64,000 nt of DNA from assembly GCF_031885415.1 (NCBI RefSeq), contig NZ_CP116871.1:3286001-3350000 (forward strand), written 5' to 3'. Of the stretch, positions 1-64,000 are shown piece after piece (positions within the stretch are counted from its first letter, which is position 1; the number at the start of each line of letters is the position of its first letter). The notes beneath the pieces are model-generated. The model made no database searches. It was not told the origin of the DNA and was given only the letters and a program-made list of their open reading frames with translations. This stretch comes from Microbacterium forte. GTDB lineage: Bacteria > Actinomycetota > Actinomycetes > Actinomycetales > Microbacteriaceae. The translations under genes and the position numbers were made by a program.

Positions 1-260
1 AGGCCGCGGAGAAGAGCGCGACGAGACAGGCGGGGGAGCGGACTCAGAGTGCGACACCGACTGCGGCGAGGATCTCACGGCAGTCGACGAGTCCGTCGCC
101 GTCCGCTCAGGCGTCGACGCGAGCGAAGACCGCCCCTCCGGTACAACCGGATCCGCTGCTCGTCGGCATGATCCGGCCGCTCGGGCGCGTGGTCCTGAAG
201 GTCATGCCGGGCTTGCGGCCGACGGCGCACAAGTTCAACAAGATGGTTCGAGAACGCTGA
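1..260 (+). CDS. C-terminal fragment of a two-domain glycosyltransferase (cut by window edge)
   Basis: An open frame enters at the window edge (first full codon at base 3) and ends with TGA at 258-260. The visible 85 residues are an Ala/Ser/Pro/Thr-rich linker followed by a short basic tail with the motif LRPTAHK. The same kind of tail (LRPTAARVK, IRPAARRVK, LQPLAHRAK) closes the three complete GT2+GT4 proteins at 3092-5518, 5515-7938 and 10134-12467. I therefore infer that this is the end of a fourth member of that family. The catalytic domains lie outside the window, so the function is inferred only from the tail. Confidence 0.6.
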   Translation, partial: AAEKSATRQAGERTQSATPTAARISRQSTSPSPSAQASTRAKTAPPVQPDPLLVGMIRPLGRVVLKVMPGLRPTAHKFNKMVRER

Positions 261-266
261 CCGCTG

Positions 267-300
267 CCTGATCGGAGAACCGACCGGTGCTCCGATCAGG
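267..300. terminator. Bidirectional hairpin terminator
   Basis: A perfect 11-bp inverted repeat (CCTGATCGGAG / CTCCGATCAGG) with a 12-nt loop lies between two convergent genes. There is no U-run on either side, so the terminator function is inferred from position and stem strength. Confidence 0.55.
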
Positions 301-326
301 ACTGGAGCACCTGTCGGCTGGTGGCG

Positions 327-845
327 CTACGACGATGTGTCGGTCGGTTCCGTCGAGGCAGTGCGGGCGGACTCTCCTGATCGATCGTCGACCGGCAGAT
401 CGCGGATGAACCGAGCGGGGACCCCGCCGTAGAGGGTGTTGTCCGGAACGTCCTTGGTCACCATCGCGCCGGCGGCGATGATGCATCCCTCGCCGATCGT
501 GACGCCGCCCAATACCGTCACCGATGCCCCGATCCATGTTCCTGCGCCGATCACGATCGGATCGAATCGGGACTTGCCCGCGCGGCGGGAAGGCGGGCCC
601 ACTTCGTGAGTGTCCGAGATGAGGCGAACGAAGGGGCCGATCCGCACCCCGTCGCCGATGGACGTGTTGGGGCGGATGTACGCGTCTCTGTTGATGAAGA
701 CGTTGTTCCCGATCGTGACCGGGCCGAGCATTTCGGTGCCTCGGTAGAAGTTCGCCCCGTCGCCGATCGTGATCGGGCGATCGTCGCTGTGGGAGAAAGA
801 GACGCGCTGATGGATCTTGGATCGGTCGCCGACGGTCAACACCAT
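327..845 (-). CDS. Hexapeptide-repeat (left-handed beta-helix) acyltransferase, WbbJ/maltose-acetyltransferase type
   Basis: This 172-residue protein has the imperfect [LIV]-G-x4 hexapeptide repeats of the left-handed beta-helix acyltransferases (ITIGDGANF, VTIGNNVFI, TSIGDGVRIG, IVIGAGTWIG, VTIGEGCII). It has the sugar acetyltransferase landmarks ISDTHEVG (catalytic-type His) and the C-terminal YGGVPARFIR seen in acetyl-CoA:sugar O-acetyltransferases. It probably acetylates a sugar of the polysaccharide or its precursor in the cytoplasm. The start chosen is ATG 845, because TATACT (852-857) sits exactly 6 nt upstream, as for other leaderless starts here. A longer frame opens at 908. The acyl donor and acceptor are not readable from sequence. 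Confidence 0.85.
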   Translation of the reverse strand: MVLTVGDRSKIHQRVSFSHSDDRPITIGDGANFYRGTEMLGPVTIGNNVFINRDAYIRPNTSIGDGVRIGPFVRLISDTHEVGPPSRRAGKSRFDPIVIGAGTWIGASVTVLGGVTIGEGCIIAAGAMVTKDVPDNTLYGGVPARFIRDLPVDDRSGESARTASTEPTDTSS

Positions 846-851
846 TAGTGC

Positions 852-857
852 AGTATA
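852..857 (-). promoter_or_regulatory. -10 element TATACT of the acyltransferase (leaderless)
   Basis: TATACT followed by gcacta and then ATG 845 on the minus strand. The 6-nt spacing puts the predicted transcription start at the start codon. No clear -35 is visible. Confidence 0.6.
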
Positions 858-948
858 TTGGCTCGCCACCTGCAGGGCGCCCGTCGCTGTCCTCCTGCCG
901 CTCTCCATCCGGGGCCCGTCGGCGATGGGAACGGTGAGAAGGGCCGTG

Positions 949-1995
949 TCAGTCGGCGTCGATGACGTCGTGGATTCGCTTGGTCAGCGCTGCCAACTCA
1001 TCGCGCGCGGTGTCGATCGACGGCGCGAGCAGAGGGAGGTGCTCGTCGAGCCGTGCGGAGAACTCATCGATCTGGTCGTAGCGCCCGACGAGCTCGCCGA
1101 GACCGGCGGTGGCCAGGAGGCGATGGATCTTCTGCGGGTCGGCGCCCGAGCCGATGGGATATGCTCCCTCGGATGCCGCGATGATGAGGCCGTGCGCTCG
1201 ATCGCTGACCACGAATCGGGACATCTTGAACGCGCCGCGTGCATGCGCGTCGAGAGTGGCATGGTCCATGCTGGGAGGCATCAGGTACTCGCCGCCGAGT
1301 TCCTCGGCGAGACGGACCGCCCGAGGTGCGTCGCGCGAGACCTGAGCGAGAGTGACGATCCGCGTCGACGTGCGCGAAGCCAGATCGCGGACGGATGCGA
1401 TCCATCGCGACCCCGGCCACGGACGATCGAATCGGAGCGTCACCGCGAGCAGAGGACGCTCATCCGCCGGCGCCCATTGGCTCGTCGGCGTTCCGAGGGA
1501 ATACGCCCAATCGGGTGCGACGTCGCCGAATCCTGCGGCGTCACGAGAAGGGGTATCGCGCCAGGAGACGATCGCCGCGTTGCGAAGAACATCGTCGAAC
1601 TCCACTTGCTCGATCGACGAGGGGTCCTTGATCCCGAAACCGGCCGCGATGAACACGCCGCCGGCGTCGACGGTGCGGCGCAGCTCGCGGGTGCGGTGGA
1701 TGTTCGGGAACAGTCCTGGCGGCGGATTGATCTCTCCCGCGTTGAGGAAGTGAACTCCCCGACGCGCGGCATCACCGGCGGCCAGCCAGGTCGGCCGGTG
1801 CGTGTAGATGCGGTCGCGCCTGCCGAGCGCGAAGCCGGAGGTGTAGTCGGGGGTGGCTGCACCGAAGTAGATGTGCAGGCGCCGACCTTCGCCGCGAGCG
1901 GCGTTGAGATAAGCGAGCCGGAGGGCCGAGTCGCCGAGGTTGTCGTCCTGCCCCGCCAGGTGGAAGAAGAGATCCTGGGGTCTGTTGGCGCTCAT
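949..1995 (-). CDS. Polysaccharide pyruvyl transferase family protein (copy 1)
   Basis: This 348-residue protein has the features of the PF04230 family: an N-terminal GQDDNLGD (the GNxGD-type substrate loop) and a C-terminal VVSDRAHGLIIAA followed by a nucleotide-sugar-binding-like region with GSGADPQKIHRL. Family members transfer pyruvate from phosphoenolpyruvate onto a sugar as a ketal; some homologues have lost or changed this role. It is a clear paralogue of the protein at 9068-10117, sharing blocks such as FNAGEINP, APDWAYSLG and DERPLLAVT. The start ATG 1995 has TATGCT at 2004-2009 and almost no leader. It diverges from the gene at 2020, with 24 bp between the start codons. Confidence 0.85.
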   Translation of the reverse strand: MSANRPQDLFFHLAGQDDNLGDSALRLAYLNAARGEGRRLHIYFGAATPDYTSGFALGRRDRIYTHRPTWLAAGDAARRGVHFLNAGEINPPPGLFPNIHRTRELRRTVDAGGVFIAAGFGIKDPSSIEQVEFDDVLRNAAIVSWRDTPSRDAAGFGDVAPDWAYSLGTPTSQWAPADERPLLAVTLRFDRPWPGSRWIASVRDLASRTSTRIVTLAQVSRDAPRAVRLAEELGGEYLMPPSMDHATLDAHARGAFKMSRFVVSDRAHGLIIAASEGAYPIGSGADPQKIHRLLATAGLGELVGRYDQIDEFSARLDEHLPLLAPSIDTARDELAALTKRIHDVIDAD

Positions 1996-2003
1996 CACGG
2001 TCC

Positions 2004-2013
2004 AGCATATAGT
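2004..2013. promoter_or_regulatory. Overlapping divergent -10 elements (TATGCT minus, TATAGT plus)
   Basis: On the plus strand TTGGCG (1985-1990), a 17-bp spacer, TATAGT (2008-2013) and 6 nt lead to GTG 2020. On the minus strand TATGCT (2009-2004) lies 8 nt before ATG 1995. The two -10 hexamers share two base pairs, so the two polymerases should compete for the site. Confidence 0.65.
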
Positions 2014-2019
2014 TGTCGA

Positions 2020-3030
2020 GTGCGTCTCGCGAATCCCGGTAGTCGAATCGATCCCCTCGTGGTGCTGACGGATCACCGCTCACCGCAAGCCAACGTCAGT
2101 TACATCGATCAGATCATCGGTGAAGGCGTCGACGGCATCAAGTTCTCCCATTTTGCGCGCGAGCTCAGCGACCTGGACGTGGACGTCGTCCACGTCCACC
2201 AGGCGGTCCGGTTGCTCGGCGGAGCGGGCACGACGAACGACGAGCGTGCCGACATCGCACAGGCGGTCGTCGCTGAGCTGCGACGACGCGAGCTTCCCCT
2301 CGTCCAGACGCTGTACGGTCCCCACCAGGGTGCGGGCGCCGAGTGGCGTCGCGCGTTCGACGATGCCACAGCGATGTTCATCGTCCTCGACGAGGCGACC
2401 TCGACCCCTGCCCCCGGGCGCACGACCGTCATCCCTCATGCGCACTATCGTGATCGTTTCGTCGGGTACCCGCGCAAGGAGCAGATCCCTGGTCGACTCC
2501 TCGCCATCTCACCGAATCGCCTCGTCAAGGTGGCGGCCGGCCCGCTGAAGATCTTTCCGCTCACCAATACTCCGGGCCTCTCCCTCCGCGTGATGGGGCA
2601 GCCCAATGCGGCCCTCGATGCCTTGCTCGAGAAGGTCCTGGGGCGTCACCCTGAGCGTGTATCGGCGGTGACCGGTCTCGTCTCCGACGCGATGATGGTG
2701 AACGAGATCAGCGCTTCCGAGCTGGTCATTCTTCCCGACAACGCAACTTTGGTGGACGAGAGCATGCTCATGCTCGCGCTGAGCCTCGACAGGCCCGTCC
2801 TCGTTCCCGAGTCGGCGGCCACCCGCCTGTTGGCGGAAGAAGTCGGGTCCGGCTGGGTGCATCACCACGCGGGGGCAGTGACCGCCGAGCGGCTGGACGA
2901 AGTCGTGGATGCGGTCCGTAACACGCCGCGCTCGGAACATCCCGATCTCAGCAGGCGCGACGCGGGCGCGACCGCCGCACGGTATGCCGAGGTGTTCCGG
3001 TCTGTGGCGACGAGCGACGTTCCCGCCTGA
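2020..3030 (+). CDS. GT-B-like glycosyltransferase of unknown specificity (copy 1)
   Basis: This 336-residue protein is a paralogue of 7968-9041: both begin with a VL(T/V)..R.P....Y(I/V)DQI(I/L)G block and end with a GT4-like C-terminal half (ALSLDRPVLVPE, EEVGSGWV). A DVVHVHQA strand and a PHAHYRDRFVGYP motif also have counterparts in the paralogue. It probably transfers a sugar onto the polysaccharide, but no E-x7-E motif of classical GT4 enzymes is obvious, so specificity and activity are open. GTG 2020 is chosen because TATAGT stands exactly 6 nt upstream. GTG 2059 and 2062 are alternatives closer to the conserved region. The reading frame remains open far upstream, antisense to the neighbour, and that part is not coding. 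Confidence 0.7.
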   Translation: MRLANPGSRIDPLVVLTDHRSPQANVSYIDQIIGEGVDGIKFSHFARELSDLDVDVVHVHQAVRLLGGAGTTNDERADIAQAVVAELRRRELPLVQTLYGPHQGAGAEWRRAFDDATAMFIVLDEATSTPAPGRTTVIPHAHYRDRFVGYPRKEQIPGRLLAISPNRLVKVAAGPLKIFPLTNTPGLSLRVMGQPNAALDALLEKVLGRHPERVSAVTGLVSDAMMVNEISASELVILPDNATLVDESMLMLALSLDRPVLVPESAATRLLAEEVGSGWVHHHAGAVTAERLDEVVDAVRNTPRSEHPDLSRRDAGATAARYAEVFRSVATSDVPA

Positions 3031-3091
3031 CTCGCATCGCCGGCGACGGGAACGCCGTCCGCGCACCGCTTCCGCTCCTGAGCGACCTCTG

Positions 3092-5518
3092 TCAGCGGCT
3101 CAAGAGCGCATGCTTCACCCGCGCTGCCGTGGGACGCAACCACGGGGCCATGTCGAGCACCACATGGGCAGCCGGCGTCACGCGCGCGACGAGACGCCAG
3201 GTGCGCGAACGAGCAGGAGTCGCCCGGCGTCCCGCGGCCGGGCGGCCCCGCCTCGACGGCGCGGATCTTTTCGCCGCCGCGTTGCGGACCTTGGCGTTCT
3301 GCTCGGTGAACAGCACCACCAGGTCGACGAGCCGACGGATGTCGTCCGTGGTGGGGGAGGGCGAATGTGAGGCTGGGAGCTCACCATTCACCAGCTGCTC
3401 GTAGAGAGAAGCGAAGTCGTACGTGAGCTCGCGGCGACCGGCCTCGATAGAGGCCCGTGAGAGACTGTCGTACATCGTGGGCGTCGCAGCGATCTCGGCG
3501 ATCCTCATCGCCAGACCTGCGGCATCGCCCTGACCGGACGTGACGATACCGGCATTGTCCTCGGCGACGGCGAGCCACGGCAACTCGTACATCGCGACGG
3601 GCAGGCCCCGTGACTGGGCTTCGGGAATCGTGAGCGGGTATCCCTCGATGACACTGGTGTTCACGAAGAGATCGCTGGAATCGATGGCAGCGATCAATTC
3701 GTCGCCGTGGAGGGGGCCGACCGCGTGCACGCGGTCGGCGACACCGTGCTCGGACGCGAGGGCCATCAGCTTCTCAGCGCTCATTCCGCTCCAATCCGGG
3801 CCGACGATGCGCATCCGGAAGTCGACGCCGAGACGGTCGAGCTCTGCCGCGACCAGGACCAGTTCTGCCACACGCTTCGTGCGCTGCTCGAGTCTGCCCC
3901 ACCAGATGAGCTCGATCGGACGCCGCTCCGGGGCATGCTTGGGCTCCGCGACCGCCGATGACTCGAGCAGCAGCGGGGAAGGCGGGTTCGGCAGGTAAGA
4001 GACTCTGGGCATGCCGCGCAGCTTCCAGAACGCGACATCGAGCGGAGACAGCACGATCAGGTGTGAGAGCGCAGACACATGGCGAGCCTGGAAGTCCAGG
4101 CTGTTGAGACCGAGGAGAAGTGACCGGCCCGCGAAGTTGTGGGCCCAGCCGATGGTCGCCGCTCCCTCGGCACTCGCCGCGAGGGCGAACGCCGGCCACG
4201 TCCGCGTGTAGAGCCAATGGTGTTCGATCACGACATCGACCTCGCGGGTGCGGCACAGCTCCGCCCACTGATCGAGCTTCGAAGCGAGATCAGGGCCGTC
4301 GACCTCGACGAATTCGACTCCGGGCGGAACCATCGCTGCATCGCTCCCGGGCTCTCGCGCCGCGATGGTCACCGAATAGCCCGCCTGGACGAGGAACCTC
4401 GCCTGCGAGAGCAGAACCCCCGACACGCCGCCGGTTCGCACGATGTTGGTGGTGAGCAGCACGTTGCGGACAGCTCGTTCGCCCAGGTGCCTGACACCGA
4501 GGTGACGGGCCGCCGTGTCGAGGGCTGCTGGCCAGAACCGCGCGGTTCCCTTGACGATATCGCGCGCGGGCGCACGGGTCAGAAGATGCTGGAACGTGGC
4601 ATCGAGCAGATGCTCGGCCGTGTGCTCGGCGAGGTAGTAGGTCGTGTAGCCGATGATCGATGACCGAGCGGCCTGGTAGGTGTCGACGATGAAATCGGAT
4701 TCGTCGCTCCGCGCGGAGATCCGATCGACGGCGGGCGCGATGGTGTTGATCGCGTCGATCGCTCCTGCATAGAACTTCGCCCAGCCGAGGTCCGCCACCT
4801 TCTGCCCGCTGCCCCCTCGGCCGAAATGATAGCGATACAGGCGGTCCGGCATCGAAGCGTACTTCGTGGCCAGCGCCGCGGCGAGGAAGGTGATGGGCAG
4901 GTCGTTCACACGCGGGATCACGAGGTCGTCCGGCATCAGCGCGTACGCGTCGGCGAGGACCCGTGTACGGAAGAGGAAGCGCCAGAGCTGTCCCTGAGCG
5001 GGTTGGTCGACCGGGAAGAGGCCCCGAAGAACGTCCGTCCCGGTGAGTCCGTCCTGCGTGGGCTGCAGTCGTGCTTCGAAGCCGCCGCCGGTCGCGCCGT
5101 CGTTCCTCACGACGTCGATGCCGAACTGCACGAGGTCAGCACCGGTCGCGACGGCCCTCGTCAGGGACCGCTCCGCAGCGACCTCGGCCAACTCGTCGTC
5201 TCCGTCGAGGAAGAGCAGATGCGCGGCCCGTGCCTCGAGGATGCCGATTCTCCGCGCCTGGTACGCAGACAGGTTCTGCCCCTGCCGGATGACCCGGACG
5301 CGCGTGTCTCGCATCGCGTACTGCTCGACGATCTCAGCGGTCCCATCGCTGGATCCGTCGTCGACGACGATGACCTCGACCGCCTGCAGAGTCTGGCGAA
5401 GACAGCTCTCGACAGCTCCGGCGATCACCTCGGCGTCGTTGTAGACGGGGATGACGATCGATACGAGTGGCGTGGATTCCATTCTGCTTTCACCCTGTTG
5501 AGAAACTCGCATGGTCAT
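3092..5518 (-). CDS. Two-domain glycosyltransferase GT2 + GT4 (paralogue A)
   Basis: This 808-residue cytoplasmic protein has an N-terminal GT2 domain (about 16-240) with IVIPVYND, VVDDGSSDGT (51-60) and the metal-binding DGDD at 105-108. After a helical linker comes a GT4 domain (about 350-745) with a TGGVSGVLL glycine loop (362-370), IWWGRL and the E-x7-E nucleotide-sugar motif (E625, E633). A Pro/Arg-rich tail ends in LRPTAARVK. It probably adds two sugars in sequence. The start ATG 5518 overlaps the stop of the upstream gene as ATGA and has GGAAG before it; ATG 5482 is an alternative. It is the last gene of a three-gene minus-strand unit (9041 to 3092). Confidence 0.88.
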   Translation of the reverse strand: MTMRVSQQGESRMESTPLVSIVIPVYNDAEVIAGAVESCLRQTLQAVEVIVVDDGSSDGTAEIVEQYAMRDTRVRVIRQGQNLSAYQARRIGILEARAAHLLFLDGDDELAEVAAERSLTRAVATGADLVQFGIDVVRNDGATGGGFEARLQPTQDGLTGTDVLRGLFPVDQPAQGQLWRFLFRTRVLADAYALMPDDLVIPRVNDLPITFLAAALATKYASMPDRLYRYHFGRGGSGQKVADLGWAKFYAGAIDAINTIAPAVDRISARSDESDFIVDTYQAARSSIIGYTTYYLAEHTAEHLLDATFQHLLTRAPARDIVKGTARFWPAALDTAARHLGVRHLGERAVRNVLLTTNIVRTGGVSGVLLSQARFLVQAGYSVTIAAREPGSDAAMVPPGVEFVEVDGPDLASKLDQWAELCRTREVDVVIEHHWLYTRTWPAFALAASAEGAATIGWAHNFAGRSLLLGLNSLDFQARHVSALSHLIVLSPLDVAFWKLRGMPRVSYLPNPPSPLLLESSAVAEPKHAPERRPIELIWWGRLEQRTKRVAELVLVAAELDRLGVDFRMRIVGPDWSGMSAEKLMALASEHGVADRVHAVGPLHGDELIAAIDSSDLFVNTSVIEGYPLTIPEAQSRGLPVAMYELPWLAVAEDNAGIVTSGQGDAAGLAMRIAEIAATPTMYDSLSRASIEAGRRELTYDFASLYEQLVNGELPASHSPSPTTDDIRRLVDLVVLFTEQNAKVRNAAAKRSAPSRRGRPAAGRRATPARSRTWRLVARVTPAAHVVLDMAPWLRPTAARVKHALLSR

Positions 5519-7938
5519 GACTTCCGCCCTCGGCCCTGGGACGCCCGCCATGTGTCGATACGGAGGAGTGCGGATTTGACGCGTCGCGCAGCGGGGCGGA
5601 TCCACGGAGCACGATCGATGGCGCGCTGTCCTGGACCGGTGAGCCGCCGTTCGATCGTGGCGGCCAGGGTCTGCGGTCCCGCAGAGTGACGTCTGCCGGC
5701 GGTGCTCGCCGTGCGCCCTCGCCTCTTGCTCCCGGAACCTCCGGTCGGCGCGGGTGCGGGCCTGTTCTCGGCGAAGAATATCAGCAGGTCGAGGATCTGC
5801 TGTCCTGACTCCATCGAAGGAGCGGGCGAGAACTCGTCGGGGAGGTCGCCGAGGACGAGCTTCTGGTAGAGATCGTCGAAGTCCACCGCTCCGATGCGCT
5901 CGGCTGCGTCGATGGACGCGCGAGACAGCTCTTCATAGCGATCCGGATCGTCGATCAACGCGAGTACGGCATTCGCGAGCGCCCGGGCATCCCCTTGCGC
6001 CACCGGGATGACGCCCGGATTCTCCTGGACTGGCAGGAGCCAGGGCAGCTCGTACATCACGACCGGGAGGCCGCGTGACTGCGCCTCGGGGATCGTCAGC
6101 AGGTATCCCTCGATGATGCTGGTGTTGATGAAGACATCCGAGGAGTCGATGGTGTCGACGAGACTCTGTCCGTGCCGCGCCCCCGTCAACTCGACCACGC
6201 CCTCGACACCCCTCTTCCGGGCGAGGGCGGTCAGGCTGGCTGCAGTGGTGTCATTCCAATCCGGACCGACGATCCGCAATCGGAAGTCTGCACCTGCACG
6301 CTTGAGCGCGACAGCCACCTCGATGAGATGCGTGACCTTCTTGGTGGTCTCGTCCAGCCGTCCCCACCAGACGAGCTCGATCCGCCGTGAACGCGGCGCG
6401 GACCGAGGTGTGACAGCGCCCAGCGAGTCGACGATGAGCGACGAGGGCGGGTTCGGGAGATACGCCACGTGCTCGACACCGCGCAGCTTCCAGAAGGCGA
6501 CATCGAGCGGCGAGAGCACGACCAGTTGAGCGAGCGCACCGAGGTTGTCCTGCAGCAGCGAGAGCAGATCTGTGCCGTTGTACGTCGGGCGTCCGGAGAA
6601 CGCATGGATCCACCCGATGGTGGCTGCGTCCAGCGCGTTGGCGACGAGCGCGTATGCGGGCCAGTCCCGTGAGTACATGATGCGGTGGTCGATGACGAGA
6701 TCGATCTCGAACTCGCGGCAGTGCGCCGTCCACTGACGGAGACGCTCGCTTTTGCCGGAGCCGAGGAGCTCCACGAGCGTCGCGCCCTCGGGGACCAGTG
6801 ACATGTCGCTCCCGCGACGGTGCGCGAGAATGGTGACGCGGTAGCCTGCGGCGAGCAGGACCTGTGCCTGCGAGATGAGAACGCTCGACACTCCGCCCAT
6901 CGTCAGGACGTTCGTCGTCAGGAGCACGCTCCGCGCGTTCCGCCCGCGAAGAGGAGGGTGGTCAGCGAACTCGGTGACGGAGGCGAGCGCGTCCGGGGCG
7001 AACGCGACGGCCGCCGTGACCACGTCGGCGGAGCTGACGCTGCTGCGCAGGGCACCTCGGACCTCGTCGCGCATCTCCTGCGTCGAGCGCTCCGAAAGGG
7101 CCACCGCCTGGCCGATCGCAGCAAGTCGAGTCGACTCGTAGGCATCCACGAGCGGTTCGGGATTGAAGTGGTGGCGTGCCGCGCTCCGCACGAGGGGAGC
7201 GACCGCATCGAGGACCGCGATCGTCTCGACCGCCGCGCGCATCCGGTCGTCGGCGGCGACAGGGAGCCCGTCACTCCCGCGTGAGGGGAAATGCCGATAG
7301 ATCCGAGCGTTGAAGGAGACGTAGGTGTCTGCCTCGGCAGCTGTGAGGAGCACGACGAGCACATCGTCGGCCCACGACTCCGAGAGTCCAGCGGGAGGCA
7401 ACGCGGCGCACGCTGCTCGCAACCTCTCGGCGCGAAACGCGAGCCTCCACAGTCGGGTGTCGGTGGGGGAAGACGGGGGGAACAGCCGACGGAGGATCTC
7501 GACCCCGTTGAGGCGGGCATGCTCCGGGACCAGCGTTGCAGAGGACGGACCGCTACCGGCTGGCGACTCCGCGGTCTCGATGCCGAACTCCACGATATCC
7601 GCGTCGAAACGAGTGGCGTGTCCGTGGACCTTGACGGCAGCGTCCGGGTGCAGCTCGTCGCCGAGTCGGAGGAACATCACATACGGCGCGCTCGCGGCGG
7701 CGACCCCTGCGCGCAGCGCCTCTCTCGTCGTCCCGTCGCCCTCATGCTCGATGACGCGGACACGGTCGTCTCGCGGGATCAGGTCCCGTGTCGCCTGCGC
7801 AGACGCGCGGTCGACCACACAGAGGATCTCGAGGGGAGCAAGAGTCTGATCGAGGCATGACTGGAGCGTCTCTGAGGTCCATCGAGTGTCCGAGCGGATG
7901 AGGACGACGATGGTGACGAGTGGCGACGGCGATGACAT
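5515..7938 (-). CDS. Two-domain glycosyltransferase GT2-like + GT4 (paralogue B, degenerate GT2)
   Basis: This 807-residue protein has the same layout as its neighbour at 3092: a GT2-fold region (about 5-235), a linker, then a well-kept GT4 domain (TMGGVSSVLIS, LVWWGRL, and EGYLLTIPE giving E-x7-E). In the GT2 part the usual VVDD is VVDR (41-44) and the DGDD metal site is RLGD (91-94), so metal-dependent transfer by this domain is doubtful; the GT4 half looks active. It lies 29 bp downstream of the GT-B-like gene (7968-9041) and overlaps the next gene by ATGA, which suggests one transcript and coupled translation. Confidence 0.87.
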   Translation of the reverse strand: MSSPSPLVTIVVLIRSDTRWTSETLQSCLDQTLAPLEILCVVDRASAQATRDLIPRDDRVRVIEHEGDGTTREALRAGVAAASAPYVMFLRLGDELHPDAAVKVHGHATRFDADIVEFGIETAESPAGSGPSSATLVPEHARLNGVEILRRLFPPSSPTDTRLWRLAFRAERLRAACAALPPAGLSESWADDVLVVLLTAAEADTYVSFNARIYRHFPSRGSDGLPVAADDRMRAAVETIAVLDAVAPLVRSAARHHFNPEPLVDAYESTRLAAIGQAVALSERSTQEMRDEVRGALRSSVSSADVVTAAVAFAPDALASVTEFADHPPLRGRNARSVLLTTNVLTMGGVSSVLISQAQVLLAAGYRVTILAHRRGSDMSLVPEGATLVELLGSGKSERLRQWTAHCREFEIDLVIDHRIMYSRDWPAYALVANALDAATIGWIHAFSGRPTYNGTDLLSLLQDNLGALAQLVVLSPLDVAFWKLRGVEHVAYLPNPPSSLIVDSLGAVTPRSAPRSRRIELVWWGRLDETTKKVTHLIEVAVALKRAGADFRLRIVGPDWNDTTAASLTALARKRGVEGVVELTGARHGQSLVDTIDSSDVFINTSIIEGYLLTIPEAQSRGLPVVMYELPWLLPVQENPGVIPVAQGDARALANAVLALIDDPDRYEELSRASIDAAERIGAVDFDDLYQKLVLGDLPDEFSPAPSMESGQQILDLLIFFAENRPAPAPTGGSGSKRRGRTASTAGRRHSAGPQTLAATIERRLTGPGQRAIDRAPWIRPAARRVKSALLRIDTWRASQGRGRKS

Positions 7939-7967
7939 GGCGATTCCGACTTCTCAAGAGGCGTCGA

Positions 7968-9041
7968 CTACCGCGACGCGGCGGCAGACCGGTACACGGC
8001 GGTGAACTGCTGCGAGACGGTGTCAGGATCGCGCGCGTCCAGATCCGGTGTGCCGGTGGGGGGCGACTTCGCGAACGATGCGAGGGCCTTCTCCAGCTCG
8101 ACGGCTGTGAGGCGCCCTGGGTGCAGCCGTACCCACGAGTCTCCGACCTCTGCAGCGAGATCCCTCGTGAACGGTGTGTCCTCGACCAGCACAGGGCGGT
8201 CCAGAGACAGCGCCAGCAGCATCGTGCTCATCGATTCGTCCGTCTCCGGGGCCTCGACGATCACGAGCGCAGCTCTGCTGATCTCATCGACCCGAGCGGC
8301 GTCTGAGACTGTGTCGTCCAGCAGCGTGATGGTCTTGCTGTTCACGCTGATCGTGCGTGCGAACGACGAGGCGAGCCGCGAGGGAATCTTGCCCACGATG
8401 CGCAGCGTGTGCGCAGGAAGATCTGCGTAGGCGAAGACCTTCACCGCCGCCTCGTAGGCGCTGTGGAAGCTGTCCGGAGTGACGAAGAGCAGACGGCCGG
8501 ACTCAGCGACGCCGCGGGGGTAGCCCAGGAACCGGAAGCGCAGATGACCATGCGGGATGAGTGTCGCCTCGCGCCCCTGCGGGACCGTGCGATGCGCGCT
8601 GTGGGTGATGTAGGTCGACGTCGCTCTGTCGAGGATGGCTTCGGCTCGGGATCCTCGTGAATCTCGGTCGACGTCGGCGGTCACGGTTCGCACGAGTGAG
8701 ACTCGCCGTCGCTTGAGAGCCCGTGTGAATGCAGTCGCTCGGGCGACCTTCTCGGATTCGGGCACGCGGCGGTTCCCCAAGACGGCGGCCGAGTCGGTGA
8801 GATGAACGACGTCCACCGAGTCGCGGCCACTCGGGGCGTCTCGGTACTCGAAATCGATCCCGAAGGGAGGGCTGGAAACCGAGCTGTCTCCCAGAATCTG
8901 ATCCACATAACGGAGACGATGCGAGGGAGGACGTCCGGATACGAGTACTTTGAGACTCACGTCTCGCTCGTCCCCGCTGGGACTCACACGGCCCAAACGG
9001 GTCCGCGTGCGGGCGACGAGAGACCTGAACGCGAACGACAC
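7968..9041 (-). CDS. GT-B-like glycosyltransferase of unknown specificity (copy 2)
   Basis: This 357-residue protein is a paralogue of 2020-3030, aligned from VLVSGRPPSHRLRYVDQILG through ALSLDRPVLVED and EVGDSWVRLHPG. It carries PHGHLRFRFLGYP where copy 1 has PHAHYRDRFVGYP. It probably acts as a cytoplasmic glycosyltransferase, but its substrate is unknown. GTG 9041 is the chosen start because TATTGT (9049-9054) lies 7 nt upstream on the minus strand; GTG 8960, closer to the conserved core, is possible. It is the first gene of the minus-strand unit reading into the two GT2+GT4 genes, and it diverges from the pyruvyl-transferase-like gene at 9068. Confidence 0.7.
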   Translation of the reverse strand: MSFAFRSLVARTRTRLGRVSPSGDERDVSLKVLVSGRPPSHRLRYVDQILGDSSVSSPPFGIDFEYRDAPSGRDSVDVVHLTDSAAVLGNRRVPESEKVARATAFTRALKRRRVSLVRTVTADVDRDSRGSRAEAILDRATSTYITHSAHRTVPQGREATLIPHGHLRFRFLGYPRGVAESGRLLFVTPDSFHSAYEAAVKVFAYADLPAHTLRIVGKIPSRLASSFARTISVNSKTITLLDDTVSDAARVDEISRAALVIVEAPETDESMSTMLLALSLDRPVLVEDTPFTRDLAAEVGDSWVRLHPGRLTAVELEKALASFAKSPPTGTPDLDARDPDTVSQQFTAVYRSAAASR

Positions 9042-9048
9042 ACTCCTA

Positions 9049-9058
9049 ACAATAGACT
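9049..9058. promoter_or_regulatory. Divergent promoter: TATTGT (minus) and TAGACT (plus)
   Basis: On the minus strand TATTGT (9054-9049) is followed by 7 nt and GTG 9041. On the plus strand TAGACT (9053-9058) is followed by 9 nt and GTG 9068. The hexamers overlap by two bases, as in the equivalent site at 2004-2013. No good -35 is seen for either. Confidence 0.5.
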
Positions 9059-9067
9059 TTGACCTCG

Positions 9068-10117
9068 GTGAACATGGAAACTACTCAGAATGTCTTCGCG
9101 CAGTTGAGCGGCCAGGACGACAACCTCGGCGATTCCGAGCTTCGCGTTGCGTACCTCGATGCCCTTCGCGGTCAGGGAAGGCACGTGCACGTCTTCCTCG
9201 CGACGCCCACGACCGACTACTCCGCGCGGTTCTCGACCACATCGGATGTCACCTTCTACGAGGACCGGGTGTCATGGGCTCGTGCGATGAACGCGACGAC
9301 GCGCCCCGTCTACGCGTTCAACGCGGGCGAGATCAACCCGCGTCCGGGGGTCTTCCCTGGACCGCGCCTGGTCAAGGAAGCCACGCGCGCGGTGTCGAAC
9401 GGCGGCATCGTGCTCGCCACGGGCATCGGCATCCGCAACGCTCAGGATGTGAGCTCCGTGAAGTTCGACCCGGCGTTCCGCGACGCCGCGGTCATGTCGT
9501 GGCGCGACCAGGGCTCACGGGATGCCGTGGGCTTCGGCGGATTCGCACCGGACTGGGCGTACTCGCTCGGTCGGGCGACCGCTGACTGGGCCAAGCCCGA
9601 CGAGCGGCCGCTCCTCGCGGTCACGTTCCGTTTCGACCGGCCGTGGCCGGGCGATGAGTGGCTCTCGGCGGTGAAGGCGTTCGCTCGTGCTACGTCGACC
9701 CGCATAGTGACGGTGACGCAGGTGGCGCGCGATTCTCCCCGTGCCGTGCGTCTCGCTGAAGCGCTGGGAGGCGACTACCTGGAGCCCCCGAGCATGCGCC
9801 ACGACATTCTCGATGAGTACGTGCGCGCGGTGTACAGTCGGTCGCTCGCTGTCATCAGCGATCGTGCGCACGGCCTCATCATGGGCGCGACCGAGGGGGC
9901 GTACCCGATCGGCTCGGGAAGCGACCCGCATAAGATCTCCCGCCTGCTGGCGGCGGTGGGTCTCGGCGACCTCGTCGGTCGGTACGACCAGTTCGGCGAC
10001 TTCGCCCTTCGATTCGAGACACACCTTCCGACGCTCGCACCAGCGGTGAACGTCGCCCGCGCCGAGATCGCAGACCTCACCGCACGAATCCGTGCGGCGA
10101 TGGACGCAGTGGCGTAA
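9068..10117 (+). CDS. Polysaccharide pyruvyl transferase family protein (copy 2)
   Basis: This 349-residue protein is a paralogue of 949-1995 and has the PF04230 landmarks GQDDNLGD near the N-terminus, FNAGEINPRPG, APDWAYSLG and the C-terminal VISDRAHGLIMGA. Its expected role is ketal-pyruvate transfer from phosphoenolpyruvate to a sugar, which gives the glycan a negative charge. GTG 9068 gives the same distance to GQDDNLGD as in copy 1. ATG 9074 and TTG 9059 are alternatives. The gene converges on the GT2+GT4 gene that ends at 10134. Confidence 0.85.
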   Translation: MNMETTQNVFAQLSGQDDNLGDSELRVAYLDALRGQGRHVHVFLATPTTDYSARFSTTSDVTFYEDRVSWARAMNATTRPVYAFNAGEINPRPGVFPGPRLVKEATRAVSNGGIVLATGIGIRNAQDVSSVKFDPAFRDAAVMSWRDQGSRDAVGFGGFAPDWAYSLGRATADWAKPDERPLLAVTFRFDRPWPGDEWLSAVKAFARATSTRIVTVTQVARDSPRAVRLAEALGGDYLEPPSMRHDILDEYVRAVYSRSLAVISDRAHGLIMGATEGAYPIGSGSDPHKISRLLAAVGLGDLVGRYDQFGDFALRFETHLPTLAPAVNVARAEIADLTARIRAAMDAVA

Positions 10118-10133
10118 CGCCCGCGGTCGGGCC

Positions 10134-12467
10134 TCAGCGCGCGCCGAGCCACCCCTTCGCGCGGTGTGCGAGCGGCTGGAGTCCGGGGAGGCGCCGCAGG
10201 GTTGCGCGCCCGAGTGGTGCCGCGGACTGCCACATGCGCTTGCCCCATGTCGCCGAGTCCGTGGACGCGACGGTGCGACCCTCCGCGCGCTCGGCGAAGA
10301 ACACCAGAAGGCCGAGCAGCTGCCGCGCATCATCGAGAGCCGGCTGCGGTGCGAACTTCGGTGGAAGACCGCCGGTGACCAGGTCGACATACAGCTGAGA
10401 GAAATCATCCTCGCGAGCCCGTGACGCAGCATCCAACGACGCCAGCGACAGCTGCGCATAGCGTTCGGGATCCGCGAGCGTCTCGGCGAGCCGGGAGGCG
10501 AGCCCCCGTGCGTCGCCCTGAGGTACGGCGACGACGCCCTGGTTCTCCTGCACGAGGGTGAGCCACGGCAGCTCGTACATGAAGACCGGAAGCCCCCGAG
10601 CCTGTGCCTCGGCGATCGTGAGCTGGTACCCCTCGATGATGCTCGTCGAGATGAACGCATCCGCAGCGTCGATCGCGGCGACAAGGGCAGCTCCTCGCCG
10701 CGGCCCGACGGCGGTGACGGCGTCGCCGACGCCCCGCCGCCGTGCGAGCGTGTTGAGCTTCTTCGCGGTGACGTCATCCCAGTCGGGGCCGATGATCGTG
10801 AGGTTGAACGGCACACCGAGAGCGCGCAGCTGCACGCCCACCTCGACGAGCTCCCGCACCTGCTTGGTGCGCTGCTCGAGTCGTCCCCACCACACCAGCT
10901 CGAGCCGACCCGACGGCGCGGGCTTCGCACCCGAGTGAGCCGCCGACTCGAGCATCAGCGGCGACGGGGGATTCGGCAGGTACGCGACGTGGTCGATGCC
11001 GCGCAGCCGGAAGTAGGCGACATCGAGTGGCGACAGCGTGATGAGCTGGGCGAGAGTGGGGCTGCACCGCTCGATGAGCGTCAGTCGATCGTTGCCGTCG
11101 TATACGGGGCGCGCGACGAAGTTGTGCAGCCAGCCGATGGTCGCCGCGCCCTCGGCTCGCGCCACGAGGGCGAACTCCGGCCAGGTGTCCATGTAGAGCA
11201 CCTGGTGGTCGATGATCACATCGACCTCCTGCGCTCGGCAGATCTCAGCCCACTGCGTGAGCTGAGCGGGGAGCTGACGTGAGGCCAGCTCGATGAACGG
11301 GATGCCGACCGGCAGCACGCTCGCGTCGCTCCCGCCGTTGCGCGCCACGACGGTCACGCGATAACCCGCTTCGTGCAGATATCGCGCCTGCGAGGTGAGC
11401 ACGGCCGAGACGCCCCCGGTGCGCAGCGTCGACGTGACGAGCAGGATGCTGCGCGCAGAACCCTCGGGCGGGCCCTGCCACGTCGTGTGGAACTTCAGGG
11501 CTTTCAGCGTCCCCGGATAGAACTGCGCGGCTGCATGCACGATGTCCTTTCCGCTCGCGACGGTGTGCAGATGCGCGAGAGCGCTGTCGAGCACGGCGTC
11601 GTCGCTGTGCTCGACGAGCTGAAAGCACACGTACCCGATGATCGACAGGCGCACGGACTCGTAGGTGTCGCGGACGAGGGCCGGGTCGGCATGTGACGCG
11701 GCGAGTGCCTCGACAGCCGGCCCGATCGCATCGACCGAGGTGATCGCCCCCGTATAGAACTGCGCGCGTCCGACGGTGTCGACGCGATGGCCGCTGCCGC
11801 CGCGCCCGAAATGGTAGCGGTAGAGCTTGTCGGGAACGGCGGTGTAGCTGGTCGCGATCGCCGCCGCGAGGAAGAGCAGCGGGAGGTCGTTGACGCGGGC
11901 GAGCGAGAGGTCGTCGGCCACCAGGGAGTATGCCTCGCGCAGCACGCTCGTGCGGAACAGGAATCGCCAGAGTTGGCCCTGTGCCGGCTTGCCGACCGGG
12001 AAGAGCCCGCTCAGAACGTCTTTGCCGATCAGCGGATGCTGCGGCGGCTGCAGTCGCACCTCGTAGGGACTGCCGGTGCGGCCGTCTCGTTCGACGACCG
12101 TGACGCCGAACCCGACGATGTCGGAATCCGTCGCCTCGACCTGCGCGACCGCGGTCGCTGCGGCATCCGGCGTCAGCTCGTCGTCGCCGTCGAGGAACAT
12201 CACGCGTTCGGCGCTCGCCGTCAGGACCCCGGTGCGGCGTGCCTGGAACGCCGAGAGGTTGTGCTCATGGCGCACGACGCGCACGCGCGGGTCGCGCTGC
12301 CGGAACCGCTCGAGCACGGCGGCGGTGCCGTCGGTCGACGCATCGTCGACGCAGATGATCTCGATGTCGACGAGGGTCTGCGCGAGGGCGCTCTCGAGAG
12401 CGGTCGCGACGGTCGCATCGTCACCCGAGACCGGCATGACGATGGTGAGCAGAGGGCGCAGTGTCAT
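10134..12467 (-). CDS. Two-domain glycosyltransferase GT2 + GT4 (paralogue C)
   Basis: This 777-residue protein has an intact GT2 domain at the N-terminus (TIVMPVSGDD, CVDDASTDGT at 39-48, DGDD at 93-96) and a GT4 domain in the C-terminal half (TGGVSAVLTS, LVWWGRL, EGYQLTIAE giving E-x7-E). The tail LQPLAHRAKGW matches the other family members. It probably adds two successive sugars to the repeat unit. ATG 12467 is the start: TAGACT (12476-12481) lies 8 nt upstream, and a longer frame open to 12596 would run into the divergent ugd gene. Only 40 bp separate it from ugd. Confidence 0.88.
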   Translation of the reverse strand: MTLRPLLTIVMPVSGDDATVATALESALAQTLVDIEIICVDDASTDGTAAVLERFRQRDPRVRVVRHEHNLSAFQARRTGVLTASAERVMFLDGDDELTPDAAATAVAQVEATDSDIVGFGVTVVERDGRTGSPYEVRLQPPQHPLIGKDVLSGLFPVGKPAQGQLWRFLFRTSVLREAYSLVADDLSLARVNDLPLLFLAAAIATSYTAVPDKLYRYHFGRGGSGHRVDTVGRAQFYTGAITSVDAIGPAVEALAASHADPALVRDTYESVRLSIIGYVCFQLVEHSDDAVLDSALAHLHTVASGKDIVHAAAQFYPGTLKALKFHTTWQGPPEGSARSILLVTSTLRTGGVSAVLTSQARYLHEAGYRVTVVARNGGSDASVLPVGIPFIELASRQLPAQLTQWAEICRAQEVDVIIDHQVLYMDTWPEFALVARAEGAATIGWLHNFVARPVYDGNDRLTLIERCSPTLAQLITLSPLDVAYFRLRGIDHVAYLPNPPSPLMLESAAHSGAKPAPSGRLELVWWGRLEQRTKQVRELVEVGVQLRALGVPFNLTIIGPDWDDVTAKKLNTLARRRGVGDAVTAVGPRRGAALVAAIDAADAFISTSIIEGYQLTIAEAQARGLPVFMYELPWLTLVQENQGVVAVPQGDARGLASRLAETLADPERYAQLSLASLDAASRAREDDFSQLYVDLVTGGLPPKFAPQPALDDARQLLGLLVFFAERAEGRTVASTDSATWGKRMWQSAAPLGRATLRRLPGLQPLAHRAKGWLGAR

Positions 12468-12475
12468 CGCGGACG

Positions 12476-12501
12476 AGTCTATCCGCGGGCCGGGATAGCC
12501 T
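12476..12501. promoter_or_regulatory. Divergent leaderless promoters for GT2+GT4 (minus) and ugd (plus)
   Basis: On the plus strand TAGCCT (12496-12501) is followed by gagggc and ATG 12508. On the minus strand TAGACT (12481-12476) is followed by 8 nt and ATG 12467. Both genes are driven from the same 40-bp gap. Confidence 0.6.
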
Positions 12502-12507
12502 GAGGGC

Positions 12508-13674
12508 ATGAAGATCGCCATCGCAGGGACCGGATACGTCGGCCTGTCCAACGCCGTCATCCTCGCCCAGCACCACGAGGTGTTCGCCGTCGACATCGAC
12601 CCTGCGAAGGTGGAGATGCTCAGTCGTCGGGTCTCGCCGATCGCCGACGTCGAGCTCGAGGACTACCTCGCCACGCACGAACTCGACCTCACGGCGACGG
12701 TCGATGCTGACGCGGCCTATCGGGGTGCCGAGTTCGTCGTCGTCGCTACGCCGACGAACTACGACGAGGTCACCAACTATTTCGACACCTCGTCGGTCGA
12801 GAACGTCATCGACACCGTGCTCGCGGTGAACCCCGACGCCGCGATCGTGATCAAGTCGACCGTGCCGGTCGGGTTCACGGCGCGTATGAAAGCCGAACAT
12901 CCGGAGTCGAAGATCGTCTTCTCGCCGGAGTTCCTGCGAGAGGGTCGCGCGCTGCACGACAACCTCTATCCCTCGCGGATCGTCGTCGGAGACCGAGGCC
13001 CCGTCGGAGAGCGTTTCGCCGAACTTCTCCTCGAGGGCGCGATCGCCACCGACGTGCCGGTGCTGCTCACCGAGTCGACCGAGGCCGAGGCGATCAAGCT
13101 CTTCGCCAACACCTACCTGGCGCTGCGCGTGGCGTACTTCAACGAACTCGACACCTATGCGGTCGTGCACGGGCTCGACACCAAGCAGATCATCGAGGGC
13201 GTGGGACTCGACCCGCGCATCGGGTCGCACTACAACAACCCCTCCTTCGGCTACGGCGGATACTGCCTGCCGAAGGACACCAAGCAGCTGCTCGCGAACT
13301 ACTCCAAGGTGCCGCAGAATCTCATCGCCGCGATCGTCGATGCCAACAGCACCCGCAAGGATTTCGTCGCCACCGACATCCTCGCCCGAGAGCCCCGCAC
13401 CGTCGGCGTCTACCGCCTCGTCATGAAGTCGGGTTCTGACAACTTCCGGGCGTCGTCGATCCAGGGCATCATGAAGCGCATCAAGGCGAAGGGTGTCGAG
13501 GTGGTCGTCTACGAGCCGTCCCTCGACGAAGACGAGTTCTTCCACTCGGAGGTCGTGCGCGACCTCGACGAGTTCAAGGCCCGGGCCGATGTCATCATCG
13601 CCAATCGCTCGACGGATGCGCTCGACGACGTCGCCCACAAGATCTACACCCGCGACATCTACGGCCGCGACTGA
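12508..13674 (+). CDS. ugd: UDP-glucose 6-dehydrogenase
   Basis: This 388-residue protein is the short form of nucleotide-sugar dehydrogenase and oxidises UDP-glucose to UDP-glucuronate with two NAD+. The Rossmann motif GTGYVG is at 7-12, the substrate-binding SPEFLREG is in the first half, and the catalytic cysteine is C253 in GGYCLPKDT. The length and the cysteine position match Escherichia coli Ugd. A GDP-mannose or UDP-HexNAc substrate cannot be fully excluded. In this locus it would supply an acidic sugar for the glycan. Start ATG 12508 is supported by TAGCCT 6 nt upstream. Confidence 0.93.
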
Positions 13675-13708
13675 GTCGCCTCCCGGGTGGCGGAATCGGC
13701 GTGTGGGG

Positions 13709-13717
13709 TAACATAAT
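13709..13717 (+). promoter_or_regulatory. Candidate promoter (TAACATAAT) of the ABC exporter genes
   Basis: Two overlapping -10 candidates, TAACAT (13709-13714) and CATAAT (13712-13717), stand about 65 nt before the permease start. The leader ends in AGAGGA (13769-13774), a ribosome-binding site 6 nt before ATG 13781. No good -35 is seen. Confidence 0.45.
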
Positions 13718-13780
13718 CCGATATGCCGCCCGGGTGCACACTCACCGCGTATCGGGGTAGAGAGAGGTAGAGGATTCCGA

Positions 13781-14632
13781 ATGGGAGCGATGGCTGTGCC
13801 CGCGACCGCCGGTCTGACTGAGGTCGGAACCCGTCCCCGGCTCGGCGACTACCTCGCGGAGACTTGGCGACTTCGCACCTTTGCGCTGCGGCTAGCCGGC
13901 AGCCGCCTCATCTCCGGCCTGCTGCCGAACCGTCTCGGCGTCCTCTGGATCGTCCTCAAGCCGCTGGCGCTCGCGATCGTCTACGGCACGATCTTTAATT
14001 TCATCCTCGCCGGGTCCGCTCGGCCAGCGAACTTCGTTCCCTATCTCATTGTGGGCGTCTTTGTTTTCGAATTCTTCACAGGCTGCTTCGGCAGCGGATC
14101 GAAGGCGATCACGAGCAACGCCAAGTTGGTCCAGAGCTTCGGGTTCCCGCGTGTGCTGTTGCCGGTATCCGTGATCGCGGAACAAGCGATGCGGATGATC
14201 CCCGTCGTGCTTCTGCTCGGGATCCTCCTCCTCATACTCGGTGAACCGATCACCTGGTCCTGGCTTCTCATCGTCCCTATCCTCGCTGTGATGGGTGCGT
14301 TCAATCTCGGCGTAGCGCTGGTGGTCGCTCGGATCGCAGTGCGCACGCGAGACATTCAGCAGTTGGTTCCCATCATCAACCGGGTGCTCTTCTACGCGAG
14401 TGGCATCTTCTTCAATGTCGATGGCGCTCTCGCAGGTTTTCCGACTCTGCTCACGATCGTCCATCTGATTCCGACGTACGAGTTCATCTCACTCGCGCGC
14501 GACGTGCTGCTGTCCGGCTACTCGGCGCCTCTCCTGGCATGGGTGGCGGCGCCGATCTGGGCCGTGGTCATGCTCGTGGGCGGGGTGCTCTATTTCTGGC
14601 GCGGCGAACCGAGGTACGGGCTCAGTGACTGA
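13781..14632 (+). CDS. ABC-2 polysaccharide/teichoic acid export permease (TagG/Wzm type)
   Basis: This 283-residue membrane protein has about six hydrophobic segments in the ABC-2 pattern: an amphipathic N-terminal helix, then membrane segments beginning near LGVLWIVLKPLALAIVYG, YLIVGVFVFEFF, IPVVLLLGILLLIL, and the C-terminal LHLIPTYEF-like region (VHLIPTYEFISLARDVLL) typical of O-antigen and teichoic acid exporters. It would form the channel for moving the lipid-linked glycan across the membrane with the ATPase that follows. The next gene overlaps it by 8 nt. Start ATG 13781 has AGAGGA 6 nt upstream. Confidence 0.92.
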   Translation: MGAMAVPATAGLTEVGTRPRLGDYLAETWRLRTFALRLAGSRLISGLLPNRLGVLWIVLKPLALAIVYGTIFNFILAGSARPANFVPYLIVGVFVFEFFTGCFGSGSKAITSNAKLVQSFGFPRVLLPVSVIAEQAMRMIPVVLLLGILLLILGEPITWSWLLIVPILAVMGAFNLGVALVVARIAVRTRDIQQLVPIINRVLFYASGIFFNVDGALAGFPTLLTIVHLIPTYEFISLARDVLLSGYSAPLLAWVAAPIWAVVMLVGGVLYFWRGEPRYGLSD

Positions 14633-16286
14633 TCTCCTCATGCCCGCGCAGCGGGCTTCCGCCGCCCAAGCGCCTCGCGCGATGATGATCGCCGATGACG
14701 TACACGTGAACTATCGCGTATATGCCGCGGGCAAGCGGATGACGGCCCGTGACTCCCTGATGAGCCTCAGCTCCATCCGAGGCGGTCGTGATCTCCAGAC
14801 GGTGCCCGCGCTCCGAGGGGTGAGCTTCACGGCGAGCGAAGGCGAGTCCATCGGCGTCGTAGGTCATAACGGCTCGGGGAAGTCGACTCTGTTCCGGGCG
14901 ATGAGTGGTCTCATTCCTCCGTCCGAGGGCGCGATTTTCGCGAGAGAGCGGCCGGTGCTGCTTGGAGTGAACGCGGCGCTCGTTCCCGAGCTGTCCGGCG
15001 AGAACAACATCAGGCTCGGGCTGCTGGCGATGGGCTTCGCACCGGATGAGGCGGCGGCTCAAGTCGATGAAATCGCCGACTTCGCCGAGCTCAACGACTT
15101 CATTTATCACCCGATGCGTACCTACTCGTCAGGCATGGCGGCGCGACTGCGCTTTGCCATAGCCTCGGCGCGGGCTCATTCTATTTTGCTCATCGACGAG
15201 GCGCTCTCGGTAGGTGACCGCCGGTTCCGCGCGAAGAGCGAGAAGCGCATCAATGAGCTTCGCGACAGCGCAGGTCTGGTGATGATTGTCAGCCACTCCG
15301 TCGGCTCGCTCAAGGAGACCTGCGAGCGTGTGCTGTGGGTCCACAAGGGCGAACTCATCGCGGATGGCCCTGCGGACGACGTGATTTCCGAATACCTCAC
15401 CTGGACCAGGAACCCTGGCGCCGGCGCCGTTGGCGCCGCGTCGGCGGCAAAACCCGCGACGAAGAACGCACCTATTGCCGTCGGATTCGATGCGGGTTCA
15501 GTCGAGGACGACGATCCATCGAGAGCACACTCTTCGCCCGTCGCTCTGTCATCCGGTTCAGACGAGCCGCGCTCTCGTGCACGTCGAGAGCGTCATCGAC
15601 GTCTCGAGCAGCGAACGAGGAAGCGGAGCGTCCTGCTGATGGTGCTCTCCGGCGTCGCAGTTCTGCTCGCGGTGGCCGCTGGCGCGATCATCGGTACGCT
15701 CAGCAGCGTGGCGGCACCGGTAGACCCAGAGACATCCCCGCGTCCGACGTCGGCGCCAGCCTCAGATGCAGCTGATCCGGTGATCCAGAGCTTCTCCACC
15801 AATGTGGCGACCGTCGAATGCGCCTCGGAAGAGGCCGAAGCACAAGTGCTGTTGAGCTGGCAGATCGATGACGCGGAGAGTGTCGCGATCGGAGCGGGAG
15901 ATGCACAGGTCGACGCGCTCGAGCTTCCCATCGCCGCCGCGCTGCCGGCGAATCTGACTGATCGAGCCGTTCCCTTCTCGTGCGCGGCGGAGGCAGTCGT
16001 GTACACCGTCACCGCGGAGAACGCCGATGGGGTGAGAGTCAGTGCGTCCGCCTCGGTCGCGCGGGTGCTGCCGGTCGAGACTGAGGAACCGGACTACGAG
16101 GAGCCCCGGCCCGACCCGCGACCCTCCCAGCCGGCGGAGCCCGAGCCGGTCACCCCGCCGGCACCTGAAGTGCCTGTCGAGCCCCAGCCGAGCACGCCGC
16201 CCACCGAGCCGACGCCGGAGCCCACGACCCCGCCGATCACCGAGCCGCCCGTCTTCGATCCCGGAACCGGCGCGACCACACCCTGA
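14625..16286 (+). CDS. ABC exporter ATPase (TagH/Wzt type) with a C-terminal membrane anchor and extracellular tail
   Basis: The protein has 553 residues. Residues 20-260 form a standard ABC ATPase: Walker A GHNGSGKST (80-88), signature region YSSGM (167-171), Walker B ILLIDE (187-192) and switch SHS (223-225). A basic linker leads to one membrane helix (about 335-360). The outside part has a beta-rich region with two cysteines (about 388-483; VECA, FSCA) that resembles an Ig-like fold, and a Pro/Glu/Thr tail to the end. ATPases of this group are normally 250-450 residues; TagH of Bacillus also has an extra C-terminal part. Start is GTG 14625; ATG 14640 is an alternative. Confidence 0.9.
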   Translation: MTDLLMPAQRASAAQAPRAMMIADDVHVNYRVYAAGKRMTARDSLMSLSSIRGGRDLQTVPALRGVSFTASEGESIGVVGHNGSGKSTLFRAMSGLIPPSEGAIFARERPVLLGVNAALVPELSGENNIRLGLLAMGFAPDEAAAQVDEIADFAELNDFIYHPMRTYSSGMAARLRFAIASARAHSILLIDEALSVGDRRFRAKSEKRINELRDSAGLVMIVSHSVGSLKETCERVLWVHKGELIADGPADDVISEYLTWTRNPGAGAVGAASAAKPATKNAPIAVGFDAGSVEDDDPSRAHSSPVALSSGSDEPRSRARRERHRRLEQRTRKRSVLLMVLSGVAVLLAVAAGAIIGTLSSVAAPVDPETSPRPTSAPASDAADPVIQSFSTNVATVECASEEAEAQVLLSWQIDDAESVAIGAGDAQVDALELPIAAALPANLTDRAVPFSCAAEAVVYTVTAENADGVRVSASASVARVLPVETEEPDYEEPRPDPRPSQPAEPEPVTPPAPEVPVEPQPSTPPTEPTPEPTTPPITEPPVFDPGTGATTP

Positions 16287-16349
16287 GCACGCGGCGCGCC
16301 AGCACCACACCGCTCGGCATCCGTGAACGGCTCGCCTCGGCGAACGGAC

Positions 16350-16355
16350 TAGATT
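16350..16355 (+). promoter_or_regulatory. -10 element TAGATT, leaderless start at 16362
   Basis: TAGATT is followed by tacctc and then ATG 16362, a 6-nt spacing. Confidence 0.6.
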
Positions 16356-16361
16356 TACCTC

Positions 16362-17465
16362 ATGCGCCGCCGGGATCCACGATCGTCCAGAGCGCCCCGC
16401 GCCACCCGAACCTTCGTGTCGCTCACGGGCCCCGCGGGCAACATCGGCGACGCGCTCATCCGCCGCGAGACGCTCGCATGGGCGGTGGGCACGAGTGACG
16501 AGCTGGTCGCCTACACCGGAGATGCACCCGATGTGTGGCTGAGGCAACTGGGTGTGCCTGCCGGGTCCCTCGTGCTGCGGACCAAGAAGTCGGTGCCGCG
16601 TTGGCTCCGGCTTCTCGTTCTGGCTCCGCGTCACCCGGTGCTGGTGTTCGAAGCGGGAGAGATCCCGCTCGACCGGGGCAACGGTCTCAGGGAGCTCGTC
16701 TTCCTGGCCGAGACTCTGATCGTCCGACTCAAGGGCGGCGTGGTCGTCCGTCCACCGAGGGGGATACGTGCGCCCTCGTGGCCGGCCCTCGCCATTCATC
16801 GCCTGGCGGCTCGCCTCTCGCAGGTGACGCTGTGGCGTGACGAAGCGACGCTGGCGACCGCGCGGTGCGGCAGGCTCGCACCGGACATCGGCTTCTCGGC
16901 GGGGACACGCGCCGGGCTCCCCTGGGGTGAGCGCTCCGAGTTGCTGGTGAGTCTGCGTGGTGCGCGCCCGATGCCGGATGCGGAGTGGCTGGATGCAGTG
17001 CGTGAGGCCGCCGAGCGCGCCGGTCTCTCGATCCGCACCGTCGTGCAGGTGCGCGAAGACGAGAGCCGAGCGCGTGAGCTCGCGCAGCTGCTCGGCGGCG
17101 AGTTCGAGGCCTGGGGTGACACCGATCCCCTCGTGCAGGAGGAGAGCCTCCGGCAACGCTACGAGGCGGCGCAGGTCGTCATCAGCGACCGCATGCACGT
17201 GCTCGTGCTCGCCGCTCTGAGCGGGGCGGTTCCCGTCGAACTGGTTCCCGGCCCCACGGTGAAGATCACGAAGGCGTTCGCGGCCATCGGGCTGCACGGC
17301 GTCTCGGTCGACTCGTCCGCGAGCGACCAGACGCGTATGCGCGCGGCGCTTCTCCCGAGGCCGGAACGCGCGGCGGAGGTCTCCGAACGCGTGCGCATCG
17401 CGGCGGCGAAGCTCGAGGGCATTCAGCAGGAGATCCGCGACACTGTGCGTCGGGTGCGAGCATGA
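16362..17465 (+). CDS. Polysaccharide pyruvyl transferase family protein (third, divergent)
   Basis: This 367-residue PF04230-type protein has the N-terminal GNIGDALIRRE loop and the C-terminal VISDRMHVLVLAALSG followed by PGPTVKITKAF. It is only distantly similar to the two paired copies at 949 and 9068, so it probably acts on a different sugar. Expected reaction: phosphoenolpyruvate-dependent ketal formation on a sugar or lipid-linked precursor. The stop overlaps the next gene's start as ATGA, so the pair 16362-18562 should be co-translated. Confidence 0.85.
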   Translation: MRRRDPRSSRAPRATRTFVSLTGPAGNIGDALIRRETLAWAVGTSDELVAYTGDAPDVWLRQLGVPAGSLVLRTKKSVPRWLRLLVLAPRHPVLVFEAGEIPLDRGNGLRELVFLAETLIVRLKGGVVVRPPRGIRAPSWPALAIHRLAARLSQVTLWRDEATLATARCGRLAPDIGFSAGTRAGLPWGERSELLVSLRGARPMPDAEWLDAVREAAERAGLSIRTVVQVREDESRARELAQLLGGEFEAWGDTDPLVQEESLRQRYEAAQVVISDRMHVLVLAALSGAVPVELVPGPTVKITKAFAAIGLHGVSVDSSASDQTRMRAALLPRPERAAEVSERVRIAAAKLEGIQQEIRDTVRRVRA

Positions 17466-18562
17466 CCGACGCCGTGGCGCGAGCCGCGCCCGCGCGCATC
17501 CTGTTCCTCTCGCACAGTCATCCGTTCGGCGCTTTCCGGGTCGGCAGCCACCACTACGCCCGTGTGCTCTCCGAACGCGGAGCGGACGTCGTGCATCTGA
17601 GCACCCCGATCTCGCTCATCCACCGGTTGACCGGACGTGTCGATCGTCAGCAGCTGGCAGGCGTGCCACGTCGCGCTCGGCGAGACGATGACGGGGTGCT
17701 GCAGGTCGTCCCGCGCACGATCCTGCCGGCGCCGGTCGGAGCTCCCCGCGTCGCCCGGATGCTGCAGCACGACGGCATCGCCGGGGGATTCGACGCCGTG
17801 CTCATCGATCAGCCGCTGCTGTGGGACGCCTCTGTGCGATCGCTCTCGCATCGTGTGATCTATCGGCCCACCGATCTCTACCCCGATGGGGTGAAACACG
17901 CCCTGCAGCGACGCATTCTCGACGAGGTCGACGGCGTGATCGCCACCTCCGACGAAGTCCTGCGCGGACTCGGCACCCTGGGCACCCCCTCGCTCGTGCT
18001 GGGCAACGGCGCTGAGGTCATCCGCTTCGCACCGGAGGTCGGCGAAGATCGCGCCCGTGCGGCGCGGTGCGTCTACGTCGGTGCGCTCGACGGCCGATTC
18101 GACTGGGAGCGCGTCTTCGCCTGGGCGCGAGCACGACCAGACGTCGGCTTCGTCATCGCCGGTCCCGACGCTCGCCCGCCGCACACGGTGCCGTCGAACG
18201 TCCACATCATCGGGCCCGTTCCCTACGCCGAGGTTCCGGCGCTGCTGCACACGGCGCGCGTCGGCCTTCTGCCGCTCTCCGACAGTCCGCTCAATGCCGG
18301 CCGCAGCCCGATGAAACTCTACGAATACCTCGCGGCGGGTCTGGCCGTGGTGGCGCGCGAGACGCCCGGCATCCGCGAATCATCCGATCTCGGCATCGAG
18401 GTGTATGACGACGACCGAGGTGCGGATGCCGCGCTGGAACGCGCCTTGGGACACTCGTCGCCGAACCACGCCGGCATGGACGCGGCATCCTCCGCATCGT
18501 GGGAGCGCAAGACCGATTCGCTCGAGGACTTCCTCTGGTCGGTCGAGCGACGCAGAACCTAG
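17462..18562 (+). CDS. GT4-family glycosyltransferase (TuaH-like layout)
   Basis: This 366-residue GT-B enzyme starts with ILFLSHSHPFGAFRVGSHHYA, a donor/acceptor loop typical of GT4, and has YRPTDLYPD in the middle. It has VYVGALDGRFDW at the domain junction and the C-terminal SPMKLYEYLAAGLAVVARE, which is the E-containing nucleotide-sugar motif (K-x-E-Y). It resembles enzymes such as TuaH of teichuronic acid synthesis, but the sugar is not known. It is coupled to the pyruvyl-transferase-like gene by ATGA. Its TAG stop (18560-18562) touches the stop of the convergent gene (18563), leaving no spacer. Confidence 0.85.
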   Translation: MTDAVARAAPARILFLSHSHPFGAFRVGSHHYARVLSERGADVVHLSTPISLIHRLTGRVDRQQLAGVPRRARRDDDGVLQVVPRTILPAPVGAPRVARMLQHDGIAGGFDAVLIDQPLLWDASVRSLSHRVIYRPTDLYPDGVKHALQRRILDEVDGVIATSDEVLRGLGTLGTPSLVLGNGAEVIRFAPEVGEDRARAARCVYVGALDGRFDWERVFAWARARPDVGFVIAGPDARPPHTVPSNVHIIGPVPYAEVPALLHTARVGLLPLSDSPLNAGRSPMKLYEYLAAGLAVVARETPGIRESSDLGIEVYDDDRGADAALERALGHSSPNHAGMDAASSASWERKTDSLEDFLWSVERRRT

Positions 18563-19528
18563 TCAGCCGAGCAGTCGGGTGATCGTCTCAGAGACGATCC
18601 CCGCGGTGCGGTTCCAGTCGTAGCCCTCGGGTGGTGCGACCCGTCGCCGGGCGGCCACGGCCTCGGTCAACGCGTGCGCCCACTCCTGCACATCGCCGGG
18701 GGAGGACACGGCGTGACCGCGGTCTCCGACGATCTCCGCGACCGATTCGCACCCTGCCCAGTACACGACAGGGGTGCCGCAGCGGACCGACTCCAGGGCC
18801 GGAAGGCCGAACCCCTCGAGCGTCGAGGGCATCACGGTCGCCGCAGCGCCACGATAGAGATCGGCGAGCCTCTCGTCGTCGACTCCGGTCACCCAGCGCA
18901 CTCGGGCGTCGACGAGCCGCTGCGTCGCCCTGGTCTCGAGGTCGGCGATCTCGCGCTCGGGAACCACGGCGACGAGGCGCACGTCGCGCGCTGAGACCAG
19001 GGCGTCGAGGACCACGTCGAGATTCTTGTGGGCGCGGCCGTTGCCGACGAACAGCACGTAGGGATCGGACTGCTGCAGCGCGCCTGCGCGGGGGTGGAAG
19101 GCGTCAGAGCACCCATTGCCCGCATTGACGATCTCGACATCGTCGTCGTTCACCCATGAACGAAGCGCTCGGGCCGATGTCTCGGAGACGGTGAGCACGG
19201 CGCCTGCTCTGCGGACGACGTTTCTGACCGGACCGGAGTAGTAGGCCGCGAACTTCCAGCGGTCGAGCCCCGGGGCGCTCAGCTGGATGAGATCGTGCAG
19301 CGTGAGCAGCTGCTTTCGGGCTCGAACGAGCGCACCGTAGCCGGGCGAATAGACGAGAGTGCCGGGAGCAGCGGCGGCACCCACCGAGCGGAACGCGTCG
19401 ACCGCGGAGAACGGGGTGCCACCGAGATGCAGGGGTGCCCAGGGCAGAGACAGCCGGGGGAGGACCTCTGCGGCGTAGCGGCCGATGCCGTGCGTGCCGC
19501 GATACCGGTCGTCGACGAGAACGGTCAC
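18563..19528 (-). CDS. GT4-family glycosyltransferase
   Basis: This 321-residue GT-B protein has the N-terminal DDRYRGTHGIGRYAAEVL loop, LTLHDLIQL, VSETSARAL, and the GT4 core VGNGRAHKNLD with PSTLEGFGLPALESVRCGTPV (E-x7-E). This pattern is typical of mannosyl- and other hexosyltransferases of the WbaZ/PimB superfamily. The start is GTG 19528: it overlaps the stop of the upstream glycosyltransferase as GTGA and has GAGGAG before it. The two genes form one minus-strand unit, apparently working on the same glycan. Confidence 0.87.
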   Translation of the reverse strand: MTVLVDDRYRGTHGIGRYAAEVLPRLSLPWAPLHLGGTPFSAVDAFRSVGAAAAPGTLVYSPGYGALVRARKQLLTLHDLIQLSAPGLDRWKFAAYYSGPVRNVVRRAGAVLTVSETSARALRSWVNDDDVEIVNAGNGCSDAFHPRAGALQQSDPYVLFVGNGRAHKNLDVVLDALVSARDVRLVAVVPEREIADLETRATQRLVDARVRWVTGVDDERLADLYRGAAATVMPSTLEGFGLPALESVRCGTPVVYWAGCESVAEIVGDRGHAVSSPGDVQEWAHALTEAVAARRRVAPPEGYDWNRTAGIVSETITRLLG

Positions 19529-20652
19529 GCGCTCCTCGTCTCCGGCTGGCGTGCGCCGTCGACAGACTCCGCCACCCACTCCCTGATGCGATCGGCGAAC
19601 ACCGCTTCGGAGAACTTCTCCGCCTGCGTTCGGCAGGCTTCGGGTGAGACGCCGGCGGCCACCTCGACCGCACGGCGCAGCTCGTCGCGCGACCAGTGCT
19701 CGACGAACGCGCCGGTGCCGCCGTCGACGATCGTCTCGCCCGTCCCGCCCACGGCGGGGGCGATCACAGGTCGGCCCGCTGCCATGGCCTCGACGGGGAC
19801 GATGCCGAAGTCCTCCACCGCGGGGAAGACGAGGGCGATGCAGCGCTGCAGCAGCGCCCGGTAGAGCTCCGCTCCCGGCGACCGCACGAAGAAGACCCGA
19901 CCGGGTGCGCGCTCCTCGGCGAACGAGCGCAGACGTGCCTCGTCCGGTCCCGCACCCGCGAGAACGACGGGAACGTCGGCGGCGATGCCGGCCTCGATCA
20001 CGAGATCAAGCCGCTTGTAGGGAATGAATCGGGAGAAGCCGAGGAGGAATGTCTCGGGCAGGAGCGCAAGGGCGGCCTCATCGCGTTCGTCCGGTTCCGG
20101 TGCGCGGAGGAAACCCGTCACATCGACGGGAGGGTGGATCACCGTGCTCTCGCGATGCCACGCCTGGGCGATGCGCTTCTGCACGAACACGCTGTTCGCG
20201 GCGATCGCGACCGGTTCCTGAGCACGCCTGCGATCGAGCCCCTTCAGCATGTTCGCGGCGGTCCTCGCGGCGAACGTGTCGCCGCGCTCATCGAGCTCGG
20301 GGTTCCAGATGTAGCGCGCCGGGGTGTGGGCGTAGACGAGCTTCGGGGCGCCGCGCCCGGAGCCCCCGAATCTCGCATGGTGTGCGAAGAGATGCGAGCT
20401 CGTGAGGATCCAGTCCGCATCGACGCTCGGAAGAGTCCGCCAGGCGAGCGGCATCAGACCGACGGCTGCGGCCTTGCGTCCGCGCAGCGGTGTGCGGGCC
20501 AGCCATGTCTCGCCATCGACGACGAAGCGGCCTTCGCTTTCATTCCACAGGCAATAGCGGGCTGCGTCCGGGAAGACCCGGCTCAGTGCCTCGAAGACGT
20601 TCTCGGAGCCGCCTCTCGGAGAGAGCCATTCGTGCACCAGCACACCGCTCAC
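19525..20652 (-). CDS. GT4-family glycosyltransferase (WbaZ-like)
   Basis: This 375-residue protein has the WbaZ-type N-terminus VHEWLSPRGGSENVFEAL, YAHTPARYIWNPE, the GT4 junction LGFSRFIPYKRLDLVIEA, and VFPAVEDFGIVPVEAMAAG with the E-x7-E pair. Such enzymes often use GDP-mannose, but this is not provable here. It overlaps the following glycosyltransferase gene by 4 nt. The start is GTG 20652 with TAGGTC-N6 upstream, a slightly imperfect leaderless promoter. Confidence 0.88.
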   Translation of the reverse strand: MSGVLVHEWLSPRGGSENVFEALSRVFPDAARYCLWNESEGRFVVDGETWLARTPLRGRKAAAVGLMPLAWRTLPSVDADWILTSSHLFAHHARFGGSGRGAPKLVYAHTPARYIWNPELDERGDTFAARTAANMLKGLDRRRAQEPVAIAANSVFVQKRIAQAWHRESTVIHPPVDVTGFLRAPEPDERDEAALALLPETFLLGFSRFIPYKRLDLVIEAGIAADVPVVLAGAGPDEARLRSFAEERAPGRVFFVRSPGAELYRALLQRCIALVFPAVEDFGIVPVEAMAAGRPVIAPAVGGTGETIVDGGTGAFVEHWSRDELRRAVEVAAGVSPEACRTQAEKFSEAVFADRIREWVAESVDGARQPETRSA

Positions 20653-20786
20653 AGTGCCGACCTAGCACCACAGGGCACGCGGGCGCGCAGTGTCGGCTGG
20701 GCCTCGGCAAGCATGCGTCGAGTCTAGGGAAGTTCTCGGCGGGTGAGCCCCGGACGGCTGTCAGCTTCGTCCCGAGTGCGACCCGA

Positions 20787-20792
20787 TACATT
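20787..20792 (+). promoter_or_regulatory. -10 element TACATT of the secreted glycosidase gene
   Basis: TACATT lies about 30 nt before the start. The short leader carries GAAAGGA (20811-20817), which favours ATG 20822 over ATG 20819. Confidence 0.45.
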
Positions 20793-20821
20793 GGAGACGA
20801 ACATTCGGGGGAAAGGACATG

Positions 20822-22921
20822 ATGGCTCTGCGCGCGACGAAGAAGACGATCATCATCGCGAGCGCGGTCACCGTGCTCCTTGTCGGCGGCGGTGCCGCGG
20901 CTGCGATGGTGATCTCCGGACAGCAGGCGCAGCCTCGCACGGAGGCATCGCGGTCGCCTGAGGCTACTCCCGAGCCTGTCGCGACCGAGCCGCCGGCCGT
21001 GGTTCCGGTGACGAACGTCGCACGCGCATCGATCGATGCATGGACGCTCGCGGATCGCGGAGTGGTCGGCACGGTTCTTCCCGAAGTCGGAGACGCCGCG
21101 GAGGGCGCTGTGTCCCTGCGGGTGGATGCTCCGGCCGACGATGCGGACATCATCGCCGCGTCTGCTCCGGTCGCGCTCGCTCCGGACACGGAGTACACGC
21201 TCAGCGTCTCGGTGCGAGTGCTCGCAGAGGAGAAGACCGAGACGGGCGTTCGCTTGACCGCCGCGGGCCAGACCTTCACTCTTCCCGAGCTGGACGCGGA
21301 CTGGGAGACGATCGAGTTCCCGTTCACATCGGCGGCCGATCAGGCCGCCGCATCCACGTTCGATGTCGTGCTCTCCGGCGCGGTGCGCGGGTTCGGGATC
21401 GATGACGTGTCGATCACCGCGGCCGGCGGCGACAACCTCGTGCCCAACGGATCGTTCGAAGCCGTGCAGACTCCGGCGGGCATCGTCAACGACTCTCTCA
21501 TCATGACGGACGAATCCGCACTGCTCGCCGTCTCCCTCGCTGAGGGGCCCGCGCAGTGGAGCGCCACATCGACGGCCGGCGGTGAGCCGATCACCGGTGA
21601 GTTCGGGTCCGCAGGGCCTCTGTCGGCCCTGCCGTTGACCGGCGTGTCTCAGGGACACTACGCCGTCACTGTCAATGACTCCTCAGGGCGGCAGATCCAG
21701 ACGGATGTCGCCGTGATCGACGCCGACGGCTTCTCCGTGAGCCAGGACGGACGCTTCGGGGTGGGATCCCACGTCGAGAAGGACCCCTTCATCGGCACAG
21801 GTTCTCTTGCGGCCGCGATCGGCTTCGCCGAGGTGCGCAACGACATCTCGTGGGAGCGGAACGAGAAGGTCGCCGGCCAGTACGTGTGGGACCAGAACTA
21901 TGTGCGCGAGTTCGAGCGCATGCACGCGAACGACGTGAAGCTGCTGGGCCTCGTCGTCTACGGCAACAGGCTCTACGGTGCCAGGAAGGCACCAGGAAAC
22001 GAGGAGGCGATCCAGGCGTACGGCGCTTATGCGAAGGCCGTCGCCGACCGGTTCGACCTCGTCGGTCTCGAAGTCCTGAACGAGTTCAACCATCGTGAGA
22101 ACGACACGGCCTGCGGGCCGGCGCCCGCCTGCTACGTGCCGATCGCGCAGTCCGTCCGAGACCACGTCAGCACGGCCTATCCCGATCTCCCCATCGTCAC
22201 GGGCTCCACAGCCCTCTATGACAGCGAATGGTTCTCCGGGTTCTGGCAGGCCGGCGGCATGGCCGTGACCGACGCGGCGAGTTACCACCCCTACGAGTCG
22301 TGGATCAACCGCGACGCCGATCTGATCGCCGGGACCGTGCAGCAGTCCTACGCAGACATGCAGGAGTTCGCGGGCGAGACGCGCCCGGTGTGGGTCACCG
22401 AGATGGGATTCCCCACGCACTACGACGGCGTCTCCCTGCTCGAGCAGGGGCAGATGATGGTGCGCAATCAGGCCCTGGCCTTCGCGAACGGAGTCGAGAA
22501 GTACTTCTGGTACGACCTCGTCAATGACACCCCCGACCCTGCGGCGGGCGAAGCGAACTTCGGGCTCTACGAGAACGCGCCCAGAGCCGATGTGGTGGCT
22601 CTGGCGCCGAAGCCCGGAGCCTTCGCCCAGGCGCTGATGATCACGCAGTTGCGAGACAAGGCGTTCGTCTCAGACGAATCGGACGACACGACCACGGTCG
22701 AGGTGTTCGGATCAGGAGACGACGAGACCCGCATCGCGTGGGCGAAGCAGGGCGAGGTGCAGCGCACCTTCGCATCGGACGTCCCGCTGACGGTCACTGA
22801 CATGTCCGGGCAGACGCAGTCAGTGGTTCCCGAGGACGGCGAGGTCACGCTGACTCTGGGCGCGTCGCCTGTGTTCATCTCTTCGGAGTCGGAGTCGGAT
22901 TCGGAGTCGGAGTCGGAGTGA
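20822..22921 (+). CDS. Secreted or anchored clan GH-A glycoside hydrolase (GH39/PslG-like) with a Ser-Glu tail
   Basis: The protein has about 699 residues. A lysine-rich start and hydrophobic segment (about 8-30) act as a signal or anchor, followed by a Pro/Thr/Glu linker. Next come a beta-sandwich region (about 60-200, ending in NLVPNGSFE, as in carbohydrate-binding modules) and a TIM-barrel domain (about 300-600). The barrel shows the two clan-A glutamates: E421 in EVLNEFNH (acid/base) and E527 in VWVTEMGFP (nucleophile). PslG, a GH39 enzyme in the Pseudomonas Psl locus, cuts its own exopolysaccharide; a similar trimming role is inferred. The C-terminus is an unusual acidic tail, SESESDSESESE. 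ATG 20819 is an alternative start. Confidence 0.8.
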   Translation: MALRATKKTIIIASAVTVLLVGGGAAAAMVISGQQAQPRTEASRSPEATPEPVATEPPAVVPVTNVARASIDAWTLADRGVVGTVLPEVGDAAEGAVSLRVDAPADDADIIAASAPVALAPDTEYTLSVSVRVLAEEKTETGVRLTAAGQTFTLPELDADWETIEFPFTSAADQAAASTFDVVLSGAVRGFGIDDVSITAAGGDNLVPNGSFEAVQTPAGIVNDSLIMTDESALLAVSLAEGPAQWSATSTAGGEPITGEFGSAGPLSALPLTGVSQGHYAVTVNDSSGRQIQTDVAVIDADGFSVSQDGRFGVGSHVEKDPFIGTGSLAAAIGFAEVRNDISWERNEKVAGQYVWDQNYVREFERMHANDVKLLGLVVYGNRLYGARKAPGNEEAIQAYGAYAKAVADRFDLVGLEVLNEFNHRENDTACGPAPACYVPIAQSVRDHVSTAYPDLPIVTGSTALYDSEWFSGFWQAGGMAVTDAASYHPYESWINRDADLIAGTVQQSYADMQEFAGETRPVWVTEMGFPTHYDGVSLLEQGQMMVRNQALAFANGVEKYFWYDLVNDTPDPAAGEANFGLYENAPRADVVALAPKPGAFAQALMITQLRDKAFVSDESDDTTTVEVFGSGDDETRIAWAKQGEVQRTFASDVPLTVTDMSGQTQSVVPEDGEVTLTLGASPVFISSESESDSESESE

Positions 22922-22952
22922 GTGCGACCCGAGCGGCCCCAGGCGCCGCAAG

Positions 22953-22958
22953 TACAAT
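22953..22958 (+). promoter_or_regulatory. -10 element TACAAT of the DUF4012 gene
   Basis: TACAAT, a near-consensus -10, lies 36 nt before ATG 22995. The leader contains AGAGG near 22980-22984 as a ribosome-binding site. Confidence 0.6.
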
Positions 22959-22994
22959 TCATCAGATCCGTACAGCACGAGAGGTAAGTCCTTC

Positions 22995-24731
22995 ATGAGC
23001 GCAGAGCGTCGGGATGCGAAGGGCATCGACGAACAGGGATCGGGACGTCAGCGTCGGCGGCGCCGCATCTGGACCGTTGTCATCCTGGTCGTCATCGCGT
23101 TCCTCGTCGCCGTCTGCTGGGTGGGGCTGCGTGCCATCACTGTGAAGGACGGTCTGGTCCAGAGCCAGGATCTCATCGAGGAGATTCAGGGAGGAGGCGC
23201 TGTCGACGAAGTGCTCCCTGAGCTGTCCGAAAGCGCCGCCAGCGCCGGTGCCGCGGCATCCGACCCGGTGTGGTGGGTCATGGAGTGGATTCCTGTGGTG
23301 GGTGACAACCTCAAGGGAGTGCGCCTTGCGGCGCAGTCGCTCGATGCGCTCGTCAACGATGTCGCGCTCCCCGTGATGGGCGATGAGAACTCCACCGGAT
23401 CGATAACGGAGCGGCTTCTCGATGCCACCGACGATCAGGCGCAGCACGTGACTGAACTCGCTGACGGGCTGGAGTCCGTTTCGAAGTCTCCTTTCCTCGT
23501 CTCCGTCGTGCGCGAGGGCGTCGACCAGGTCGAAGAGGTGATGTCGACGGCGGCCCCCATGATCGGTGTTCTTCCGAAGCTTCTCGGAGGTGATGGCGAG
23601 CGCAAGTATCTGCTCGTCTTCCAGAACAACGCCGAGACGCTCGCCCTCGGGGGCAGCGCTGCCGCGCAGACTCTCGTGAAGGTCGATGAGGGCGCGATCG
23701 AGATAGGCGCGCAGGGCGACAGCGGCAACTACCAGAACGGCGTCGCGGTCGACGTCGACGTGCCCCCCAGCGCCATCGAGCTCTACACGAGCTATCTCGT
23801 CGACCACATCAACACGAGCATGAGCCGCCCCGACTTCCCGACCGCGGCGAAGATCATGCGGGCCTGGTGGCAGCGGGACATCGCCGACGACGAGATCGCC
23901 GGCGTGATCTCCATCGACCCTCTTGCACTGTCTCGGATCCTCAAGGCGACAGGGCCGATCGAGCTGGCCTCAGGTGAGGTCCTCTCCGAGGAGAATGCGG
24001 TCTCGCTGCTGTTGAGTGAGGTCTACGGGCGCTGGGACTCCTACGAGGAGCCCGAGCTCGTCGACGGATTCTTCGCCGACACGGCGGCTGCGGTCTTCGA
24101 CAAGATCGCAACCGGTGACTTCGATCCGAAGGACATGCTGTGGGCCATCTCGGAGAGCGCGTCGCAGGGCAGCGTGCTGGTCTGGAGCGACGACGAGCAG
24201 GTGGCCGATGCGATCGAAGGGGCCAAGATCAGCGGTGTGCTTCCCGCTGACAACTCCAACGTGACCACCATGGGCATCTATTTCAACAACAGCAACGGCT
24301 CGAAGATCGACTACTTCACGGAGACCGCGACGACGGCGACGGCCGTATGCGAGGCAGATGCGGCCACGTTCACCGCCACCGCATCGCTCACGCTGCCTCT
24401 GACGCAGCGGCAGGCCGAGGCGCTGCCCCGCTACGTGCAGAGCATGACCTTCGGCGCTCGCTTCCGCGACTGGATCTTCATCTACGGGCCTCCGGGAACG
24501 ACGTTGAGCGACGCGACCTTCAACGGTGACGAGGTCTCGGTGATGCACCGCGACGTCGATGACCTCGGCCGGCCGGTCGTCGCATTCGAGGCCTGGTTCG
24601 ACCCGGGCGACTCGGTCGATGTCGCAGCGACGTTCGTCGGTGGCGATGGCGACTACGGACCCCTCGAGGTGAGGACCAACCCGATGGTGCGGGGCGCGAA
24701 GCCCGTCGTCACCGACGGCTGCGGCGGTTAG
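22995..24731 (+). CDS. DUF4012-type membrane-anchored protein
   Basis: This 578-residue protein has a basic cytoplasmic N-terminus, one membrane helix (about 25-45) and a large outside domain. The outside domain shows the pattern I associate with actinobacterial DUF4012 proteins: LLVFQNNAETLALGGSAAAQ, then AKIMRAWW, GVISIDPLALSRILKATGPI and a beta-rich end with FGARFRDWIFIYGPPGT. The family is often found beside polysaccharide genes and has no established biochemical role; LytR-CpsA-Psr-like glycan handling is only a guess. It has its own promoter and is followed by a hairpin. Confidence 0.8.
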   Translation: MSAERRDAKGIDEQGSGRQRRRRRIWTVVILVVIAFLVAVCWVGLRAITVKDGLVQSQDLIEEIQGGGAVDEVLPELSESAASAGAAASDPVWWVMEWIPVVGDNLKGVRLAAQSLDALVNDVALPVMGDENSTGSITERLLDATDDQAQHVTELADGLESVSKSPFLVSVVREGVDQVEEVMSTAAPMIGVLPKLLGGDGERKYLLVFQNNAETLALGGSAAAQTLVKVDEGAIEIGAQGDSGNYQNGVAVDVDVPPSAIELYTSYLVDHINTSMSRPDFPTAAKIMRAWWQRDIADDEIAGVISIDPLALSRILKATGPIELASGEVLSEENAVSLLLSEVYGRWDSYEEPELVDGFFADTAAAVFDKIATGDFDPKDMLWAISESASQGSVLVWSDDEQVADAIEGAKISGVLPADNSNVTTMGIYFNNSNGSKIDYFTETATTATAVCEADAATFTATASLTLPLTQRQAEALPRYVQSMTFGARFRDWIFIYGPPGTTLSDATFNGDEVSVMHRDVDDLGRPVVAFEAWFDPGDSVDVAATFVGGDGDYGPLEVRTNPMVRGAKPVVTDGCGG

Positions 24732-24757
24732 GGTCTGTCCCGGCCTCCGGGCAGACC
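24732..24757 (+). terminator. Hairpin after the DUF4012 gene
   Basis: GGTCTG-T-CCCGG / CCGGG-CAGACC forms an 11-bp stem with one bulge and a 3-nt loop directly after the stop codon. There is no U-run; a -10-like TATACT follows at 24760-24765, so termination and a new start lie side by side. Confidence 0.45.
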
Positions 24758-24759
24758 GA

Positions 24760-24765
24760 TATACT
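24760..24765 (+). promoter_or_regulatory. -10 element TATACT of the sugar transferase gene
   Basis: TATACT lies 33 nt before the GTG 24799 start. Confidence 0.5.
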
Positions 24766-24798
24766 TGCTCGCGTTCTGGCGTCAGTACAGCCGAGGGG

Positions 24799-26310
24799 GT
24801 GAGAGTCGTCGTCGTTCAACTTGAGCACGGTGGCTTCAGCGCCCCGCGTGAGTCGACGAGCACCGCCCAGGTTCGCGTGAAGAAGACGCGGCGTGCAGCA
24901 TGGACCCGGCTCTACGCGAGCCGTCTGTTCTACAACGACGTCGTGGTCGTGCTGCTCACGCTGATCGTCGCCGCGATCATCGTGCTTCCCGGACTGTTGA
25001 CCGGCGTCTCCTGGCCCGGCGGCCCCCGAGTGTCCTACCTCGTGGTCCTCGCTGCGATCGGCTTCCTCTGGCTGATCGCCCTGGATGTGGCGGATTCGCG
25101 GGACCGCCACACCGTGGGACACGGAGCGGACGAATATCGACGCATCTTCAACGCGTCGATCGGCGTATTCGCGGTCACGGTCGCCGTCGCCTTCTTCCTC
25201 GGGATGGAGCTCTCCCGCGCCCTCGTCGCGGTCGTCTTCCCCCTCGGCCTGGTCCTTCTGCTGCTGTCGCGGTGGATGTGCCGACAGTGGCTGCGTGGGC
25301 GGCAGAAGACCGGACAGTATCTGCACAGAGCGGTGGTGATCGGCGAGCCGTCCAAGGTCGCCCTCGTGGGTCGCGAGATCCGGCGGGCGAAGAGCAGCGG
25401 GTACGAGATCCTCGGAGTGATCACCGAGAACACCTCCGCTGCTGACATCTCGGGCTTCGAAGTGCTCGGCGACATCGCCAACGTCGAAAGGGTGCTCGAT
25501 GAGGTGCGCTTCGACGCGCTGATCATTGTCGGATCCGACGACCTCGACCCGCTGACGATGCGCCGCCTCGGGTACTCCGTCTCCGACCGAGACATCCAAC
25601 TCATCATGGCTCCGGTGCTGACGGATATCGCCGGGCCCCGCATGCATGCGACCCCCGTCGCCGGTCTTCCTCTCGTCCATGTGGATTTCCCGCGCATGGA
25701 AGGGGCGAAGCGCTTCCTTAAGCGCGCCTTTGACATCGTCGGATCATCGTTGCTCCTTGCTGTTCTTTCGCCGGTCTTCCTCATCGCGGCCGTCGCGATC
25801 CGAGTCGACGGGCCTGGCGCCATCTTCTTCCATCAGGAGCGGATCGGCCGCGGCGGGCGCACCTTCGGCATGCTGAAGTTCCGGTCGATGGTGGCCGACG
25901 CCGACGACCAACTCGCGACCCTTCTCGACCTGCAGGGCGACGCCGGCACGCCGCTGTTCAAGATCAACGACGACCCGCGCATCACCAGGGTCGGACGCTT
26001 CTTCCGCAGACACTCCATCGACGAGCTGCCCCAGCTGGTCAACGTGTTCCTCGGGCACATGAGCCTCGTGGGACCGCGGCCCCAGCGGGCTTCCGAGGTC
26101 GCGCTCTATGATGACTTCGCGCATCGCCGGCTGCTCGTCAAGCCCGGCATGAGCGGGCTGTGGCAGGTGAGCGGACGCTCCTCGCTCTCGTGGGAGGAGA
26201 CCATCCGCCTCGACCTCTACTACGTCGAGAACTGGTCGCTCATGCAGGACCTCATCATCCTGTTCCGCACCGTCCGCACAGTGGTCGCCCCCGGCGCCAC
26301 CGCGCACTGA
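24799..26310 (+). CDS. Polyprenyl-phosphate sugar phosphotransferase (WbaP/CpsE/exopolysaccharide type)
   Basis: This 503-residue membrane protein has four N-terminal membrane segments (from about 47), a middle nucleotide-binding-like domain (about 170-300, AVVIGEPSKVALVGREI) and a C-terminal bacterial sugar transferase domain (about 310-503). The C-terminal domain shows KRAFDIVGSSLLL, FHQERIGRGG, MLKFRSM, DELPQLVNVFLG, MSLVGPRPQ and PGMSGLWQVSGRS. It should transfer a hexose-1-phosphate from UDP-sugar to undecaprenyl phosphate, which is the first step of glycan synthesis. Start GTG 24799 follows a GAGGGG stretch with almost no spacer; a start slightly downstream is possible. Confidence 0.93.
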   Translation: MRVVVVQLEHGGFSAPRESTSTAQVRVKKTRRAAWTRLYASRLFYNDVVVVLLTLIVAAIIVLPGLLTGVSWPGGPRVSYLVVLAAIGFLWLIALDVADSRDRHTVGHGADEYRRIFNASIGVFAVTVAVAFFLGMELSRALVAVVFPLGLVLLLLSRWMCRQWLRGRQKTGQYLHRAVVIGEPSKVALVGREIRRAKSSGYEILGVITENTSAADISGFEVLGDIANVERVLDEVRFDALIIVGSDDLDPLTMRRLGYSVSDRDIQLIMAPVLTDIAGPRMHATPVAGLPLVHVDFPRMEGAKRFLKRAFDIVGSSLLLAVLSPVFLIAAVAIRVDGPGAIFFHQERIGRGGRTFGMLKFRSMVADADDQLATLLDLQGDAGTPLFKINDDPRITRVGRFFRRHSIDELPQLVNVFLGHMSLVGPRPQRASEVALYDDFAHRRLLVKPGMSGLWQVSGRSSLSWEETIRLDLYYVENWSLMQDLIILFRTVRTVVAPGATAH

Positions 26311-26375
26311 ACCGGAGTCGCGAAGATTCCCGGCGACTGTCCGCGTCGCATCCACGGCTCGGGCGCGGCGCTGGG

Positions 26376-26381
26376 TACATT
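26376..26381 (+). promoter_or_regulatory. -10 element TACATT of the lipoprotein gene (leaderless)
   Basis: TACATT, then caaaatc, then ATG 26389 (7-nt spacing). Confidence 0.55.
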
Positions 26382-26388
26382 CAAAATC

Positions 26389-26895
26389 ATGAGATCCCCC
26401 CTTGCCCGGTGTGTCGCCGCGAGTGCTCTGGCCGTCGTCCTCATCGGTGGCGTCTCGGGCTGCGCCGTGCTGCCAGGCGCGTCGAGCCCGGCGCCGACCT
26501 CGACGGCCACGACTCCTGATCCCACGCCGTCCGTCGCAGAACCCACCTCCGAGCCCTCGGCCGCCCCGGAACCGACGCAGACTCCGGCTGGCGACTACGG
26601 CGGGTTCGCCGGCGCGGAGCTGGCGCAGATCTGCATCGATGCGACGCTCTCGGCGTTCCCGGCCGACGTCGCCTTCACCATCGAGGACACCCGCATCGAG
26701 CAGCGGCTGGTCTCGCCCGAGTGGCTCGTGCTGGTTCCGGCGCAGGCATCTGGGCTCGAGGCGCAGGCCCAGTGCACGATCGGCGGCTCGCTCGCCGCGC
26801 CCGAGCTCGGCATGTCGTCGGCGTCGCTCGAGCCGCTCCCGGAAGAGCAGATCGAGAACCTGATCCGCGGCGAGAACGAAGGCGGCGATCGCTAG
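26389..26895 (+). CDS. Small secreted lipoprotein of unknown function
   Basis: This 168-residue protein has a lipoprotein signal peptide: RSPLAR, a hydrophobic core, and the lipobox GVSGC with the acylated cysteine at C25. A Pro/Thr/Ser/Glu-rich linker (about 32-68) separates the anchor from a folded domain of about 100 residues that contains two cysteines (C82-region QICID and the AQCTIG region), probably a disulphide. No family is recognised. Its place after the sugar transferase suggests a role at the cell envelope, but that is only context. Confidence 0.75.
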   Translation: MRSPLARCVAASALAVVLIGGVSGCAVLPGASSPAPTSTATTPDPTPSVAEPTSEPSAAPEPTQTPAGDYGGFAGAELAQICIDATLSAFPADVAFTIEDTRIEQRLVSPEWLVLVPAQASGLEAQAQCTIGGSLAAPELGMSSASLEPLPEEQIENLIRGENEGGDR

Positions 26896-26933
26896 TGTGT
26901 GACGCGGGGGACATAGAACCCTCGACGAGACAC

Positions 26934-27893
26934 GTGCCGCAGCCGATCTTCTCGCGGCGCGTGATGCTAATCGCTGCCGGTGCGGCGTTCGGGGCCTCCG
27001 CCGTCGGGTGGGACCTGTTCTCGCCGGGGCTCAGCGCGACCGCGGCAGGAACCTATCTTCGGCCATGCGGCAGCGTCCCCATATCGAGCTCCTGGCAAGG
27101 ACACAAGAACCGTAATCCACCCTCCGGCGAGCCTGGCACCGACTATGCGGTCATCACCGGCACACAGATCCGGGCGGCGGCGAACGGCGTGATCGTGGAT
27201 CGGAAGGACTCCACGACGACCGCGACCGGACGGTATCTGGCGCTCCGAACCGACGACGGCAACTACATCCGCTATCTGCACCTGCAGTCGAGCACAGTGC
27301 CCTTGGGTGCGCGCGTCGCCCGCGGACAGGTGATCGCCTACTCGGGGGCATCAGGCTTCGGAAGCGAGTCGGGCTATGGCCCCCATGTCCACGTCTCCCT
27401 CTGGATCGGCGGCACGCCGCTGCAGCTGGGATTCACCAACTCGGTCGACTTCGAGAACTACGCCCAACCGGAGGATCCCGTGCCTATTCATCAGTCCAGC
27501 ACCTATTCGTGGAATGCCATCGTGCCAGTCGGAGTCTGGACTCGGGTGCCAGTCGCCGCAGACCTGTACTGGCTTGCTCACAGCAGCGCAACAGTGAAAG
27601 AAACCGGCGACCTCACGATCTACTTCACCGCGAGTGGAGTTACGAGAGGCTTTCAGGTACGAGTGGTCGCGGAAACGCTCAACGCGAGTGGAGGCGTCAC
27701 AAACGTCGCTCCTCAACCCGCACTCGAGATCCACGGGACCATCGCCACGACCAGGAACTCTCCTACATACGGTGATTATTCTCTTCCGTACTCGCTCTCC
27801 GGGCCGATTCGTCTGTTCGCTGAAGTTCGCGCTCTGAACGGTGGGCTTCGGATCCAGCAGGTGACGGTGAAGAAGAACTACTGGGTCTCGTAA
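26934..27893 (+). CDS. Exported M23/LytM-like protein with a Tat-like signal and altered zinc site
   Basis: The protein has about 319 residues. The N-terminus FSRRVMLIAAG is a twin-arginine-like signal with a hydrophobic stretch to about residue 35. The middle is an M23 (LytM/lysostaphin) fold with IRAAANGVIV, YIRYLHLQSS and the HxH motif in YGPHVHVSLW. The usual first zinc motif HxGxD reads EPGTD, so a Glu replaces the His ligand. The last 140 residues are beta-rich and unassigned. It may bind or cleave peptidoglycan or act as a non-catalytic regulator. Start GTG 26934 gives a normal signal; GTG 26895, overlapping the lipoprotein stop, is the alternative. Confidence 0.75.
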   Translation: MPQPIFSRRVMLIAAGAAFGASAVGWDLFSPGLSATAAGTYLRPCGSVPISSSWQGHKNRNPPSGEPGTDYAVITGTQIRAAANGVIVDRKDSTTTATGRYLALRTDDGNYIRYLHLQSSTVPLGARVARGQVIAYSGASGFGSESGYGPHVHVSLWIGGTPLQLGFTNSVDFENYAQPEDPVPIHQSSTYSWNAIVPVGVWTRVPVAADLYWLAHSSATVKETGDLTIYFTASGVTRGFQVRVVAETLNASGGVTNVAPQPALEIHGTIATTRNSPTYGDYSLPYSLSGPIRLFAEVRALNGGLRIQQVTVKKNYWVS

Positions 27894-27992
27894 GAGATCA
27901 GTACCGAAATACTTCCACCGGAAACCCGTTGCGTGCAGAATGAACGTGCGTCGGGGACCCGGCGCATCAGAACGGATGCAAGGGGGCCCGCA

Positions 27993-28205
27993 ATGGGTAT
28001 CGATGAGACCGTCAACAAGGGCAAAGATCTGTACGAGCAGAACAAGGACAAGATCGCCGAGGCAGTGAAGAGCGAGCAGGCCGAGGACATCAGCGACAAG
28101 GTCCTCGACGGCGTCGCCGACTTCGCCAAGAAGATCGCGCCCGGGGCCGCCGACAAGATCGACGAGATCCGCGACACCGCCGACAAGGCTGTCGGCAACG
28201 AATAG
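27993..28205 (+). CDS. Small helical protein, MT0933/Rv0909-type antitoxin-like
   Basis: This 70-residue, charged, all-helical protein runs through short amphipathic repeats (GIDETVNKGKDLYEQNKDKI, FAKKIAPGAADKIDEI) of the kind seen in the MT0933 antitoxin family. No toxin gene is next to it, so a toxin-antitoxin role is doubtful; a stress-related or CsbD-like role is as likely. The start ATG 27993 is decided by AGGGGG at 27981-27986. A strong terminator follows. Confidence 0.7.
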   Translation: MGIDETVNKGKDLYEQNKDKIAEAVKSEQAEDISDKVLDGVADFAKKIAPGAADKIDEIRDTADKAVGNE

Positions 28206-28223
28206 GACTCTCGACTGAGACCG

Positions 28224-28260
28224 AGAGCGGCGACTCCTCCATCGGGGGAGTCGCCGCTCT
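28224..28260 (+). terminator. Strong intrinsic terminator hairpin
   Basis: A 17-bp stem (28224-28240 with 28244-28260; core GAGCGGCGACTCC / GGAGTCGCCGCTC) with a 3-nt loop, followed by TCTGC. It closes the polysaccharide region. Confidence 0.8.
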
Positions 28261-28715
28261 TCTGCATCCGGCACCAAGTATTCCGCCCGGCGGTATCGCG
28301 TTTCACGACAGCGTCCCCTTAGAATGGATGACGATCGCCTGGGGAACTTGCGATCAGGGATGTCGAAGGGGTTCGACCTCCCGCACTCACGCGGTTCGCC
28401 GCGTCAAACTGGGGATAACGATTTTGGGGATCATCGTGCGACGCGCGCACTCTGTGCGCTCAGACGTCATCCCGCCCGCGCGGCGGTCGCTTCGCCGCGC
28501 CCTCGGTCGAGGATCCCGGCGTCCCTTCACGCCGGGCTCCTCGCGTTCGGTGTGCCCCCTCGCACTGAACGCCCTCCCCAAGCGGGGCGAGGCATGGGGA
28601 TGCCTCGCCCCGCTCTCACCGCCTTTCTGACGATCGCTCGGGGCATCGCGGGCACGTCGATCCGACCCCGGACGGACGAGTCCAGCGGATGCACAGCGAA
28701 TGCGACACGCCCGGG
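28261..28715. other. Gene-poor spacer with strong inverted repeats
   Basis: No coding sequence can be supported here. Frames on both strands give Arg/Pro/Ser-rich translations without conserved motifs. The stretch holds at least two strong hairpins: CCCGGCG/CGCCGGG at 28515-28536, extended by GAGGA/TCCTC, and the 15-bp stem at 28581-28614. A short hydrophobic reading (RRVKLGITILGIIV, near 28400-28440) may be the remnant of a membrane-protein start, but it breaks off at once. Confidence 0.5.
28581..28614. repeat. 15-bp perfect inverted repeat (terminator-like)
   Basis: AGCGGGGCGAGGCAT and its exact complement ATGCCTCGCCCCGCT are separated by GGGG. It has no gene just upstream on either strand to terminate, unless an unannotated transcript crosses the spacer. 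Confidence 0.7.
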
Positions 28716-28716
28716 T

Positions 28717-28746
28717 TTGCGCAAGTGAAATCGGCCGTGGCAGAAT
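28717..28746 (+). promoter_or_regulatory. Candidate S10 operon promoter
   Basis: TTGCGC (28717-28722), an 18-bp spacer and CAGAAT (28741-28746) form a plausible promoter about 320 nt before rpsJ. Confidence 0.5.
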
Positions 28747-28752
28747 AGACAG

Positions 28753-29066
28753 GTTCGACATTCCGGCGCGCTCAGCGTGGCCGGATCACCATCACGACAG
28801 TGCATAGGCGGCGCAGACGCGCAGGGACCTAGGCCGCGGGTGGCAGAACGATCCCGACATCTTCATCACGAGGGCTTCGCCGTGCGCGGCGGAGGTCGGA
28901 CACCCGCTCGCTGCGAGGCGTGCGGGATGACAGCAGAACAGTGGTGCAGCAGATCGACTCGCGAGAGCCGTCTGAGTGCCGAGGCGCGAACAGCGCCGAC
29001 GTGCGTCCAATGCCCCTGGGTCACCCGGCCCAGGTCGGTAAGACGCTTAAAGAGAGAGAGCAGACA
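28753..29066 (+). promoter_or_regulatory. Long leader of the S10 operon
   Basis: About 310 nt lie between the candidate promoter and rpsJ without a supported gene. Several hairpins can be drawn: CGCCG-tgcg-CGGCG (28878-28891), GCGC-gaaca-GCGC (28985-28997) and CCTGGG-8 nt-CCCAGG (29015-29034). In Escherichia coli the S10 leader is the target of L4 autoregulation; whether this leader has such a role is not known. Confidence 0.4.
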
Positions 29067-29375
29067 ATGGCGGGACAGAAGATCCGCATTCGCCTGAAGT
29101 CGTATGACCACGAGGTCATCGACACGTCCGCACGCAAGATCGTCGACACAGTGACCCGCGCGGGCGCAACGGTCGTCGGCCCCGTGCCCCTGCCGACCGA
29201 GAAGAACGTCGTGTGCGTCATCCGGTCGCCCCACAAGTACAAGGACAGCCGCGAGCACTTCGAGATGCGCACCCACAAGCGTCTGATCGACATCATCGAC
29301 CCGACGCCCAAGGCTGTCGACTCGCTGATGCGTCTCGACCTGCCTGCCGATGTCAACATCGAGATCAAGCTCTGA
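29067..29375 (+). CDS. rpsJ: 30S ribosomal protein S10
   Basis: This 102-residue protein has the full S10 pattern: [14 protein letters not shown] at the start, GPVPLPTEK in the middle and [13 protein letters not shown] for the rRNA-facing loop. It is a 30S head protein that also binds NusB in antitermination. It is the first gene of the S10 operon. A purine-rich GAGAGAGAG stretch just upstream (29051-29060) serves as ribosome-binding region. Confidence 0.98.
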
Positions 29376-29383
29376 GGTCGGAC

Positions 29384-30043
29384 ATGGTTGATATCAACTC
29401 CAAGATTTCCAAGGGCATGCTGGGCACCAAGCTCGGTATGACCCAGGTCTGGAACGAGAGCGGCAAGCTCGTTCCCGTCACCGTCATCGAGCTCGCCTCG
29501 AACGTGGTCACGCAGATCCGTACGCCCGAGAAGGACGGCTACAACGCCGTTCAGATCGCCTACGGCCAGATCGACCCGCGCAAGGTGAACAAGCCGCTGA
29601 CCGCCCACTTCGAGGCCGCCGGCGTCACGCCGCGTCGTCACGTCACCGAGATCCGCACCGCGGATGCCGGCGACTACACGCCGGGCCAGGAGCTCACGGT
29701 CGACGGCACCTTCGAAGCAGGCCAGCTCGTCGACGTCGTCGGCACGAGCAAGGGCAAGGGCTTCGCCGGTGTCATGAAGCGTCACAACTTCAAGGGCGTC
29801 TCGGCTTCGCACGGTTCGCACCGCAACCACCGCAAGCCCGGCTCCATCGGCGCATCGTCGACCCCGAGCCGCGTCTTCAAGGGCATGCGCATGGCCGGCC
29901 GTATGGGTGGCGAGCGCGTGACCGTCCTCAACCTCACGGTGCACGCCATCGACATCGAGAAGGGTCTGCTGCTCGTCAAGGGCGCCGTCCCCGGTGCTCG
30001 TGGCCGTATCGTCTACGTCCGCAACGCAGTGAAGGGTGCCTGA
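29384..30043 (+). CDS. rplC: 50S ribosomal protein L3
   Basis: This 219-residue L3 has [15 protein letters not shown] at the N-terminus and the [13 protein letters not shown] and [12 protein letters not shown] signatures. It binds 23S rRNA near its 3' end and is needed early in 50S assembly. ATG 29384 lies 8 nt after the rpsJ stop; the frame is open further upstream inside rpsJ, but only this start gives the family N-terminus. Confidence 0.98.
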
Positions 30044-30045
30044 TC

Positions 30046-30708
30046 ATGGCTGACTCCACTCTCGCGCTTGACGTCCTCAACGCAGACGGCAAGAAGGCTG
30101 GCTCGATCGAGCTTCCCGCCGCGCTGTTCGACGCCAAGACGAACATCCCGCTCATCCACCAGGTCGTCGTCGCGCAGCTCGCGGCGGCTCGCCAGGGAAC
30201 CCACTCGACCAAGCGTCGCGGTGAGGTCTCGGGTGCCGGCCGCAAGCCCTTCAAGCAGAAGGGCACGGGTAACGCCCGTCAGGGCTCGATCCGCGCGCCG
30301 CACATGACCGGCGGTGGAATCGTGCACGGCCCCAAGCCGCGCGACTACTCGCAGCGCACGCCCAAGAAGATGATCGCGGCCGCCCTCCTGGGTGCGCTCA
30401 GCGACCGCTTCCGCGGCGACCGCATCCACGCCATCGAGACCTTCGGCATCAACGGCACGCCTTCGACCAAGACCGCGGTGAACTTCCTCACCAACGTCGT
30501 CTCGTCGAAGAACGTGCTCGTCGTGATCGAGCGCAACGACGACGTGACGCTGAAGAGCATCCGCAACCTGTCGAACCTGCACGTACTGACGTTCGACCAG
30601 CTCAACGCCTACGACGTGCTCGTCTCCGACGACATCGTCTTCACCCAGGCCGCGCTCGAGGGCTTCATCGCCTCCAAGTCCGGCGCCAACCAGGAGGTCT
30701 CCGCATGA
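30046..30708 (+). CDS. rplD: 50S ribosomal protein L4
   Basis: This 220-residue L4 has the exit-tunnel extension with [21 protein letters not shown] and the [14 protein letters not shown] block. L4 lines the peptide tunnel and, in some bacteria, represses its own operon. It starts 2 nt after rplC and overlaps rplW by ATGA. Confidence 0.98.
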
Positions 30709-31028
30709 GCGAGCAGGCAGCTGTTCTCCAGACGGCCCTGAACAAGGACCCGCGCGACATCATCCTGAAGCCGGTCGTGTCCGAGAAGAGCTACGGTCTC
30801 ATCGACGAGGGTAAGTACACCTTCCTCGTGGACCCGCGCGCTTCGAAGACCGAGATCAAGCTCGCCATCGAGAAGATCTTCGGCGTCAAGGTCGCTGGGG
30901 TCAACACCCTCAACCGCGTCGGCAAGGCTCGTCGCACCCGCTTCGGCGCAGGCAAGCGCAAGGACACCAAGCGTGCCATCGTGACCCTGAAGTCGGGCAC
31001 CATCGACATCTTCACGGCAATCGGCTGA
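30705..31028 (+). CDS. rplW: 50S ribosomal protein L23
   Basis: This 107-residue L23 has [18 protein letters not shown] and the RNA-binding [19 protein letters not shown]. It sits at the tunnel exit and is the docking point for trigger factor and SRP. The start overlaps the rplD stop by 4 nt. There are about ten extra N-terminal residues ([11 protein letters not shown]) before the conserved domain. Confidence 0.98.
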
Positions 31029-31048
31029 TCCGGGGGATAAGGACAATA

Positions 31049-31888
31049 ATGGCTATTCGCAAGTACAAGCCCACGACCCCGGGCCGTCGCGGCTCGTCGG
31101 TGGCTGACTTCGCCGAGATCACCCGATCGACGCCGGAGAAGTCGCTGCTGCGCCCGCTCTCGAAGACCGGTGGTCGCAACAACCAGGGCCGCATCACGAC
31201 CCGTCACATCGGTGGTGGCCACAAGCGCCAGTACCGCGTCATCGACTTCCGTCGCAATGACAAGGACGGCGTGGACGCCCGTGTCGCTCACATCGAGTAC
31301 GACCCCAACCGCACGGCTCGCATCGCGCTGCTGCACTACTTCGACGGCGAGAAGCGCTACATCCTCGCGCCGGCGAAGCTGAAGCAGGGCGACGTCATCG
31401 AGTCGGGCGCTGGTGCCGACATCAAGCCGGGTAACAACCTCCCGCTGAAGAACATCCCGACGGGTACCGTCATCCACGCGATCGAGCTCCGTCCCGGTGG
31501 CGGCGCGAAGATGGCACGTTCGGCCGGTGCATCCGTCCGTCTCGTCGCCAAGGATGGCAACTTCGCCCAGCTGCGTCTGCCCTCGGGCGAGATCCGCAAC
31601 GTCGACTCGCGCTGCCGCGCGACCATCGGCGAGGTCGGCAACGCCGAGCAGTCGAACATCAACTGGGGCAAGGCCGGCCGCATGCGTTGGAAGGGCGTCC
31701 GCCCGACCGTCCGTGGTGTCGCGATGAACCCGGTCGACCACCCGCACGGTGGTGGTGAGGGCAAGACGTCCGGTGGACGTCACCCCGTCTCCCCGTGGGG
31801 CCAGGCTGAGGGTCGCACCCGTCACGCCAACAAGGAAAGCGACAAGTACATCGTGCGTCGTCGTAACGCCGGCAAGAAGCGTAAGTAG
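31049..31888 (+). CDS. rplB: 50S ribosomal protein L2
   Basis: This 279-residue L2 has ARKYKP-like [34 protein letters not shown] and the C-terminal [16 protein letters not shown] with the conserved histidine near the peptidyl-transferase centre. It is required for subunit joining. A gap of 20 nt with GGGGATAAGGA precedes it. Confidence 0.99.
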
Positions 31889-31900
31889 GAGTAAGAGAAG

Positions 31901-32182
31901 ATGCCTCGCAGTCTTAAGAAGGGCCCCTTCGTCGACGATCACCTGCTTCGCAAGGTGGTCGTGCAGAACGAAGCCGGCACCAAGAACGTCATCAAGACCT
32001 GGTCTCGCCGGTCCATGATCATCCCGGCCATGCTGGGTCACACGATCGCGGTCCACGACGGTCGCAAGCACATTCCTGTGTTTGTCTCCGAGACCATGGT
32101 CGGCCACAAACTGGGCGAGTTTGCGCCCACCCGCACCTTCCGCGGCCACGAGAAGGACGACAAGAAGGGCCGCCGCCGCTGA
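31901..32182 (+). CDS. rpsS: 30S ribosomal protein S19
   Basis: This 93-residue S19 has the typical [15 protein letters not shown] start and HNGR-type [12 protein letters not shown] with [16 protein letters not shown]. It binds 16S rRNA in the 30S head together with S13. AGGAG stands just before it. Confidence 0.98.
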
Positions 32183-32207
32183 CGCGGTGGCGATAGAGGA
32201 GAGAGAA

Positions 32208-32606
32208 ATGGTGGAGTCCATCGCACGCGTGCGACACATCCGCGTGACCCCTCAGAAGGCTCGTCGTGTCGTCGCGCTCATCAAGGGCAAGCAGGCCCAG
32301 GAGGCTCTGGCGATCCTGAAGTTCGCACAGCAGAGCGCCAGTGAGCCGATCTACAAGCTTGTCGCGTCGGCCATGGCCAACGCGCAGGTCAAGGCGGATC
32401 GTGACGGCGAGTACCTCGACGAGCAGGACCTGTACGTGGCTAACGCCTACGTAGACGAGGGCACGACGCTCAAGCGTTTCCGCCCCCGTGCACAGGGTCG
32501 CGCTTTCCAGATCAAGAAGCGCACGAGCCACATCACGGTCGTGCTCTCGACGCCTGAGGCGGCCCCGGCCGCTGCAAGCGACAGCAACAAGAAGGCGAGC
32601 AAGTAA
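32208..32606 (+). CDS. rplV: 50S ribosomal protein L22
   Basis: This 132-residue L22 has [17 protein letters not shown], the beta-hairpin region that reaches into the exit tunnel, and [23 protein letters not shown] short Ala/Ser/Lys tail follows the usual end. The frame is open upstream inside rpsS; ATG 32208 with AGGAGAGAG before it gives the family N-terminus. Confidence 0.98.
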
Positions 32607-33361
32607 TGGGACAGAAAGTAAACCCGTACGGCTTCCGCCTCGGCATCACCACGGACCACGTGTCGCGTTGGTTCTCGGACTCGACGAAGCCGGGTCAGCG
32701 TTACGCCGACTACGTCGCCGAGGACATCAAGATCCGCAACCTGCTGAAGACGCAGCTCGACCGCGCCGGTGTCTCGAACATCGAGATCGAGCGCACCCGT
32801 GACCGCGTCCGCGTCGACATCCACACCGCCCGTCCGGGCATCGTGATCGGTCGTCGTGGCGCCGAGGCCGAGCGCATCCGCGGCGACCTCGAGAAGCTCT
32901 CGGGCAAGCAGATCCAGCTGAACATCCTCGAGGTCAAGAACCCCGAGGCTGACGCTCAGCTCGTCGCACAGGGCATCGCCGAGCAGCTCTCTGCTCGCGT
33001 GGCGTTCCGTCGTGCGATGCGCAAGGGTCTCCAGGGCGCTCAGCGCGCTGGCGCCAAGGGCATCCGCATCCAGGTCTCCGGCCGCCTCGGCGGCGCCGAG
33101 ATGAGCCGCTCGGAGTTCTACCGCGAGGGTCGTGTGCCGCTGCACACGCTGCGCGCGAACATCGACTACGGCTTCTACGAGGCGAAGACCACCTTCGGCC
33201 GCATCGGCGTGAAGGTCTGGATCTACAAGGGTGACCTGACCAACAAGGAGCTTGCTCGCGAGCAGGCCAACGCACCGAAGTCCCGTCGTGACGACCGTGG
33301 TGGCGACCGCCGCCGCGCGCCGCGCAACGAGGCCCCTGTCGCAGAAGGAGCGTCTGCCTGA
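32606..33361 (+). CDS. rpsC: 30S ribosomal protein S3
   Basis: This 251-residue S3 has [13 protein letters not shown] at the start, the KH domain with [20 protein letters not shown] and the C-terminal [12 protein letters not shown]. It forms part of the mRNA entry site. An Arg/Asp/Gly/Ala-rich tail of about 30 residues follows the conserved part. Start and previous stop overlap by one base (TAATG). Confidence 0.98.
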
Positions 33362-33780
33362 TGCTTATTCCCCGCAAGGTCAAGTTCCGTAAGCAGCACC
33401 ACCCCGGTCGCAGCGGCCAGGCGACTGGTGGCACGAAGGTCTCCTTCGGCGACTACGGGATCCAGGCGCTCACGCCTGCCTACGTGACGAACCGTCAGAT
33501 CGAGTCCGCTCGTATCGCGGTCACGCGTCACATCAAGCGTGGCGGCAAGGTGTGGATCAACATCTACCCCGACCGTCCCCTCACGAAGAAGCCTGCCGAG
33601 ACCCGCATGGGTTCCGGTAAGGGTTCCCCCGAGTGGTGGGTCGCCAACGTCAAGCCGGGTCGCGTCCTCTTCGAGGTCTCAGGCGTGAGCGAAGAACTCG
33701 CTCGCGAGGCACTCACCCGTGCCATTCACAAGCTGCCTCTCAAGGCACGCATCATCAAGCGCGAGGAGGGCGACGCGTAA
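33361..33780 (+). CDS. rplP: 50S ribosomal protein L16
   Basis: This 139-residue L16 has [14 protein letters not shown] at the start, the [19 protein letters not shown] block and the conserved [13 protein letters not shown]. It contacts the elbow of A- and P-site tRNA. TGATG overlap with rpsC. Confidence 0.99.
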
Positions 33781-34097
33781 TGGCGATCGGCACCAAGGAG
33801 CTCGCTCCGGCAGAGCTCGACACGTTCGAAGACCAGCGCCTCGTTGAGGAGCTGCGTAAGGCCAAGGAGGAGCTGTTCAACCTCCGTTTCCAGTCGGCCA
33901 CCGGCCAGCTGGAGAGCCACGGCCGCATCCGCGCCGTCAAGCGCGACATCGCGCGTCTCTACACCGTGATCCGCGAACGTGAGCTGGGCATCCGTGCGAC
34001 GCCCGCTCCCGTCGAGGCTCCGGCCAAGAAGGCGACCAAGTCGAAGGCGAAGAAGGCGGACTCCGCCGACGACGCCGTGAAGGAAGAGGCTGAGTGA
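33780..34097 (+). CDS. rpmC: 50S ribosomal protein L29 with a lysine-rich C-terminal extension
   Basis: Residues 1-75 form the usual two-helix L29 ([37 protein letters not shown]). The protein is 105 residues, compared with about 65-80 in most bacteria; the extra end is rich in Ala, Lys, Pro and Glu ([16 protein letters not shown]). L29 lies beside L23 at the tunnel exit. TAATG overlap with rplP. Confidence 0.97.
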
Positions 34098-34414
34098 TGG
34101 CCACCAAGAAGGAAGCTGCCGTCGAGGCTGAGCACGCAGCACACGATGTTCGCGATGCGGATGCCCGTGGGTACCGCAAGTCGCGTCGTGGCTACGTCAT
34201 CAGCGACAAGATGGACAAGACCATCGTGGTCGAGGTCGAGGACCGCGTGAAGCACCCGCTTTACGGCAAGGTCATCCGCCGCACCTCGAAGGTCAAGGCG
34301 CACGATGAGGCGAACTCCGCCGGCATCGGCGACCTCGTCCTGATCAACGAGACCCGCCCGCTCAGCGCCACGAAGCGCTGGCGTCTGGTTGAGATTCTGG
34401 AGAAGGCCAAGTGA
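34097..34414 (+). CDS. rpsQ: 30S ribosomal protein S17
   Basis: This 105-residue S17 has [34 protein letters not shown] and [21 protein letters not shown]. About 25 acidic/alanine residues precede the conserved core. ATG 34097 (TGATG with rpmC) is used; GTG 34094 is a possible start one codon earlier. Confidence 0.97.
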
Positions 34415-34779
34415 TCCAGCAGGAATCCCGCCTCAAGGTCGCCGACAACACCGGCGCGAAGGAACTGCTCACCATCCGTGTGCTCGGCGGCTCGCGCCGT
34501 CGTTACGCCGGTCTCGGTGACACGATCATCGCGACCGTCAAGGACGCGATCCCGGGCGGAAACGTCAAGAAGGGCGATGTGGTCAAGGCCGTCATCGTCC
34601 GTACGGTCAAGTCCACGCGTCGTCCCGACGGCTCGTACATCAAGTTCGACGAGAACGCCGCCGTGATCCTGAAGAACGACGGGGAGCCCCGCGGCACCCG
34701 TATCTTCGGACCGGTCGGTCGCGAGCTTCGTGACAAGAAGTTCATGAAGATCGTCTCGCTGGCGCCGGAGGTTATTTAA
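34411..34779 (+). CDS. rplN: 50S ribosomal protein L14
   Basis: This 122-residue L14 has [32 protein letters not shown] and [13 protein letters not shown]. It forms the inter-subunit bridge with 16S rRNA and is the target of ribosome silencing factor. Start is GTG, overlapping the rpsQ stop as GTGA. Confidence 0.99.
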
Positions 34780-34782
34780 GTC

Positions 34783-35142
34783 ATGGCGAAGATCAAGAAA
34801 GGTGACCTGGTTCAGGTCATCACCGGAGCGACGCAGGAGCGTGGCGGAGATCGCGGCAAGCAGGGCAAGGTCCTCGAGATCCTGGCCGACAAGAACCGCA
34901 TCATCGTCGAAGGCGTGAACTACGTCACCAAGCACACGCGCGTCGGTCAGACGCAGCGTGGCACCAAGACGGGCGGCCTCGAGACTGTCGAGGCCTCCAT
35001 CCACATCTCGAACGTCGCACTCGTCGACCCCTCGACCAAGAAGCCGACCAAGGTCGGCCACCGGGTCGAGGAGCAGACCAAGGACGGCGTCAAGCGCACC
35101 GTTCGTGTGCGGTACGCGAAGAAGTCAGGTAAGGACCTCTGA
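34783..35142 (+). CDS. rplX: 50S ribosomal protein L24
   Basis: This 119-residue L24 has the KOW motif [13 protein letters not shown] with GKQGKVLEI, and the NYVTKHTR and SNVALVDP blocks. L24 starts 50S assembly by binding the 5' part of 23S rRNA. The spacing to rplN is 3 nt. Confidence 0.98.
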
Positions 35143-35732
35143 TGGCAACCACCGACGCTGCGGTGGCTGGCAAGATCCAGCCCCGCCTGAAGGCGAAGTA
35201 CAAGGCCGAGATCCAGCAGAAGCTGCAGGATGAGTTCGGCTACACCAACGTGATGCAGATCCCCGGTCTGGTCAAGGTCGTCGTGAACACCGGTGTCGGT
35301 GAAGCGGCCCGCGACAGCAAGGTGATCGACGGCGCGATCGACGATCTCACCAAGATCACCGGTCAGAAGCCGCTCGTCACGAAGGCTCGCAAGTCGATCG
35401 CGCAGTTCAAGCTGCGCGAGGGCCAGGCCATCGGCGCACACGTCACCCTCCGCGGTGACCGTGCATGGGAGTTCCTGGACCGTCTCGTCTCGCTCGCTCT
35501 GCCCCGCATCCGCGACTTCCGCGGTCTGTCGGGCAAGCAGTTCGACGGGAACGGCAACTACACCTTCGGTCTCCAGGAGCAGAGCGTGTTCCACGAGATC
35601 GATCAGGACAAGATCGACCGGGTTCGCGGTTTCGACATCACTGTCGTCACCACCGCGAAGACGGACGACGAAGGTCGCGCGCTTCTGCGTCACCTCGGCT
35701 TCCCCTTCCGTACGGAAGACGCCAAGGCGTAA
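35142..35732 (+). CDS. rplE: 50S ribosomal protein L5
   Basis: This 196-residue L5 has [42 protein letters not shown] and [17 protein letters not shown]. It carries 5S rRNA into the 50S subunit. TGATG overlap with rplX. It is the last gene before the internal hairpin, and no rpsN follows. Confidence 0.99.
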
Positions 35733-35739
35733 GCGGTTT

Positions 35740-35766
35740 CGGGCGGGGCGCACAGCGCCCCGCCCG
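35740..35766 (+). terminator. Hairpin between rplE and rpsH
   Basis: CGGGCGGGGCG / CGCCCCGCCCG forms a perfect 11-bp stem with loop CACAG, 7 nt after the rplE stop. Only ATCCC follows, so it may attenuate and not stop transcription. Confidence 0.6.
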
Positions 35767-35772
35767 ATCCCG

Positions 35773-35778
35773 TACAAT
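35773..35778 (+). promoter_or_regulatory. -10 element TACAAT upstream of rpsH
   Basis: TACAAT is a near-consensus -10 right after the hairpin and would give a leader of about 70 nt. No good -35 is visible. AAAGGA near 35839-35844 is the ribosome-binding site. Confidence 0.55.
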
Positions 35779-35852
35779 TGAAGATTGCGTGTCATCGCAG
35801 GCCGTCTGTCGTGTAACGGCAGCCGGAACCTCATGAACAAAGGAAAACAACA

Positions 35853-36251
35853 ATGACAATGACAGACCCGGTCGCAGATCTGCTGACCCGTCTGCGCAAC
35901 GCGAACTCGGCGCATCACGACTCCGTGACCCTGCCGTCGAGCAAGCTCAAGACGCACATCGCCGAGATCCTCCAGCAGGAGGGTTACATCGCCGGATGGG
36001 AGACGACTGACGCTCGCGTCGGCACGAACCTCACCCTGCAGCTGAAGTACGGTCCCAACCGTGAGCGTTCGATCGCGGGCATCAAGCGCGTGTCGAAGCC
36101 CGGCCTCCGCGTGTACGCGAAGTCCACCGAGCTGCCCAGGGTCCTCGGCGGACTCGGCGTGGCCATCCTGTCCACCTCCTCCGGTCTTCTCACTGACCGT
36201 CAGGCAGAGCAGAAGGGCGTGGGCGGAGAAGTTCTCGCCTACGTGTGGTAA
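35853..36251 (+). CDS. rpsH: 30S ribosomal protein S8
   Basis: This 132-residue S8 has [27 protein letters not shown] and [17 protein letters not shown], and ends in AYVW as in most S8 proteins. S8 organises the 16S platform and, in Escherichia coli, represses the spc operon. ATG 35853 is used; ATG 35859 is an alternative. It begins a separate transcription unit here because of the hairpin and promoter upstream. Confidence 0.98.
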
Positions 36252-36257
36252 TCGAAA

Positions 36258-36794
36258 ATGTCGCGTATTGGACGACTTCCCATCGACGTTCCCGCGGGCG
36301 TGACCATCTCGGTCGACGGCCGTGAGGTCGCGGTGAAGGGCCCCAAGGGTGAGCTCACCCTGACGGTCGCCAAGCCCATCGAGGTCGCGGTCGAGGAGAA
36401 CCAGGTTCTCGTCACCCGTCCCGACGACGAGCGCGAGTCCCGGTCGCTTCACGGCCTGACCCGCACGCTCATCAACAACAACATCATCGGCGTGACCCAG
36501 GGCTACACCAAGGGTCTCGAGGTCGTCGGAACCGGTTACCGAGTGGCACAGAAGGGCAGCTCGGTCGAGTTCGCCCTCGGCTTCTCGCACCCGGTCCTCA
36601 TCGACCCGCCCGCCGGTATCACGCTCACGGTCGAGGGCACCAACAAGCTCACGGTCAGTGGTATCGACAAGCAGGCTGTCGGCGAGGCAGCTGCGAACAT
36701 CCGCAAGATCCGCAAGCCCGAGCCGTACAAGGGCAAGGGTGTGCGCTACGCCGGCGAGATCGTGCGTCGCAAGGCCGGAAAGAGTGGTAAGTAA
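36258..36794 (+). CDS. rplF: 50S ribosomal protein L6
   Basis: This 178-residue L6 has [18 protein letters not shown], the two repeated beta domains, and the C-terminal signature [17 protein letters not shown]. It lies near the GTPase centre. It starts 6 nt after rpsH and is followed closely by rplR. Confidence 0.98.
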
Positions 36795-36796
36795 CC

Positions 36797-37156
36797 ATGG
36801 CTCTCAAGTCAAAGTCTGACGCCCGCGCGCGTCGTCATGCCCGCCTTCGCAAGAAGGTCGTCGGCACCGAGTCGCGTCCGCGTCTCGTCGTCAACCGCTC
36901 GGCTCGCCACGTCTTCGTGCAGCTTGTCGACGACAGCAAGGGTCACACCGTGGCGTCGGCATCGACGCTCGAGACCGACCTGCGCTCGCTCGAGGGTGAC
37001 AAGACCGCCAAGGCCCGCAAGGTCGGCGAGCTTCTCGCCGAGCGTGCGAAGTCTGCCGGCGTTTCCGAGGCAGTGTTCGACCGTGGCGGCAACCGCTACG
37101 CCGGTCGTGTCGCCGCCATCGCCGACGGCGCCCGCGAAGGGGGTCTGGCACTGTGA
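36797..37156 (+). CDS. rplR: 50S ribosomal protein L18
   Basis: This 119-residue L18 has [35 protein letters not shown] and the end [26 protein letters not shown]. It binds 5S rRNA. The stop overlaps rpsE as GTGA. Confidence 0.98.
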
Positions 37157-37851
37157 GTGACAACAAGGAGAACGAAGTGACCGAAGCGGCAGCTGCCACT
37201 TCCGAGACTGCCACCGGCACCACGCAGGCAGAGCCGTCTCAGCGCGACAACCGCCGCGGCGGTGGCCGTGGTGACCGCAACCAGGGTGGCCGTGACCGCA
37301 ACTCCCGCGACCGTGGGGACAACCAGTTCCTCGAGCGCGTGGTCACCATCAACCGCGTCTCGAAGGTCGTGAAGGGTGGTCGTCGCTTCAGCTTCACCGC
37401 TCTCGTGGTCGTCGGTGACGGCAACGGTCTGGTGGGCGTCGGCTACGGCAAGGCTCGCGAGGTCCCCCTGGCGATCGCCAAGGGTGTCGAAGAGGCCAAG
37501 CGCAACTTCTTCCGCGTGCCGCGCGTCGGCAGCACCATCCCGCACCCTGTGCAGGGTGAGGCCGCAGCAGGCGTCGTCCTGCTCCGTCCGGCCGCTGCCG
37601 GTACCGGTGTCATCGCCGGTGGTCCCGTCCGCGCCGTGCTCGAGTGCGCCGGCATCCACGACGTGCTGTCGAAGTCGCTCGGCTCGTCGAACACGATCAA
37701 CATCGTGCACGCGACGGTGACGGCCCTGAAGATGCTCGAGGAGCCCCGTGCGGTCGCCGCACGTCGTGGCCTCGAGTTCGACCAGGTCGCACCCGCGCGT
37801 CTTGTCCGTGCGGAGGCTGACGCCATCGCCGCACAGAAGGTAGGTGCCTGA
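37153..37851 (+). CDS. rpsE: 30S ribosomal protein S5 with a long N-terminal extension
   Basis: The core (about 58-232) is standard S5: [33 protein letters not shown] and [14 protein letters not shown]. About 55 residues rich in Thr/Ala/Glu and then Arg/Gly/Asp/Asn ([16 protein letters not shown]) precede it. S5 lies at the mRNA channel and affects decoding accuracy. GTG 37153 overlaps the rplR stop; GTG 37177 has a better ribosome-binding site (AAGGAG at 37165-37170, 6-nt spacing) and may be the true start. Confidence 0.96.
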
Positions 37852-38036
37852 TGGCTGCGCGCCTGAAGGTCACGCAGGTCAAATCCAAGGTGAGCGAGAA
37901 GCAGAACCAGCGTGACACGCTGCGCAGCCTCGGTCTGAAGCGCATCGGTGACAGCACCGTTCGCCCCGACGACGCGCAGACGCGCGGTTACGTCAAGACC
38001 GTCGCCCACCTCGTCAAGGTTGAGGAGATCGACTAA
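37851..38036 (+). CDS. rpmD: 50S ribosomal protein L30
   Basis: This 61-residue L30 has [36 protein letters not shown] in pieces typical of the family, and ends [11 protein letters not shown]. It overlaps both neighbours by one base (TGATG at the start, TAATG at the end). Confidence 0.98.
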
Positions 38037-38662
38037 TGGCTGAGAAGAACGAAGCCGTCGAGGCCGAGAAGGCCCCGAAGAAGGCTGCCGCTCCCAAGGC
38101 CGCAGCCGAGAAGAAGCCCGCCGCCAAGAAGGCACCTGCAAAGGCGTCTTCGGCAAAGGCCGACGCCGTCAAGAAGCCCGCTGCCAAGAAGGCTGCGCCG
38201 AAGAAGGATGCTCCGGCATCCCGCCCCGGCGTGCTGAAGGTGCACCACCTGCGTCCGGTTCCCGGATCCAACACCGCGAAGACCCGTGTCGGTCGCGGTG
38301 AGGGCTCCAAGGGCAAGACCGCGGGTCGCGGTACCAAGGGTACGAGGGCTCGCAACACCGTTCGCGTCGGATTCGAGGGTGGGCAGATGCCGCTGCACAT
38401 GCGCACCCCGAAGCTGCGCGGGTTCAAGAACCCGTTCCGCGTCGAGTACCAGGTCGTGAACCTGGAGAAGCTCGCGGAGCTGTACCCCAAGGGTGGCGAC
38501 GTCACCATCGGCGACCTGGTCGCCAAGGGTGCCGTTCGCAAGAACGAGAAGGTCAAGGTTCTCGGAAACGGCGACATCGCCGTGAAGCTCACCGTAGCGG
38601 TCGACAAGGTCTCGGGTTCTGCCGAGCAGAAGATCGTGGCGGCCGGCGGATCCGTCAAGTAA
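38036..38662 (+). CDS. rplO: 50S ribosomal protein L15 with a histone-H1-like N-terminal extension
   Basis: Residues about 62-208 are a normal L15 ([45 protein letters not shown]). The first 60 residues are Lys/Ala/Pro repeats ([25 protein letters not shown]) like those of histone H1 or HupB tails. L15 binds 23S rRNA late in 50S assembly. The start ATG 38036 overlaps rpmD (TAATG), so the extension is part of the expressed frame. A terminator follows. Confidence 0.97.
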
Positions 38663-38672
38663 CCACTTCATG

Positions 38673-38703
38673 AGAGGGGTCGGAGATTCTCCGGCCCCTC
38701 TTA
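38673..38703 (+). terminator. Terminator after rplO
   Basis: AGAGGGG-T-CGGAG / CTCCG-G-CCCCTCT, a 13-bp stem with loop ATT, followed by TTATGGG. A weak -10 candidate (TAGCCT, 38709-38714) for secY follows. Confidence 0.7.
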
Positions 38704-38763
38704 TGGGTTAGCCTGTTCTTTCAGCCGTCCTTCAGGGATCGGCAACCTTTCAGGAGGACGTCC

Positions 38764-40086
38764 TTGTTTAGCGCCATCGCGCGGATCTTCCGCACGCCCG
38801 ACCTGCGTCGGAAGATCGGTTTCACCCTCGCCATCGTCGCCATCTACCGGCTCGGCTCGAATGTGCCTGCTCCGTTCGTGAACTTCCCGAACGTCGAGGA
38901 GTGCCTCGCGTTGAACTCCGGGACAGAGGGACTCCTCGGGCTCGTCAACCTGTTCTCGGGTGGCGCGCTCCTCCAGCTTTCGATCTTCGCGCTCGGTGTC
39001 ATGCCGTACATCACCGCGACGATCATCACGCAGCTCCTCCGCGTCGTGATCCCTCACTTCGAGGCTCTGCACAAGGAGGGCCAGGCCGGCCAGGCCCGCC
39101 TGACCCAGTACACGCGGTACCTCACGATCGCGCTGGCGCTGCTGCAGTCGACCACGCTCGTGACCGTGGCCCGCAGCGGCCAGCTCTTCGGCACGACCGA
39201 CATCGCGGCGTGCCAGAACCTCCTCACCAACGACGTGTGGTGGGCCCAGCTGCTCATGATCATGACCATGACCGCAGGCACCGGGCTCATCATGTGGTTC
39301 GCCGAGCTCGTCACCGAGCGCGGCATCGGCAACGGCATGTCACTGCTCATCTTCACCTCGATCGCCGCCACCTTCCCCGGCGCCATGTGGCTCATCTGGG
39401 AGAGCAAGGGCTTCGAGGTCTTCCTCCTGGTGCTCCTGGTCGGAATCATCGTGATGGCGCTCGTCGTGTTCGTCGAGCAGTCGCAGCGGCGCATCCCGGT
39501 GCAGTACGCCAAGCGCATGGTCGGTCGTCGCACCTACGGCGGCACCAACACCTACATCCCGATCAAGGTCAACATGGCCGGCGTGATCCCTGTGATCTTC
39601 GCCTCGTCGCTGCTGTACATCCCTGCGCTCATCGCGCAGTTCAACACTCCGCAGGACGGCTCCGAGCCGGCTGCATGGGTGACCTGGATCAGCGCGAACT
39701 TCACGACAGGCAACAGCCCCATCTACATGGCGGTGTACTTCCTGCTGATCATCGGCTTCACGTACTTCTACGTCGCGATCACCTTCAACCCGGTCGAGGT
39801 CGCAGACAACATGAAGAAGTACGGCGGGTTCATCCCCGGCATCCGTGCCGGTCGTCCCACCGCCGAGTACCTCGACTACGTGCTCACCCGCATCACGCTT
39901 CCCGGTTCGATCTACCTCGGTCTGATCGCGCTGATCCCGCTGATCGCTCTCGCCACCGTCGGCGCCAACCAGAACTTCCCGTTCGGTGGCGCGTCGATCC
40001 TCATCATCGTGGGTGTCGGTCTCGAGACGGTCAAGCAGATCGACGCCCAGCTGCAGCAGCGTCACTACGAAGGGCTTCTCCGATGA
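38764..40086 (+). CDS. secY: Protein translocase subunit SecY
   Basis: This 440-residue membrane protein has ten hydrophobic segments and the SecY landmarks RLGSNVPAPFV, the plug region near GLLGLVNLFSGGALLQLSIFALGVMPYITATII, and GIRAGRPTAEYL in the late cytoplasmic loop. It forms the protein-conducting channel with SecE and SecG. The start is TTG 38764, supported by a perfect AGGAGG (38752-38757) with 6-nt spacing; no ATG or GTG fits. It overlaps adk by ATGA. Confidence 0.98.
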   Translation: MFSAIARIFRTPDLRRKIGFTLAIVAIYRLGSNVPAPFVNFPNVEECLALNSGTEGLLGLVNLFSGGALLQLSIFALGVMPYITATIITQLLRVVIPHFEALHKEGQAGQARLTQYTRYLTIALALLQSTTLVTVARSGQLFGTTDIAACQNLLTNDVWWAQLLMIMTMTAGTGLIMWFAELVTERGIGNGMSLLIFTSIAATFPGAMWLIWESKGFEVFLLVLLVGIIVMALVVFVEQSQRRIPVQYAKRMVGRRTYGGTNTYIPIKVNMAGVIPVIFASSLLYIPALIAQFNTPQDGSEPAAWVTWISANFTTGNSPIYMAVYFLLIIGFTYFYVAITFNPVEVADNMKKYGGFIPGIRAGRPTAEYLDYVLTRITLPGSIYLGLIALIPLIALATVGANQNFPFGGASILIIVGVGLETVKQIDAQLQQRHYEGLLR

Positions 40087-40679
40087 CTCGATCAGCTCGT
40101 CTTCTCATCGTCGGTCCGCAGGGCTCGGGCAAAGGCACCCAGGGTGTCCGCATCGCCGAGTCGTACGGCATCCCGGTCGTCTCGACCGGAGACATCTTCC
40201 GCGCGAACATCAAAGAGGGCACGCCGCTCGGCCAGCAGGTCACGGCCGTCCTCGACAAGGGAGACCTCGTTCCCGACGAGCTGACCAGCGAGATCGTTCG
40301 CGATCGCCTGTCGCAGGACGACGCCGCGAACGGCTTCCTCCTCGACGGCTACCCGCGCAACGCCGCCCAGGTGCAGCATCTCGACGCGTTCCTGTCCGCT
40401 CGCGGCGAGTCGCTCGACGCCGTCATCCTTCTCGACGTTCCCCGCGAGGAGAGCATCGAGCGGTTGAAGCTCCGTGCGGCCGAGCAGGGCCGTTCGGACG
40501 ACACCGACGAGGCCATCGCGCACCGCCTGGACATCTACGAGCACGAGACGGCCCCGATCCTCGAGGTCTACGGGCCCCGTGGCATCGTCGACCGGATCGA
40601 CGGCGTCGGCTCGCTCGACGAGATCACCGAGCGCGTCTTCGCGGCTCTCGTCGCTCGCGGCCTGCGTCTCGCGGCCTGA
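40083..40679 (+). CDS. adk: Adenylate kinase
   Basis: This 198-residue enzyme catalyses ATP + AMP to 2 ADP. It has the P-loop GPQGSGKGT (11-19), STGDIFR for AMP binding, LLDGYPRNAAQ and the LID segment RSDDTDEAIAHRL, which is the short type without a zinc-binding insert. Its place between secY and map is conserved in bacteria. Start ATG 40083 overlaps the secY stop by 4 nt. Confidence 0.98.
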   Translation: MTRSARLLIVGPQGSGKGTQGVRIAESYGIPVVSTGDIFRANIKEGTPLGQQVTAVLDKGDLVPDELTSEIVRDRLSQDDAANGFLLDGYPRNAAQVQHLDAFLSARGESLDAVILLDVPREESIERLKLRAAEQGRSDDTDEAIAHRLDIYEHETAPILEVYGPRGIVDRIDGVGSLDEITERVFAALVARGLRLAA

Positions 40680-40689
40680 ACACCGCGCG

Positions 40690-41538
40690 ATGTTCCGCAA
40701 GTCGATCTACAAGAATGCGGCTCAGCTGCGAGCGATGGTCGAGCCCGGCCTCATCACTGCCGCGGCGCTGGACGCCCTCCGGCCGTTGATCCGACCGGGG
40801 GTCACGACCCTCGAGCTCGACGCCGAGGCCAACCGCGTGATCCTCGCCCGTGGTGCCGAGTCGAACTTCCAGCTGGTTCGCGGCTACAAGCACACCACGT
40901 GCATCTCGGTCAACGAGGAGGTCGTGCACGGCATCCCCGGCGAGCGGATCCTGCAGGCAGGCGACATCGTGTCGATCGACTGCGGCGCGCAGTTCCAAGG
41001 GTGGAACGGCGACAGCGCGATCACGGTGGTCGTTCCCGATGACACGCGTCCCGAGCTCGTCGCGCAGCGACAGGAGCTGTCGCGCGTGACAGAGGGGTCC
41101 ATGTGGGCCGGTATCGCCGCAATGGCGTCCGCTTCCCACCTGGGTGACATCGGCGCCGCCATCCAGGGTTACATCGAGGCTCAGGGACCGTCAGCCGTCT
41201 CGGGGGAGACCTACGGCATCCTGCGCGAGTACGTCGGCCACGGCATCGGTCGCAAGATGCACGAGGCTCCGAGCGTCTTCAACTACCGGACGCCCGATCC
41301 CGGTGCAGAGGTCAAGCCCGGTCTGGTGCTGGCCATCGAGCCGATGGTGACCGCCGGCAGTGACGATACCTTCGTCGAGGACGACGACTGGACGGTCTCG
41401 ACGGTCGACGGCACCGACGGATCGCACTGGGAGCACAGCGTCGCCCTGCACGAGGACGGCATCTGGGTGCTCACCGCCCCCGACGGGGGAGCGGCAGGCC
41501 TCGCGTCCTTCGGCGTGACGCCGACGCCCATCGCCTGA
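40690..41538 (+). CDS. map: Methionine aminopeptidase type I
   Basis: This 282-residue enzyme removes the initiator methionine from new proteins. Its five metal ligands are visible in order: two Asp in IVSIDCGAQFQGWNGDSA, His in YVGHGIGRKMHEAP, Glu in LAIEPMV and Glu in HWEHSVAL. GYKHTTCISVNEEVVHGIP carries the catalytic-pocket histidine. It starts 10 nt after adk. Confidence 0.97.
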   Translation: MFRKSIYKNAAQLRAMVEPGLITAAALDALRPLIRPGVTTLELDAEANRVILARGAESNFQLVRGYKHTTCISVNEEVVHGIPGERILQAGDIVSIDCGAQFQGWNGDSAITVVVPDDTRPELVAQRQELSRVTEGSMWAGIAAMASASHLGDIGAAIQGYIEAQGPSAVSGETYGILREYVGHGIGRKMHEAPSVFNYRTPDPGAEVKPGLVLAIEPMVTAGSDDTFVEDDDWTVSTVDGTDGSHWEHSVALHEDGIWVLTAPDGGAAGLASFGVTPTPIA

Positions 41539-41613
41539 CCTCTCTGCGCCCTCAGACGCGGCGCGAACTGTGATCCTGCACGCGATCACAACGTGCGCAT
41601 AGGTTTCTCCGGG

Positions 41614-41619
41614 CACAAT
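41614..41619 (+). promoter_or_regulatory. -10-like CACAAT before the DsbA-like gene
   Basis: CACAAT, about 76 nt before ATG 41696. It would give a leader of about 70 nt that ends in GGAAAG, the ribosome-binding site. Confidence 0.4.
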
Positions 41620-41695
41620 GGGTGTATGGGTGCGCATGCACCCGAAGACTTCAGGCCGGGTCCGCCACGTCGGGCCTCGACAGAAACGGAAAGCA

Positions 41696-42355
41696 ATGGC
41701 AGCCGCGAAGAGCAACACCAACTGGTTCGTGATCGGCGTCTCGGCGGCAGTGGTGGTCGTGCTGGCCGTGCTGGCCTTCGTCGTCGTGTCCCTGAACAAC
41801 CAGGCCACCGACCCCGGCACCGCCCCGCAGAGCTCCATCGTCAACGAGGAGACCGGGGCCATCTCGTTCGGCTCCGGCGAGGACGAGATCGACACCTACG
41901 TCGACTTCATGTGCCCCGTGTGCGGACAGTTCGAGGACGCCTACGGCGAGCAGCTGCAGGCAGCAGCCGCTGATGACAAGATCACGCTCAACATCCACCC
42001 CGTGTCGATCCTCAACAGGCTCTCGACGACCGGGGAGTTCTCCTCGCTGTCGGCCGGCTCGATGTACTGCGTCGCCGCAGAGGCTCCCGACGCCACTCTG
42101 GACTACTTCAACCTGCTGTTCGCGAACCAGCCCGAGGAGAACTCCGCCGGACTCAGCGCTGAGGAGCTGAGCGCCCTCGCCGAGCAGGCAGGAGCGGGGG
42201 CCGCGGCGGACTGCATCGCCGACGGCACCTACAACAAGTTCGCCGACTCCCAGACCAAGGCGCACGAGATCTCGGGAACCCCGACCGTCGAGATCAACGG
42301 CACCCGCATCGACAACAGCGAGATCGCCACGGAGTTCGCCAAGATCCTCGGCTGA
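41696..42355 (+). CDS. Membrane-anchored DsbA/thioredoxin-fold protein
   Basis: This 219-residue protein has one N-terminal membrane helix (about 11-33) and an outside thioredoxin-fold domain with the redox motif CPVC (C73-C76) in VDFMCPVCGQF. The cis-proline region SGTPTVEINGTRI is near the end, and two further cysteines lie in the helical insert. It probably makes or reshuffles disulphides in exported proteins. ATG 41696 is preceded by GGAAAG; the frame is open to 41618, but that part lacks a start with a ribosome-binding site. Its position between map and infA is unusual for this supercluster. Confidence 0.88.
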   Translation: MAAAKSNTNWFVIGVSAAVVVVLAVLAFVVVSLNNQATDPGTAPQSSIVNEETGAISFGSGEDEIDTYVDFMCPVCGQFEDAYGEQLQAAAADDKITLNIHPVSILNRLSTTGEFSSLSAGSMYCVAAEAPDATLDYFNLLFANQPEENSAGLSAEELSALAEQAGAGAAADCIADGTYNKFADSQTKAHEISGTPTVEINGTRIDNSEIATEFAKILG

Positions 42356-42369
42356 TCCGCGTCAGTCGC

Positions 42370-42417
42370 ACAACGGGAGTTCCGGCATCCTGGCCAGGTT
42401 GCCGGAACTCCCGTTGT
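42370..42417 (+). terminator. 18-bp perfect hairpin between the DsbA-like gene and infA
   Basis: ACAACGGGAGTTCCGGCA at 42370-42387 pairs fully with 42400-42417. The loop TCCTGGCCAGGT can itself pair. There is no U-run. The right arm also carries the -35 of the infA promoter. Confidence 0.7.
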
Positions 42418-42427
42418 CGGATAACAT
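42399..42427 (+). promoter_or_regulatory. infA: infA promoter (TTGCCG-17-TAACAT)
   Basis: TTGCCG (42399-42404), a 17-bp spacer and TAACAT (42422-42427). Transcription would start near 42434, about 100 nt before infA. Confidence 0.6.
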
Positions 42428-42536
42428 AGATCCTTGGTGCCTTGCGCCTTGATTCGGCGTGTCTGAATCGGCAAGAAGCACCGCAATCCCATCACCCACC
42501 GCAGATCGACCGGTCTGCAGAAGCGTCAGCGAGGCT

Positions 42537-42758
42537 ATGGCTAAGAAAGACGGTGTCATCGAGATCGAGGGCGTGATCTCCGAGGCTCTGCCCAACGCGA
42601 TGTTCCGCGTTGAGCTCTCCAACGGACACAAGGTCCTTGCAACGATCTCAGGCAAGATGCGGCAGAACTACATCCGCATCATCCCCGAAGACCGTGTCGT
42701 CGTGGAGCTCAGCCCCTACGACCTCACCCGTGGACGAATCGTCTACCGCTACCGCTGA
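42537..42758 (+). CDS. infA: Translation initiation factor IF-1
   Basis: This 73-residue OB-fold protein starts [22 protein letters not shown] and contains [19 protein letters not shown] and the end [11 protein letters not shown]. It binds the 30S A site during initiation. ATG 42537 with GAGG just before it gives the standard N-terminus. A gap of 64 nt leads to rpmJ. Confidence 0.98.
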
Positions 42759-42822
42759 TCGGTCGAGAAGTAACACCCCAGGCACTCAGCCTGCCCGGTG
42801 AAGACAGCGAATAGGAAACATC

Positions 42823-42939
42823 ATGAAGGTCAACCCCAGCGTCAAGCCCATGTGCGATCACTGCAAGGTGATCCGCCGCCACGGCCGCGTCATGGTCATC
42901 TGCAAGAGCAACCCGCGCCACAAGCAGCGCCAGGGCTGA
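42823..42939 (+). CDS. rpmJ: 50S ribosomal protein L36
   Basis: This 38-residue protein reads [19 protein letters not shown] and ends NPRHKQRQG. It has the zinc-ribbon ligands C11, C14, C27 and H32-region histidine, so this is the zinc-binding (C+) form. TAGGAAA upstream is a weak ribosome-binding site. The gene is short and easily overlooked. Confidence 0.97.
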
Positions 42940-43000
42940 GCGCCCGTCGGCCTGGCCGGCGGACTCTTCGGAGCTGACTCACAACTCAATACACACAACG

Positions 43001-43063
43001 GCAGGATCAGATCCCACGAGAGTGGGGGACACCTCGGGGCGGAGGCCCGAGCACCGATCCTGC
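43001..43063 (+). ncRNA. Putative structured leader (three-way junction) upstream of rpsM
   Basis: P1 pairs GCAGGATC (43001-43008) with GATCCTGC (43056-43063). Inside it are P2, CCCAC-GAGA-GTGGG (43013-43026, a GNRA-type tetraloop), and P3, CTCGGG-7 nt-CCCGAG (43033-43051). The element ends about 30 nt before the rpsM start. I infer a cis-regulatory leader; the family is not one I recognise. Confidence 0.45.
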
Positions 43064-43094
43064 TCCATACCTCCACAACACTCAGGAGAACCGC

Positions 43095-43469
<375 letters not shown>

Positions 43470-43501
43470 GCGCGGCCCCCAGGGACTAGGAGAACACTTT
43501 C

Positions 43502-43900
43502 ATGGCTGCACCCAAGGCCGCCGCGCGCAAGCCGCGCCGCAAGGAAAAGAAGAACATCGCGCTGGGCCATGCCCACATCAAGTCGACGTTCAACAACACC
43601 ATCGTTTCGATCACCGACCCGTCCGGCGCTGTCATCAGCTGGGCATCGTCGGGTGGCGTGGGCTTCAAGGGCTCGCGCAAGTCGACCCCCTACGCCGCTG
43701 GTCTGGCCGCCGAGTCGGCTGCCCGTCAGGCGCAGGAGCACGGCGTCAAGAAGGTCGACGTCTTCGTCAAGGGACCGGGCTCGGGTCGCGAGACCGCGAT
43801 CCGTTCGCTGACGGCCGCCGGCCTCGAGGTCGGCTCGATCCAGGACGTCACCCCGCAGGCGCACAACGGTTGCCGCCCGCCGAAGCGCCGCCGCGTCTGA
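43502..43900 (+). CDS. rpsK: 30S ribosomal protein S11
   Basis: This 132-residue S11 has [38 protein letters not shown] and the end [17 protein letters not shown] [14 protein letters not shown]. It sits on the 30S platform near the E site. AGGAG at 43488-43492 is the ribosome-binding site. Unlike many bacteria, no rpsD gene follows it. Confidence 0.98.
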
Positions 43901-43911
43901 TCCGGCTTGTT

Positions 43912-43943
43912 GAGCCGCTCGGTCCTTCGGGGCCGAGCGGCTC
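43912..43943 (+). terminator. C(UUCG)G-capped hairpin between rpsK and rpoA
   Basis: GAGCCGCTCGGTCC pairs with GGGCCGAGCGGCTC around a TTCG tetraloop (14 bp, one G-U). A second small hairpin, GCCCGC-cagc-GCGGGC, follows. There is no U-run, so attenuation or RNA processing is as likely as full termination. Confidence 0.6.
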
Positions 43944-43994
43944 GACGCCCGCCAGCGCGGGCATCGACTCCCAAAACTCAAAACCTCACCCCAC

Positions 43995-44018
43995 CACATG
44001 TCATATAGCGGGCATGTG
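43995..44018 (+). promoter_or_regulatory. rpoA: Inverted repeat CACATG-12-CATGTG around a -10-like TATAGC before rpoA
   Basis: CACATG (43995-44000) and CATGTG (44013-44018) flank TATAGC (44004-44009), 18 nt before the rpoA start. This could be an operator over a promoter or an RNA hairpin near the ribosome-binding site AAAGGA (44023-44028). Confidence 0.4.
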
Positions 44019-44035
44019 ATCGAAAGGAACACAGA

Positions 44036-45025
44036 GTGCTTATTGCACAGCGTCCCACACTGACCGAGGAAAAGATCGTCGAGAACCGTAGCCGGTTCAT
44101 CATCGAGCCTCTGGAGCCCGGCTTCGGATACACGATCGGCAATGCGCTTCGTCGCAGCCTGCTGTCGTCGATCCCCGGCGCCGCGGTCACCAGCGTTCGC
44201 ATCGACGGCGTGCTGCACGAGTTCAGCACCATCCCCGGCGTGAAGGAGGATGTCACCGAGATCATCCTCAACATCAAGCAGCTCGTGGTCTCGTCGGAGC
44301 GCGACGAGCCCATCACTGCTTACCTGCGCAAGACCGGTTCGGGCGAAGTGACCGCCGCTGACATCTCGGCTCCGGCCGGTGTCGAGGTCCAGAACCCCGA
44401 GCTCGTCATCGCGACGCTCAACGAGACCGCGAAGTTCGAGCTCGAGCTCACGATCGAGCGTGGCCGTGGCTACGTCTCGGCGACGCAGAACCGCAACGAG
44501 TACGCCGAGGCCGGTCAGATCCCGATCGACTCGATCTACTCGCCGGTTCTCAAGGTCAGCTACCGCGTCGACGCCACCCGTGCGGGTGAGCGCACCGACT
44601 TCGACAAGCTCGTCCTCGACGTCGAGACCAAGTCCGCCATCAGCCCCCGCGACGCTGTCGCGTCGGCTGCGAAGACGCTCACCGAGCTGTTCGGTCTCGC
44701 TCGCGAGCTGAACGTCGAGGCTGAGGGCATCGAGATCGGCCCGGCACCGGTGGAGGCAGTGAACTCCAGCGAGCTGTCGATGCCGATCGAGGACCTCGAC
44801 CTCTCGGTCCGCTCTTACAACTGCCTGAAGCGTGAGGGCATCAACACTGTTTCCGAGCTCGTCGCCCTGTCGGAGACGCAGCTCATGAACATCCGCAATT
44901 TCGGCCAGAAGTCGGTCGACGAGGTGCGCGACAAGCTCATCTCGCTCGGTCTGTCGCTCAAGGATTCGGTGCCCGGTTTCGACGGCGCCCACTTCTACGG
45001 CGGCAGCGAAGACGAGTCCTTCTGA
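44036..45025 (+). CDS. rpoA: DNA-directed RNA polymerase alpha subunit
   Basis: This 329-residue protein has the N-terminal dimerisation domain ([40 protein letters not shown]) and the C-terminal DNA-binding domain ([32 protein letters not shown]). Start is GTG 44036 with AAAGGA 7 nt upstream. It is followed by rplQ in the standard order. Confidence 0.99.
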
Positions 45026-45058
45026 AACCCGACCTTTCTGACCAGGAGTTAGACGATT

Positions 45059-45604
45059 ATGCCCAAGCCCACTAAGGGTCCCCGCCTCGGAGGCGGCCCC
45101 GCACACGAGCGCCTGCTGCTTGCCAACATGGCGGCGCAGCTCTTCATCCACAAGTCGATCAAGACGACCGAGACCAAGGCCAAGCGCCTGCGTCCGCTCG
45201 CGGAGCGTCTCATCACGCTCGGCAAGCGCGGCGACCTGAACGCGCGTCGTCGTGCGATGACCGTGCTGCGCTCCAACAAGGACGCCGGACACGTGCTCTT
45301 CACCGAGATCGCCCCGCTCGTCGCAGACCGTGAGGGTGGCTACACCCGCATCACGAAGGTCGGCAACCGCAAGGGTGACAACGCCCCCATGGCAGTGATC
45401 GAGCTCGTTCTCGAGCCCGTCACCCCCAAGGCGAAGTCCACCAAGAAGGCTGCCAAGGCTGAGAAGCCCGCCGAGGTCGTCGAGGAGGCTCCCGCTGAGG
45501 AGGCTCCCGTCGAGGAGACCACCGACGCCGGCGCCGAGTCGCAGGCCGAGGGAGAGGCAGCCGAGGCTGCCGCCGAGGACGCTGTCGAGAAGAAGTCCGA
45601 GTAA
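45059..45604 (+). CDS. rplQ: 50S ribosomal protein L17 with an acidic C-terminal extension
   Basis: Residues 1-120 form normal L17 ([65 protein letters not shown]). About 60 further residues start Lys-rich and become Glu/Ala-rich ([20 protein letters not shown]), compared with about 120-130 residues total in most bacteria. L17 lies near the tunnel exit. It is the last gene of the ribosomal supercluster. Confidence 0.97.
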
Positions 45605-45620
45605 GCACCTCGCTCGTTCC

Positions 45621-45658
45621 AAGAAGCCCGCCGCCCCGAAAGGGACGGCGGGCTTCTT
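45621..45658. terminator. Bidirectional terminator between rplQ and the acyl-CoA synthetase gene
   Basis: AAGAAGCCCGCCG / CGGCGGGCTTCTT, 13 bp plus CCC-GAAA-GGG at the tip after one mismatch. The A-rich left arm and T-rich right arm give a U-rich end in both directions. The flanking genes converge. Confidence 0.88.
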
Positions 45659-45676
45659 CGTCTCCGGGCGCGGGGA

Positions 45677-47248
45677 TCAGCGCGTGCGCAGATCCTTGCG
45701 CAGGATCTTTCCGGATGCCGATTTCGGAATCGTGTCGATGAACTCGACCTGTCGCACCTTCTCATGGGGTGCGACGTGCGCGGCGACGTGTGCCATCACG
45801 GCATCCGCATCGAGTTCCGCTCCCTGCTGCAGCACCACGAACGCCTTCGGGACCTCCTGTCCATCGGCGTCCGGCACGCCGATGACAGCCGCATCGGCGA
45901 TGGACGGATGCTCGAGCAGCACCGCTTCGAGAACCGCCGGCGCGACCTGGTAGCCCTTGTACTTGATGAGTTCCTTGAGCCGGTCGACGATGCGGAAGAT
46001 GCCGTCGTGCGTCACTGTCGCGACGTCGCCGGTGTGCAGCCAGCCGTCGGCATCGAGCATCTCGGCCGTCGCGTCGGGTCTGTTCAGGTAGCCGGCCATC
46101 ACCTGGGGTCCGCGGATCAGCAATTCCCCCGGCTCGCTGGCGCCCTCGTCCGGCGCATCGACGTCGGTGCCGTCCTCTGCGACGAGCCGCGCCTCGGTGT
46201 TTGCGAGCAGCATGCCGACCGACGACCGGTCGATGTCCGGTCGGTCGTAGGGGATCGCATGGGTCACCGGGCTGGTCTCGGTCATGCCGTACCCCTGGCA
46301 CACCGTGCAGCCGAGGCGATCAGCGACCGCAGACGCGAGGCCGCCGTCGAGGGGAGCGGCCCCGGAGAAGATGACCTTGATCGCCGAGGTGTCGTACTGG
46401 TCGACGAGCGGGTGCTTCGCGAGGGCGACGGCGATCGGCGGCGCGATGAAGACCCAGCTGGTCCGGTGCTCCTGGACGACCCGAAGGAAGTCCGTGAGAT
46501 CGAACCTGGGCATCGTGACCAGGGCCGCGCGCTGACGCAGCGCGAAGTTCAGAAGCACCGTCATGCCGTAGATGTGGAAGAAGGGCAGGACGGCGAGCAC
46601 GCGGTCGTCGTCACCGAGAGAGATCGTGGAGCGGCACTGGCTGACATTGGCGATCAGGTTGCGGTGCGTGAGCATGACGCCCTTGGGACGACCGGTGGTG
46701 CCTGAGGAGTACGGGAGCACCGCGAGATGTGTCTCCGGATCGAAGCTCACCTCGGGTGCAGTGCGCCCCTCGCCGAGCAGGGCGGGCAGCGACGGATGCC
46801 CGTCGGCGCCGTCGAGGACGATGACGTGGTCGTCGTCGAGGCCCACAGCCGCGGCTGCCGCCTTCGCCCCGGCAAGCAGCGGTGAGACGGTGATGAGCCA
46901 TGTCGCCTCGGCATCCGTCAGCTGAGTCGCGATCTCATCGGGTGTGTAGAGGGAATTGATCGTGGTGGCCGTCGCCCCTGCGCGCAGGATGCCGTGGAAG
47001 ACCGTCGCGAAGGCAGGGATGTTGGGGCACAACACGCCCACCTTCGTTCCGACGCCCACTCCACGTGCGGCGAGGGCGCCCGCGAACAGGTCGATCTGTG
47101 CGATCAGCTGGCGATAGGTCGTGGTGGCACCGCTGACACCGTCGACGATCGCGATCGCGTCGAGGCGGTCGTCCTCGACATCGCCGAACAGGAAGTCGTG
47201 GATCGAGACCGCCGGGATCTCGACATCGGGATAGGAACTGCGCACCAT
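45677..47248 (-). CDS. Acyl-CoA synthetase, 4-coumarate:CoA-ligase-like
   Basis: This 523-residue ANL-superfamily enzyme forms an acyl-adenylate and then an acyl-CoA thioester. The P-loop is SSGTTGRPKG (181-190), the A5 motif is QGYGMTETSPV, the A7/A8 region is GWLHTGDVATVTHDGIFRIVDRLKELIKYKGYQV, and the catalytic lysine is K514 in PKSASGKILRK. The pattern is closest to 4-coumarate/medium-chain acyl ligases; the substrate is not known. Start ATG 47248 has AAGGAG at the correct distance; ATG 47272 is less likely. Confidence 0.9.
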   Translation of the reverse strand: MVRSSYPDVEIPAVSIHDFLFGDVEDDRLDAIAIVDGVSGATTTYRQLIAQIDLFAGALAARGVGVGTKVGVLCPNIPAFATVFHGILRAGATATTINSLYTPDEIATQLTDAEATWLITVSPLLAGAKAAAAAVGLDDDHVIVLDGADGHPSLPALLGEGRTAPEVSFDPETHLAVLPYSSGTTGRPKGVMLTHRNLIANVSQCRSTISLGDDDRVLAVLPFFHIYGMTVLLNFALRQRAALVTMPRFDLTDFLRVVQEHRTSWVFIAPPIAVALAKHPLVDQYDTSAIKVIFSGAAPLDGGLASAVADRLGCTVCQGYGMTETSPVTHAIPYDRPDIDRSSVGMLLANTEARLVAEDGTDVDAPDEGASEPGELLIRGPQVMAGYLNRPDATAEMLDADGWLHTGDVATVTHDGIFRIVDRLKELIKYKGYQVAPAVLEAVLLEHPSIADAAVIGVPDADGQEVPKAFVVLQQGAELDADAVMAHVAAHVAPHEKVRQVEFIDTIPKSASGKILRKDLRTR

Positions 47249-47399
47249 GAGATCTCCTTCGATCCGGGTCATCGACGACGCCGTCTGATGCGATCCAGTG
47301 TCGCACAGGAGGAGACCGGGTCCCAGGGGGGATCCTTCGCGCGGCGGTCGGGACGAGGGCCCCCGTGGTGCGGCGCGACTGGGGGAGGTCGCCTGCGAG

Positions 47400-47405
47400 T
47401 AGGCT
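47400..47405 (+). promoter_or_regulatory. -10 element TAGGCT, leaderless start at 47412
   Basis: TAGGCT, then gatccg, then GTG 47412 (6-nt spacing). Confidence 0.6.
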
Positions 47406-47411
47406 GATCCG

Positions 47412-48212
47412 GTGACTGATGCAGAGACCCTGAGCAGAGGGCCTCGCGCCTATACGGCATTCATCGGCATCGGCCTGATCGCGGGCCTCCTCTCCGGCCT
47501 CTTCGGCGTCGGCGGCGGCACGGTGATCGTTCCGCTGCTCGTGCTCTTCCTGCACTTCAACCAGCGGCTCGGTGCCGGCACGTCGCTCGCCGCGATCGTC
47601 CCGACCGCGACGGTCGGCGTCATCTCGTACGCGATCAACGGATCGGTCGCCTGGATCCCCGCGCTGATCCTCGCCGCCGGCTCCGTCGTCGGCGCGCAGA
47701 TCGGCACCCGGATGCTGCCGAAGATCTCGCAGACCGTGCTGCGCTGGTTCTTCGTCGGCTTCCTCGTCGTCGTCATCGTCAGCCTGTTCCTGGTCATCCC
47801 CTCGCGAGACGCGCAGTTCGAGCTGCAGCTGCTCAACGGGATCGCCCTCGTGCTGGTCGGCGTCGCCACCGGCATTCTGGCAGGGCTCATCGGGGTCGGC
47901 GGAGGCGTGATCGTCGTGCCGATCCTGATGCTCGCATTCGGCACCAGCGACCTCGTCGCCAAGGGCACGTCGCTGCTCATGATGATCCCCACCGCGATCT
48001 CCGGCACGATCGGCAACCTGCGCAACCGCAACGTCGACCTCGTGGCCGCGGCGCTCGTCGGAGTGTCAGCGTGCACCACCACCGCGCTCGGCGCGTGGTT
48101 GGCCACGCTGATCGACCCGCAGGTCGGCAACATGCTGTTCGCGGCATACCTCGTGGTCATCGCCGTGCAGATGGCCATGAAGGCGATCAAGGGACGCAAG
48201 AAGAAGGACTGA
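47412..48212 (+). CDS. TauE/SafE (TSUP) family membrane permease
   Basis: This 266-residue protein has about eight hydrophobic segments in two repeated halves, each with the family's glycine-rich signature: GLLSGLFGVGGGTVIVPLLV near residue 20 and AGLIGVGGGVIVVPILM near residue 160. Members export or take up sulfite, sulfoacetate, organosulfur compounds or other anions; the substrate here is unknown. It has its own leaderless promoter and ends in a Lys-rich cytoplasmic tail. Confidence 0.9.
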   Translation: MTDAETLSRGPRAYTAFIGIGLIAGLLSGLFGVGGGTVIVPLLVLFLHFNQRLGAGTSLAAIVPTATVGVISYAINGSVAWIPALILAAGSVVGAQIGTRMLPKISQTVLRWFFVGFLVVVIVSLFLVIPSRDAQFELQLLNGIALVLVGVATGILAGLIGVGGGVIVVPILMLAFGTSDLVAKGTSLLMMIPTAISGTIGNLRNRNVDLVAAALVGVSACTTTALGAWLATLIDPQVGNMLFAAYLVVIAVQMAMKAIKGRKKKD

Positions 48213-48260
48213 GCAGCTTTTGAACCGGCCTTCGGTCACCGAGCTCCACGACCGAGAACG

Positions 48261-48266
48261 TAGGAT
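48261..48266 (+). promoter_or_regulatory. -10 element TAGGAT, leaderless start of the MaoC-murB operon
   Basis: TAGGAT, then cgaggg, then GTG 48273 (6-nt spacing). Confidence 0.6.
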
Positions 48267-48272
48267 CGAGGG

Positions 48273-48728
48273 GTGGCAGTGAACCAAGATCTTCTCGGCC
48301 GGGAGTTCCCGCCGACGTCCCCCTATCTCGTCGGTCGCGAGAAGGTGCGCGAGTTCGCGCGCGCGGTCTTCGCCGACGCTCCGCAGCACACCGACGTCGA
48401 GGCTGCGCGTGCGGCCGGTTTCGCCGATGTCGTGGCGCCGCCCACCTTCGCGATGGTCATTCAGGATCTCACGCTGCAGCAGTTGCTCGCCGAACCGGAC
48501 TCGGGCATCGTGCTGGCGCGCACGATCCACGCCGAGCAGAAGTTCGCCTACTCGCGCCCGATCGTGGCGGGCGACGAGCTCACCGGCCGGCTGCGCGTGA
48601 CCGCCATCCGCATGATGGGTGGCAACGCCATGATCACCAGCGCGGCAGAGATCACGGATGCCGCCGGCGAGCACGTCGTCACCGCCACCAGCGTGCTGCT
48701 GGTCGGCGCCGAAGAAGGAGCAGAGTGA
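48273..48728 (+). CDS. MaoC-like dehydratase N-terminal subunit (HadA/FAS1-like)
   Basis: This 151-residue hot-dog protein starts LGREFPPTSPYLVGREKVREFARA and has APPTFAMVIQD, as in HadA-type and MaoC N-terminal proteins that pair with a catalytic HadB-type partner. The pair would hydrate or dehydrate an acyl thioester. Homologous pairs next to murB are common in actinobacteria; in mycobacteria they act in FAS-II, while in organisms without mycolic acids the substrate is unclear. TGATG overlap with the next gene. Confidence 0.85.
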   Translation: MAVNQDLLGREFPPTSPYLVGREKVREFARAVFADAPQHTDVEAARAAGFADVVAPPTFAMVIQDLTLQQLLAEPDSGIVLARTIHAEQKFAYSRPIVAGDELTGRLRVTAIRMMGGNAMITSAAEITDAAGEHVVTATSVLLVGAEEGAE

Positions 48729-49126
48729 TGTCGTTCGCTGTCGGAGACGTCGTCGCAGAGCGCACGGTGCACATCACCCGCGAGTCGCTGGTGCGCTACG
48801 CGGGAGCGTCGGGCGACTTCAACCCGATCCATTACCGTGACGACATCGCCGCCGAGGTGGGTCTGCCCGGCGTCCTCGCGCACGGCATGCTCACGATGGG
48901 CATCGCCTCGTCGGTGGTCGTCGCGGCCCTCGAACCGGGCACCCGCATCCTCGACTACGGCGTGCGATTCACCAAGCCGGTCGTGGTCGACCCCGCAGAC
49001 GGAGCCGACCTTCACGTCGTCGCCACCGTCGGCGCCGTCGATGAGGAATCGACGCGCATCGACCTCAAGGTCACGTTCGGCGAGACGACGGTCCTCGTCA
49101 AGGCGCAGCTGCGCGTCGCCTCCTGA
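48728..49126 (+). CDS. MaoC-like dehydratase catalytic subunit (HadB-like)
   Basis: This 132-residue hot-dog protein has the hydratase-2 motif YAGASGDFNPIHYRDDIA, with the catalytic Asp and His, and GVLAHGMLTMGI. It is expected to form a heterodimer with the product of 48273-48728 and to act on (3R)-hydroxyacyl thioesters. ATG 48728 (TGATG) is used. Its own stop overlaps murB in the same way, so the three genes are coupled. Confidence 0.88.
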   Translation: MSFAVGDVVAERTVHITRESLVRYAGASGDFNPIHYRDDIAAEVGLPGVLAHGMLTMGIASSVVVAALEPGTRILDYGVRFTKPVVVDPADGADLHVVATVGAVDEESTRIDLKVTFGETTVLVKAQLRVAS

Positions 49127-50271
49127 TGGGCGACGGCGTGGTGCGCGAGGTCGAGCCGCTCAAGCTGGCCACTCTCACGACCCTCCGAACGGGTGGGGCC
49201 CCCGAGCGGATGCTCGAGGCGTCGACCTCCGCCGAGCTGGTCGATGCGCTCACCGACGTGTGGTCACGCGGCGACGAGTGGTTCGTCCTCGGCGGCGGCT
49301 CCAACCTGTTCATCGGTGACGAACCGTTCGAGGGAACCGTCATCCGGATCCTCACCCGCGGCATCGAGGAGCTCCCGTCGCCGCATGCCGGACGCATCCG
49401 CCTTCGTGTGCAGGCGGGGCACGGCTGGGACGATCTCGTCGCCTACGCCGTCGAGCACGGGTATGCCGGACTCGAGGCGATGAGCGGAATTCCGGGCACC
49501 GTCGGCGCCTCGCCGGTGCAGAACATCGGTGCGTACGGTCAGGAGATCCAAGAGACCCTGGTCGAGGTCGAGCTCATCGACGAGGCGACGGGCGAGGTGT
49601 CGGTCGTCCCGGCATCCGAGCTCGGGCTCGGGTTCCGAACCTCCGTGCTCAAGCATCACTACGGCGGTGTGCCGCAGCGCCGTGCCGTCATCCTGTCGGT
49701 CACGGTCGATCTTCTCGTCGCCGAGGAGCGCGTCGTCCGCGGCGAGCAGCTGCGCAGGGCGCTGGGGCTCGACTCCGACGCCCCTGTGCCGCTCACGTGG
49801 GTGCGGGAGCGGATCCTCGCCACGCGCGCGTCGAAGGGGATGCTGCTCGATGAGAACGACCCCGACACGCACGGCGTCGGCTCGTTCTTCCAGAATGCGA
49901 TCGTGCCCGAGGTCGTCGCCCGCGCCCTTCCGCCCGAGTGCCCGCGGTGGCCGGTGACCCCTGACCTCGACACCGTCACGGTGATCCCCCTCGCCTCGTA
50001 CGACGGCTATGTTCCCGCCGCGAAGCCAGAAGCGCCCGACGTGAAGGTGAGTGCCGCCTGGCTGATCGAGCAGGCCGGGATCCGCAAGGGTTTCAAGCTG
50101 CCGAGGTCACGGGCATCCGTCTCTACCAAGCACGCCCTCGCCCTCACCAACCGCGGCGGCGCGACGGCCGCCGAGGTCTCAGAGCTCGCCCGCTTCATCC
50201 AGAGCCGCGTCCATGCGGAGTTCGGGCTCGTGCTGCAGCCGGAGCCCGTGCTTCTCGGCGTCGAACTGTAG
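49126..50271 (+). CDS. murB: UDP-N-acetylenolpyruvoylglucosamine reductase
   Basis: This 381-residue FAD enzyme reduces UDP-GlcNAc-enolpyruvate to UDP-MurNAc for peptidoglycan. Landmarks are LGGGSNLFIGDEPFEGTVI (FAD site), GLEAMSGIPGTVGASPVQNIGAYGQE, GVGSFFQNAIV with the catalytic serine, and the final glutamate region QPEPVLLGVEL. At about 380 residues it is the longer type I form. Operon with the two MaoC-like genes. Confidence 0.96.
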   Translation: MGDGVVREVEPLKLATLTTLRTGGAPERMLEASTSAELVDALTDVWSRGDEWFVLGGGSNLFIGDEPFEGTVIRILTRGIEELPSPHAGRIRLRVQAGHGWDDLVAYAVEHGYAGLEAMSGIPGTVGASPVQNIGAYGQEIQETLVEVELIDEATGEVSVVPASELGLGFRTSVLKHHYGGVPQRRAVILSVTVDLLVAEERVVRGEQLRRALGLDSDAPVPLTWVRERILATRASKGMLLDENDPDTHGVGSFFQNAIVPEVVARALPPECPRWPVTPDLDTVTVIPLASYDGYVPAAKPEAPDVKVSAAWLIEQAGIRKGFKLPRSRASVSTKHALALTNRGGATAAEVSELARFIQSRVHAEFGLVLQPEPVLLGVEL

Positions 50272-50277
50272 CGGCCC

Positions 50278-50889
50278 GTGTTCGAGTGGCTCCAGGCCGA
50301 GTGGCCTCAGGTTCTCGGCTTCATCACGGGCGCGGTCTGCGTGTGGCTCGCGGGCCGCCGTAACGTCTGGAACTACCCGATCGGCATCGCCAACAACGTG
50401 GTGCTGTTCGTCGTCTTCATCGGCGCGGGGCTGTACGCGACATCGGCCCTCCAGGTCGTCTACCTGCTGATGGGTCTGCATGGGTGGTGGCGATGGACGC
50501 GCGGTGCGGAGCAGAGTCGCACGTATGTCGTCAACACGCCGCGTCGGGCATGGCCATGGCTGGCTCTCGCCGCGGTCGCGGGCACGGCCGTGCTGGTGTG
50601 GGTGCTCACGACGTTCACCGACTCGCAGGTCGCGATCGCCGATGCGGCGACCACTGCGGCGAGTCTCGTGGCGCAGTACATGCTGAACCGCAAGTGGATC
50701 GAGAACTGGTTCGTGTGGATCTGCGTCGACATCGCCTTCGTCGGCCTCTCGATCGCCGCGGGTCTCTGGGTCATCGCGGCGCTGTACGTGCTCTTCATCG
50801 CCCTGTGCGTGATCGGCTACCGCTCGTGGCGTCAGGCGGCCGTCGCCGACCGCGAGACCCCTGCGGTCGCGGCGTCCGCCCGAGCGTGA
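50278..50889 (+). CDS. pnuC: Nicotinamide riboside transporter PnuC
   Basis: This 203-residue protein has seven hydrophobic segments and the PnuC marks WNYPIGIANNVVLFVVF, YLLMGLHGWWRW (WxxWxxW-like substrate pocket) and YMLNRKWIENWFVWICVDI. It carries nicotinamide riboside by facilitated diffusion, driven by phosphorylation inside the cell. The next gene (nadR) encodes that kinase. The start GTG 50278 lies 6 nt after murB. Confidence 0.93.
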   Translation: MFEWLQAEWPQVLGFITGAVCVWLAGRRNVWNYPIGIANNVVLFVVFIGAGLYATSALQVVYLLMGLHGWWRWTRGAEQSRTYVVNTPRRAWPWLALAAVAGTAVLVWVLTTFTDSQVAIADAATTAASLVAQYMLNRKWIENWFVWICVDIAFVGLSIAAGLWVIAALYVLFIALCVIGYRSWRQAAVADRETPAVAASARA

Positions 50890-50899
50890 GGTGAGGCGC

Positions 50900-51970
50900 A
50901 TGAGCGGACACGGTCTCGTCCTCGGCAAGTTCTATCCCTTTCACAGCGGGCATTCGCACCTGATCCGTCGGGCGCAGCGCGACAGCGACCGGGTCACCGT
51001 GCAGGTGCTGGGCGCGTCGGTGGAGTCGATCCCGCTGGAGGTGCGCGCGAGCTGGATCCGCGAGTCGCACCCCGGCGCGCGCGTCGTCGCGGCGATGGAC
51101 GACGCCCCGGTCGACTTCGAGTCGCAGGCAGCGTGGGACGAGCACATGGCGCTGATCGCCTCGCTGCTCGACGGCCCGGTCGACACGGTCTTCTCGTGCG
51201 ACTCGTATGGCGGCGAACTGGCCAGGAGCCTCGACGCGCGCTGGGTGCAGATCGACGAGGGCCGCCGGATCAATCCCGTCTCCGGCACGGCGATCCGTGC
51301 CGACGTCGCCGGCAACTGGCATGAGCTCGCACCGGCCGTGCGCGCATGGCTGACCGCGCGCGTGGTGGTGCTGGGCGCGGAATCCACCGGCTCGACGACT
51401 CTCGCCGAAGCGCTCGCCGATCGGCTGGGCACGCTCTGGGTGCCGGAGTACGGCCGCGAGCACTCCGTCATCCGCGAGGGCGGGCTGAGCGCGCCGTGGC
51501 GCAGCGATGAGTTCGACCTCATCGTCGACCGGCAGATCGCCCTCGAGCAGCAGGCGCTCAGGCAGGTACCGGTGCCGGTGCTCGTGTGCGACACCGATGT
51601 GCTCGCGACGGCACTGTGGCATGAGCGCTACGTCGGCGCGGTGGCGCCGCGCCTGCATGAGGCGGCAGCCGCGCACCCGCCGCTCCTCTACGTGCTCACC
51701 GGCGACGAGATCCCCTTCGAGCAGGACGGCCTGCGCGACGGCGAGCACATCCGTCACGACATGCAACAGCGTTTCCGCGACGTGCTCGCCGCGCAGGACG
51801 TGCCATGGCTCGAGGTGCATGGCGATGTCTCGAGACGGGTCGACGCCGCGGCATCCGCGCTCGCACCGCTCCTCGCCGAGCACCTGAGCTTCGCCCTTCC
51901 GCTCGAAGCTCGGCCCCTCGACGAGCAGCGGGCGCTCCAGCAGAACGCCCGATCGACATCGTTAGGATGA
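50900..51970 (+). CDS. nadR: NadR-type NMN adenylyltransferase / ribosylnicotinamide kinase
   Basis: This 356-residue bifunctional enzyme has an N-terminal nucleotidyltransferase domain (LGKFYPFHSGHSHLI with HSGH at 15-18) and a C-terminal kinase domain with the P-loop GAESTGSTT at 159-167, followed by EYGREHS. It traps nicotinamide riboside as NMN and makes NAD. The N-terminal helix-turn-helix of enteric NadR is absent, so no repressor role is expected. ATG 50900 follows GTGAGG; GTG 50891 is possible. It forms an operon with pnuC. Confidence 0.92.
   Translation: MSGHGLVLGKFYPFHSGHSHLIRRAQRDSDRVTVQVLGASVESIPLEVRASWIRESHPGARVVAAMDDAPVDFESQAAWDEHMALIASLLDGPVDTVFSCDSYGGELARSLDARWVQIDEGRRINPVSGTAIRADVAGNWHELAPAVRAWLTARVVVLGAESTGSTTLAEALADRLGTLWVPEYGREHSVIREGGLSAPWRSDEFDLIVDRQIALEQQALRQVPVPVLVCDTDVLATALWHERYVGAVAPRLHEAAAAHPPLLYVLTGDEIPFEQDGLRDGEHIRHDMQQRFRDVLAAQDVPWLEVHGDVSRRVDAAASALAPLLAEHLSFALPLEARPLDEQRALQQNARSTSLG
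51963..51968 (+). promoter_or_regulatory. -10 element TAGGAT, leaderless start of the MoxR operon
   Basis: TAGGAT, then gatcgc, then ATG 51975 (6-nt spacing). The element lies across the last codons of nadR. Confidence 0.65.
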
Positions 51971-51974
51971 TCGC

Positions 51975-53543
51975 ATGCCCGACCGCTGGAACCGAGTGTC
52001 CGCCTCACCCACGAACCCCGGCAGCGGCCACGGCGTCGAGTCTCTGACAGCCGAGGATCTCTTCCGCCCGGCCGCGCGCAGCACGGTGCCGCTGGATGAG
52101 AAGCTGCGCCAGGTCTACTACTGGATCGTCAACCGCGCAGTCATCTCGCCCTACTACGACATGGAGTTCTCGCACGGAGAGCCGCTGTCGATCGGGCTGG
52201 GGGATGCCGGCGCCGCGGTGTCCCTCCCGACGCAGGCGTCGTTCTCGTCGAACGTCCTCGTGCCGCTGCTCACCTTCGCTGTCGGGGGCAAGTGCCTGCT
52301 CATCGGAGGTCCGGGGCGCGGCAAGACGACGGTCGCCGTGCTCATGGGCGTGCTGGCCGGCACCGCCTCCGACGACGTGCGGCGCAGCGTGCAGCAGGGG
52401 CAGCCGCAGCTGACGGTCAGCGACCTCGTGGGCATCCCTCTTCCTCGCGACCTGGTCGCCGCCGAGCGTCTCACCGACATCCGCATCGCCTGGCGCGACT
52501 GGCTCGGGTTGCCCGTCAAGATCATCGACGAGTACAACCGCATCCCCACCAAGACCCAGTCGGCGCTGCTCACCATGGTGGCCGAGGGGTATGTCGAGAG
52601 CCACGACCAGATGCGCCGCACCGCGCCGGACGGCGGTGTGGAGAGCTGGTTCTTCACGGCCAACGACGATGCGGGCGGCGGTACCTTCCCCGTGATCCAA
52701 GCCCTTCGCGACCGGATGGACGTCACGGTGCAGGCGGCCGGATTCAACAGCCGATTCTTCGATGAGCTGATCACCCGCGTCGAGGCGGGGGAGAAGCCCG
52801 AGGAGCATGTGCCCGCCGAGCTGACCTTCGATTCGGCCGAGCAGACCGAGATGCGCGCGCAGATCCGCGCGGTGCCGATTCCGGATGCCGTGCGCGAGCG
52901 CCTGCGATTCTTCCTCAGCCACTTCGAGTTCGTGCAGCACGGCGGGCGCCGCTTCGAATACCGCACGAAAGACGTGGTGACCACCGCGGGCGGCCGGGTC
53001 GGCGAGGTGATCGAGGCGAACAGCGGCGCCGACCTCGAGATCGACCTCGGCGCGCAGACCCGCAACGGCGTGTCGGTGCGCGCCTTGCAGACGCTCATCA
53101 TCTACGCGAAGGCGATCGCGTGGTTCCGGGGTGCGGATGCCGTCGAAATCGATGACGTCGCGGCGGTGCTGCCGTTCGTGCTCCGCGGAAAGCTGCTGCC
53201 GAACGCCACACATCCGCGGTTCGATGTCGGGGCGGAGCGCGAGCTCAGCACCGACACGGTGAGTTGGCTGGCCGACCTGTTCACGCAGTCATGCCGCCAA
53301 TACGACGCCCTCGGGCGCGACGCCGACGATGCGGTCGCTGCCCTGCTCAGCGAGTTCGACCGCGGGCTCGATGGCCTCCCGGCGCTCGAGGCATCCCGCC
53401 GCATCACCGCCGTCGAGGCCCAGCTGCGCCGGATCGCGACGGTGGGCAAGCTCTACGGTCGTGACTTCGACGACGTGATCGCGCTGAAGTATCTGCATCA
53501 GCGGTACACGGCGTATGTGCGCTGGCAGGAGCTGCGCGGGTGA
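51975..53543 (+). CDS. MoxR-type AAA+ ATPase
   Basis: This 522-residue protein has Walker A GGPGRGKTT (111-119), Walker B KIIDEYNRIP with D185/E186, and the sensor-like FFTANDDAGGGTFPVIQALRDRMDV. A helical lid follows and the last 100 residues are helical and unassigned. MoxR ATPases usually act as chaperones that load metals or remodel partner proteins together with vWA proteins. Here the vWA partner is two genes downstream. It is longer than the typical 320-350 residues of the family and has an extra N-terminal helical region. First gene of a five-gene overlapping unit (51975-58040). Confidence 0.88.
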   Translation: MPDRWNRVSASPTNPGSGHGVESLTAEDLFRPAARSTVPLDEKLRQVYYWIVNRAVISPYYDMEFSHGEPLSIGLGDAGAAVSLPTQASFSSNVLVPLLTFAVGGKCLLIGGPGRGKTTVAVLMGVLAGTASDDVRRSVQQGQPQLTVSDLVGIPLPRDLVAAERLTDIRIAWRDWLGLPVKIIDEYNRIPTKTQSALLTMVAEGYVESHDQMRRTAPDGGVESWFFTANDDAGGGTFPVIQALRDRMDVTVQAAGFNSRFFDELITRVEAGEKPEEHVPAELTFDSAEQTEMRAQIRAVPIPDAVRERLRFFLSHFEFVQHGGRRFEYRTKDVVTTAGGRVGEVIEANSGADLEIDLGAQTRNGVSVRALQTLIIYAKAIAWFRGADAVEIDDVAAVLPFVLRGKLLPNATHPRFDVGAERELSTDTVSWLADLFTQSCRQYDALGRDADDAVAALLSEFDRGLDGLPALEASRRITAVEAQLRRIATVGKLYGRDFDDVIALKYLHQRYTAYVRWQELRG

Positions 53544-54214
53544 ATCGCATCCCCGTGCAGCTGGCGAATGCGCCGGCTCCGTTCCCTCCCGCTGACCTGC
53601 CCGATCTCTCCGCCGCCGGACTCGACACCGCGCTGGCGTCGACCTCGGTGCGGGTCGCGCACGGCACTCCGCTGCTGTTCGCCAGGGCGCTCGCCGCGGG
53701 ACTGGCGCAGGATCCGGCGGCGGCGACCGACCGCGACCGGGCGCTCGATCTCGTGTCGGTCGCCGCGTGGCGGTCGGGCGCTCTCGGTCTGCGCGTCGAC
53801 GCACTTGATCGGCTCGAGCATCTCGACACCCCCGAGCAACGTCTGGCCGCTGCGGCGACGCTCGGACTCGGCGTCGACGTGCTCGACGAATTCCGTCGCA
53901 GGCAGCGGAAGGATCGCTTCTGGTGGCCCGGTCGCGCCGACCAGCGCGGGTATGTGCTCGCTGTCGGGGGGTTCCGCGGAATCGGGGGCGCCTGGATCCG
54001 GCCTCCCGAACGCGTCGACACTCTGGCGGACGCCGGAGCCTTCGCGATCCTCGTCGCGGGTTCGTGGTGGCGACTCGACAGCGACGTCTGGGGTGCGCGT
54101 CTCTCCGTGCTCTCCGAGGCGCCCAGCGAGGTGCATACCCGCGACGACGGGGTGAGCATCGTCATCGGACCCGACACCCATCTCGCCTGGGTGCATGTGC
54201 GGGAGCAGGAGTGA
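53540..54214 (+). CDS. Unknown protein of the MoxR-vWA operon
   Basis: The protein has 224 residues and no family I recognise. The first half is helical and Ala/Leu-rich (LDTALASTSVRVAHGTPLLFARALAAGLA). The second half is beta-rich with many tryptophans (DRFWWPGR, GSWWRLDSDVWG) and ends IGPDTHLAWVHVREQE. There is no signal peptide or membrane segment. It is joined to both neighbours by GTGA overlaps, so it should be made in fixed ratio with the ATPase and the metallopeptidase/vWA protein; an adaptor role is only a guess. Confidence 0.75.
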   Translation: MNRIPVQLANAPAPFPPADLPDLSAAGLDTALASTSVRVAHGTPLLFARALAAGLAQDPAAATDRDRALDLVSVAAWRSGALGLRVDALDRLEHLDTPEQRLAAAATLGLGVDVLDEFRRRQRKDRFWWPGRADQRGYVLAVGGFRGIGGAWIRPPERVDTLADAGAFAILVAGSWWRLDSDVWGARLSVLSEAPSEVHTRDDGVSIVIGPDTHLAWVHVREQE

Positions 54215-56085
54215 AGGCTCCTGTCGATCGGGTGCCGCTCACCAACGATGCCCGCGCGGCGTGGGAACGGGCTCTGGATCTCTGGCGGGTGCGGCTCGAC
54301 GATCCGGCGGTGCGTCCGGGCGCAGCCGACGAGCACGGTGCGCCGGCCTGGTTCTCGTTTCCGCCGTCGGTGACCGTCGACCCTCGCTACCTGGCCGAGC
54401 GCGGCCTGGCCGATGAGCTGTGGAGCATGTTCGCCCACGAGATCGGCCACCACGTGCTCGCCCCCAGCACGCGGATCGACTCGCTCAAGATCGACCATCA
54501 GATGGCGAAGGCGATCGCCGCCGTGTCGCTGCGCCCGAATCCGGGGGAGGGAGCGCGGCGGCTGTCGAACCTGTGGAGCGATCTGCTGGTCAACACGCGG
54601 CTCGCGCAGCTGCAGCGGGCCGAGCAGCGGAGTGCGGGCACCGCCACGCGTGATCTCGGCATCGTGCGCCTCGGTCGAGCGCTCTACCCGGCACCCCAGG
54701 GAAGCACGGACCGCCTCTGGTGGGTGTACTGCCGAGCGTACGAGCTGCTGTGGCAGCTGCCGTCCGGCACCCTCTGCGAGCTCGACCCGCCTCCGCGGCC
54801 GGCGCGGGCTCTCGCGCACACGAACCTCGTGCCGCTGAGCCGGATCCCCGAGAAGCACCGTGAGAAGGAGCGACTGCTGCGTGCGGCACAGGCGGAGAGC
54901 GCGCGGGTGGCTGCCGAGCTCGCCGGCGCGACCGCCACCAACCCCGCCGTCGACGCGGCCTTCATCGCCGACGCCGTGCGGACCTTCAGCACCGACCCGG
55001 TGTCGGGTGCCGCCCGCTTCGGCGTGGTCGCCGCGCCGTACCTGGCCGAGCTCGAGGGTGCTGCTGAGAGCGGTGCCGGCGAGCCGGTCAGCGGATGCGG
55101 TGTCGACGACGCGCCGGCGACGGCCGAGGAGCTCGGCCGCATCCTCGCCGACCAGCGCCTGCGAGACGACCTGCCTCGGCATCCGGGCATGGTGCTCGAC
55201 CCCGAAGGCGAGGACGCTGCAGATGACGCATCGGATGCGGGTTCCGGCAAGGACGGCCAGCGTCTGACGATCGCGCGGACGCTCTCGCTCTATCGGGAGA
55301 GCGGTGAGGACGCCGTGCTCTCGGCCTGGTACCGCAACGAGGCGGCCCGGTGGGTGCGCCCCTACACCCGCCCCGCACCCATGAGGCCGGTCGGCGGCAT
55401 CCCCGGTCCTGTCGAACTGTGGGAGGTGGGCGATGCGCTCGCCGACCTCGACTGGCCGTTGACGATGCGCTCGGGCACTGTGATCCCCGGCGTCACCACA
55501 CGCCGGCGTTCAGAGCTCGCCGACGAGCCCCTCGTGCAGGAGACGAGTCTCGAACTCGACCTCTACATCGACTCCTCGGGTTCCATGGCACATCCGCGAC
55601 AGGGCTCACCCGCGGTGCTCGCGGGGACGATCCTCGCGCTGTCGATCCTCCGCGGCGGTGGCAGGGTCAGAGTGACCAGCTTCTCGGGAACCGGAGACGT
55701 GGCGGGGATGCCGCGCTTCGGCCGCGATCCGTCTGAGATCATCGCCGCGATCTCGCTGTTCTTCGGTCGATCGACGTCGTTCCCGCTCGACCTGTACTCC
55801 GCCAGATACGCCGGTCTTCCCGCGGCAGCAGAAGACGCGCCCCGTCATGTGGTGGTGCTGTCGGACGACGGACTCGTATCGATGTTCGGGGTGGGCAACG
55901 AACCGTACGCCGGCGTCGCCAGGACCGTTCGCGAGGTGCTCACGACGGGTACGCTCGTGCTCATGGACCCCCGACGCCAGGTCGCGACGCTCGCCGAGCG
56001 CGACGGCTACGACGTGGTGTACCTCCGGACGATGGCCGATGCACCGGCTGCGTGCGCGGCTCTGGCGGCGGCGCTGCATGGCTGA
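54211..56085 (+). CDS. HExxH metallopeptidase-like + vWA domain protein (DUF2201/COG3864-like)
   Basis: This 624-residue cytoplasmic protein has two parts. The N-terminal part contains FAHEIGHHVL with the zinc motif HEIGH at 76-80. After a variable middle region with an acidic Asp/Glu stretch (about 330-350), the C-terminal part is a von Willebrand A domain with the MIDAS motif DSSGS at 454-458 (LDLYIDSSGSM) and HVVVLSDDG. The combination of a predicted metal-dependent peptidase with a vWA-like domain is known from DUF2201/COG3864 proteins, which commonly neighbour MoxR ATPases. Substrate unknown. Start GTG 54211 (GTGA). Confidence 0.85.
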   Translation: MKAPVDRVPLTNDARAAWERALDLWRVRLDDPAVRPGAADEHGAPAWFSFPPSVTVDPRYLAERGLADELWSMFAHEIGHHVLAPSTRIDSLKIDHQMAKAIAAVSLRPNPGEGARRLSNLWSDLLVNTRLAQLQRAEQRSAGTATRDLGIVRLGRALYPAPQGSTDRLWWVYCRAYELLWQLPSGTLCELDPPPRPARALAHTNLVPLSRIPEKHREKERLLRAAQAESARVAAELAGATATNPAVDAAFIADAVRTFSTDPVSGAARFGVVAAPYLAELEGAAESGAGEPVSGCGVDDAPATAEELGRILADQRLRDDLPRHPGMVLDPEGEDAADDASDAGSGKDGQRLTIARTLSLYRESGEDAVLSAWYRNEAARWVRPYTRPAPMRPVGGIPGPVELWEVGDALADLDWPLTMRSGTVIPGVTTRRRSELADEPLVQETSLELDLYIDSSGSMAHPRQGSPAVLAGTILALSILRGGGRVRVTSFSGTGDVAGMPRFGRDPSEIIAAISLFFGRSTSFPLDLYSARYAGLPAAAEDAPRHVVVLSDDGLVSMFGVGNEPYAGVARTVREVLTTGTLVLMDPRRQVATLAERDGYDVVYLRTMADAPAACAALAAALHG

Positions 56086-56686
56086 CACCGAGGCGCTGCT
56101 CGCCGCCTGGAGCGAGCGCTCGGACGGAGAGGCTGCGGCCTGGGCTCGCGCGAGGCCGGGGCCGTCGCTGGAGTCCGTCGCGACGCGGATCTCCCGCATC
56201 CCTCAGGAGTTCCTCGATGAGCGCATCTCGCTGCGAGCGCTCGCCGGAGACATCCTGGGCGGGCAGATCAGCGCTTCGGCATTCGACGAAGACCCGCGCG
56301 TGCGCCAGGGTGCCGCGATCGGCCTGTGGCTCGTCGCCAGCGAAGACGTCCTCGAGCCGCTCGAGCCGGCACTCGCGAGCGGCTGGGCCGCCCTCGCGGT
56401 CGACGCGCTCGCACTGCGCGTGGCCCCGGTCGCGTCGCCGTCGGACTGGACCTCAGACGATGAACGGCGCACCGAAGCCGCGCGCACGTTCCTGCTCTGG
56501 TGCGGGTTCCTTCCGGCAGGCGAGGATGCCGCGACCGCCGCCTCCCTGCTGGCGGCCTGCGACTCGCTCGCCCGCAACCGGGCGCTCGCCGAGGCATTCG
56601 AGGGGCACCGGCACAGGGCCGAGATCGCTCGGAAGCTCGCAGAGGCACGCCGCAAGGAGGCGGCTGCGAGGTACTCCAGTGAGTGA
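56078..56686 (+). CDS. Unknown helical protein of the MoxR-vWA operon
   Basis: This 202-residue, Ala-rich, all-helical protein (RVRQGAAIGLWLVAS, LEPALASGWAALAVDALALR) has a repeat-like look that recalls HEAT-type helical scaffolds; this is only a resemblance. It has no signal or membrane segment. The end is a charged helix (RKLAEARRKEAAARYSSE). Its start lies 8 nt inside the vWA gene and its stop overlaps the next start, so it belongs to the same coupled unit. Confidence 0.72.
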   Translation: MADTEALLAAWSERSDGEAAAWARARPGPSLESVATRISRIPQEFLDERISLRALAGDILGGQISASAFDEDPRVRQGAAIGLWLVASEDVLEPLEPALASGWAALAVDALALRVAPVASPSDWTSDDERRTEAARTFLLWCGFLPAGEDAATAASLLAACDSLARNRALAEAFEGHRHRAEIARKLAEARRKEAAARYSSE

Positions 56687-58040
56687 CCCCGACCTCCGAG
56701 GGGCGCTCGCGCTCGCCGAATACGCACCGGGGGAGGCCGCGGTGCTCTCCGATGCCGAGCGCTGGCCGACGATCGACGCCGCAGGCACTGCTCGACTGAC
56801 CCGTTGGCGGGAGCATCCCGACGCTCCGCACTGGACGCATGCCACGGGCGACCGCCTCACCGCAGAACAGGTGCAGCGGGTGCGGCATCCGCTCTCGACC
56901 GATGGCTGGCTGGTCGATCATCTCGCCGCCGCGCGACGCACGCTGCGGTATCGCGGGATGCCGACAGATGCCGCGCTCGACGACTTCCCCACGATCTCGC
57001 GGTCGGACCTCGTCGACGACCTCGCGGCGTTCGTGCCGCTCGATGCGGATCTCTCCCGGATGCTGCACGGCACGAGCTCCGGTTCGACGGGCGCGGCGCT
57101 GCTCATCCCCGATGACGTCGAGGAGGTCGCGCGCGGCTTCCACCTGCTCGTCGCGCTCGCGGCGTCTGCGGGGGCCACGGTGACGGCCGACGGCGAGCGG
57201 GTGGCGGTGGCGAACCTCGTCTTCCAGCGTCAGGCCTTCACCTACGTGTCCACGATCTCGAGCTTCGCACACCGGGCGATGGCGCGGCTCAATCTGCATC
57301 CGACGGCGTGGAGCGGTCTCGATGCCCGCGCCCGATTTCTGGCCGAGGCGGACCCGCAGATCCTCAGCGGACACCCGACGAGCCTCGCCGAGCTGCTCGA
57401 CGCCGGACTCGACGCCGTGCTGCATCCCGCCGTGGTCTTCTCCGGCGCGATGGCGCTGTCGGCTGCGCTGCGTGCACGACTCCACGCGGCGTTCGAGTGT
57501 CCCGTGGTCGACGTGTACGGCTTGCACGAGACGCGCCCGATCGCCGCGCGCACCGATGACGAGCCGTTCCGGGTGCTCGATCGCCGCGTGCACGTCGAGG
57601 TGTGGGATCCCCGGCGCGAGGTCGCGCTGCCTCTCGGCGAGATGGGCGAGATCGTCGTGACCGCGGGAGAGAACCCCCTGCTGCCGCTGGTGAGGTACCG
57701 CACGGGCGACTACGGGCGCCTGGTGCACCTCGACGATGGGGTGCTCGGCATCGCCGACCTCGAGGGGCGCCAGAACACGCGGTTCCGGGCCGGCGACGGC
57801 ACTCTCGTTCCCTGTGTCGAGCTCACGCAGCATCTGCAGGCACGCGGTGCCCAGGGGTGGTCGATCGAGCAGGCTGCCTCCGGTCGCGTGCACGCCGTGA
57901 TCGTCGGCGGAGACGAGCCCGCCATCCGCGTGGCGCTGGACGCGCTGCTCGGGGTCGAGATCGAGCTGCGGCAGGTCGAGCGCCTGATCGACCTCGGCGA
58001 GGGCAAGCCCCGGCGCTATCGCAGCGCCGTGCCCGACTGA
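56679..58040 (+). CDS. PaaK/F390-synthetase-like adenylate-forming enzyme
   Basis: This 453-residue ANL-type protein is closest in layout to phenylacetate-CoA ligase/coenzyme F390 synthetase: P-loop HGTSSGSTGAAL, FSGAMALSAALRARL, VDVYGLHETRPIAAR (A5 region), RYRTGDYGRLVHL (A7) and a short C-terminal domain ending EGKPRRYRSA. It should make an acyl- or aryl-adenylate; whether it ends as a CoA ester or modifies a protein or small molecule is unknown. It is the last gene of the MoxR-vWA operon and has no pathway partners nearby. GTG 56679 is inferred from frame and overlap. Confidence 0.8.
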   Translation: MSDPDLRGALALAEYAPGEAAVLSDAERWPTIDAAGTARLTRWREHPDAPHWTHATGDRLTAEQVQRVRHPLSTDGWLVDHLAAARRTLRYRGMPTDAALDDFPTISRSDLVDDLAAFVPLDADLSRMLHGTSSGSTGAALLIPDDVEEVARGFHLLVALAASAGATVTADGERVAVANLVFQRQAFTYVSTISSFAHRAMARLNLHPTAWSGLDARARFLAEADPQILSGHPTSLAELLDAGLDAVLHPAVVFSGAMALSAALRARLHAAFECPVVDVYGLHETRPIAARTDDEPFRVLDRRVHVEVWDPRREVALPLGEMGEIVVTAGENPLLPLVRYRTGDYGRLVHLDDGVLGIADLEGRQNTRFRAGDGTLVPCVELTQHLQARGAQGWSIEQAASGRVHAVIVGGDEPAIRVALDALLGVEIELRQVERLIDLGEGKPRRYRSAVPD

Positions 58041-58059
58041 CAACGTCGCCCGTTCGCCG

Positions 58060-58065
58060 TACACT
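58060..58065 (+). promoter_or_regulatory. -10 element TACACT, leaderless start at 58072
   Basis: TACACT, then cgcggc, then ATG 58072 (6-nt spacing). Confidence 0.6.
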
Positions 58066-58071
58066 CGCGGC

Positions 58072-58473
58072 ATGAGCGGACCGATCCCCTACCTTCTGTT
58101 CCCCGGGAACGCAGCCGAAGCGCTGGAGCACTACCGTTCGGTCTTCGGGGGTGAGCTTCAACTCCTCGACTACGCCGGCGCCGGACGACACGACGGGCCG
58201 GGAGATGCGATCGCACACGGCCAACTCGCGGGGCCGGTCGGGCTCGCGGGTGCGGATGCCGGAGCCGACGACGACGCGGTGCAGATGAGCGGGATGTTCC
58301 TGTCGCTGCTCGGCACCGCGGATGCCTCGACGCGGACCAGCTGGTACGACCAGCTGGCCTCGGACGGTCGCGTGATCGACGCCCTGCAGAAGCGCCCCTG
58401 GGGCGACTACGACGGCACGGTCATCGATCGCTACGGCATCCGCTGGCTGATCGGATTCCACGACGAGGAATGA
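58072..58473 (+). CDS. VOC-fold (PhnB/3-demethylubiquinone-methyltransferase-like) protein
   Basis: This 133-residue protein has the PhnB-type start PYLLFPGNAAEALEHYRSVFGGEL, a HGQL motif in the middle (a usual metal-site His) and the end RYGIRWLIGF, near the canonical FGxxWxl end of the family. The family includes glyoxalase-fold proteins of mixed function, most without known substrate. It has its own leaderless promoter. Confidence 0.85.
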   Translation: MSGPIPYLLFPGNAAEALEHYRSVFGGELQLLDYAGAGRHDGPGDAIAHGQLAGPVGLAGADAGADDDAVQMSGMFLSLLGTADASTRTSWYDQLASDGRVIDALQKRPWGDYDGTVIDRYGIRWLIGFHDEE

Positions 58474-58516
58474 GCGCGAGCGGGACTCTGATCATCGAGT
58501 CCGGCCATGACGCCGA

Positions 58517-58549
58517 GACCCCCTCACATCCATGTGGAGTGAGGGGGTC
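58517..58549. terminator. Bidirectional hairpin between the VOC-fold gene and the aminotransferase gene
   Basis: GACCCCCTCAC / GTGAGGGGGTC, a perfect 11-bp stem with an 11-nt loop, between convergent genes. Confidence 0.7.
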
Positions 58550-58579
58550 CCGGGTGTCGCGGCAGAGTGGGAGTGCGAC

Positions 58580-59779
58580 TCAGGCGAACAGACGCTGCAG
58601 GCGCTGCACGCCCTCGAGGAGCTGGTCGTCGCCGAGCGCGTACGACATGCGGATGTAGCCGGAGGGACCGAACGCCTCGCCGGGAACCACGGCGACCTCT
58701 GCCTGCTCGAGGATGAGGTCGGCGAGTTCGAGCGAAGTGGTCGGCGTCGTGCCGCCCCAGGTGCGGCCGAGCAGACCCTGCACGTCGGGGTAGACGTAGA
58801 ACGCGCCGAGCGGGTTGGGCACGACGAGTCCGTCGATCTTCGACAGCTCCGACACGATCAGGCGGCGACGGCGGTCGAACGCCTCGCGGAACTGCTCGGC
58901 CTCGGTCTGGGGGCCGTTGAGTGCGGCGATCGCGGCCTTCTGGGCGACGTTGTTCACGTTGCTCGACAGGTGCGACTGCAGGTTGGCGGCGACCTTGATG
59001 GCATCCGCCGGTCCGACCATCCAGCCCACGCGCCAGCCGGTCATCGCGTAGGTCTTCGCGACGCCGTTGACGAGGATCGTCTGGCCGGCCACCTCGGGCA
59101 CGGCCTCGACGATCGAGGTCGCCTTGACGCCCTCGTAGGTCAGGTTCTGGTAGATCTCGTCGGAGATGACCCAGATCCCGTGCTCGAGAGCCCACTCGCC
59201 GATGGCCTTGGTCTCTTCAGCCGTGTAGACGGAGCCCGTGGGGTTCGAGGGGGAGACGAACACGAGCGCGGTGGTGCGCTCGGTGCGAGCGGCCTCGAGC
59301 TGCTCGACGGTGACCTTGTAGTCCTGGTCGGCGCCCGCGAACACCTCGACGGGGGTGCCGTCGGCGAGGCGGATCGCCTCGGGGTAGGTGGTCCAGTACG
59401 GAGCGGGAAGAAGCACCTCGTCGCCGGGGTTCACCACTGCCTGGAACGCCTGGTACACGGACTGCTTGCCGCCGTTGGTCACGATCACCTGGCTCGGTGA
59501 GACCTCGAGTCCCGAGTCGCGCAGCGTCTTCGCGGCGATGGCCTCCCGCAGCGCCGGAAGACCCGGAGCCGGGGTGTAGCGGTAGCTCGCCGGGTCGGCG
59601 AGAGCCTCGGCCGCTGCGTCGACGATGAACTGCGGCGTCGCGAAGTCGGGCTCGCCCGCGGCATACGAGATGACGGGCTTGCCTTCGGCCTTGAGGGCCT
59701 TCGCCTTGGCGTCGACCTTGAGGGTCGCGGATTCGGCGATGGAGGAGAGCTTGCGAGAGAGAGGAGCGCGTTCGGTCAC
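58580..59779 (-). CDS. Aspartate aminotransferase (class I, PLP-dependent)
   Basis: This 399-residue fold-type I aminotransferase has [47 protein letters not shown] and the PLP lysine in [16 protein letters not shown]. It belongs to the group that includes bacterial AspC/AspAT Ib and prephenate aminotransferases. The start is GTG 59779, with TACGCT 7 nt upstream. The frame is open for another 198 nt upstream, but that part has no homology to the family. Confidence 0.92.
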
Positions 59780-59786
59780 GACTACG

Positions 59787-59792
59787 AGCGTA
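59787..59792 (-). promoter_or_regulatory. -10 element TACGCT of the aminotransferase gene
   Basis: TACGCT on the minus strand, 7 nt before GTG 59779. Confidence 0.5.
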
Positions 59793-60003
59793 CTCGGGTG
59801 GGGCGCCCGGATGACGGGTCGGATGCCGTCAAGAATCGTGGTTCTTTCCGGCGCTCGCCGCGGACTCGACGGGCGCAGCGTCTCGTGCCCACGGAACTCG
59901 TCGGTGAGCGCGGTCGAGATCGCGATCGCCGGCATCAGCACGGCGCCGACGATCGCACCCGGCCGTGAACCCCGCACGGACTATCTGGTGTGTCCGCAGC
60001 TGC

Positions 60004-61098
60004 TCAGGCGGACGTGAGGCCGTGGGCCTTCGCCACGGCATCCAGGGTGATGCGTCCACCCTGGACGTTGAGGCCCTTGGCGAGTGCAGCGTCGTCTGCC
60101 GCAGCGCGCTCCCAGCCCTTGCCGGCGATGGCAGAGACGTAGGGGAGGGTGGCGTTGGTCAGCGCCCTCGTGGCGGTCTCGGGCACGGCGCCGGGCATGT
60201 TCGCGACGCAGTAGTAGATCGAGTCGTGCACCGCGAAGGTGGGGTCGTCGTGCGTCGTCGGACGGGATCCCTCGAAGCATCCGCCCTGGTCGATCGCGAT
60301 GTCGACGAGCACCGAGCCGGGCTTCATCCCGGCGACCATGTCGTCGGTGACGAGCTTCGGCGCTGCGGCACCGGGGATCAGCACCGATCCGATCACCAGA
60401 TCCGCCGTCGCGAGCTCTTCGGCGATGTCGTACCGGCTCGACGCACGCGTCTGGAGAGCGCCGCCGTAACGGTGCTCGAGCTCGCGCAGACGCGGAAGCG
60501 AGATGTCGATCACCGTGACCTGGGACCCGAGGCCGAGCGCGTTCGCAGCCGCATGCTCGCCGGCGACGCCGCCGCCGATCACGACGGTCTTGGCGCGCGG
60601 GGCCCCTGCGATGCCGCCCATCAGCACTCCGCGTCCCCCCGCGGATCGCATGAGTGAGTATGAGCCCATCGTCACAGAGAGGCGACCGGCGATCTCGCTC
60701 ATCGGCACGAGCAGAGGCAGGCTGCGGTCGGGCAGCTGCACCGTCTCATAGGCGACGGCCGTGGTTCCCGCGTCGACGAGCGCGGTCGTCAGCGCCCGAT
60801 CTGCGGCGAGATGCAGATACGTGAAGAGGGTGAGGTCCGAGCGCAGGAATCCGTACTCCTGGGCGATCGGCTCCTTCACCTTGATGAGAAGGTCTGCCTC
60901 GCCCCAGGTCTCCTCGGCGGTCTCGACGATCTCGGCGCCGGCGATCCGGTACGCCTCGTCGGAGATGCCTGAGCCGACTCCCGCTCCTGACTGCACGAGC
61001 ACGCGGTGGCCCTCGTGAACCAGCCGATCTGCACCCGCGGGGGTGAGCGCGGTGCGGTTCTCGTTGTTCTTGACCTCGGTCGGCACGCCGATCTTCAT
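60004..61098 (-). CDS. ald: Alanine dehydrogenase
   Basis: This 364-residue enzyme interconverts L-alanine and pyruvate + NH4+ with NAD. It has the start MKIGVPTEVKNNENRTALTP, the catalytic H96 in TYLHLAADR, PMSEIAGRLSV, the NAD site VVIGGGVAGEHAAANALGLG and the second catalytic Asp region LVDIAIDQGGCFE. Start ATG 61098 has GGAGG before it. It is read divergently from a Lrp/AsnC regulator at 61214, as for the ald-aldR pair of mycobacteria. Confidence 0.96.
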   Translation of the reverse strand: MKIGVPTEVKNNENRTALTPAGADRLVHEGHRVLVQSGAGVGSGISDEAYRIAGAEIVETAEETWGEADLLIKVKEPIAQEYGFLRSDLTLFTYLHLAADRALTTALVDAGTTAVAYETVQLPDRSLPLLVPMSEIAGRLSVTMGSYSLMRSAGGRGVLMGGIAGAPRAKTVVIGGGVAGEHAAANALGLGSQVTVIDISLPRLRELEHRYGGALQTRASSRYDIAEELATADLVIGSVLIPGAAAPKLVTDDMVAGMKPGSVLVDIAIDQGGCFEGSRPTTHDDPTFAVHDSIYYCVANMPGAVPETATRALTNATLPYVSAIAGKGWERAAADDAALAKGLNVQGGRITLDAVAKAHGLTSA

Positions 61099-61134
61099 CG
61101 ATCCTCCAAGTGACGGTTGCGTGAGTGCATCTCA

Positions 61135-61212
61135 GAATCGCAGAAACGTCGATGATTCGACAGATTCCCTGAAGAACATTCGTTTCACCTGCGAATCCTG
61201 CATAATCATTCG
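61135..61212. promoter_or_regulatory. ald / AsnC-regulator control region with repeated ATTCG motifs
   Basis: AATCG at 61136-61140, ATTCG at 61155-61159 and 61178-61182, CGAAT at 61192-61196 and ATTCG at 61208-61212 lie within 78 bp. The pair 61178/61192 forms an inverted repeat. CATAAT (61201-61206, inside TGCATAAT) is the likely -10 of the regulator, 7 nt before ATG 61214, so the last motif overlaps its start site. These are candidate operator half-sites. Confidence 0.5.
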
Positions 61213-61213
61213 C

Positions 61214-61723
61214 ATGGAGACGTCATCCGAAGCCCTTCAGGCGAACACCCTTCGGGCGCCGGCACTCGATGCAGTCGATGCCAGGATCGTACAGCTGCTG
61301 AGCGCGGACGGCCGGATGACCAACGCAGAGCTCGCAGGCCAGCTCGGAGTGGCACCGTCGACCGCGCACGCCCGTCTGCGCGCACTCGTCGAGCGGGGAG
61401 TCATCAGCGGCTTCCACGCGAGCGTCGACGAGCGGATGCTGGGCGCCGGACTGCAGGCCATCATCGGCGTGACCCTGCGTCCCAGCGGGCGCAGGGAGAG
61501 CATCGTCGAGTTCGCCGACCGGGTGCGGGTGCTGCCGCAGGTCATCCAGGTGTTCTTCCTCGGCGGAGACGACGACTTCCTGTTGCACATCGCCGTGGCG
61601 GACTCCTCGGAGATGCGCGAATTCGTGCTCGAGCACCTCTCTGCGCAGAGCAGCGTCGCCTCGACCCGGACCAGCATCGTGTTCGACTATCACCGCAACT
61701 CGGTCGCCGCGTCCTTCCGCTGA
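61214..61723 (+). CDS. Lrp/AsnC-family transcriptional regulator (AldR-like context)
   Basis: This 169-residue protein has an N-terminal helix-turn-helix (about 18-65; IVQLLSADGRMTNAELAGQLGVAPSTAHARLRAL) and a C-terminal RAM/ligand-binding domain (IIGVTLRP, VIQVFFLGGDDDFLLHIAV). Such proteins sense amino acids. Its divergent position suggests that it controls ald and itself in response to alanine or related amino acids. Start ATG 61214 is supported by the CATAAT element 7 nt upstream. Confidence 0.92.
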   Translation: METSSEALQANTLRAPALDAVDARIVQLLSADGRMTNAELAGQLGVAPSTAHARLRALVERGVISGFHASVDERMLGAGLQAIIGVTLRPSGRRESIVEFADRVRVLPQVIQVFFLGGDDDFLLHIAVADSSEMREFVLEHLSAQSSVASTRTSIVFDYHRNSVAASFR

Positions 61724-61807
61724 GCTGCCGACGTCACCCGCCGTCGGACCGCGCATCCGCCGCCTCGGTGCGCGGCGTCGACGTCGTGCGGGGCTCGGTC
61801 GAACGTA

Positions 61808-61813
61808 TATATT
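61808..61813 (+). promoter_or_regulatory. -10 element TATATT of the AraC-type regulator
   Basis: TATATT within the AT-rich stretch gaacgtatatattg. Transcription would start near 61820, giving a leader of 20 nt (GTG 61840 start) or 77 nt (ATG 61897 start). Confidence 0.5.
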
Positions 61814-61896
61814 GCTGTGCCTCATCGAGCGGAATTATCGTGAGGGCGGGGATTGGGGCGGGCGCAGAAGGCCGCTCGCACCCGCTGGGGGATGCG

Positions 61897-62973
61897 ATGG
61901 CACGAGTACTCGATGATGCGGAGATGGCCGCATGGCTGGGTCGGCTCTCAGGCGGACTGTGGTCGCCGCCAACAGGAGGAGCAGACGGTGGGGTGCCGGC
62001 GTGGTTCGGCACCGAGGTGATCCGGCTCGACGGCCATCACGGGATGCTCCAGCTGTCGAACTTCGGGGCGATGAGATCCGACGATCCCGACGCGTTCGAA
62101 GCCGCGCTCCTTCGTCGGTCCATCGGCATGACCATGCTCTACAGCACACTCGAGACAGCTCACACCGTGAGCTACGACGGCGCCACCCTCGAAGACGAGG
62201 ACATCATCATCATCGGAATGGTGAGCCAGGGTGGACAGCGCCTACACACGGCCGCGGGAGTGCAGTCCATGGTCGTCGGGAGAATGGGATTCATGTCGAG
62301 CCTGGGGCCATCGGCCGTCGAGCAGCTCGGTGTGACCGACACGACAGGAGTCGTCGTGCCCGCCGCTGCTGTCGCGGGCTATCGGCATGTCCTGGCCCGC
62401 GGAGCCGACATCTTTCCGGATACCCCGCTCACCCGCGCGGCCGGTGCGTCTCTGGCGCGGATGCTGTTCGAGTGGGCCCAGGATCCTGACCAGGGTGTGG
62501 GCGCGCTCGCCGGCACCGAGGCCGCACTGCTCGCGATGGTGCGGGGCTTGTTCCGGCAATTCCCCGGTGACGGCGAGATGGACAGGGCCAGCGAACTCCG
62601 CGCCGAGGCCGGAAGGATCATCGAGCGACGCCATCGCGACGCGTCGTTCGGCATCGAGGATCTCGCGGTCGAACTCCACGTGAGTCGACGCCAGCTGTTC
62701 CGGCTGTATGCGGGAACCGACGAGAGTCTTGCGGCGCGCCTGCTGCGACGACGACTGATCACTGCACGAGAGGAGCTGCTGTCCGTTCCCCCGCAAGACC
62801 TCTCCGCGGTCGCCGAGCGATCGGGCTTCTCCGATGCGGCAGCCTTGCGCGCGCAGTTCTCGCGCCACGTCGGGCACAGTCCCAGTGCCTTCCGTCTCGC
62901 TGCGCGCAGTCGACCAGCGCGTCTGGCAGAGGCGATGCTCCTCAGCGATGAGCAGCAGGGGCCGTCCGTCTGA
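61897..62973 (+). CDS. AraC-family transcriptional regulator
   Basis: The protein has 358 residues. The C-terminal part (about 251-333) is a two-helix-turn-helix AraC domain: FGIEDLAVELHVSRRQLFRLYAG and DLSAVAERSGFSDAAALRAQFSRHVGHSPSAFR. The N-terminal 240 residues resemble the AraC-binding-like sensor domain (FGAMRSDD, TAAGVQSMVVGR), as in regulators such as FeaR/NphR types. The inducer and targets are unknown; no operon partner is adjacent. ATG 61897 has a GGGGG stretch upstream; GTG 61840 would add 19 residues. Confidence 0.85.
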   Translation: MARVLDDAEMAAWLGRLSGGLWSPPTGGADGGVPAWFGTEVIRLDGHHGMLQLSNFGAMRSDDPDAFEAALLRRSIGMTMLYSTLETAHTVSYDGATLEDEDIIIIGMVSQGGQRLHTAAGVQSMVVGRMGFMSSLGPSAVEQLGVTDTTGVVVPAAAVAGYRHVLARGADIFPDTPLTRAAGASLARMLFEWAQDPDQGVGALAGTEAALLAMVRGLFRQFPGDGEMDRASELRAEAGRIIERRHRDASFGIEDLAVELHVSRRQLFRLYAGTDESLAARLLRRRLITAREELLSVPPQDLSAVAERSGFSDAAALRAQFSRHVGHSPSAFRLAARSRPARLAEAMLLSDEQQGPSV

Positions 62974-63312
62974 TCCATCGCCACCATGTCGGTCCGCTCG
63001 TGGCCGCAATGAGTCGATCCGCGGTCTTCTTCCGCATGTCAATGCCTGCACCGGGCGGGGCGCAGGCGAAGAACGCTCTGAACCGGCGCGCGGGAGACGT
63101 GGTGTGCACGGTGCGCGAAGTGACGCCCGACCGCGAATCCGGCGCCATCGGGCGCACTGAGTGCCGAAGTTCGTGCTCCCGGTGACAGGTCGATCGCGAG
63201 CGCTTCTGGTTCGGCCGGCCGCGTGCATAACCTGAACCTGCCCGTGTCCCCAGGCGGGCCATGACGGCAGGTGAGGGAGAAGCCGCGGCTTCCGACACGC
63301 CCGTCGTCACGG

Positions 63313-63347
63313 CTTCCGGACGAGGCGGGATCGCCCGTCCGGAAGCT
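63313..63347. repeat. 15-bp hairpin with one bulge
   Basis: GCTTCCGGACG-A-GGCG / CGCC-CGTCCGGAAGC with loop GGAT. It is located in a gene-poor spacer; a role as terminator or small-RNA element is unclear. Confidence 0.6.
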
Positions 63348-63414
63348 CGGGGGAAGGCGCGAGAGCGTCGGGCACGACGGATCGTCGGCGCGCAGCGCCG
63401 GCGGACGTGCGGGT

Positions 63415-63437
63415 GCCTCGGTCGGGGGGACCGAGGC
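63415..63437 (-). terminator. Hairpin downstream of the gene at 63467-63901
   Basis: GCCTCGGTC / GACCGAGGC, 9 bp with a G5 loop, about 30 nt after the minus-strand stop codon. No U-run. Confidence 0.5.
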
Positions 63438-63466
63438 GCCCGCGAACCCGGCTGCGGAGGATGCTG

Positions 63467-63901
63467 TCAGGCGCCGAACGACGAGGGCAGTGCGCAGTAG
63501 TCGGCGAAGCGTCGGGTCGGCTGATCGGGGTCTGAGACATCGACGATCGCAGTGGCGATCGAGTGCGGCGTCTCGTCGCCGGCGAGCTGCCACACGATGA
63601 AGTTCCAGAGTCCGCGCGCTGTCGTGCTGAGCAACTCGGGCGGACCCGAGACGATGAGAACGGTGCCGCTGTCGGGTGCGGCGCGGAACGGAGCGATGAT
63701 GTCGGCGCGCAGAGCCTGCTCGTCGCCGTCTGCGCTGTGCTTCCGCTCGACCTGCTGACCCGCGGACGTCAGGGCGGAGGCGAGGTCGTCCGCTGCGCGG
63801 CGTGAGCGCTCGGCATCCGCTCCGGCGACGACGACCAGCCGTCGCCCGCGAGGATACAGGTGCAGGAACTCGGAGGAGATGTCGGACCAGACGTCGCTCA
63901 T
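63467..63901 (-). CDS. Hypothetical protein (small alpha/beta fold)
   Basis: The protein has 144 residues and belongs to no family I can name. Short strands alternate with helices (RRLVVVAGADAERSRRAADDLASAL, GTVLIVSGPPELL, TAIVDVSDPD), a Rossmann- or P-loop-like order, but no complete nucleotide-binding motif is present. It ends FADYCALPSSFGA, which in my memory recalls endings of actinobacterial uridine-kinase-like or short phosphotransferase-like proteins, but this is weak. Start ATG 63901 has TAGCCT-N6 upstream, a good leaderless promoter, so expression is likely. Confidence 0.7.
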   Translation of the reverse strand: MSDVWSDISSEFLHLYPRGRRLVVVAGADAERSRRAADDLASALTSAGQQVERKHSADGDEQALRADIIAPFRAAPDSGTVLIVSGPPELLSTTARGLWNFIVWQLAGDETPHSIATAIVDVSDPDQPTRRFADYCALPSSFGA

Positions 63902-63907
63902 GATCTC

Positions 63908-63913
63908 AGGCTA
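63908..63913 (-). promoter_or_regulatory. -10 element TAGCCT, leaderless start at 63901
   Basis: TAGCCT, then gagatc, then ATG 63901 on the minus strand (6-nt spacing). Confidence 0.6.
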
Positions 63914-63979
63914 CGCCCGTTCTCGAGGGGCGGACCCGACCCTTCGGCGAACGTCCGGCGTCGCGTGACAGAGCCCCTC

Positions 63980-64000
63980 GGATGCCGAACTGCGGCATCC
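63980..64000. terminator. Hairpin at the window edge
   Basis: GGATGCCG / CGGCATCC, a perfect 8-bp stem with a 5-nt loop. It touches the window end, so its gene context cannot be judged. Confidence 0.35.

Follow-up and report, generated by a model that had tools for sequence, protein, structure and literature searches.

A five-gene MoxR/vWA set linked to PnuC and NadR genes in Microbacterium forte and other bacteria

The gene set and its promoter

The window considered here, a 64,000-nucleotide stretch of the Microbacterium forte genome (contig NZ_CP116871.1, positions 3,286,001 to 3,350,000), contains five coupled genes, g1 to g5, on the plus strand at 51975-58040. An earlier reading made from the letters alone (the sequence-only reading) proposed that these genes overlap by 4 to 8 nt and form a unit, and the successive overlaps are indeed 4, 4, 8 and 8 nt, all on the plus strand. 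The five genes are a genuine and fixed set, but the proposed boundary was too short, as a NadR-like gene stops 4 nt before the start of g1 and is itself preceded by a PnuC gene. The features of the extended locus are as follows.

50278..50889, plus strand: pnuC, an extended operon member encoding a protein of the PnuC nicotinamide riboside/NMN transporter family (PF04973, 2.2e-51; TIGR01528, 2.2e-23)
50891..51970, plus strand: NadR-like gene, with NMN adenylyltransferase-type and ribosylnicotinamide-kinase-type domains (PF13521, 2.8e-27; PF01467, 2.1e-4; TIGR01526, 2.9e-49, below cut-off); 50891 is the first start codon and 50900 an alternative start
51963..51968, plus strand: TAGGAT box, 6 nt 5' of the g1 ATG and overlapping the NadR stop; probable leaderless promoter
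51975..53543, plus strand: g1, 522 aa, MoxR-type AAA+ ATPase (AAA_lid_2, 3.9e-9; AAA_3, 1.1e-5)
53540..54214, plus strand: g2, 224 aa, unassigned; N-terminal half helical, C-terminal half all-beta
54211..56085, plus strand: g3, 624 aa, HExxH metallo-site domain plus vWA domain, motifs read directly
54436..54450, plus strand: HEIGH codons of g3 (residues 76-80), from the translation
55570..55584, plus strand: MIDAS DSSGS codons of g3 (residues 454-458), from the translation
56078..56686, plus strand: g4, 202 aa, unassigned all-helical protein with a last helix of 39 residues
56679..58040, plus strand: g5, 453 aa, PaaK-like adenylate-forming enzyme (AMP-binding, 1.7e-8)

A leaderless promoter before g1, also part of the sequence-only reading, is probable, since a TAGG[AC]T box lies 5-7 nt 5' of the g1 start in 19/19 loci (L038-L056, the first 19 of 77 loci retrieved with g3 and mostly Microbacterium; the g1 of L053 begins with GTG). 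In these same loci the box precedes 20 of 3216 plus-strand ATG codons, a count that includes the g1 sites. A looser TA...T box is found 5' of g1 in 39/77 loci, and a standard sigma-70 scan of the region 5' of g1 gave no match. It could well be, although we hold this tentatively, that the five genes make up the 3' end of an operon of seven, pnuC-nadR-g1-g2-g3-g4-g5, which works as one module.

Proteins encoded by the set

The g1 product exceeds the Pfam cut-off for AAA_lid_2 (36.6 versus 22.7 bits) and falls just below that for AAA_3 (25.8 versus 27 bits), while its Walker A (GGPGRGKT), Walker B (DE) and TANDD motifs are invariant in 77/77 loci. By its Walker motifs and AAA_lid_2 match, g1 is an AAA+ core of the MoxR type with putative hexameric ATPase activity.

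In g3, the metallo-site HExGHH (HEIGHH in the window, with HExxH residues H76, E77 and H80) is invariant in 77/77 loci together with D124 and E178, which are candidates for a third metal ligand in a putative protease; the MIDAS is complete, with D454, S456, S458, T522 and D552 also invariant in 77/77. Pfam gave no match for the g3 of the window and marginal ones among ten relatives (VWA_2, 0.033, in 2/10 members; Peptidase_M48, 0.054). By eye, its HExxH and NLWxDLLVN motifs resemble those of DUF2201/COG3864 proteins. The label 'DUF2201/COG3864-like' given to this protein in the sequence-only reading found no support in profile searches: DUF2201_N matched 0/10 relatives under HMMER filters that drop most matches above ~0.1, and the DUF2201 family itself was found in 0/40 related genomes. 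Profile searches of the PDB with g3 returned weak nuclear-receptor entries alone (E of at least 0.016), which were judged to be chance matches.

The g5 product resembles the PaaK structure 2y4o (1.3e-17, profile search) and the DVU_1553 family (NF045666, 5.7e-21, NCBIfam), and like PaaK-type phenylacetate-CoA ligases and this family it retains the adenylation motifs A3, A5, A7 and A8 (A3 Gly in 75/75 sequences; A7 RYRT and D in 75/75), plus the A10 catalytic Lys in 67/75 sequences. It differs from PaaK-type ligases in scoring far below the equivalog cut-off (TIGR02155, 38.5 versus 646.3 bits), and it stays under the cut-off of each NCBIfam model that it matched; the four neighbours scanned in the window also include no gene for catabolism. 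M. foliorum encodes a g5 relative with 91% identity.

Both g2 and g4 have confident predicted models and neither has a clear PDB match; for g4, the AlphaFold model (pLDDT 95.6, pTM 0.87) had no PDB match at E<=0.001, and residues G28, E133, R136, E149 and E194 are invariant in 45 sequences. Pfam returned nothing for g2 and sub-threshold matches for g4, an effector domain was recognised in neither, and PHROGs gave nothing at 0.001 for any of the five proteins. A distant sister MoxR plus HExxH/vWA pair has a neighbour gene of ~281 aa (eight copies aligned), two copies of which had no Pfam match at 0.01.

Conservation and linkage to PnuC and NadR

In 77/77 loci retrieved with g3, all five genes were present with their order unchanged and on a single strand, a count that includes one locus with g1 in two frames (L039) and two in which g5 is cut by a contig end (L044 and L099). 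The sequence-only reading had allowed for a chance neighbourhood if co-occurrence proved rare; because the genes co-occur in 77/77 loci, a chance neighbourhood of unrelated genes is refuted, and we give it practically no probability. These complete sets span many actinobacterial genera and two gammaproteobacteria. Another 14 stretches yielded 13 complete sets and one, L037 (match only 6.8e-4), with none of the five genes. In an order-level search of gammaproteobacteria, in which 12 of 13 matches were examined and the weakest (2.9e-4) was left out, 7/12 loci held incomplete sets, and a phylum-level search matched 18 genomes, from which 11 stretches were fetched. Within the host genus the distribution is patchy, with g3 in 7/59 genomes. 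Ten loci of distant relatives contain the MoxR plus HExxH/vWA pair without g2 or g4, so this pair appears to be the most ancient component of the set. In Microbacterium loci that gave a match, MurB and aminotransferase genes flank the set.

The sequence-only reading held that g5 had no pathway partners; that view does not survive the finding that PnuC and NadR genes accompany g1-g5 in 60/77 loci, 5' of the set in Actinobacteria and 3' of it in gammaproteobacteria. In the linked actinobacterial cases, the position of the NadR end ranges from 4 nt within g1 to 214 nt 5' of it in 56/58, the gene is 3.4 kb away in 2, and both genes are also present in the 13 complete loci L024-L036. Among gammaproteobacterial complete sets, PnuC and NadR follow g5 in 7/7, with PnuC on the opposite strand in L110. 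That these partners are retained while their position changes between lineages argues for selection. In addition, pairwise distances among the seven genes, compared among themselves alone, correlate at 0.76-0.94 across 58 loci. In L120, L134, L135, L137 and L143 (L137 and L143 being incomplete sets) g3 and g4 are separated by a radical SAM gene, and in L110 such a gene adjoins PnuC; the single query used detected none in actinobacterial loci.

The 17/77 loci without linked PnuC/NadR comprise 9 mycobacterial, 5 Agreia and 2 Schumannella loci and 1 truncated at a contig end. Ten genomes with unlinked sets all carry a NadR match elsewhere (10/10, ~1e-57 to 1e-68), at levels also found in genomes without a g3 match, and L224, a locus of a distant actinobacterium with all five genes, shows no PnuC/NadR within 19 kb. 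Conversely, PnuC-NadR pairs occur without g1-g5 in L186, L187 and six more fetched loci.

Genome-wide counts follow the same association. NadR is found in 6/59 genomes of the host genus, all within the 7/59 that have g3, and the one g3 genome without it is an 87%-complete assembly of 580 contigs; at the order level, 9/9 clear g3 genomes fall among the 11/248 with a NadR match <1e-100. De novo synthesis is retained alongside, as NadA is present in 56/59 genus genomes. NAD auxotrophy was rejected as an explanation of PnuC/NadR because NadA is kept in 7/7 g3 genomes, so the pair is not needed simply for NAD synthesis; this suggests that, in genomes with their own NAD synthesis, it may serve something beyond general NAD supply. 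As in NAD salvage by PnuC-NadR, the PnuC here passes the equivalog cut-off (TIGR01528, 83.2 versus 42.45 bits) and the NadR-like protein matches in both domains (TIGR01526, 168.1 bits versus a cut-off of 341.15). The pair differs from that pathway in being tied to g1-g5 and in its kinase P-loop, whose Lys is missing from 70 of 77 frames showing the pattern (some genomes counted twice) and is replaced by Ser in the window.

Possible functions of the module

MoxR/vWA couples such as RavA/ViaA and CbbQ/CbbO remodel or mature a specific target. Pairs of this kind are widespread and, to our knowledge, most are without a known target. The set described here shares with NorQ/NorD, RavA/ViaA and CbbQ/CbbO an AAA+ MoxR gene beside a vWA gene whose product keeps its MIDAS intact, and it differs from them in the fusion of the vWA domain to an HExxH domain, in the fixed extra genes g2, g4 and g5 and, usually, in PnuC/NadR. 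The model for docking of a MoxR protein on a vWA domain is NorQ/NorD (PMC9976466).

Our preferred interpretation, which is plausible and still provisional, is that the set is a MoxR/vWA module for remodelling and maturation that is linked to pyridine nucleotides; there is good support for the module and for its NAD link, and the reaction and target are what we infer. Nicotinamide riboside, or a similar nucleoside, would enter through PnuC and be converted by NadR to the mononucleotide and then the dinucleotide. By analogy with NorQ/NorD, g1 would assemble into a ring, powered by ATP, that docks onto the g3 vWA domain and remodels a target protein, with g2 and g4 possibly assisting as adaptor or target-recognition subunits, and the target might then be clipped or metallated at the HExxH/D/E metal site of g3. 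The g5 enzyme would convert a carboxylate to an acyl-adenylate, and g4 is the best candidate carrier or adaptor for it because the two genes adjoin in complete sets; a radical SAM enzyme could add a further modification in some gammaproteobacteria. The likely outcome would be maturation of a protein, or of a protein-borne cofactor, that requires a pyridine nucleotide. A more specific proposal, which we consider quite unlikely, is that g1-g5 and PnuC/NadR together build a cofactor or protein modification, so far undescribed, that derives from a pyridine nucleotide: the nucleotide would come from NadR, g5 would activate a carboxylate on the acceptor (g4 being one possibility), a radical SAM enzyme would modify it where one is present, and g1/g3 would insert the product into its target.

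Other explanations give the same genes different roles. A small-molecule scheme, somewhat unlikely in our estimate, centres on an unusual pyridine-type nucleotide that the module would either produce or consume. In it PnuC/NadR would import and adenylylate a nucleoside whose carboxylate is activated by g5, and g1-g3 would have a role in metal insertion or handling like that of the CobS/CobT and Mg-chelatase pairs. Because the host genomes have their own de novo NAD synthesis, a dedicated importer and NadR do suggest a special need, and g5 retains its adenylation motifs; however, HxGH is kept in 5/5 NadR proteins inspected, so that ordinary NMN suffices as substrate, and no metal-tetrapyrrole or carrier-protein gene was recognised in the Pfam-scanned flanks. 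That the ATPase and the metallopeptidase/vWA pair act independently of NAD, remodelling or cleaving a target tagged or activated by g5, is consistent with HExxH, MIDAS and Walker motifs identical in 77/77 loci and with g5 in all 77 sets, yet it leaves out PnuC/NadR, which are linked in two phyla at opposite ends of the set, and protease and tag are both putative; we think it has a small chance of being right.

A role in conflict or defence is more doubtful still. The set has a MoxR plus vWA core in common with the MoxR-vWA ternary conflict systems (Kaur et al. 2020; PMC7159879), and NadR/PnuC might refill NAD under attack; the patchy spread in the genus and a PemK-like toxin gene ~1.3 kb 5' of g1 in L224 would fit. 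In contrast to those systems, the set carries HExxH N-terminal to vWA, NAD-salvage partners and no effector domain recognised by Pfam in g2 or g4. PADLOC gave weak P-loop-type matches for g1 alone (E 0.003-0.04) and none for g2-g5 up to E=1, no plasmid match and no confirmed viral-contig match was found, and the MurB and aminotransferase flanks also speak against defence. Kinship with the P. aeruginosa antagonism-resistance cluster Arc2 (PA4317-23) is highly improbable: the published forward primer 5' of PA4323 reads TQNPIE by eye, which we take to be the usual MoxR motif, whereas g1 has TANDD in 77/77 loci. This primer-derived motif alone suggests a MoxR branch other than that of g1, and identity with Arc2 was set aside on it. 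The two share MoxR and VWF proteins in a multigene operon, and g3 relatives occur in Xanthomonadaceae, from which Arc2 is also reported (PMC8926400, section 6).

No published description of the module was found in the literature, and a longer operon that joins g1-g5 to genes for uptake and activation of vitamin B3 nucleosides is apparently undescribed. What the set suggests is a machine for remodelling proteins, as yet uncharacterised, with a connection to NAD chemistry. Because PnuC and NadR give it named metabolic partners, and because it also contains an adenylating enzyme, joined in some lineages by one of the radical SAM type, the chemistry of this MoxR/vWA module is directly approachable.

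The coupled gene set and its conservation

The sequence-only reading had described five overlapping genes on one strand, transcribed from a leaderless promoter, with no pathway partners for the adenylate-forming enzyme. The overlaps (4, 4, 8 and 8 nt in succession over 51975-58040) are as described, although the unit proves to be larger than the five genes, and consists of the following members.

50278-50889, + strand, pnuC (PF04973, 2.2e-51; above its own NCBIfam cut-off)
50891-51970, + strand, NadR-like gene, ending 4 nt 5' of g1 (AAA_28, 2.8e-27, plus a cytidylyltransferase match, 2.1e-4; TIGR01526, 2.9e-49, under cut-off)
51975-53543, + strand, g1, MoxR-type AAA+ ATPase (Pfam)
53540-54214, + strand, g2
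54211-56085, + strand, g3 (HEIGHH motif and complete MIDAS of the vWA domain, read directly)
56078-56686, + strand, g4
56679-58040, + strand, g5, AMP-binding, PaaK-like enzyme (Pfam)

Neither g2, g3 nor g4 has a significant match in Pfam, and g2 and g4 matched nothing in the PDB at E<=0.001. The predicted g2 model (pLDDT 94.0) has a helical first half and an all-beta second half, and that of g4 (pLDDT 95.6) is all helical with a 39-residue helix at its end. Across 45 g4 sequences only G28, E133, R136, E149 and E194 are invariant, and conservation at the g4 C-terminus is partly constrained by the g5 overlap and should not be over-read.

By using a g3 alignment as bait against a GTDB-based collection, 77 distinct loci were obtained, and g1-g5 are present in the same order and on one strand in all 77; this set is more than chance. 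The g1/g2 and g2/g3 overlaps of 4 nt recur in 72 and 75 of these loci, counts that are generous as starts were picked by nearness to the preceding stop. In individual loci (L numbers; genomes have G numbers), g1 is split over two frames by disruption or sequencing error (L039), or g5 is truncated at a contig end (L044 and L099). All five genes also occur in 13 of 14 further stretches, some from genomes among the 77, and none was found in the fourteenth (L037, g3 match only 6.8e-4). The host genome, one 3.75 Mb contig, has a single g3 copy, and named relatives among the best 120 listed are mostly Microbacterium, to which the host is therefore assigned. In the genus g3 is rare (7/59 genomes); in the order it occurs in at least 10/248 genomes (one by the weak 6.8e-4 match) and in the phylum in at least 18/396 (16 of them distant), both lower bounds as few candidates were scored per genome.

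Catalysis by g1, g3 and g5 is likely because their active-site residues are conserved. The Walker A lysine and Walker B DE of g1, and the HExGHH motif, D124, E178 and five MIDAS residues of g3, are identical in 77 relatives. Of 75 g5 sequences of at least 400 aa (two cut ones excluded), 67 retain the A10 lysine, and all share the A3 glycines, the A5 Glu, RYRT and Asp of A7, and Gly-Arg of A8.

A leaderless g1 promoter gains support from the conservation of a TAGG[AC]T box, which lies 5-7 nt ahead of the g1 start in 19/19 loci (L038-L056) amid variable flanking sequence, and in the window is TAGGAT at 51963-51968, 6 nt 5' of the ATG. In these loci the box precedes any + strand ATG in 20 of 3216 cases, g1 sites included, and a looser TA...T pattern precedes g1 in 39/77 loci. 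A standard sigma-70 scan found no promoter at the g1 start. The sole sigma-70-like promoter in 48500-58700 lies at 58037-58065, ahead of a glyoxalase-like gene (58072-58473).

PnuC and NadR as partners

The conservation of g1-g5 thus upholds part of the earlier interpretation, but the claim that the adenylating enzyme has no pathway partners fails, as PnuC and NadR both accompany the set in 60/77 loci. NadR lies upstream of g1 in the 58 actinobacterial loci among these (56 within 214 nt, 2 at ~3.4 kb) and downstream of g5 in the 2 gammaproteobacterial ones. Both genes also accompany the 13 complete loci L024-L036 and 7/7 complete gammaproteobacterial sets (L110, L112, L119, L120, L134, L135 and L136), in which the set continues from g5 into PnuC and NadR, with PnuC on the opposite strand in L110. 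A linked pair is absent from 17/77 loci (9 mycobacterial, 5 Agreia, 2 Schumannella, and L106, where the contig stops just 5' of g1). NadR was found elsewhere in the genome in 10/10 of these cases tested, with PnuC adjoining it in all three loci fetched, and these unlinked NadRs are less similar (E ~1e-57 to 1e-68).

The NadR of L103 is split over two reading frames, by disruption or sequencing error. Among 77 frames with the kinase P-loop pattern of NadR (window 50891-51970 and related loci), 70 read GAESTG[ST]TTL and so lack the usual Lys, and GGESTGK is retained in the four gammaproteobacterial NadRs inspected. This absence looks like a clade trait, because actinobacterial NadRs unlinked to g1-g5 also lack the Lys.

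In the genus, NadR occurs in 6/59 genomes, all with g3, and the seventh g3 genome, which lacks it, is fragmented (580 contigs, 87% complete). Across the order, 25/248 genomes have some NadR match and 11 have one of E <1e-100; every one of the 9 clear g3 genomes is among these 11, and the remaining two (G194 and G149) have PnuC-NadR and no g1-g5 in 18 kb. Therefore, the set usually implies NadR, and NadR does not imply the set. Loci of this order with the PnuC-NadR pair and without g1-g5 include L186 and L187. Since physical linkage alone would yield such a profile, the stronger argument is that the same partners recur in a second phylum with their gene order opposite. De novo NadA is encoded in 56/59 genus genomes, the 7 with g3 among them, so the role of PnuC and NadR is not simply to make NAD.

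Variation among loci

Ten distant actinobacterial loci (L225-L234; 9 from one family, 1 from another) contain g1-like and g3-like genes without g2 or g4, which suggests that the MoxR and HExxH/vWA pair is an ancestral core to which other genes were added later. A related gene of mostly ~281 aa adjoins the pair in 9/10 of them (no Pfam match in the two copies scanned), and in L226 the g5 profile matches weakly (1.4e-5) ~4 kb away. In a separate distant actinobacterial lineage (L224), g1-g5 are present and PnuC/NadR are absent from 19 kb; ~1.3 kb 5' of its g1 lies a PemK-like toxin gene (L224:4387-4911).

From an order search around G469, 12 gammaproteobacterial loci were examined, five with complete g1-g5 and seven incomplete, part of the latter truncated by contig ends. 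A radical SAM gene (PF04055, 2.6e-14) lies between g3 and g4 in L120 (10144-11109), L134, L135, L137 and L143, and one adjoins PnuC in L110 (14229-15422); L112 has a weak match only (0.0019) ~6 kb ahead of g1, and one query detected none in actinobacterial loci. The two radical SAM genes scanned gave mixed NCBIfam matches, all shown under cut-off. In L139 (6373-7464) and L142 (3293-4381) a DAO-type FAD-dependent oxidoreductase gene is found directly 5' of g2, in the g1 position.

At 49126-59977 of the window, and in its close relatives L024 and L038-L043, MurB and an aminotransferase gene flank the operon on either side; in L025, L027, L028, L047, L048, L051, L052, L054 and L056 these two genes adjoin each other and the operon lies beyond both. 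This differing position indicates that it moved or was separately gained.

A proposed function

The comparisons establish the module and its link to NAD; for g1-g3 docking, the target, the order of steps and the g5 substrate, we infer a scheme. In the NorQ/NorD system (PMC9976466), the vWA protein is held at the pore of the MoxR ring, which remodels a target. By analogy, g1 and g3 would dock and remodel a target likewise, with g3 contributing a metal site, while g5 would adenylate a carboxylate and NadR and PnuC would supply pyridine nucleotide. The joint outcome that would call for g1, g3, g5, NadR and PnuC together may be that a protein, or a cofactor carried on one, is matured.

In the open-licence literature, no paper was found on MoxR, vWA and phenylacetate-CoA ligase together, or on PnuC, NadR and MoxR. 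PMC9503650 concerns vWA in a context other than this one, and PMC8926400 is the Arc2 paper. The set of g1-g5 with PnuC and NadR is a system of the MoxR/vWA kind whose metabolic partners are unusual and testable.
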